Below, in pieces: positions 1-29,854 of a stretch of 29,854 nt of DNA. The stretch is from positions 1-29,854 of the IMG/VR virus record IMGVR_UViG_3300007541_000122. One strand, given 5' to 3'. This stretch comes from a virus. Below the pieces are notes generated by a model. It ran no database searches. It saw only the letters and a list, made by a program, of their open reading frames with translations, and had not been told where the DNA came from. Numbering within the stretch: the first letter of the stretch is position 1; every line of letters starts with the position of its first letter. The position numbers were made by a program, and so were the translations under genes.

Positions 1-337
1 AAATTATGACTTAATTGATGTAAAAAATGAAACAGCAATTGCTCGCTCTATTCGCAATCTTGTATTTACCTTGCCAGGTGAAAGATTTTTCAATCAAAAT
101 TTAGGTTCAAAAACATCACAAAGTCTTTTTGAGAACATTGATGATGTTTCTGCATCTATTCTTCAAGATGAGATAAGAAATACAATAGAAAACTATGAAC
201 CAAGAGTTGATTTAATTAGTGTGGATATTGAACCAAATTATGATGAATATGAATTTAACGTTACAGTGAGGTACTATATTGTTGGAATTGATGTATTACC
301 ACAAGAGCTTACATTTGCACTGCAATCAACACGATAA
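1..337 (+). CDS. 25: Baseplate wedge subunit gp25 (5' partial)
   Basis: C-terminal part of the T4 gp25 / GpW family protein, a small lysozyme-like baseplate wedge component that helps join wedges around the hub and start tail-sheath assembly. The reading frame is open from base 2 to the left edge of the window, so the true start lies upstream. A TTG at 71 is not needed as a start, because residues encoded before it (NETAIARSIRNLVFTLPGER) already belong to the family core. That core, with conserved R-S-I-x-N-L and P-G-E-R-F, is followed by an N-L-G segment and a C-terminal beta hairpin rich in V, Y and I. The TAA stop shares its last A with the ATG of gp6 (TAATG), which indicates translational coupling. 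Identification is firm. Only the length of the missing N-terminus is unknown. Confidence 0.93.
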   Translation, partial: NYDLIDVKNETAIARSIRNLVFTLPGERFFNQNLGSKTSQSLFENIDDVSASILQDEIRNTIENYEPRVDLISVDIEPNYDEYEFNVTVRYYIVGIDVLPQELTFALQSTR

Positions 338-2247
338 TGTCACTAGTTAACTTTACAAGTCTAGACTTTGATCAAATAAGAACATCTATTCGGGATTATT
401 TGAGATCCAACTCAAATTTTACCGATTATGATTTTGAAGGATCTAACATGTCTGTTTTAATAGACATGTTAGCCTACAACACATACATTTCATCATATAA
501 TGCAAATATGGTGAGCAATGAAGTATTCATTGATAGTGCAACGCTTAGAGAAAATGTAGTTTCTTTGGCAAGAAACATTGGTTATATTCCAAGTTCAAGA
601 AAAGCGGCAAAAGCAAATATTAGTTTCTTTGTAGAAATTTCAAATCCTTTGGTAAAAGTTGTTACCTTAAAAAGTGGAGTAGTTTGTAATACAGCAAGTT
701 TTGGAAGATTAGCATATGTTTTTTCTACTCTAGATGATATTACAGTTCCAGTTGTTGATGGAATTGCGTCTTTTGATGGAATAGAAGTATATGAAGGATC
801 TTATGTAAATACAAACTTTACTGTTAATGCTATTAATAATGAGTATAATAATCAAAGATTTATATTAGAAAATAGGGGGATTGATACTAGAACACTAAAA
901 GTTTTAGTAAGAGATACGCAATCAAGTAGCAGCACAAAGAAATTCATAAATTCAAATAATATTTTAGATGTAACTGATTCGTCAAGAGTATTCTTTATAC
1001 AAGAAATAGAAGACGAAAGATATGAACTAATATTTGGCGATGGTGTTTTTGGCCAAAGATTAGTTGAAAACAATTATATTGAAGTATCATACTTAATTTC
1101 AAATGGGAAGGAAGGGAATGGATATTCTTCTTTTAGCTTCTCTGGTATTTTAGTTGATGATACTGGTGCTTCAATTGTAGAGAATGTATCTCTTGTCACA
1201 ACAAATTTATCGTCATCTGGTGGTTCTGAAATTGAATCAATAAATTCAATTAGAAATTTTGCTCCGAGAGCATATGCATCACAAAATAGAGCAGTAACTG
1301 CATCCGATTATGAGACACTGATACCAAAAATTTATCCAGAATCCGAGTCAGTTAGTGCTTTTGGTGGAGAAGAACTAAATCCACCACAATATGGAAAAGT
1401 TTTTATAACAATAAAACCATTTTTTGGATCATTTTTATCAAATACAGTAAAGGACAATATTAAATCAGAATTAAAAAAATATGCTGTGGCTGGTATTATT
1501 CCTGAAATTTTAGATCTAAAATATCTTTACTTAGAAATTACTTCCGATGTTTATTATAACACCAATACATCTTTAAGTAGTGATCTTATAAAATCCAAAG
1601 TAATTAGTAATATCGAAAAATATACAAATTCTGAGGAGTTGAATAAGTATGGCGCAAGATTTAAGTATAGCAAATATCAAAAGTTAATTGATGATAGTGA
1701 TGCATCAATAACTTCAAACATTACAAGATTGCAGATGAGAAGAGATCTTAAAGTATCTGAAAATCAATTTGCAGATTATGAAATTTGTTTTAGAAATCAA
1801 TTTCATATAAAAAATACGGATGGGTATAATATAAAATCTTCTGGTTTCAAAGTAAGTGGTATATCAAATACAGTATACTTTGGTGATCTTCCAAATTCAA
1901 ATCGATTGACAGGTTCTCTATTTTTATTCTATATAACTTCTGACACAGAACCAGTAATTGTTAAAAGATCGGTCGGAACTATTGATTATGAAAATGGAGA
2001 AATTATTATAAATTCAATAAAAATAATTTCAACAGAAAAAACAGAGGGTGGAACACCAATTATTGAAATATCTGCGATTCCAGAATCAAATGATGTACTA
2101 GGAATACAGGACTTGTATTTGCAGATAGATACTAATAAGTTAGAAGTAAATACTGTATCAGATAACATTGAATCTGGGTCAGACACTTCTGGTTCAAATT
2201 ATAAAATTTCTTCCAGTTATTTAAACGGCAATTTAGTAAGAAAATAA
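337..2247 (+). CDS. 6: Baseplate wedge subunit gp6
   Basis: 636-aa homologue of T4 gp6 (660 aa), the dimeric backbone of the baseplate wedge and the inner baseplate ring. The N-terminal region carries the family signature YDFEGSNMSVLIDMLAYNTY (about residues 31-50). This is followed by helices where T4 gp6 has its wedge-dimer contacts, including SATLRENVV and ARNIGYIPSSRKAAKA. The middle (about 310-420) holds the segment from NRAVTASDYETLIPKIYP to a K-x-F-I-T-I-K-P strand, as in the J-like baseplate fold shared with other contractile machines. The start overlaps the gp25 stop by one base with no Shine-Dalgarno sequence, so translation is probably coupled. The next gene begins 3 nt after the stop. 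Length and motif order match the family, and I see no oddity. Confidence 0.95.
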   Translation: MSLVNFTSLDFDQIRTSIRDYLRSNSNFTDYDFEGSNMSVLIDMLAYNTYISSYNANMVSNEVFIDSATLRENVVSLARNIGYIPSSRKAAKANISFFVEISNPLVKVVTLKSGVVCNTASFGRLAYVFSTLDDITVPVVDGIASFDGIEVYEGSYVNTNFTVNAINNEYNNQRFILENRGIDTRTLKVLVRDTQSSSSTKKFINSNNILDVTDSSRVFFIQEIEDERYELIFGDGVFGQRLVENNYIEVSYLISNGKEGNGYSSFSFSGILVDDTGASIVENVSLVTTNLSSSGGSEIESINSIRNFAPRAYASQNRAVTASDYETLIPKIYPESESVSAFGGEELNPPQYGKVFITIKPFFGSFLSNTVKDNIKSELKKYAVAGIIPEILDLKYLYLEITSDVYYNTNTSLSSDLIKSKVISNIEKYTNSEELNKYGARFKYSKYQKLIDDSDASITSNITRLQMRRDLKVSENQFADYEICFRNQFHIKNTDGYNIKSSGFKVSGISNTVYFGDLPNSNRLTGSLFLFYITSDTEPVIVKRSVGTIDYENGEIIINSIKIISTEKTEGGTPIIEISAIPESNDVLGIQDLYLQIDTNKLEVNTVSDNIESGSDTSGSNYKISSSYLNGNLVRK

Positions 2248-2250
2248 TAA

Positions 2251-5200
2251 ATGGAAACTAATAAAATCAAACTCAGTTCAATTGTAGAGAGCCAACTTCC
2301 TCTTTTTGTTAGAGAGGAATATCCTCTTGTATCAGAACTTCTTACTGAATATTATAGATCTCTAGAATCAAAAGGATCTTCTTATGACATTTTGCAAAAT
2401 ATTGATCAGTATGTAAAAGCAAATAATTTAACAAATCTGGTAGAAAAAACATCAACTACTGCAGATATAACTTTTTCTGATAATAATATTAACGTAAGCA
2501 ATACGGAAGGATTTCCACAGACGTATGGAATTTTGCAAATTGGGAATGAAATAGTACTATACAAATCTAAAACACAGACCACATTTAATGATTGTGTAAG
2601 AGGATTTAGTGGAATAACAGAATATTCAGTTGGAAACTCTGAGGATCTTGTTTTTACCTCTACAGAAATACAAGAACACTCAAGTGGAACTGAAGTTTTA
2701 AACCTTAGTGCTCTATTCTTAAAAGAATTTTTTAACAAAGTTAAAAAGCAATTTGCACATGGATTTGATAATAGAGAGTTATATACTGGAATTGATAAAA
2801 ATCTATTTCTAAAGCAATCTAAAGATTTTTATACTTCAAAAGGAACAGATAGATCATTTGAAATTCTTTTTAGAGTGCTGTATGGCAAAGATGTTGAAGT
2901 TATTTTACCCAGAAAATATCTAATTGAGCCTTCAAATGCACAATATAGAGTTACAAGAAATCTTGTTGTGGAACCTATTCAGGGTAATATAGAGGATTTG
3001 CAAAATAAAACTATATTTCAAGATCAATATGGAGATCTGCCAAAATCTTTTGGTACTGTAACTGACACTCAGAAAATTCTAAGTAATGATAAAGTATATT
3101 ATACATTAATGCTTGATTATGACTTTAATAAAGATATTATTGTATCAGGATCTATATTTGGCGAATTAAAAATACATCCAAAAACAACAATAACTGACAA
3201 TGCTCAAGATTCTTCGGATAATATTGTAGTTGATTCTACAATTGGATTTCCAGAATCTGGGGAATTGGTCGTTGATGGATCTATACCAATTTATATAACA
3301 TATAATGGGAAAACCGTTAATCAGTTTCTAAATTGTAGTGGTATTACTGATCCAATTACTTCTGGCACCGATATAGCATTAAACAGGTATGCTTATGGAT
3401 ATGATTCCTTAGGAAGTGAAATTAGATTTAGAATTACTGGAGTAATAGAAGATGTTGAATTACCCACGAGAAGTGCTTATTATGAAAAGGGAGATACTGC
3501 AAGGTTACTTACATTAGGTTATAATAAAAATTATCTTAAAGATAATAACTGGATATTTAATGCAGCAGTTAAATGTGAAGTAAAATCATTTACTTCTGAT
3601 GGAGAATTTAAGTATACAATTGAAACTTATGATAATAATGGTATATATGAGGGTGATGATGTAGAAATAGAATACATTGATTCATCCACGAGAACAAGAC
3701 AATCTACCGTTATTAATGGATCTAATGTAAAATTTCCTATAGGTAGTATACCAGGAAAAATTTTCCAAATTCAAACAAATGGATTTGACATATTATCAAT
3801 TTTTTATGTTAAAAGACTTGTATCAAGATTTTCAAATAAATTTGTCTCTGATGTATTAAATGTATATCGAAATTTTGATTCTGATGGACTATACGTAACT
3901 TCATCATCATTACCATCATATGGAGCAAACATAAATGAAGATGTAGAAGACTATAAAATTATATTAAGTGGGTCTTTTTCTGGAGAAGTATTAAAAGTAG
4001 TTAATGATGGACAAAATCATGGATTTCTAACTGGCGATTCTATAATTTATTCTCCAGAAAGTGATACTAACACTCTAGGAATTCAATCTGGAATTTATTT
4101 TATAAAAAGAGAAAGTGAAACAGAAATAAAATTAGCAAGAAGTAGGTCTGACATTAGATTTGAAAAGTTTGTATCCATAGGGTCAACGACTATAACTAAT
4201 AACACTATTAGTTTGACGGGTTTTTCTAAAAAAGATAATATATTACCAGAAATTGACTCTCAGAGACTAGTTAAATTATTAAAATCTCCAGAAAATACGG
4301 AAAAAAGGTATGAAACCACTTCTGGCCCAACAGGGATCTTAATTAATGGTGTAGAAATATTAAACTACAAATCTAATGATTACCTTTATTATGGAGAAAT
4401 AAAGTCAGTTGATGTAATTTCTCCCGGAAGTGGATATGATATAATCAATCCACCAGAATTAGAAATACTTCCTTCATCTTCTGGACTTTCCAGTGCTCGT
4501 GGATATTGTGGAATTGAAGGGACATTACAAAAAATTGATGTAATTGATGGTGGATTTGATTATATTGCTACTCCAATAGTTACAATTTCTGGTGGTGGAG
4601 GAGAAGGAGCAACCGCTTTGGTAAAGATGAAAGATTATGAGCACTTTGTTGACTTTAATCCATCATCAACAAACCCCAGATTTAATTTAGTTGGATTGGG
4701 AAGTACAACTACATTAGGTTTTTCGACTTATCATAAATTTAGAAATAATGAATCTGTCATTTATTTGTCGGGGAACCAAACTTCTGTAGGAGGTCTTTCT
4801 ACAGATGCAAGATATTTTGTTACAGTCATTGACGGTCATAATATTAGTTTGCACAAAACTCTTGACGACTCTTTATTAAATAAAAATCCAATAAACTTAA
4901 CTTCATATGGAAGTGGAAATCATAGATTTAAATCTACAACAGTAAAGAAAAAAATAAATTCTATCTTAGTAACTAATCAAGGATCTGGATATAAAACTAA
5001 AAAAATATCAGTACCTTTTTCTGGAATCAATACGGCAACAAATACCATTAACGTATATGACAATCCGTATAATAGTGGCGATATTGTTTACTACTATGGT
5101 GGCGATCAAAATATAAGTGGGTTAGATACAGGAAAGTATATTGTAACTAAAATTGACCAAAAATCTTTTAAACTATCAAATGTTGGAGTTGGATCTACTT

Positions 5201-8200
5201 CTCAAGATTTTTACTTTAAGACAAAGCAGTATATAGATTTTATATCAAAAGGATCTGGAAATCATATATTTGATTATGAACCAATAACTGTTAGAATTTC
5301 TGGAAAAGTTGGAGTATCTAGCATATCTGAATTTGATGCTACAGCAAAGATTCAACCAATTTTTAGAGGAGAAGTAGTATCAACATTCATTTATGACGGA
5401 GGTGTTGGATATGGATCATCTGAAATTATTAACTATAATAAACAACCAGAATATAATTTGAATTCTGGACATGGTGCAATATTAACACCTGTCATTTCAA
5501 ATGGAAAAATAATAAGTGTATCTATTCCAAAAAAAGGTTTTGATTATAATTCTCCACCAAACTTAATTGTTAGAGGATCTGGTATTGGTGCAAATTTGGT
5601 TCCCATTATTGAAAATGGGCAAATTGTTGATGTGCAAATTATTTCTGGTGGAGTAGGATATGAACAAAAAAATACAACAATTGAAATTACATCCTCTGGT
5701 AGCGGATGCAAATTGCAATTTAATCCACAATTGTGGACTATAAACAAATTTGAAAAACTATTAAGTACTTCTAAGTTATCATCAAATGATAGTGTAGTTT
5801 TCTCTGGAAATAGCAAAGAATATGGATTACAATATACTCACCTATATTCACCTAGGCCCCTGAGAAACAAAGTATTTTCTGAGAATATAGATGAAGGAAA
5901 TTTAAAATACAGAACTGACTACCAAAATGATTTTGAGAATGAGAAGTATCATTCACCTTTACTTGGATGGGCATACGACGGAAATCCAATATATGGTCCA
6001 TATGGATATGATTCTCCATCAAATAAAAAAGTAAGGCAGATTATTAGTGGTTACTCAAATCCAATTGATAGTCAACAAAATAGACCAAATAAAAAACTTT
6101 TTCCTGCTGGATATTTTGTTGAAGATTATCAATTTGAAAACAAAGGCGACTTAGATGAGCATAATGGAAGATTCTGTGTAACACCAGAATTTCCAAATGG
6201 AACTTACGCATATTTCATGACTTTAGAATCCAAATTAGAGGATTCTGGTCTTTTTATTGGAGATAAAAAACCAAAATTCCCTTACATAATTGGCAATTCA
6301 TTTAAATCGAAACCAATAGACTTTAACTTTATTAATATAAATCAAGATACTTTTAATTTTGAAGCAAATTCTTTAATAAGAAACACGAGACCATTCAATA
6401 CTCTAAGCAATAATTCATCATATGAACCATTTAATAAAATAAAAAATTTAGAATCTAGAGTATTTGCAATAGAAAATACAAGAAAAAGTTCTATAGATTT
6501 TATACAGATAATTTCTGAAGGAAAAGATTACAAGGTAGGAGACAAAGTTGTTTTTGACAATAAAAATTCTGGAGGAAATTCTGCTTCTGCAGAAGTTGAG
6601 TATCTAAAGGGAAGAGAAATAGTTGGAATTTCTCAAACTACATCCAAAATATTTGACGTAGAATTTTATCCTTCGTCAAATACTAATAAGATAATAGGAT
6701 TTTCTACAATTCCACATAGTCTGTCAAATAATGATTTTGTTTATATTGATTCTTTGTCAAATTATGACAAAAATTTAAAAAAATCATTTAATATTGAAGT
6801 GGATTCTAGTAAGTTTATACTTACATTGGATGTGGGTGATGCTTCTATTACTGGATTAACAACATATTTTTATGTCTCGGGATTATTGGAATATCCGCTA
6901 ATTAGAGAAAATGATCTTTTCTCAATAAATTCCGAAAAGATAAAAGTTCTTAACATTGACAAAGATTCTTCAAGAATTAGAGTGTTGAGAGAGCAAGAAT
7001 CTACAGTTTCAACAGCACACTCTGCATATACTATATTAACAGAAGATTCTAGAAAATTTTACATTAATTTGGATGATAGATTAAAAGGCCAAAATTATAA
7101 TTTAAATCGTGAAATATATTTTGATCCAGAAGAATCTTTGGGAATAGGTTCCTATATTGGATTTGGGCATACTATTACATTTTCAAATCCTGGTGTTGGA
7201 ATAACCTCGATAATTATTCCAGAAAAAACAATATATTTAAAAAACCATAGATTAGAAACAGGAGATCAGATAAAATATAAAACAAATAGTGGTATTGGAA
7301 TTTCTGTATCTGAAGATGGAATTGCTAATTTCCAATTGTCCAATGGAAGTGATTTATATGTTGCAAAAATATCAAATGATTTGATTGGAATATCTACAGT
7401 AAAAGTTGGATTGGGAACAACCGGATCCTTTGTAGGGATCTCACAAACTGCATCTACTCTATTCTTTACTGGAGTTGGATCAGGGGATTATCACAGTTTC
7501 CAAACTAAATTTGATAATTTATCTAAAGGTAATGTAACAAAGAATACAATAACAGTATCTACTGCATCAACTCACTTGTTAGAAAAGGGAGATACTATCA
7601 ATTTGACAGTATTATCTGGATTAACAACAACGATATTTGTAAAATATAATGATCATAATAGAAGATTGGTAGTAAATCCAAGAGATTTCTCTTCTATTGA
7701 TATTGAAAATAATCTAATAACAATAGAAAATCATAAGTATTCTAACGGACAAAAACTAATTCACACATCTTCTTCTCCTGCAACAGGATTAGAGGACCAA
7801 AAAATTTATTATGCAGTAATATATGACAACAATAGAATTAGACTCGCCAGATCATTATATGAAGCTACTAGTGAAGATCAACCTATTATTAATATTACAT
7901 CATCTTCCTTTGGAACTTTATCAGAAGTAAATCCAAAATTAAACATAATAAAAAATCAAAAAGTTGTAATCGATTTATCTGATTCTTCTTTATCGGAACC
8001 TTCCTCTGGTATTGGTAGAACTTCATCATTTGATTTTGATTTATTCGTTGATCAAAATTTTTCAAGTAAATATTTTCCAATTAATGAAGATGGAACCTCC
8101 AAAATATTAAGAATTGGGGAGATTGGAATATCGACATCCGCCAGAATTGAATTTGTGGTTGATAAAGATTTTCCAAATTCTATTTGGTATAATTTAATAT

Positions 8201-9912
8201 CAAAATCTAATATTGAATTTAAGAAAGAGTATAGTTTTGATGGTGAAGTACTTGACTATAATAAAATAACTTTCTCCGAAAATGTACTAAGTGGACAAAA
8301 ATTAATTGTAGGAGTTGGATCGACTTCATTTAGTTTCAACAATGAATTTAATTATGAGTCAGATTCTTATTCACAAGGACAATCCACTTTTAGTTATTAT
8401 ACAAATTCCGAAAATGAAATTGGAGAAATTGAAAAAATAAATCTAACTTCCAAAGGAATGAGATATGAAAGGTTACCTTCTATTTCTACAATTTCAACAG
8501 ATACTGGAAGTGGAGTTATAATTATACCAAAAAGTCAATCAATAGGAGAAATAACTTCTATTAATATTAATGATATTGGAGGTGGTTATTTTGTCGATAA
8601 TACTATAAGACCTTTAATAAAATACTCAACAATATTAAAGGTTATTCCACTTTCTAGATTGGAATCTATTGATATTATATCTCCTGGATTGAATTACAAT
8701 ACTAAACCTGATTTAATAGTAATAGATGGATTTACCGAGAAAGTGGTCAATGATATTATTTTGGACTATGATATAGAATTAACCAAAATCAATATTATAA
8801 AGAATACAACTGGATTTTATAATACAGAACCAAAAATTCTGGCAGTAAATAACTCAAATGGACTTGGTATAAGTTCAGTACAATATGAGTCCACAAATAA
8901 GACTGTTAAAGTATATCTAACAAAGCAATTTAGTGATCCTGAAGAATTTCCATTCAATATAGGAGAGAATGTATTAATTGAAGGAATATCAACATTAGAA
9001 AAAAATATTAATGGATACAATTCTAAGGATTATGAATATTCTTTATTTCCTATAATTGGACTAAGTACTAGTTTAGGTGGTTCCAATGCATATATTGAAT
9101 ATTCTTTAGAGAAAAAATTATCTAACGGTACACCTGGCACTTTTGACTCGATAAATTCCTCTGGTCAAGTTATTCCCGAAAGATTTTTACCATCTTTTAA
9201 AGCAAAATTGTCAAAAAATACTTTTATTATTGGCGAAAATGTAACTTTTAATCAAAATAATGCTATTGGTAAAGTTTCCAAGTTTGATGAAAAAAATGAA
9301 TTCTTAACAGTAGAAACTAAATCTAATATTTTATTAGAATCACTTGTGATTGGAAGTACTTCAAAATCACAAGCTTTTGTTAAAGAAGTTTTTGAAAATG
9401 AAAGTTTTTGTAAGATTGGTTCTTCCTCTATTGTTAAAAATGGATGGAAGTCCGAAACAGGATTTTTAAACAGCGATCTTCAAAGAATTCAAGATAGTGA
9501 TTACTATCAATATTTTTCATATTCACTAAAATCAGAGATTGAGATAGAAGAGTGGAATGATGTTGTAAGTAATCTAAATCATACTTTAGGATTTAAAAAG
9601 TTTAGTGATTTAGAAATAAATTCTTTACCGCAGACTTCCGGAATCCAAACATCTCAAAATGGTGGATTTTTCTCTGCAGTATGTGACTTAAATAGTATGG
9701 TAGATGTTGATTGTGTACAAGACTATGATTTGGTTTCAGAAAATAGTCTTTATGCAGGAAATACATTAACCTCAGATGAAATTGTATTTAATTCTGTAAT
9801 TTTACAAGACTACTCAGAATCAATAGGTAATAGAGTTTTGATTATAGATGATATTAGTAACGATTTTAACACCTCATTATCAAACACCTTTGTAACTTCA
9901 TTTAATATCTAA
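2251..9912 (+). CDS. 7: Giant gp7-like baseplate protein with YHYH domain
   Basis: 2553-aa virion protein in the gene 7 slot. Residues 1-330 resemble the C-terminal part of T4 gp7, a baseplate wedge arm protein. They include a short helical segment (REEYPLVSELLTEYYRSLES) and, from residue 190, SKDFYTSKGTDRSFEILFRV, which lines up with a T4 gp7 stretch of the form DFYSTKG..SYKFLFKVLY. The rest is absent from T4 gp7. It consists of repeated beta modules (G-x-G-Y and G-D-x-V-x-Y types) and a YHYH-type domain around 1233-1325, with YHSPLLGWAYDGNPIYGPYG and then D-E-H-N-G-R-F-C-V-T-P-E-F-P. A C-terminal segment around 2405-2460 (DLQRIQDSDYYQYFSYSLKS) looks like a conserved end module. The YHYH name comes from a Pfam family; its role in virions is unknown. 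The baseplate role is confident from position and the N-terminal match. The function of the long extension is inference. Confidence 0.82.
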   Translation: METNKIKLSSIVESQLPLFVREEYPLVSELLTEYYRSLESKGSSYDILQNIDQYVKANNLTNLVEKTSTTADITFSDNNINVSNTEGFPQTYGILQIGNEIVLYKSKTQTTFNDCVRGFSGITEYSVGNSEDLVFTSTEIQEHSSGTEVLNLSALFLKEFFNKVKKQFAHGFDNRELYTGIDKNLFLKQSKDFYTSKGTDRSFEILFRVLYGKDVEVILPRKYLIEPSNAQYRVTRNLVVEPIQGNIEDLQNKTIFQDQYGDLPKSFGTVTDTQKILSNDKVYYTLMLDYDFNKDIIVSGSIFGELKIHPKTTITDNAQDSSDNIVVDSTIGFPESGELVVDGSIPIYITYNGKTVNQFLNCSGITDPITSGTDIALNRYAYGYDSLGSEIRFRITGVIEDVELPTRSAYYEKGDTARLLTLGYNKNYLKDNNWIFNAAVKCEVKSFTSDGEFKYTIETYDNNGIYEGDDVEIEYIDSSTRTRQSTVINGSNVKFPIGSIPGKIFQIQTNGFDILSIFYVKRLVSRFSNKFVSDVLNVYRNFDSDGLYVTSSSLPSYGANINEDVEDYKIILSGSFSGEVLKVVNDGQNHGFLTGDSIIYSPESDTNTLGIQSGIYFIKRESETEIKLARSRSDIRFEKFVSIGSTTITNNTISLTGFSKKDNILPEIDSQRLVKLLKSPENTEKRYETTSGPTGILINGVEILNYKSNDYLYYGEIKSVDVISPGSGYDIINPPELEILPSSSGLSSARGYCGIEGTLQKIDVIDGGFDYIATPIVTISGGGGEGATALVKMKDYEHFVDFNPSSTNPRFNLVGLGSTTTLGFSTYHKFRNNESVIYLSGNQTSVGGLSTDARYFVTVIDGHNISLHKTLDDSLLNKNPINLTSYGSGNHRFKSTTVKKKINSILVTNQGSGYKTKKISVPFSGINTATNTINVYDNPYNSGDIVYYYGGDQNISGLDTGKYIVTKIDQKSFKLSNVGVGSTSQDFYFKTKQYIDFISKGSGNHIFDYEPITVRISGKVGVSSISEFDATAKIQPIFRGEVVSTFIYDGGVGYGSSEIINYNKQPEYNLNSGHGAILTPVISNGKIISVSIPKKGFDYNSPPNLIVRGSGIGANLVPIIENGQIVDVQIISGGVGYEQKNTTIEITSSGSGCKLQFNPQLWTINKFEKLLSTSKLSSNDSVVFSGNSKEYGLQYTHLYSPRPLRNKVFSENIDEGNLKYRTDYQNDFENEKYHSPLLGWAYDGNPIYGPYGYDSPSNKKVRQIISGYSNPIDSQQNRPNKKLFPAGYFVEDYQFENKGDLDEHNGRFCVTPEFPNGTYAYFMTLESKLEDSGLFIGDKKPKFPYIIGNSFKSKPIDFNFININQDTFNFEANSLIRNTRPFNTLSNNSSYEPFNKIKNLESRVFAIENTRKSSIDFIQIISEGKDYKVGDKVVFDNKNSGGNSASAEVEYLKGREIVGISQTTSKIFDVEFYPSSNTNKIIGFSTIPHSLSNNDFVYIDSLSNYDKNLKKSFNIEVDSSKFILTLDVGDASITGLTTYFYVSGLLEYPLIRENDLFSINSEKIKVLNIDKDSSRIRVLREQESTVSTAHSAYTILTEDSRKFYINLDDRLKGQNYNLNREIYFDPEESLGIGSYIGFGHTITFSNPGVGITSIIIPEKTIYLKNHRLETGDQIKYKTNSGIGISVSEDGIANFQLSNGSDLYVAKISNDLIGISTVKVGLGTTGSFVGISQTASTLFFTGVGSGDYHSFQTKFDNLSKGNVTKNTITVSTASTHLLEKGDTINLTVLSGLTTTIFVKYNDHNRRLVVNPRDFSSIDIENNLITIENHKYSNGQKLIHTSSSPATGLEDQKIYYAVIYDNNRIRLARSLYEATSEDQPIINITSSSFGTLSEVNPKLNIIKNQKVVIDLSDSSLSEPSSGIGRTSSFDFDLFVDQNFSSKYFPINEDGTSKILRIGEIGISTSARIEFVVDKDFPNSIWYNLISKSNIEFKKEYSFDGEVLDYNKITFSENVLSGQKLIVGVGSTSFSFNNEFNYESDSYSQGQSTFSYYTNSENEIGEIEKINLTSKGMRYERLPSISTISTDTGSGVIIIPKSQSIGEITSININDIGGGYFVDNTIRPLIKYSTILKVIPLSRLESIDIISPGLNYNTKPDLIVIDGFTEKVVNDIILDYDIELTKINIIKNTTGFYNTEPKILAVNNSNGLGISSVQYESTNKTVKVYLTKQFSDPEEFPFNIGENVLIEGISTLEKNINGYNSKDYEYSLFPIIGLSTSLGGSNAYIEYSLEKKLSNGTPGTFDSINSSGQVIPERFLPSFKAKLSKNTFIIGENVTFNQNNAIGKVSKFDEKNEFLTVETKSNILLESLVIGSTSKSQAFVKEVFENESFCKIGSSSIVKNGWKSETGFLNSDLQRIQDSDYYQYFSYSLKSEIEIEEWNDVVSNLNHTLGFKKFSDLEINSLPQTSGIQTSQNGGFFSAVCDLNSMVDVDCVQDYDLVSENSLYAGNTLTSDEIVFNSVILQDYSESIGNRVLIIDDISNDFNTSLSNTFVTSFNI

Positions 9913-9920
9913 AATCAATT

Positions 9921-12900
9921 ATGGCAACCAGTAAGGTAAGAGCAAAAAAATTTTTTATTGCTGTTAAAGACGATAGATTTGAAAACAGATTGCAGTCATC
10001 TATTCTATCAGTCTTAAATGATAGTACAGATCTGTATTTGAATCAATATGGAAAAATGTTTACCGTAGATGAACTAGGTAGTTTTGATATCGTAAAATTT
10101 GACCAACAGGCAGTTTTAGAATTTTACCCCTTAGATGGCAGAGATATAGAATATAGGTATAGTTTTATTTCATATGATACAAAGCAAAATATTTTCGACT
10201 TTGGAAATTATAATTTTGGCAATACTGTAAGTGTTCGATCAGATAATACTAGCATATCTGCTGCTTCTTCTTCTACAGTTTACACTGTACCAGATGATTT
10301 CACTTCTGCAAAGATTTTGCTAGAAATTTCTTCTACTTCCGATTTACATTATGAGTATAATGAGATAAATTTAATTTCAGATGGATCTGATGTTTCTTTT
10401 GCACAATTTGGAAGAATTACTTCCTCAGAGGATGCACTTAGAAACGAAGTTGGAATTGGTACTTATGATGTTGTAAGTGGTGTTTCTGGAAAAGATATTA
10501 TATTTTATTCTGATGTTAATGATACATTAACTTGTAACGTTATTGGTGTTTCTATAGCAAATACTAATTTTACAGCAACAAGTTCAAGAGGGTTGAGATA
10601 TTGTGATGTTAGAACAAAAAATATTAATATATCTTCTTCACCCTCTCCAACTTCTAATGTAATAACAACTTACTCCTCCAATTATAATATGGGGTATTTT
10701 ATTGCCCAAGTAACTGATAACACCAATAATCAAATTCAATTATCAGAATTGATGATTCTCAATAATGAAAGTGAGACAACACTAATTGAATATGGGAATG
10801 TATACTCTGAAGGTCCTTTAGGAACTTTTGATTCTAATTTATCATCATTGACAGAACTAGTATTTACACCAAATGCAAATATTGATGTATCAATTACTCT
10901 TTTGCAGCATACAGTGTCTTACGCAGAATTTTCATCATTTCCAGTATCTATTAATTTTAAAAATGCAGAGTTAACCACCGGAATTAGTAAATTTGACTCG
11001 TCTAGTGATATATCACTCAAGAAAGATTTTAATTTAAACTATAAAACCATTCCAATATTTGAAAGTAGATTTAATGGATCTTCCGAGTACACTAATGAAA
11101 ATCCATCTGGTATTGATTTATTTAGAGATTTTATTTATATACCAGATCACTTTTTTACTAGCGGAGAAAAAGTAGAATATAATGCAGATTCTTTATCTTT
11201 TATTAAATTATTAACTACACAAACTACATCAATTGCTGGCATTGGCACCAATATTATAAATGTTGCTTCTACTGTTGGTGTGAAAGTTGATGATTATTTT
11301 GGCGAAACTTTTATAAAAATAACAAATGTTGATACTAATACAGTATCTTTAGCAAGCACTATTTCTGCACAAATAAGTTCTGGGGTTGCAGTTACTTTTT
11401 ATGGTCTTTTTGAGTCCGAAACTTTATCAAATACTTTTAGTCCAATTGGAATAGCAGAAACTTTTATCTCCGGAGTTGGTGTTACCGATAGACTTAGTGG
11501 AGAACTTTATGTTTATAAGTATGATAATAAATTTATAGGACTCTGCACTTCTCCAACCGATGCTTTATCTAGTCCACCAAATTTAATTGATTTGACTTCT
11601 GTAGGAATTGGAGTTAATCATGTAATTATTGCCAATGATCAAAATAACAGATGTTTAATTATGGTAGATAATGTTATACAATCACCTGTTGTTTCTACTG
11701 CAGTAACATCTATTCTTTTAAATGCGATAGATTTAGTAGATAGCACTTTATATTTTTCGGGAATAAGTTCATTTTTTAGTGGCGATTTGATAAAAATTGA
11801 TGATGAAATAATGAAAATTTCATCCGTTGGAGTTGGTAGTACCAACTTTATTGAAGTGCAGAGACCTTTATTGGGAACAGATTTAAATTCTCATTTAGAA
11901 AATTCTTTAATAACAAAGTTGAAAGGAAATTATAATATTGTTAGAAGTAAGATTTATTTTTCAGATGCACCATATGGTCCAATATATGATGAAGTAAATG
12001 GAGACATAAACATTAGATCTACTTTTCAAGGAAGAGTTTTCTTAAGATCTGGAATTCCTTATTCAAATGAGAGTACTTATGAAAAAAATTACATTTTTGA
12101 TGATATAAGTTCTAAATTTGATGCAGTAACAAAAGATTTTACCTTAACATCATCTAATCAGAGTATTTCTGGATTTTCAACTTCAAATTCAATATTATTA
12201 ATTAATAATATATTCCAAAATCCAGAAAATGACTATAATTTGTCCGAACTTTCTTCAGATACTGTACTTAATTTTACAGGAACTGCCACATCAGCACTTT
12301 ATGATCCAAATAATGCAGGAGTTCCTAGAGGTGGAATAATAGTGTCTGTTGGCTCTAGTAATGGTTTTGGATACCAGCCATTAGTATCTGCAGGAGGAAC
12401 CGCCATAGTGTCTATTGCAGGCACAATCCAATCAATAAGCATTGGAAATAGTGGTTCTGGATACAGATATACCTCCCAACCTATTGTGAGAGTTGGCATT
12501 CAAACTCTAAGCACAGGTACTCCAAATATAGAATATATTGGTGTTGCATCAGTAATTAACGGTAACGTTGTTAGTGTTGCCATAACAAATCCAGGATCTG
12601 GATATACATCATCCAATCCTCCACAAGTAATTTTTGATGAACCATTATCATATTCAAATCTCAATCTTATACACACCCCGTCTAATAGTGGAATTGGTTC
12701 TCAAGCAAAGATCGATGTTGTAGTTGGTCAGGGATCTAGTGTAATTGATTTTACAATTACCAATTATGGATATTCTTATAGAGAAGGTGATATACTAACA
12801 ATAGAATCGGGTGGATTGAGTGGAATACCAACAGATACTTCAAAACCATTTGATCCGTTTTTAATTACAGTTGAAAGAATTTATACAGATGACTTTAGTG

Positions 12901-14417
12901 GATGGTCTATCGGCGAACTTCAAAAATTAGATGACATTGACTCTCTTTTTGATGGTTTTAGAAAAACTTTTCCAATTAGTGATAATTCTAATAGATTTGC
13001 TATAGTTACAAAAGATGGGTCAAACATAGATTTGAAGTCAGTTCTACTTATTTTTATTAATGATGTTCTACAAGAACCAGATTTTGCATATACTTTTGAA
13101 GGAGGAAGTTTAATCACGTTTACTGAAGCACCAAAAAGTGGTGATAAGTGTAGAATTTTATTCTATAAGGGAACACCAAATATTGATGTTATTGATATTG
13201 ATATTTTAGAAACTGTTAAAGTCGGAGATACTTTGAAAATAATTGGAGATAAGTATGAATTAATAGAAAATAATAGACTTGTTACAGACATTGTTCTTCC
13301 AGATACAGTAGAAACAAATCCATATAATTCTGTCGGAATTACTTCGAATCTTGAATTTTTAAGACCAGTAAAATGGTGCAAACAAAGAAATGATACAGTT
13401 ATCGGTGGTTTGGAAGTCAATAAAGATAGAATAAGATATGAACTCAATGTTTTTCCTTCAAGCAATTTAATTCAATCGGTTAGTGTAGGATCAACTCAAA
13501 TTTTTGTAGATTCTGTTAAAACTATATTTGACCCAAAGAATGAAAATGCCAATCAAGATATTATTAATAAAATTGAAATAATAGATAATTCTTCTTTATC
13601 TGTTGCTATAGCAACTGCAGTGGTTTCTATTGCAGGAACCATACAATCAATTAATATAATTGATGGTGGAGTTGGATATACGACAAATCCTTCGGTTTCC
13701 ATTCAAAGTCCTATTGGAATTGGATCTACTGGAAAAGCATCTTTACAGTCTTCTGTCACTGCAGGTGTTGTTACTTCGATTGGCATTTCTTCTATTGGTT
13801 ATGGATATACATTTACTAATCCACCAATAATTCTTATAGAACCTCCAAGTTTAAATAGAGAATATATTGAAGATGTTTCTTATTTTGGTGATTTTGGAAT
13901 AATTAGTGGAATTAACACATCTAGTGTTGGATCGGCAGCGACTGCATTAATATTTGATTTATACATACCTCAAGATTCTTATTTGAGAGATTCTTCAATA
14001 ACAGATCCAGTTATTACTGAGAGTGAGATACAACAAGGATATTATTTAAAAGTATCAAATTCTAGTGTTGGTAATGGCGTAACTTCATTGAGAAGTGATG
14101 GATCTGTAATTGGAATCGGCACTACTGGAATAGATAATATATACCAAGTTATTTCGGTATCAACTGGCACTACTGATGTTTATGGTGTCGGTAGTGCTAG
14201 TGTCGCCAAAGTAACTGTAAGTGTTTCTGGATATAATGGATTATCTGGGATTGGTTATAGTTCTTATTATGGAGATTATACTTGGGGAGTTATTAATGTT
14301 CCAAATACCATAAATTCTTTCTCTGTTGATAGTAATTATGGCGTTGTTGGACTTAATAGTACGCCAACAATAAGAAGATATAATAAACTGAGAATTCAAA
14401 ATTATAATGATGTATAA
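9921..14417 (+). CDS. Large virion structural protein, probable baseplate component
   Basis: 1498-aa protein between the gp7-like gene and gp8. I do not recognise a T4 counterpart. The N-terminus (MATSKVRAKKFFIAVKDDRF) and the overall beta-rich, Ser/Thr/Asn/Gly-rich composition are typical of marine T4-like virion proteins. Visible modules are a G-D-L-I-x-I-x-x-E / R-P-L-L-G-T-x-x-x-x-H module around residues 604-670 and G-x-G-Y beta repeats around 805-912 and 1230-1310. Around residues 1045-1080 there is a segment with FINDVLQEPDFAYTFEGGSL that resembles phage fibre and baseplate adaptor repeats. No signal peptide or membrane segment is visible. It starts 8 nt after the preceding stop with no Shine-Dalgarno sequence. 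Structural-protein status is well supported by context; a more exact role is not. Confidence 0.75.
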   Translation: MATSKVRAKKFFIAVKDDRFENRLQSSILSVLNDSTDLYLNQYGKMFTVDELGSFDIVKFDQQAVLEFYPLDGRDIEYRYSFISYDTKQNIFDFGNYNFGNTVSVRSDNTSISAASSSTVYTVPDDFTSAKILLEISSTSDLHYEYNEINLISDGSDVSFAQFGRITSSEDALRNEVGIGTYDVVSGVSGKDIIFYSDVNDTLTCNVIGVSIANTNFTATSSRGLRYCDVRTKNINISSSPSPTSNVITTYSSNYNMGYFIAQVTDNTNNQIQLSELMILNNESETTLIEYGNVYSEGPLGTFDSNLSSLTELVFTPNANIDVSITLLQHTVSYAEFSSFPVSINFKNAELTTGISKFDSSSDISLKKDFNLNYKTIPIFESRFNGSSEYTNENPSGIDLFRDFIYIPDHFFTSGEKVEYNADSLSFIKLLTTQTTSIAGIGTNIINVASTVGVKVDDYFGETFIKITNVDTNTVSLASTISAQISSGVAVTFYGLFESETLSNTFSPIGIAETFISGVGVTDRLSGELYVYKYDNKFIGLCTSPTDALSSPPNLIDLTSVGIGVNHVIIANDQNNRCLIMVDNVIQSPVVSTAVTSILLNAIDLVDSTLYFSGISSFFSGDLIKIDDEIMKISSVGVGSTNFIEVQRPLLGTDLNSHLENSLITKLKGNYNIVRSKIYFSDAPYGPIYDEVNGDINIRSTFQGRVFLRSGIPYSNESTYEKNYIFDDISSKFDAVTKDFTLTSSNQSISGFSTSNSILLINNIFQNPENDYNLSELSSDTVLNFTGTATSALYDPNNAGVPRGGIIVSVGSSNGFGYQPLVSAGGTAIVSIAGTIQSISIGNSGSGYRYTSQPIVRVGIQTLSTGTPNIEYIGVASVINGNVVSVAITNPGSGYTSSNPPQVIFDEPLSYSNLNLIHTPSNSGIGSQAKIDVVVGQGSSVIDFTITNYGYSYREGDILTIESGGLSGIPTDTSKPFDPFLITVERIYTDDFSGWSIGELQKLDDIDSLFDGFRKTFPISDNSNRFAIVTKDGSNIDLKSVLLIFINDVLQEPDFAYTFEGGSLITFTEAPKSGDKCRILFYKGTPNIDVIDIDILETVKVGDTLKIIGDKYELIENNRLVTDIVLPDTVETNPYNSVGITSNLEFLRPVKWCKQRNDTVIGGLEVNKDRIRYELNVFPSSNLIQSVSVGSTQIFVDSVKTIFDPKNENANQDIINKIEIIDNSSLSVAIATAVVSIAGTIQSINIIDGGVGYTTNPSVSIQSPIGIGSTGKASLQSSVTAGVVTSIGISSIGYGYTFTNPPIILIEPPSLNREYIEDVSYFGDFGIISGINTSSVGSAATALIFDLYIPQDSYLRDSSITDPVITESEIQQGYYLKVSNSSVGNGVTSLRSDGSVIGIGTTGIDNIYQVISVSTGTTDVYGVGSASVAKVTVSVSGYNGLSGIGYSSYYGDYTWGVINVPNTINSFSVDSNYGVVGLNSTPTIRRYNKLRIQNYNDV
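12408..12464 (+). repeat. Copy A of a 19-codon internal duplication
   Basis: Encodes VSIAGTIQSISIGNSGSGY inside the 1498-aa structural protein. The same 19-codon unit recurs at 13623-13679 with 14 of 19 residues identical by eye, including an exact ten-residue core VSIAGTIQSI. It forms the first strand pair of a G-x-G-Y beta module. Confidence 0.75.
13623..13679 (+). repeat. Copy B of a 19-codon internal duplication
   Basis: Encodes VSIAGTIQSINIIDGGVGY, the partner of the unit at 12408-12464. The first half is close to identical in DNA and the second half has diverged. This points to duplication of a module followed by drift, or gene conversion limited to the core. Confidence 0.75.
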
Positions 14418-14422
14418 AGTCT

Positions 14423-14430
14423 AATAAATA
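14423..14430 (+). promoter_or_regulatory. Possible T4-type late promoter (AATAAATA)
   Basis: AATAAATA differs from the T4 late consensus TATAAATA only at its first base. It lies in the 31-nt gap before gp8, 18 nt upstream of the ATG, in one of the few true intergenic gaps. The DNA is so AT-rich that the octamer also occurs by chance, for example inside the coding region at 28897, so this call is weak. Confidence 0.35.
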
Positions 14431-14448
14431 GAAAAAAAACATAAATCA

Positions 14449-15990
14449 ATGTCTGCGATTATAACAGATCAATTTAGAATACTAAGTGCGGAGAATTTTC
14501 TATCTTCTGTAGGATCTACTTCAAATGGTTATTATTCTTTTGTTGGACTAACAAATTCAACTGATTATAAAACAGATTGGGAGAATAATCCTTTAAGTCC
14601 AATAGATTCATTTGATAACTATAATGATGTTTGGGATACTATAATTGGACTCAAAAAAATAAATTCTGATGATGTTAGACAAGTAGTTAGAAGAATAAAT
14701 TGGCAATCCGGAACTACTTATGATATGTATCGTCATGATATAAGTAGAAATAATCTATCAAAACCATCAAATAAGACAAGTTTATATGAATCCAATTTCT
14801 ATGTAATGAATAGTGATTATAGAGTCTATATTTGTCTTCACAATGGAACTGATCCAGAAAATCCAAACGGAAGGCCTTCTTTAGATGAACCCACTTTCAC
14901 AGATTTGGAACCAAAAGCAGCAGGTGTAAGTGGAGATGGATACATTTGGAAATATTTGTATACAATAAAACCAAGTGATATTATAAAATTTGAATCTCTT
15001 GATTATATGCCGACTCCAAAAGATTGGATAACAAGTACTGAAAATTCTTCTATAAGAGATAATGCAAATCCAGAAGTTAGTGGACAAATTAAAATAATTA
15101 CTATCACTAGTAGAGGTAATGGATTATCAAATTCATTAGTAACATATACTAATGTCCCAATCATTGGAGATGGTTCTGGGGCAGAAGCTACTATTATTAT
15201 TGGAAATGATGGAACGGTAGAATCAATAAATGTTACAAAAGGTGGACAAAATTATACTTATGGTATTGTAGATTTAAATAGTGCAGGGATATCTGGAACT
15301 ACTTTACCAACTTTTGATGTAATTATTCCACCTCCAGGTGGACATGGAAAAAATGTATACACAGAACTTGGAGCAAAGAGTGTTCTGATTTATTCAAGAA
15401 TAGAAAATGATAATCTAAATCCAGATTTTATTACAGGAAATAAAATTGCAAGGATTGGAATAATTAAAAATCCAACATCTTTTAATTCTTCTACGATTTT
15501 AACTGAGTCAAAAGTAAGCAACACTTATGCAATTAAATTGGGGGGGGAATTTAGTTCTGCAATATTCCCAGCAAACTCTAGAATCACACAATCAATATCA
15601 GGAGTAGGAACCGCAGTTGGTAGAGTAGTATCTTATGATAATAGAACGGGAGTTTTAAAATATTGGCAAGATAGAAGTAATGTTGGATTCCAAACAGGAA
15701 CTAGTTCTTTGAATTTTACTCCAGAATTTGGATATAATTTATTATCATTTTCTTCTTCTGGAGGAACTATAAACGGTAGCATAAATAATTTACCGATAGA
15801 TACAAGTTTTAGTGGTGTTACTACCTCAATAAACATGATAACATATAATCTTGGGCAAAATTTTATCAATGGAATATCAAATCCCGAAGTTAAAAAGTAT
15901 TCGGGAAAAATGATTTATATTGATAATAGACCTTCTATTACTAGGTCTCTAAATCAAAAAGAAGATATTAAAGTCATTTTGCAATTCTAA
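14449..15990 (+). CDS. 8: Baseplate wedge subunit gp8
   Basis: 513-aa homologue of T4 gp8 (334 aa), the dimeric wedge protein that binds gp7 and gp10 in T4. The N-terminus (ITDQFRILSAENFLSSVG) and a middle element (D-D-V-R-Q-V-V-R-R-I-N-W) fit the family, as does GDGYIWKYLYTIKPSDIIKF (about 164-183). The C-terminus reads YSGKMIYIDNRPSITRSLNQ followed by K-E-D-I-K-V-I-L-Q-F, which matches the T4 gp8 end (S-G-E-M-I-Y-x-x-N-R-P-x-I ... I-N-I-L-F-T-F). The extra length is mainly an inserted G-x-G-Y beta module at about residues 213-297 and a following G-x-x-x-G-R-V-V-x-Y element. A run of eight G sits in the gene at 15540-15547 without breaking the frame. Confidence 0.93.
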   Translation: MSAIITDQFRILSAENFLSSVGSTSNGYYSFVGLTNSTDYKTDWENNPLSPIDSFDNYNDVWDTIIGLKKINSDDVRQVVRRINWQSGTTYDMYRHDISRNNLSKPSNKTSLYESNFYVMNSDYRVYICLHNGTDPENPNGRPSLDEPTFTDLEPKAAGVSGDGYIWKYLYTIKPSDIIKFESLDYMPTPKDWITSTENSSIRDNANPEVSGQIKIITITSRGNGLSNSLVTYTNVPIIGDGSGAEATIIIGNDGTVESINVTKGGQNYTYGIVDLNSAGISGTTLPTFDVIIPPPGGHGKNVYTELGAKSVLIYSRIENDNLNPDFITGNKIARIGIIKNPTSFNSSTILTESKVSNTYAIKLGGEFSSAIFPANSRITQSISGVGTAVGRVVSYDNRTGVLKYWQDRSNVGFQTGTSSLNFTPEFGYNLLSFSSSGGTINGSINNLPIDTSFSGVTTSINMITYNLGQNFINGISNPEVKKYSGKMIYIDNRPSITRSLNQKEDIKVILQF

Positions 15991-15999
15991 TTAAAAATC

Positions 16000-18900
16000 A
16001 TGCCACAGGAAACTAACCTTAACGTATCCCCATATTTTGATGATTTTGATCCTAGTAAAGGATATCATAAAGTTCTTTTTAAACCAGGATACCCAGTTCA
16101 AGCTAGAGAACTCACTACTTTACAGTCAATACTACAAAATCAAATTGAACAATTTGGCAATCATATTTTCAAAGAAGGGTCTGTAGTTATACCAGGAAAC
16201 ATTGTCTATAAAAATGACTTAAACAGTGTAATTTTAGAAGATAATTATCAAGGTCTCCCTTCTTACTTTTACCTTGATAGTCTATTGGGATCTAGAATAA
16301 GAGGTCAGAGGAGTGGTGTAACTGCAACGATTGAAAATTATATTAGATCTGGCAACGGGGTTAATAGAACGACTTTATTTGTAAAATATTTAACTTCGGA
16401 TTCAGAAACTAATTCACAGAGAACATTTGTAGATGGAGAAAATTTATTATTAGACCAGGACGTTGAAGTAATAGACCCAAATACAATAGATGATGAAGAC
16501 CCTTTAGAAATTTTGATTGAAAATGGAGAAGGATTTGCAACTGTAGTTTCTCAAGATGCAACTTCTTTGGGATCTGCTGTTTATCTTGAAGAGGGAATTT
16601 ACTTTCTTAGAGGTTATTTTGTAAATGTTCCTACAAGTATTTTATATTTAGATCCATATTCGAATATTCCTAGTGCCAAAGTAGGCCTTAGAATATTTGA
16701 AGATATTAAAACTGCAGTTGATGATGACACTTTATATGATAATGCACAAGGATTTTCAAATTATTCTGCGCCAGGTGCTGATAGATTCTCTATTTTTGTA
16801 AAATTAGATCAAATACCATTAGATTCCAACGATACTGAAAATTTCGTTCAATTGCTGGAAATTAATGCAGGACAACTTATTAGCCAAACTAGCAATTCTC
16901 AATATAATACATTAGCAGAAGAATTTGCAAGAAGAACGTTTAACGAATCTGGCAATTATTATGTAGATCCACCAATTGTTAGAGTTAATGAAAGTTTAAA
17001 TGATTTTAAGGGAAATAATGGATTATTTGAAGAAAATCAATTAACTTATGAAGATAATATTCCCGATGAAAGTATTGGTACATATAGTATATCTCCACTT
17101 AAGGCATATGTTAGTGGATTTGAAATCGAAACTATCAGCCCTACGTTCTTAGATTTTGAAAAACCAAGAGATACAAAGACTTTAACAGATCAAAGTATAA
17201 ATTATTTTACTGGCCCAACTTTAACTTTAAATAGAGTATATGGATCTCCTCTTGTTAGTATTGCCACTACTTATTATGTAAGTCTTAGGGATAGTAGAGT
17301 AGGAGAATCTTCAACATCTGCTTCCGGAAATGAAATTGGATTAGCTAGGGTTTATGATTTTGCTTTAGAATCTGGATCATATACAACATCAAATCCAGAT
17401 GAAAATCAGTGGGATATCTCACTTTATGACATCCAAACATATACAACATTAACCTTAAATGAGCCAATAACACTACAAACACCAACTCATATTAAAGGAA
17501 AAGAAAGTGGTGCAATCGGATATTTGAGATATGATGTTTCTTCGGGAGTTGCAATTACTGTCTATACAACAGATGGAAATTTTTCTCTTGGAGAAAAACT
17601 TATTTTTGATGGAATAGAAAATACAAGGGTAACTAAGTCAGTAAAATCATATGGAATAAATGATGTAAAGTCTTTATATGGTATTGTTGGAAGTGCATAC
17701 ACTTTCACTGCAGATACATTACAAACTCCAGCAATTTCAATAGGTCAAGTAAAAATATCAGAAGGATCTTCTGGAATTAGTACGGTTACAACATCAAATA
17801 CTTTTTTTGTTGGTTCTGTTGATGTTGGGAATTTAGTTGCATTTTCAAATCCAGGTTTTTCCACAAATACTTTTGCCAAAGTTCTATCAGTATCAGACAG
17901 ATCTTTAACAATAAGTGGAGTAACTACTGTTACTGGTATATGTGATGGTTCTTTACCATTATCTGATATAACACCATCAGACTTTAGAGTAGTTTCAACA
18001 TCTTTACAGGTATCTGAAGATAACTCTTTATATACAGTTCTACCAAAATCATATATTTCAAGCGTAGATTTAACCAATTCAAATTTGACGATTAGAAAAC
18101 AGTTTGATGTGACAATAACATCAAACTCTACTGGAATAATAAATGCTGGCAACAATGAAACATTTTTACCATTTGATGAGGAAAGATATGTATTGGTAAG
18201 AGAGGATGGTCAAACAGAGCCTCTTAGTGCTGATAAATTTGTATTTACAAATGGATCAAGTTCTTTAACAATAAATGGACTTTCTGGAAGTGGAAGTGCA
18301 AAATTAATTGCAACTCTCAGAAAAACCAATATAAAGTCAAAGATTAAAAATAAGAATAGAATAAAAACAATTGTCATCGATAAATCCAAGTATTCATCTT
18401 CTGGAGTTGGTGCAACAACTTTAAATGATGGACTTAGTTATGGAAATTATCCATATGGAACAAGAGTACAAGATGAGGAAATTTGTCTACTTGAACCTGA
18501 TGTATCAACAATATATGGAATATACGAATCTAATGATACTTCAACTCCGGATACTCCATCTTTAATATTAAATTCTTTAACAGGACCAACAGGAAAGACA
18601 GGAGATCTTCTAGTTGGAGAAGAGTTTATTGGTGAAAGAAGTAAATCTATTGGAATTTATGTAGAAAAAATTAATGACCTAAAAGTAGGATTTAGTTATC
18701 TAAATTCAAGTTCTTTTATTGAAGGAGAAACTATAAGGTTCAGAGAATCGGGAGTTACTGCTACTGTCGTATCTTTAGATAATGGGGACAATGATATCAG
18801 TTCTTCATTCTTTATTGATTCAAACCAAAAAGAAACAATTTATGATTACTCTAAGTTAATAAGAAGAAAAAATATAAAAGAACCAACAAGAAAATTAAAA

Positions 18901-21516
18901 GTAGTCTTTGAATCTGCAAGTTTTTCTGCATCTGATACTGGAGACATAACAACAGCAAATTCATATGAACAATTTAATTATGCTTACATAAGTAATATTT
19001 ACACTACATTGAGAAACTCAGATATTTTAGATATCAGACCCAGAGTTTCTCCTATTACGCCAACAGAAAATTCAAGATCTCCATTTGAGTTCTTATCTAG
19101 GAATTTTACAGAGTCTGGAAATTCTGCATCCAATGTTTTAGCTTCAGATGAGTCTATCCTTTTATCATATTCTTTCTACCTACCAAGAATTGATAAAATT
19201 ACATTGAACAAAAATGGATCTTTAGAAGTAAAAAGTGGCATTTCTGCAGAAGAACCACAACGACCTCTCATTGGCGAAGATGTTTTAGAAGTTGCCAGTG
19301 TTTATCTTCCACCATATTTAACAAATATTAATGAAGTTGATATTGATTTGAAGGAACATAAACGTTATACGATGTCGGATATTACAAAACTTGAGGATAG
19401 AATTGAAAATTTAGAATATTATACTTCACTTTCACTACTCGAAGTAAATACATCTACACTATCAGTAATTGATGAAAATGGAATAAACAGATTTAAATCC
19501 GGATTCTTTGTAGACAACTTTTCATCAAAAGATACTCAAGATAGATTGGTAGTTTATAGAAATTCTATAGATCTTACTAATTTAGAATTAAGGCCAAATC
19601 ACTATACATCATCAATAGATTTGCTACTCGGCACAAATTCTTCAGTAGGAATAGGTACATCTGTAAATCCACTACAAGATGCAAAGACGGATACTAATCT
19701 AATTGGAAACGGAGTAAGAAGAACTGGTCAGCTAGTGACATTGGATTATGAAGAAGTTCCCGAAATAGTACAACCATATGCGTCAAGGTCAGTTAATGTA
19801 AATCCATATATTGAAGACTTTTATACTGGCACCATTTCACTATTCCCATCTTCCGATGTTTGGGTAGATCAGGTTAGGAATGCATCCAATACACTTTTTA
19901 TTGATAGAGAAGAAATTGAACTTGAAAAACTTTTAGATTACGACCCTCAGAAAGGATTTGCTGGTGGTGAATGGAATGCTGCCGAAAAAATTTGGGTAAT
20001 ACCAGAAAAGAGAACATCTTTTGGTGACAGGGTACTTGATACAAAGATAATACCTTATATGAGGTCTAGAAATGTAGAGTTTACTGCAAATAGGTTAAGA
20101 CCGCTAACAAGGGTATATCCATTTTTTAATGGTGTTAATTTTAGTAAATTTATTATACCAAAATTAATTGAAATTAGCATGACTAGTGGAGTTTTTCAGG
20201 TTGGCGAAACTGTTGTAGGTAGTTTTGATACTTTAGATTCTCTATCTCCAAAAATAACTTTCAGGGTTGCTAAGCAAAATCACAAATATGGAGATTATAC
20301 CAATCCTAAGGATATCTACACAATAAATCCATACGACCCAAATACAAATATTCCAGAAACTTATAGTTCAACATCATCTATTCTCAACGTTGATACATAT
20401 AGTTTATCAAATCAACCACAAGGACAATTTAGTGGATACATTTCCGTTGGAATGAAGTTGAGGGGTCAAACAAGTCAAGCAGAAGCAGTTATTGCTAACA
20501 TCAGACTAGTAACAGATAAAACTGGAACTATTTTAGGATCTTTCTTTATTCCAAATCCAAATACAAATGTTAATCCCAAATTTGAATGTGGATCTAAGGT
20601 ATTCAGATTAACTAGCAGTGAGTCTAATTCTTTAGTATATGGAACATATACCACTAGTGCTGAAGAAAAGTATGTTTCTGAAGGTAAAATTAATACAGTT
20701 CAAGAAAACTTAATCGTATCAAGACCAATCAGAATAGAAGCACCAGAGGATGAACCTGCAATTCCAGGACCAGGAACTCCCCCACCTGCGCCACCTACCG
20801 CAGCACCTACACAAACTCCCGGTACAAGTGACTCAACACCAGGGACTGGTGGAACAGATAATGGTAATGAAGAAGGAACAGGACCAGGACCAGAACCACA
20901 ATCAAAACCTCCAACTATTGTTTATTATAACTATGGTAAGCCCAAATTGTACGAAGGAGGTGCAAAGAGATTAAAAGAGGTAGCAAAAGCTGCAGGTCTT
21001 CCTAGAGATTTGATTAAAAAAATTGATCCTGATATGAGCGCAAAGCGAGAAAGACAGATTGCTACTCTAATTAATGATTCTTCATATGCAAAAACTAACA
21101 ATTTCGAAATATCAACAGGCAATACTAAAAATGGACCCAAAACTACAGTTGGATCTGGCCAAAGGGTTTCTTTATCTGGAACAAAAATAGGAAAAGGTGC
21201 AACTAAAGCAAGAGTTAATGAACCACCTAAGGCAAGTAATAAGAATACTAAGAGTAGTGGAGATGGAGTTATTTCAAATATTAATAGATCAACCGTCGCC
21301 AGAGCTGGTGGCGTGAGCAGTGGTGGTAATACGAGTGCATCTCCACCAAGATCATCTCCACCACCAGCACCTGCTGCTCTAGCACCTGCGACTATGAGTG
21401 GTGGCGGCAGTATGGGTGGCATGGGCGGCATGATGAGTGACATCAACCTTAAGATGAATATTCAAATTATTCCAAATTCGCTAAATAGATTGTGTAAATT
21501 GAGTTCTATATTGTGA
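16000..21516 (+). CDS. DUF4815-type baseplate/fibre protein with truncated S74 chaperone start
   Basis: 1838-aa protein. Its N-terminus (LNVSPYFDDFDPSKGYHKVL, then FKPGYPVQARELTTLQSILQ and EQFGNHIFKEGSVVIPG) is the hallmark of DUF4815-type structural proteins of marine T4-like phages, sitting where T4 has genes 9-12. The DUF4815-type body runs to about residue 1575. A Pro/Gly/Thr-rich linker (about 1580-1645) and a basic, Ser/Asn/Lys-rich region follow. A second Pro/Ala-rich stretch then leads to a GGSMGGMGGMM tract and, at about 1813, SDINLK, the Ser/Lys start of an S74 self-cleaving intramolecular chaperone. The protein then ends abruptly after 26 residues of that domain. The remaining chaperone is in the next ORF in the -1 frame. 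The linker DNA is visibly richer in G and C than its surroundings. Family membership is confident; the exact particle location is inferred. Confidence 0.82.
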   Translation: MPQETNLNVSPYFDDFDPSKGYHKVLFKPGYPVQARELTTLQSILQNQIEQFGNHIFKEGSVVIPGNIVYKNDLNSVILEDNYQGLPSYFYLDSLLGSRIRGQRSGVTATIENYIRSGNGVNRTTLFVKYLTSDSETNSQRTFVDGENLLLDQDVEVIDPNTIDDEDPLEILIENGEGFATVVSQDATSLGSAVYLEEGIYFLRGYFVNVPTSILYLDPYSNIPSAKVGLRIFEDIKTAVDDDTLYDNAQGFSNYSAPGADRFSIFVKLDQIPLDSNDTENFVQLLEINAGQLISQTSNSQYNTLAEEFARRTFNESGNYYVDPPIVRVNESLNDFKGNNGLFEENQLTYEDNIPDESIGTYSISPLKAYVSGFEIETISPTFLDFEKPRDTKTLTDQSINYFTGPTLTLNRVYGSPLVSIATTYYVSLRDSRVGESSTSASGNEIGLARVYDFALESGSYTTSNPDENQWDISLYDIQTYTTLTLNEPITLQTPTHIKGKESGAIGYLRYDVSSGVAITVYTTDGNFSLGEKLIFDGIENTRVTKSVKSYGINDVKSLYGIVGSAYTFTADTLQTPAISIGQVKISEGSSGISTVTTSNTFFVGSVDVGNLVAFSNPGFSTNTFAKVLSVSDRSLTISGVTTVTGICDGSLPLSDITPSDFRVVSTSLQVSEDNSLYTVLPKSYISSVDLTNSNLTIRKQFDVTITSNSTGIINAGNNETFLPFDEERYVLVREDGQTEPLSADKFVFTNGSSSLTINGLSGSGSAKLIATLRKTNIKSKIKNKNRIKTIVIDKSKYSSSGVGATTLNDGLSYGNYPYGTRVQDEEICLLEPDVSTIYGIYESNDTSTPDTPSLILNSLTGPTGKTGDLLVGEEFIGERSKSIGIYVEKINDLKVGFSYLNSSSFIEGETIRFRESGVTATVVSLDNGDNDISSSFFIDSNQKETIYDYSKLIRRKNIKEPTRKLKVVFESASFSASDTGDITTANSYEQFNYAYISNIYTTLRNSDILDIRPRVSPITPTENSRSPFEFLSRNFTESGNSASNVLASDESILLSYSFYLPRIDKITLNKNGSLEVKSGISAEEPQRPLIGEDVLEVASVYLPPYLTNINEVDIDLKEHKRYTMSDITKLEDRIENLEYYTSLSLLEVNTSTLSVIDENGINRFKSGFFVDNFSSKDTQDRLVVYRNSIDLTNLELRPNHYTSSIDLLLGTNSSVGIGTSVNPLQDAKTDTNLIGNGVRRTGQLVTLDYEEVPEIVQPYASRSVNVNPYIEDFYTGTISLFPSSDVWVDQVRNASNTLFIDREEIELEKLLDYDPQKGFAGGEWNAAEKIWVIPEKRTSFGDRVLDTKIIPYMRSRNVEFTANRLRPLTRVYPFFNGVNFSKFIIPKLIEISMTSGVFQVGETVVGSFDTLDSLSPKITFRVAKQNHKYGDYTNPKDIYTINPYDPNTNIPETYSSTSSILNVDTYSLSNQPQGQFSGYISVGMKLRGQTSQAEAVIANIRLVTDKTGTILGSFFIPNPNTNVNPKFECGSKVFRLTSSESNSLVYGTYTTSAEEKYVSEGKINTVQENLIVSRPIRIEAPEDEPAIPGPGTPPPAPPTAAPTQTPGTSDSTPGTGGTDNGNEEGTGPGPEPQSKPPTIVYYNYGKPKLYEGGAKRLKEVAKAAGLPRDLIKKIDPDMSAKRERQIATLINDSSYAKTNNFEISTGNTKNGPKTTVGSGQRVSLSGTKIGKGATKARVNEPPKASNKNTKSSGDGVISNINRSTVARAGGVSSGGNTSASPPRSSPPPAPAALAPATMSGGGSMGGMGGMMSDINLKMNIQIIPNSLNRLCKLSSIL

Positions 21517-21785
21517 GATTTTACTTAGATAAAATTTTAAAATTAAATGGAGCATATTATGAGTGGAATGAAAAAATGACAGAAATTACTGGTGTTTCTG
21601 GAAATTCTTATGGAGTTATCGCTCAAGAAGTCCAAAAAGAATTTCCGGAAATGGTTAAAATGCAAGAAAATGGTTACTTGTCAGTAGACTATATTCAATT
21701 GATTCCTGTAATGATAGAATCAATAAAAGAGTTAAATCAAGAAATAGAAAATTTAAAAGAAATTATTAATTATTTGAAAAAATGA
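21513..21785 (+). CDS. S74 intramolecular chaperone domain, C-terminal part, as a separate ORF
   Basis: 90-aa ORF carrying most of an S74 (endosialidase-type) intramolecular chaperone. It shows YLDKILKLNGAYYEW, GVIAQEVQKEFPEMV and GYLSVDYIQLIPVMIESIKE, then a C-terminal coiled coil (ELNQEIENLKEIINYLKK). In this family the domain helps a fibre trimerise and is then released by Ser/Lys cleavage at its N-terminus. The catalytic S-D-x-x-L-K lies in the preceding gene, in another frame. The frame is open from 21498, and the likely start is GTG at 21513, whose GTGA overlaps the upstream TGA. The ORF could therefore be translated by coupling, produced by -1 frameshifting as one long polypeptide, or be the remnant of a frameshift mutation. 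Its stop overlaps the next ATG (ATGA). Confidence 0.8.
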   Translation: MRFYLDKILKLNGAYYEWNEKMTEITGVSGNSYGVIAQEVQKEFPEMVKMQENGYLSVDYIQLIPVMIESIKELNQEIENLKEIINYLKK

Positions 21786-22249
21786 CATTAATTGATATGC
21801 AAGAAAAAATAATCTCCAAAAATTCTAGATCTGTATATAAGGATTCTTTACTTTTTTCGGAAAAGGTTTTAGTAAAAAGATCTAAAATACATAGATGGGG
21901 TATTTTTGCAAGAGAAAAAATAAAAAAATATGAGATTATAGAGGAGTCCCCATACTTTTTTATTCATTATGACGAGATGGACAATTCCTCATCAGTTTTG
22001 CCATATACATATCCTTATGATTATAGCAATGGATATATTGTTGGAATGGGATATTGTGGATTATATAACCATGACTTCGACTCAAACGTTGAATATTATG
22101 TTGATGGAGCAAATGAAATAATGGTCCATTATGCATCAAGAGATATTGAGATTGGTGAAGAATTAACTCTAAATTATGGAGAAGAAAATGCTAAACATTT
22201 TGTTATCGATAACCCCAATAATACACTGGTAACTAATCAAAATAAATAG
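21782..22249 (+). CDS. SET-domain protein (putative protein-lysine methyltransferase)
   Basis: 155-aa protein consisting almost entirely of a SET domain (about 28-135), the fold that transfers methyl from S-adenosylmethionine to protein lysines. Visible motifs are RWGIFA (38-43), which is the cofactor-side G-x-G-x-F; YNHDFDSNVEY (95-105), which is the N-H-x-x-x-x-N knot motif; and ASRDIEIGEELTLNYG (118-133), with the family's D-I-x-x-G-E-E-L-T-x-x-Y-G and its catalytic-site tyrosine. The pre- and post-SET cysteine clusters of eukaryotic enzymes are missing, as in compact viral SET proteins such as the Chlorella virus enzyme. The ATGA overlap with the chaperone ORF suggests co-translation. The substrate is unknown; a virion or host protein is equally possible. 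SET identity is confident; activity is inferred from the intact motifs. Confidence 0.85.
   Translation: MTLIDMQEKIISKNSRSVYKDSLLFSEKVLVKRSKIHRWGIFAREKIKKYEIIEESPYFFIHYDEMDNSSSVLPYTYPYDYSNGYIVGMGYCGLYNHDFDSNVEYYVDGANEIMVHYASRDIEIGEELTLNYGEENAKHFVIDNPNNTLVTNQNK
22241..22248 (+). promoter_or_regulatory. Possible T4-type late promoter (AATAAATA)
   Basis: AATAAATA at the very end of the SET gene, 22 nt before the ATG of the 834-aa gene. It is one base off the T4 late consensus TATAAATA and sits where a separate promoter would help if the preceding cassette was inserted. It could be chance in AT-rich DNA. Confidence 0.33.
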
Positions 22250-22270
22250 AAATAATAAAAAAGCAAAAAA

Positions 22271-24775
22271 ATGAAAGTTATAGATCCATTAGCACAATCT
22301 TTTTATATTGAAAATAGAAGAGGTGCTTTTATTACTTCTGTTGATTTATATTTTTTGTCAAAAGATGATGATTTGCCAGTAACTGTTCAACTTAGACCAA
22401 TGGAACTTGGTGTACCAACCAAGAAAGTATATCCATTTGGTGAGGTTATATTAGATCCTAAAGATATTGAAGCTTATGATGATGCTTCAGTTCCGACTAG
22501 AGTGACTTTTCCTTCTCCAGTCTACTTAAAGGGTCAAAAATTTCATTCTCTTGTTATAATCTCACAGTCCCAAAATTATAATGTTTGGGTTTCTAGGTTG
22601 GGTGAAATTGATGTTTCAACCATATCTCTAGAAGAATCATCACAATTTGTAGTTACTAAGCAACCAGTATCTGGTGGACTTTTTAAGTCTCAAAATGCTT
22701 CAACTTGGAATGAAAGTCCATATGAAGATTTAAAATTTACGCTGTACAGAGCAAATTTCACTCAAGGCCAAGGAAATTTTTCATTCTATAATCCAGAATC
22801 AAATTTAGGAAATGGTCAAGTTGCAACTTTACGTAAAGATTCTTTGGAATTTTCTTCAAAAAAGATAAGAGTTGGTTTAGGAACAACAGTACAAGACACA
22901 GATCTTACTTTTGGAAATACAATTCTCCAAAAAGAAACTAATGCAACAGGAAATTATGTTGCGGCCGCTGGAATTGCAAAAGGAAATTTGACTTTAGTTA
23001 ACGCTGGTGTTGGGTATACTCCATCATCAGGTTCTTTTACTTATAATAACGTCCCTTTGAGTAATATCACTGGAAACGGCAGAGATGCAACTGCAAATAT
23101 TACCATTTCTAATGGTGTTGCTATTGCAGCAACAATATCCAATGGCGGAACTGGTTATGTTATTGGAGATGTCCTAACATCCACACAAATTGGAACAGAT
23201 TCTCTTGGCAGAAACTTACAAATATCAGTATCAGAACTAAGTGGGGTAAATGAATTAATAATTGATAATGTTCAAGGAGAGTTTGAAGTTGGGACTGCGA
23301 AAGTAGTTCAGTATGTTAATAATTCGGGCATAACTACAGATTTAAATTATTCTGTTGGCGGCAACGTTCTTATACCATCAGATGGAATTCAAGTAGAAAC
23401 AGATGGTTTACATATTAAAGTAAATCATAGAAATCATGGAATGCACGCAGGAGAAAATATTGTAAAGATATCAAATGTTATTGGAAATATTAAACCAATT
23501 AAATTAACAACAGACTATGATAAAGATTCTAATCAAAATATTCTGGTAGATAATACTGATAATTTCTCAACTTTTGAAAATGTTGGTGTTGGCACCACTA
23601 ATCCAGGTTATGTTTTAATTGGTGATGAGATTATTTCTTATGAGGGAGTAACTGCAAATTCTTTAACTGGAATAACCAGAGGAATTGATCAAACTTTATC
23701 ATTTTCGTATTCACAAGGAACTTCAGTGTACAAATATGAATTAAATGGACTATCTTTGAGAAGAATTAATACCACACATACACTCCAAGATGCTACAGTC
23801 TCTGATCCAGTTGATTTTGATTACTATACTATTAAAATAGATACATCTCAAAATGGAAAAGTAGATGCACTCCCTTATGGTCAAGTTGATAGAAGTGTTG
23901 GAACTACTTTCCCCAAATTATATGCAAATGAGACAAAATCTGCGGGGGGATATTCCATAAATTGTACTCAAAATATTCAATATGAAATTGCAAATCCAAA
24001 TATACAGACAACCTCAGTTCGCGGAACTAACATCACTGCATCAATGAGAACAGTTTCGGGAACCAGTGTTGATGGTGTAGAAAATTCATTCCAAGATAAA
24101 GGATTTACTAATGTAAAACTGTATGAAAATAATTATTTTGATTCTCCAAGAATAGTTTGCTCAAAAGTAAATGAGGATGAAAGATTATCCACACTTCCTA
24201 CGAAGAAATCATTAACCGTAGATTTGACACTTTCAACAGCAAACTCTTATATATCGCCAACAGTTGACTTAGACAGATCCTCAATTGTATTTACTACTAA
24301 TAGAATTAACAGTCCCATTGAAAATTATGCTACAGATAACAGAGTCAGTACTATTTCTGATGATCCGTCCGCATTTGTTTACGCAACCAATACTATTCAA
24401 TTAGAAATTCCAGCAACTTCACTAAAAGTACTTGTTACTGCATATGTAAACGTTTTTAGTGATCTTAGAGCTCTGTATTCAATTAAGAGTAATGCAACTG
24501 ATGAATCAATTTTCTATCCTTTCCCGGGATATTCAAACCTCACCGATGATGGTAGGGTTATTTCACAATCATTAAGTGACGGAACTTCTGATAAAAAAAT
24601 AATTAAAACCAATGTAATTGGATATAACTCAGAAGATTTGGAGTATAAAGAGTTTGAGTTTAATATAAACAATCTCTCTTCATTTAAATACTTTAGTATT
24701 AAATTGATTGGATCGGGAACAAATCAAGCTTTTCCACCAAGACTATCTGATCTTAGAGTTATTGCATTAGCATAA
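22271..24775 (+). CDS. Virion structural protein resembling the C-terminal half of DUF4815-type proteins
   Basis: 834-aa protein that opens almost at once with DPLAQSFYIENRRGAFITSV, followed by L-Y-F-x-S-K-D-D ... P-V-T-V-Q-L-R-P. In related marine T4-like phages I associate this element with the interior of the large DUF4815-type protein, so this looks like the downstream half of a split gene (inference). Further features are V-S-R-L-G-E-I-D near residue 110, a G-x-G-Y beta module (about 237-320) and an L-I-G-D-E-I-I-S-Y ... I-T-R-G module (about 421-490). A C-terminal beta domain carries ENNYFDSPRIVCSKVNE and ends in PPRLSDLRVIALA. No Shine-Dalgarno sequence precedes the ATG, only A-rich DNA. 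The next gene starts one base after the stop. Structural role is likely; its exact place is not known. Confidence 0.78.
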   Translation: MKVIDPLAQSFYIENRRGAFITSVDLYFLSKDDDLPVTVQLRPMELGVPTKKVYPFGEVILDPKDIEAYDDASVPTRVTFPSPVYLKGQKFHSLVIISQSQNYNVWVSRLGEIDVSTISLEESSQFVVTKQPVSGGLFKSQNASTWNESPYEDLKFTLYRANFTQGQGNFSFYNPESNLGNGQVATLRKDSLEFSSKKIRVGLGTTVQDTDLTFGNTILQKETNATGNYVAAAGIAKGNLTLVNAGVGYTPSSGSFTYNNVPLSNITGNGRDATANITISNGVAIAATISNGGTGYVIGDVLTSTQIGTDSLGRNLQISVSELSGVNELIIDNVQGEFEVGTAKVVQYVNNSGITTDLNYSVGGNVLIPSDGIQVETDGLHIKVNHRNHGMHAGENIVKISNVIGNIKPIKLTTDYDKDSNQNILVDNTDNFSTFENVGVGTTNPGYVLIGDEIISYEGVTANSLTGITRGIDQTLSFSYSQGTSVYKYELNGLSLRRINTTHTLQDATVSDPVDFDYYTIKIDTSQNGKVDALPYGQVDRSVGTTFPKLYANETKSAGGYSINCTQNIQYEIANPNIQTTSVRGTNITASMRTVSGTSVDGVENSFQDKGFTNVKLYENNYFDSPRIVCSKVNEDERLSTLPTKKSLTVDLTLSTANSYISPTVDLDRSSIVFTTNRINSPIENYATDNRVSTISDDPSAFVYATNTIQLEIPATSLKVLVTAYVNVFSDLRALYSIKSNATDESIFYPFPGYSNLTDDGRVISQSLSDGTSDKKIIKTNVIGYNSEDLEYKEFEFNINNLSSFKYFSIKLIGSGTNQAFPPRLSDLRVIALA

Positions 24776-24776
24776 T

Positions 24777-25004
24777 ATGGCACATATAAAAGTTGAGGGT
24801 CACTCCAATTTAGTAAGAGACGAAAAAACAAAAGCAGTTTTAAATACAAATATGGGAGACTATGATCGCTACATAAAATTAAAAAAAATAAAAGAAAATG
24901 ATAACAGAAAAATTGAAGATTTGGAAGATGATATTAGTGGAATTAAAAATGATTTACAAGAAATTAAAAATTTACTAGGAAATTTGCTAAATGGATCCAA
25001 ATAA
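24777..25004 (+). CDS. Small coiled-coil protein, probably virion-associated
   Basis: 75-aa protein. The N-terminal part (HSNLVRDEKTKAVLNTNMGD) looks like a short conserved motif of small T4-like phage proteins, with V-R-D-x-x-T-x-A-V-x-N-T. The C-terminal 45 residues are a charged amphipathic helix with leucine/isoleucine heptads (KIEDLEDDISGIKNDLQEIK ... LLGNLLN), likely an oligomerising coiled coil. It lies just upstream of the neck genes, where T4 carries the fibritin gene wac, but I see no sequence similarity to fibritin. It begins one base after the preceding stop and overlaps the next ORF by 14 nt. I assign no function. Confidence 0.7.
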   Translation: MAHIKVEGHSNLVRDEKTKAVLNTNMGDYDRYIKLKKIKENDNRKIEDLEDDISGIKNDLQEIKNLLGNLLNGSK

Positions 25005-25155
25005 AATAGAACTAGATAATATTAATAAACTATTTGAATATGAAAAACTATCTAGAGATATAGATAGTATATGTGATATTGAAACTGTTAGGAATTTTGC
25101 GAAAGCATATATTAAATTATACTTAAAACAACAAGAAGTAATTTTAAATTTGTAA
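24991..25155 (+). CDS. Small helical protein of 54 aa, unknown function
   Basis: A short ORF from ATG at 24991 to TAA at 25153-25155, filling the space between the 75-aa gene and gp13, which would otherwise be 152 nt of empty DNA. It overlaps the upstream gene by 14 nt and ends one base before the gp13 ATG. The predicted protein is acidic at the front (MDPNKIELDNINKLFEYEKL) and then helical (DIETVRNFAKAYIKLYLKQQ). I believe similar short proteins occur before gene 13 in marine T4-like phages, but I cannot confirm this. No domain is recognised. The tight fit and gene-like composition support real coding. Confidence 0.65.
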   Translation: MDPNKIELDNINKLFEYEKLSRDIDSICDIETVRNFAKAYIKLYLKQQEVILNL

Positions 25156-25156
25156 C

Positions 25157-26005
25157 ATGGCGCAACCTTCTAGTAGACAAGAATTAATTGACTATTGCAA
25201 AAGAAAACTGGGAGCGCCAGTTTTGGAAATTAACGTTGCCGATGAACAAATTGATGACTTAGTTGATGATGCTATACAATTTTTTCAAGAAAGACATTTT
25301 GATGGTGTTGGTCAGGTATATCTTAAGTATCAAATAACTCAAGACGATATTGATAGAGGAAAAGCACCTGCTGGTTCTAATCCCTCTGCAGGAATAGCAC
25401 AAACATCAGCAACTGCAGACATTGTTGGAACTGCTACAACTTTCACATACAAAGAAAATAGTAATTTCTTGCAGGTTCCACCGTCAATTATTGGAATTCA
25501 AAAAATATATCATTTTGATGGAACTAACACTACAACAAACAATATGTTCAGTGTTAAGTATCAATTATTCTTGAATGATATTTACTATTGGGGTTCTACT
25601 GAAATATTGACTTATGCGATGGTAAAAACATATCTAGAAGATATTGATTTCTTACTTACAACACAGAAGCAAATAAGATTTAATCAAAGGATGGATAGAT
25701 TATACCTGGACATTGATTGGGGAAGTGTTGCTGTTGGAGATTACCTAATAATTGATTGTTATAGATCTTTGAATCCAAATGATTTTCCAAGAGTTTGGAA
25801 TGATTCCTTCCTAAAACCATATCTAACTGCACTTATAAAAAGGCAGTGGGGTCAGAATTTGATCAAATTTCAAGGAGTAAAACTTCCAGGTGGAGTTGAG
25901 CTTAATGGTAGACAAATGTATGATGATGCACAAAAAGAAATTGATATGATAATGGAAAAAATGTCTAATACATATGAATTACCGCCTCTTGATATGATAG
26001 GATAA
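25157..26005 (+). CDS. 13: Neck protein gp13
   Basis: 282-aa homologue of T4 gp13 (309 aa), which with gp14 forms the neck that closes the filled head at the portal and prepares it for tail joining. Family features are the N-terminal helix (SSRQELIDYCKRKLGAPVLE), then VADEQIDDLVDDAIQFFQER and F-D-G-V near residues 24-51. Further on are W-G-S-T-E-I-L-T-Y and MDRLYLDIDWGSVAVGDYLI. The C-terminal helical part (FLKPYLTALIKRQWGQNLIK, then F-x-G-V-K-L-P-G-G-V-E-L-N-G) is strongly typical. A short Ala/Gly/Thr-rich loop at about 72-95 looks like an insertion. The stop is followed by gp14 after 5 nt. Confidence 0.94.
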   Translation: MAQPSSRQELIDYCKRKLGAPVLEINVADEQIDDLVDDAIQFFQERHFDGVGQVYLKYQITQDDIDRGKAPAGSNPSAGIAQTSATADIVGTATTFTYKENSNFLQVPPSIIGIQKIYHFDGTNTTTNNMFSVKYQLFLNDIYYWGSTEILTYAMVKTYLEDIDFLLTTQKQIRFNQRMDRLYLDIDWGSVAVGDYLIIDCYRSLNPNDFPRVWNDSFLKPYLTALIKRQWGQNLIKFQGVKLPGGVELNGRQMYDDAQKEIDMIMEKMSNTYELPPLDMIG

Positions 26006-26010
26006 GAAAC

Positions 26011-27387
26011 ATGTTAAATCCATTTTTTCAGCAAGGTTCATCAGGTGAGCAAAATCTTGTTCAGGATTTAATTAATGAACAATTAAAAATATATGGCGTA
26101 GAAATTTATTACCTACCAAGAAAATATGTAACGTCCAAAACCATAATAAAAGAGGTAATTGAGTCTGAATTTGACAATGCATTTCCCATTGAAGCGTATG
26201 TAGATAGTTATGATGGATATAGCGGACTTGGAACTTTAATGTCAAAATTTGGCATTCAAGAATTAGATGATTTGACTCTTACAATATCCAAAGAAAGATT
26301 TGAGACTTACATTTCTCCTCTTATCAAAAATGCAACAGATATAAAACTATCAACAAGACCAAAAGAAGGCGACCTAATTTATTTTCCTTTAGGTGATAGA
26401 TTATTTGAAATTAAATATGTTGAACACGAAAAACCATTTTATCAACTACAAAAAAATTATGTCTATCAGTTAACATGCGAACTCTTTAGATATGAGGATG
26501 AACTGATTAATACCACCATAGAAGAAATTGACGATAATACGATAGACTCTGGATTTATACAGACTTTGACTATGGTAGGGGCTGCAGTTACTGCTACAGC
26601 AACTGCACAGATATTTAATGGTGGAGTAAGAAAAATAATATTGTCAAATAGAGGAAGCGGTTACAAGTCTGTTCCTACGGTAGCAATTTCATCTGCACCC
26701 AGTGGTGGTCTAACTGCTACAGGAATAGCAACAATGATATCCGGAATCATTGACTGTGAGGGGTTAGCATCTGATAGAATTCAGGGAGTTGAAATAACAA
26801 ATTCTGGATATGGTTACACAGTTGCACCTAGTGTTTCATTCATAGGTGGAGAGGGAAGTGGTGCAGAAGCGACCACAGAAATTGCTGATGGAATAGTTGG
26901 TATTATTACTATAACAAATGGTGGTTCTGGATATACAGGGTCGCCAATTGTTACTATAAGTTCTCCAGGAATAGGAACAACAGCAACTGCAACTGCTTAT
27001 ATCAACAGTTCTGGGTCAGTAACATCTATAAGAATAACCGATACCGGAGTCGGGTATACTTCAATTCCAACAGTAACTATAGGTTCGCCAATTGCAACTG
27101 GTATTGGAACATTTGCAGTTAATGAAGTTGTGACAGGATCTATTAGTGGAACCACTGCCATAGTGAACTCTTGGAACGCTGTGACGAATGAATTGAAAGT
27201 GTCCAAAATCAGTGGAAGTTTCACTTCTGGAGAAAATATTGTTGGTTCGGAAAGCGGTGCAAGTAGAAAGTTAAGAATAGTTGGAGAGTATAATACTACG
27301 GATCCATATGCACAAAATGACGTTATTGAAGAGGAAGCTGATCTAATTTTAGATTTTAGTGAAGTCAACCCATTCGGAACTCCATAA
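26011..27387 (+). CDS. 14: Neck protein gp14 with large inserted beta-repeat domain
   Basis: 458-aa homologue of T4 gp14 (256 aa), the second neck protein. The first 180 residues carry the family features: MLNPFFQQ, YGVEIYYLPRKYVTSKTI, AYVDSYDGYSGLGTLMSKFG and the E-G-D-L-I-Y-F-P strand with L-F-E-I-K-Y-V-E and P-F-Y-Q-L. The short acidic C-terminus (E-E-A-D-L-I-L-D-F-S-E-V-N-P-F) also fits. Between them (about 187-363) sits a block of at least four G-x-G-Y beta modules, and then a G-x-x-x-G-x-x-T-A-I-V element (about 364-425), none of which has a counterpart in T4 gp14. AGGAT lies about 8-12 nt before the ATG, one of the few Shine-Dalgarno-like sites in this window. Identification is firm. 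Confidence 0.93.
   Translation: MLNPFFQQGSSGEQNLVQDLINEQLKIYGVEIYYLPRKYVTSKTIIKEVIESEFDNAFPIEAYVDSYDGYSGLGTLMSKFGIQELDDLTLTISKERFETYISPLIKNATDIKLSTRPKEGDLIYFPLGDRLFEIKYVEHEKPFYQLQKNYVYQLTCELFRYEDELINTTIEEIDDNTIDSGFIQTLTMVGAAVTATATAQIFNGGVRKIILSNRGSGYKSVPTVAISSAPSGGLTATGIATMISGIIDCEGLASDRIQGVEITNSGYGYTVAPSVSFIGGEGSGAEATTEIADGIVGIITITNGGSGYTGSPIVTISSPGIGTTATATAYINSSGSVTSIRITDTGVGYTSIPTVTIGSPIATGIGTFAVNEVVTGSISGTTAIVNSWNAVTNELKVSKISGSFTSGENIVGSESGASRKLRIVGEYNTTDPYAQNDVIEEEADLILDFSEVNPFGTP
26570..27100 (+). repeat. G-x-G-Y beta-module array inside gp14
   Basis: Codes for a run of units of the form I-x-I-x-x-x-G-x-G-Y-x-x-x-P-x-V-x-I followed by G-A/T-x-A-T. Four tyrosine hallmarks are readable: NRGSGYKSVPTVAIS, NSGYGYTVAPSVSF, NGGSGYTGSPIVTIS and DTGVGYTSIPTVTIG. 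The units are diverged in DNA. They resemble modules in the gp7-like, 1498-aa, gp8 and 834-aa genes. Confidence 0.8.
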
Positions 27388-27390
27388 ATA
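27383..27390 (+). promoter_or_regulatory. Possible T4-type late promoter (CATAAATA) before gp15
   Basis: CATAAATA spans the gp14 stop codon and lies 33 nt before the gp15 ATG, in the largest gap of the window (36 nt). It differs from TATAAATA only at the first base. The spacing suits a late promoter with a short leader, though chance cannot be excluded. Confidence 0.4.
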
Positions 27391-27423
27391 CACAATATAT
27401 AAGAATAATTAATTCTCTTCAAA

Positions 27424-28437
27424 ATGTTTGAATACTTTTATCACGAGATATTAAGAAACACTGTTGTATCTTTTTGTACACTTTTCAATAATATTTCTAT
27501 AAAGCACAAAAATAACTCTGGAGATGTTGTAAGTGAACTAAAAGTTCCTCTTGCATATGGACCAACTCAGAAGTTTTTGGCAAGACTGGAACAATCTCCA
27601 GATTTGAACAAACCAGTTCAAATGACTCTTCCAAGAATGTCATTTGAATTTATTGGACTGAATTATGATCCACAGAGAAAAGTAACGTCAACTCAGACAT
27701 TTATAACATCTCCTACATCAGATAAGACTCAAGAGAAAAAGGCATACATGCCAGTTCCATATAATATGGAATTTGAGTTGAGTATAATGACAAAATTAAA
27801 TGATGATATGCTTCAAATTATTGAGCAGATACTTCCATATTTTCAACCTTCATATAATTTATCCGTTAATTTAATTAAAGAAATTGGAGAAAAGCGCGAT
27901 ATTCCTATTGTGCTTGGAGGTATTACAATGAGTGATGATTATGAAGGAGACTTTTCAACTAGAAGAGCATTAATTTATACACTAAGATTTACTGCAAAAA
28001 TATATCTATTTGGTCCGGTTTCTTCTGCATCTCAAGATATCATCAAAAAAGTTTCTGTTGGTTATATATCTGCATCTTCTGGTGGAGCAGATGCAAAATC
28101 TGGAGGAAGAGATTTACAATATTCAGTAGAACCAACTGCAACTAAGAATTATACTGGAGTAAACGTAACTACTTTATCTTCAGATAATGAAAAGACTGAT
28201 TCGTACATCAATGTCGATGACGCTTCATCTATTTTACCAAATACTTATATTGCAATTAATGAAGAGACAATATATGTAAAATCAAAAGCAGAAAATAAAT
28301 TATCAGTAACTAGAGGTGCAAATGGAACTGTAGCATCTTCTCATGTTGCAGGTTCTTCTGTTCTTGGAATAACTAGTCAAGATGATAACTTAATTGAAGT
28401 TGGAGATGATTTTGGATTTAGTGGTGGGTTTTCATGA
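27424..28437 (+). CDS. 15: Tail sheath stabiliser / tail completion protein gp15
   Basis: 337-aa homologue of T4 gp15 (272 aa), the hexameric ring that caps the finished tail tube and sheath and receives the head. Family features are M-F-x-Y-F-Y at the start, LFNNISIKHK, the LPRMSFEFIGLNYDPQRK segment and ELSIMTKLNDDMLQIIEQIL followed by P-Y-F-Q-P. R-D-I-P-I-V-L and F-S-T-R-R-A-L-I-Y-T-L-R-F complete the core. An additional C-terminal module (about 253-320), with I-A-I-N-E-E-T-I-Y-V ... S-V-T-R-G-A-N-G-T-V-A-S-S-H, is not part of T4 gp15 and recurs in other genes here. The TGA stop overlaps the gp16 ATG (ATGA). Confidence 0.94.
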   Translation: MFEYFYHEILRNTVVSFCTLFNNISIKHKNNSGDVVSELKVPLAYGPTQKFLARLEQSPDLNKPVQMTLPRMSFEFIGLNYDPQRKVTSTQTFITSPTSDKTQEKKAYMPVPYNMEFELSIMTKLNDDMLQIIEQILPYFQPSYNLSVNLIKEIGEKRDIPIVLGGITMSDDYEGDFSTRRALIYTLRFTAKIYLFGPVSSASQDIIKKVSVGYISASSGGADAKSGGRDLQYSVEPTATKNYTGVNVTTLSSDNEKTDSYINVDDASSILPNTYIAINEETIYVKSKAENKLSVTRGANGTVASSHVAGSSVLGITSQDDNLIEVGDDFGFSGGFS

Positions 28438-28874
28438 GAATGAGTAAAAAATACGAAAAACTAAATGAAGAGTTCAATATTTCGGATGATATCATAAAAC
28501 CAGAAATAGTAGAATCTACTTCTGAAATTAATAACGAAACAACATCATCAACGATAAAAGACATTAAAAAAGACTACGAATATACTAGAGGCAATTTATA
28601 CTCTTTAATAGAAAAGGGTCAAGAAGCTATTAATGGAATCCTGGAATTAGCTCAAGAAAGCGAAATGCCTAGAGCATATGAGGTTGCTGGTCAATTGATA
28701 AAAAATGTCGCAGATGCCACAGATAAATTGATGGACTTGCAGAAGAAGTTAAAAGAGGTTGAAGAAGAAAAATCTACAAAAGGTCCTACAAATGTTACAA
28801 ATGCACTATTTGTAGGGTCTACAGCAGAACTTGCAAAACTTCTAAAGAAACAATCCAACGATGAAAACATTTAG
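28434..28874 (+). CDS. 16: Small terminase subunit gp16
   Basis: 146-aa homologue of T4 gp16 (164 aa), the ring-forming DNA-recognition subunit of the packaging terminase. The central helices align with the T4 protein: KDYEYTRGNLYSLIEKGQEA, ILELAQESEMPRAYEVAGQL (T4 has the same S-P-R / M-P-R turn) and a helix ending LMDLQKKLKEVEEE. The C-terminal N-V-T-N-A-L-F-V-G-S-T-A-E-L matches N-I-Q-N-A-T-V-F-M-G-S-P-T-E-L in T4. The first ATG overlaps the gp15 stop; a second ATG at 28440 is an equally plausible start (removing M-R). The 3' end overlaps the next ORF by 14 nt. Identification is confident. Confidence 0.93.
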   Translation: MRMSKKYEKLNEEFNISDDIIKPEIVESTSEINNETTSSTIKDIKKDYEYTRGNLYSLIEKGQEAINGILELAQESEMPRAYEVAGQLIKNVADATDKLMDLQKKLKEVEEEKSTKGPTNVTNALFVGSTAELAKLLKKQSNDENI

Positions 28875-29016
28875 ACAGTTTAGAGAAGAGTGGAGTAATA
28901 AATATAAAAAGAGTATTGACTGCTCAAATCCAAAAGGTTTTTCTCAACGTGCTCATTGTGCAGCGAGAAGAAAAAGAGCAAAAGGCGAAGAAACTAAATC
29001 AAAACCAGTTGAATGA
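28861..29016 (+). CDS. Small basic protein of 51 aa with putative capsid-targeting N-terminus
   Basis: ORF from ATG at 28861, overlapping gp16 by 14 nt, to TGA at 29014-29016, which overlaps the following ATG (ATGA). The protein is strongly basic. Its N-terminus, MKTFRQFREEW, resembles the short capsid-targeting peptide on T4 internal head proteins (of the form M-K-T-Y-Q-E-F). A second motif, CSNPKGFSQRAHCAARRKR (about 21-39), with two Cys and a Lys/Arg cluster, is one I associate with small proteins of marine T4-like phages. A DNA-bound, head-packaged protein is plausible, but this is inference. The tight overlaps on both sides support real coding. Confidence 0.65.
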   Translation: MKTFRQFREEWSNKYKKSIDCSNPKGFSQRAHCAARRKRAKGEETKSKPVE

Positions 29017-29854
29017 AGAACCAAAAATTCTCACATAAAACACCACACCTAAAAGGTAAGCAGCATCAGTTAGATCCAAATTTGGATTTAAAACAGTCTG
29101 TTTATCATGCAACTGTTCAGTATGTTGATTGGGACAATGATGGTGATGTCGATGAATATGATAAGAAACCCAAATTAGTTCCTGATGAAAATCCGAATGC
29201 AGATTTTGCGACTACATCTAAAAAATTAATCGCAAAACAAAAGGGAGAATTGAAGCATACTAAAAGGGGTATAGCTTATGAGGATTTAAGAAATTGGTTT
29301 TCAAAATCACATCCAGAAGGGAATTGGAAAAGATATAATACAAAAGGAGAAGCAATTGGTCAATGTGCTCGTGAACCCGGAGAACCAAAACCAAAGTGCC
29401 TATCTAATGAAAAAGCAGCAAAAATGTCCAAAGATGAAATTGCTGCTGCCGTAAGGAGAAAGAGAGAAAAAGATCCAGTAGCAGATCGTTCGGGAAAAGG
29501 AGGAAAACCAAAAATGGTATCTAATAAAATTGAAGAGCAATCTGGAGAAGAAAGATATTGTCCTATGTGCAAAAAAAGAGAGCGCAGAATGGATTGCTCT
29601 TATGGACCTGCTATGTGGGACGCTGTGACTATTGGTGGAGTTTCTGAATCGAAGAAACCTCAACCTGATCATGAACATTCGATGGCAAGATCTGAACTTT
29701 CTACCATTGAGAAAGCAGTAAAACGTCTCAAATCTAAAATGAAAGGTGAAGGTAATATTGAAGCATGGGTACAATCAAAAATTACAAAAGCAGCAGATTA
29801 TATTGATTCGGCAGCAGATTACTTAGATAGTGGTGAACATAATGTTCAAGGATC
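29013..29854 (+). CDS. Modular basic protein, possibly head-packaged (3' partial)
   Basis: ORF starting at the ATGA overlap at 29013 and open to the window end (280 codons, no stop reached). Segments in order are as follows. Residues 1-26 are basic. An EF-hand-like loop DWDNDGDVDEYD lies near 39-50, with Asp at loop positions 1, 3, 5, 7, 9 and 12. A Lys-rich segment contains EDLRNWFSKSHPEGNWKRYN. A domain from QCAREPGEPKPKC to A-A-A-V-R-R-K-R-E-K-D-P resembles basic domains seen in marine viruses. A Cys pair YCPMC follows, with a further Cys at MDC. The C-terminal segment (DHEHSMARSELSTIEKAVKR, then NIEAWVQSKITKAADYIDSA) resembles a helical module common in marine T4-like phage proteins. The 51-aa gene and this one lie between gp16 and the expected gene 17. 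Function is unknown; the reverse-strand ORFs overlapping it are shadows. Confidence 0.72.
   Translation, partial: MKNQKFSHKTPHLKGKQHQLDPNLDLKQSVYHATVQYVDWDNDGDVDEYDKKPKLVPDENPNADFATTSKKLIAKQKGELKHTKRGIAYEDLRNWFSKSHPEGNWKRYNTKGEAIGQCAREPGEPKPKCLSNEKAAKMSKDEIAAAVRRKREKDPVADRSGKGGKPKMVSNKIEEQSGEERYCPMCKKRERRMDCSYGPAMWDAVTIGGVSESKKPQPDHEHSMARSELSTIEKAVKRLKSKMKGEGNIEAWVQSKITKAADYIDSAADYLDSGEHNVQG

Follow-up and report, generated by a model that had tools for sequence, protein, structure and literature searches.

S74 domains are described as intramolecular chaperones that release themselves by self-cleavage, and tail-fibre assembly chaperones can be supplied as separate genes (compare PMC9608196 and PMC7289586). 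The described Peptidase_S74/ICA domains that share an SDxxLK motif and the fold of the second piece with those reported here are found in the endoNF endosialidase (3gw6), GA-1 gp12 (3gud) and MyRF (7dc3). In the MyRF ICA the Ser-Lys dyad and the threading of the cleavage strand between subunits have been described (PMC8326128). The baseplate protein at the same locus belongs to the phrog_358/DUF4815 (PF16075) family, with VrlC/VriC of Kyanoviridae cyanophages and Ackermannviridae and the phi812 baseplate protein (9euf) as its kin.

The locus occupies positions 16000-24775 of a window of 29,854 nucleotides (the whole stretch of DNA analysed, 1-29,854 of record IMGVR_UViG_3300007541_000122) from an uncultivated cyanophage-like virus. 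A megablast search against phages gave no matches; the gene neighbourhood gp8-x-gp13-gp14-gp15 is kept, as in isolated relatives. The coordinates given in a first-pass annotation of this DNA hold, and the GTGA and ATGA overlaps that it reported are present.

Fission of a DUF4815-type baseplate gene

Gene A (16000..21516; this and all other features are on the + strand) codes for 1838 aa and the N-terminal part of the DUF4815/phrog_358 baseplate protein, which the PF16075 profile matches with an E value of 1e-62. Gene B (22271..24775, 834 aa) has its own ATG, begins MKVIDPLAQSF and codes for the C-terminal part of the same ancestral protein. Positions 1-1400 of phrog_358 match A residues 1-1582 (E ~0) and positions 1421-2055 (of 2056) match B residues 4-834 (E 2.6e-187), a split match far beyond chance; A and B together span the family end to end and occupy the same gp8-gp13 slot. 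The proposal of the first-pass annotation that one ancestral DUF4815-type gene is present here in two parts is borne out by these matches.

In 12/12 isolated cyanophages inspected, A and B form a single open frame (a single CDS in the annotated isolates and an unannotated open frame in S-SKS1), whereas this locus has two ORFs. One refuting condition named in the first-pass annotation, a DPLAQSF protein never fused to DUF4815 sequence, is contradicted by these isolates and by 35 fused loci. The fission is shared by at least 48 other loci, and trees of 86 rows require one change between split and fused states on the B tree (SH-aLRT 93) and one on an A tree (support 63). These results support a single split of one ancestral DUF4815-type gene, at about A residue 1580 and B residue 4. 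What the split loci have in common is that A ends in a stop codon, B has gained a start, and a late-promoter-like TAAATA precedes B. In a predicted fused relative the A/B junction is a low-confidence (low-pLDDT, disordered) linker, and the predicted junction matches the phi812 structure 9euf.

Residues 1-1580 of A are conserved and the remainder is a lineage-specific tail, which begins with a Pro/Gly-rich linker at the fission site (20740..20919). It is followed by a small conserved segment (20920..21240; YYNYGKPKL...GGAKRLKEVAKAAGLPRDLIKKID...) that many split relatives share whether or not they have S74, and by a Gly/Pro/Met-rich stretch (21241..21435; ...MGGMGGMM) ahead of the S74 start. 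The linker is indeed rich in G and C, as first noted, its 52% being exceeded by just 0.3% of equal-length stretches of the window. Across the A tail as a whole, however, GC3 is 0.20, close to the 0.15 of the A core; the GC richness thus reflects the Pro and Gly codons, and a foreign origin judged from base composition is rejected.

An S74 domain encoded by two open reading frames

The final 26 codons of A (21436..21516; SDINLKMNIQIIPNSLNRLCKLSSIL and the stop codon), here designated S74N, encode the Ser-Lys dyad (S...K) and the first helix of an S74 domain. The next ORF, S74b (21513..21785, 90 aa, GTG start), encodes the remainder of the S74/ICA fold (alpha1 to alpha4) without the dyad, and the Peptidase_S74 profile matches it at positions 17-58. 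The first-pass annotation had given A a fibre-like self-processing tail; the dyad is on A, but this is not a normal S74 domain, in that a separate gene encodes the remainder of the fold. The two-ORF arrangement is present at this site in 31/31 distinct loci of the subfamily, with A terminating in the invariant dyad motif (SDxxLK, SDINLK in the window) and helix, and S74N and S74b co-occur in every locus found. The S, D, L and K are invariant in 30/30 loci. Ratios of pN/pS are 0.30 for S74N codons 1-14 and 0.37 for S74b, and lowest in the annotated frame; judged by this measure, both pieces are under purifying selection.

S74b alone is predicted by AlphaFold with a pLDDT of 91.6, and the model matches the MyRF ICA crystal structure 7dc3 (TM 0.85, E 4e-5), followed by 3gw6 and 3gud. 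It thus has the ICA fold minus the dyad strand, which sits on A. Unlike known S74/ICA domains, the break falls at helix alpha1, the chaperone body forms a polypeptide by itself, with its own promoter-like site, and it does not share a chain with the protein that it would mature, the ORFs standing in varying frames. An S74 domain is usually preceded by a beta-helical fibre; the stretch ahead of this one is low-complexity Gly/Pro/Met. Separate tail-fibre chaperones are likewise small assembly-helping proteins whose genes adjoin that of the fibre, but S74b is a piece of an autoprotease fold whose catalytic residues are on the substrate, A. The best S74b matches in isolated phages are below 60% identity and, where annotated, lie mostly under tail-fibre or structural-protein features; the two that were read at the sequence level are intact single frames. 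No earlier report of a two-gene S74 was found in the open-licence PMC literature.

The helix occurs twice, once on each side of the S74N/S74b break. Nucleotide similarity between the two copies is slightly greater within loci than between them (p 0.08), and a recent within-locus duplication is not shown; both similarities are well above those of other S74b stretches.

The published cyanomyovirus late promoter is NATAAATA (PMC2984593), and the T4-type late promoter motif AATAAATA is found upstream of B and gp8. Before B, the motif AATAAATAGA (22241..22250) overlaps the stop codon of the preceding SET gene and places TAAATA 28 nt from the start; TAAATA is present here in 48/49 split loci versus 2/35 fused loci (p 8e-20). 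A second motif, CTAAATAGA (21481..21489), lies within the S74N coding sequence with its TAAATA 31 nt before the S74b start, and TAAATA precedes S74b in 31/31 loci; the embedded motif reads CTAAATA, one base off the published motif. The Leu codon in the motif is CTA in 27/30 loci, compared with 75/551 elsewhere (p 4e-19), and by this codon usage CTAAATA is preserved at the codon level. S74b apparently has its own predicted promoter hidden inside the S74N coding sequence.

A scenario for fission and assembly in trans

The fission, the two-ORF S74 domain, the selection on both of its pieces and the promoter-like sites all emerge from the computation, and are probably best explained by a split of A from B together with a two-chain S74 chaperone/autoprotease that ends the A tail. 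On this explanation, an ancestral DUF4815/VriC-type baseplate protein underwent a single split, within the flexible linker that joins two beta domains, with B gaining its own start codon and, we infer, its own T4-type late promoter. A and B presumably still meet in the baseplate, and the freed end of A would have become a site of gain and loss of tail segments. In this virus A would bear the cleavage strand, with the dyad (SDINLK) and helix, and S74b the donut and coiled-coil part of the fold. Transcription from the late promoter embedded in the A tail, translational coupling, or both would allow S74b to be made separately; it may trimerise through its C-terminal helix, accept an SDINLK strand from each of three A chains and hold or register their C-termini. 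A would then cut itself before the Ser, freeing a short peptide and S74b. The separation of the pieces is structurally plausible because the MyRF ICA cleavage strand threads through a neighbouring subunit. Points that speak against the explanation are the one-base departure of the embedded CTAAATA, the low-complexity sequence where a beta-helical fibre would be expected, and the dispensability of the S74 module among split relatives.

We lean, somewhat better than evenly, towards a fuller reading, namely a natural split S74 acting in trans in which A supplies the catalytic strand only and a separately transcribed S74b, with its promoter overprinted, supplies the rest, jointly with use of the same module in at least three unrelated phage genes (A, and genes in loci L105 and L156). 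We read the two-chain S74 chaperone/autoprotease as new, a split variant of a known S74 kind. If true, the chaperone body is set apart from the catalytic strand, and complementation in trans could be tested with short peptides, as split inteins did for inteins. A and B in turn offer a clear example of a virion gene that divided within a flexible linker while its downstream half acquired a promoter-like site in front of it.

S74N could instead be a relic kept mainly as DNA for the S74b promoter, with S74b chaperoning another fibre and A left uncleaved. The ALNR codons are clearly held at the nucleotide level, S74b is predicted to fold alone and loss of the module is tolerated, all of which fit; we nonetheless consider it unlikely, since the promoter motif does not include the dyad residues, whose amino acids are invariant while third codon positions vary, at the low pN/pS noted above. 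The two pieces also occur together throughout, and both have decayed in L002, a relative about 91% identical in B that recently lost S74. Programmed ribosomal frameshifting, fusing A to S74b as one normal S74 tail, is suggested by ORFs that overlap or nearly abut and by the -1 frame of S74b relative to A in the window. However, relatives show both +1 and +2 relations and start-stop offsets from -16 to +9 nt, on which grounds frameshifting is rejected as a general explanation; a fusion would moreover carry the helix twice, and in no locus does S74b lack a start codon or a promoter-like site, making this very improbable. The sequences are metagenome contigs, and sequencing or assembly error could in principle break intact genes, but the recurrence of the arrangement at 31 distinct loci, drawn from many samples, and the selection on both pieces refute this almost completely.

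The S74 and SET genes

Between S74b and B lies a gene (21782..22249, 155 aa) for a SET-domain protein, and the first-pass annotation had proposed that S74 and SET form an acquired cassette that separated A from B. The S74 sequences of the S74+SET unit form one clade (100/100) that the B sequences reject as a grouping (p 5e-33), which supports a transferable unit that moves between lineages horizontally; its mobility fits the proposal, but causation of the split is not supported. S74 and SET are patchy among split relatives, and about 17 of those whose sequence reaches far enough upstream lack both genes, although their break is the same and, in all but L041, so is the promoter-like site before B. 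The closer relatives are split, with variable intervening genes, whereas the annotation's other refuting condition called for the same ones. It is rather unlikely that cassette insertion split the gene and that cassette-free relatives lost it later; in favour of this, S74+SET members (L088 and L090) are among the deepest split lineages, L002 shows recent loss and S74 requires about 10 changes on the tree anyway. Against this, what is constant among split loci is the break and the promoter-like site, and because the unit moves horizontally its presence in deep split lineages need not be ancestral. Its absence from many split relatives, with the loss in L002, indicates that the S74 module is dispensable.

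In some of the clade SET accompanies S74b, and it is linked to S74 and Gly-rich tail proteins in unrelated phages too. The SET protein matches PF00856 (E 4.5e-13) and contains GLYNH and GEELTLNYG; its closest solved relative is PBCV-1 vSET (1n3j; sequence match E 2.5e-12), with the NH...N and GEELTLNYG motifs common to both. By profile and motifs it is a candidate methyltransferase, and may be a hitch-hiking or accessory gene.

A conserved two-piece S74 domain

The main new result is a conserved S74 domain encoded in two pieces. A canonical S74/ICA domain starts with SDxxxK, a motif that supplies both residues of the Ser-Lys catalytic dyad (S587/K592 in MyRF, S911/K916 in endoNF; PMC8326128). 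Here the dyad and first helix occupy the last 26 codons (S74N) of the DUF4815-type protein A (16000-21516; 1838 aa), which terminates with SDINLKMNIQIIPNSLNRLCKLSSIL. The rest of the fold lies in an adjoining 90-aa ORF, S74b (21513-21785), which opens with a second copy of the terminal helix of A (VRFYLDKILKLNGAYYEWNEK...). Every S74 read between A and the downstream protein B (22271-24775; 834 aa) has this two-ORF form, which also terminates two other genes (in L105/L106 and L156); beyond this subfamily, each S74 that was read is in one piece. The S, D, L and K of SDxxLK are invariant in 30 loci, and pN/pS is 0.30 for S74N codons 1-14 and about 0.37 for S74b, the ratio exceeding 1 in out-of-frame reading. 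A single programmed frameshift joining A to S74b is argued against by the varying frame relation (+1 in some loci, +2 in others) and by the S74b start, which falls -16 to +9 nt relative to the A stop.

S74b alone is predicted (pLDDT 91.6) as alpha-beta-alpha-beta-alpha-beta-beta-alpha, and the predicted fold is most like the MyRF ICA crystal structure 7dc3 (TM 0.85, E 4e-5), then 3gw6 and 3gud. In MyRF ICA the strand that bears the cut site is contributed by the adjacent subunit and passes through the ring (PMC8326128), so that a strand and ring on separate polypeptides are compatible with the known reaction. On the basis of the fold match and this threading we propose assembly in trans, in which S74b trimers would accept the SDINLK termini of A, triggering cleavage of A before the Ser.

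The sequence TAAATA is present 19-49 nt upstream of S74b in 31/31 loci, in most of them as CTA AAT A.. within the A-L-N-R codons of S74N. The Leu codon is CTA in 27/30, compared with 75/551 Leu codons elsewhere in A and 11/133 Leu-Asn pairs (p about 1e-18). Judged from codon usage, this preference reflects selection at the nucleotide level, which a promoter embedded in coding sequence would be expected to produce; the candidate motif differs from the published late-promoter consensus by one base.

We note that tail genes in L105 (1544-2995), L106 and L113 (2-2992) end in a two-piece S74 and also carry Hint/intein-like domains, including a PT-HINT match (E 2e-8) with very Arg/Lys-rich inserts in L113 and a weak Intein_splicing match with C...HN ends in L105. 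In L102 (1-2836) terminase genes, and not B, come after an A tail with two-piece S74, reflecting either a mosaic phage or misassembly.

Fission of an ancestral DUF4815-type gene

The first-pass annotation proposed that an S74/SET cassette split one ancestral DUF4815-type gene into A and B; its four ORFs, including a 155-aa SET gene at 21782-22249, and both overlaps were found in place on re-reading the sequence. The single ancestral gene is confirmed by the phrog_358 halves, fused isolates and trees. A 1-1582 corresponds to positions 1-1400 of phrog_358 (2056 positions) and B 4-834 to positions 1421-2055, leaving a gap of about 20 profile positions, and in the PDB both proteins match a single chain of the Staphylococcus phage phi812 baseplate, its DUF4815 protein (9euf), with A matching the N-terminus of that chain and B its positions 789-945. 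The gene order (gp25, gp6, gp8, A..B, gp13/14/15, terminase small subunit) is T4-type, as in Kyanoviridae. In all 12 cyanophage isolates inspected, the A-B counterpart is a contiguous 7.2-7.9 kb open frame in the same gene context; 11 isolates have it annotated as a single CDS, and S-SKS1 has no annotation there. A very large gp7-like baseplate protein (2251-9912; 2553 aa) contains an inserted YHYH domain (PF14240, E 4e-25).

The best 80 of 139 IMG/VR relatives of B were read and, after further additions, scoring covered 49 split and 35 fused loci, all of them distinct. The split position is identical throughout, between residue ~1580 of A and the DPLAQSF at the beginning of B, and split loci form one group with a single change of state on the B tree (SH-aLRT 93) and, with weaker support (63), on the A tree. 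In the fused L055, whose model matches 9euf, residues 222-268 at the junction have a pLDDT under 50 and are predicted to form a low-confidence linker that joins two beta domains. This linker is highly variable among fused relatives, reaching about 220 aa in L060 and containing a weak DUF4214 match in L054, showing that the junction tolerates inserts in fused proteins too.

A cassette as the cause of the split is not borne out, since 19 split loci with enough upstream sequence lack S74; only L138 (SET) and L002 (a remnant) among them keep any of the S74+SET unit. TAAATA, however, lies 23-51 nt upstream of B in 48/49 split loci (expected 13; maximum 23 in 300 simulations) and at the corresponding place in 2/35 fused loci (p 8e-20). 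In the window the late-promoter-like motif AATAAATA precedes both B (TAAATA at 22243) and gp8 (14425); NATAAATA has been published as the late promoter of cyanomyoviruses (PMC2984593). With this motif near-constant and S74 often absent, the fission is better understood as the acquisition of a stop, a start and, probably, a late promoter than as something a cassette brought about.

Apparent movement of S74 and SET

The transferable nature of S74+SET, by comparison, is upheld by conflict between trees. In the S74 tree the S74s adjoining SET make up a single 100/100 clade, but the B proteins of those loci are dispersed and reject the grouping (p 5e-33). Placing the L090 S74 with its B relatives is also rejected (p 0.011). 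S74+SET thus seems to travel as one unit between phages in which the split was already in place. S74 presence or absence changes about 10 times on the tree. Recent decay is seen in L002 (8720-9001), whose B is about 91% identical to that of the window: S74N is damaged, and a deletion took S74b and most of SET, leaving a C-terminal remnant. Met directly precedes SDxxLK in 9/9 S74 loci with SET, although these nine belong to one S74 clade and are not independent evidence.

The SET protein resembles PBCV-1 vSET in sequence (E 2.5e-12). An association of SET with Gly-rich tails recurs in unrelated phages (L132-L136), where SET adjoins Gly/Met/Ser-rich proteins; in L133 and L136 it is also beside an S74-like fibre, and in some loci it directly follows the S74-like fibre gene.
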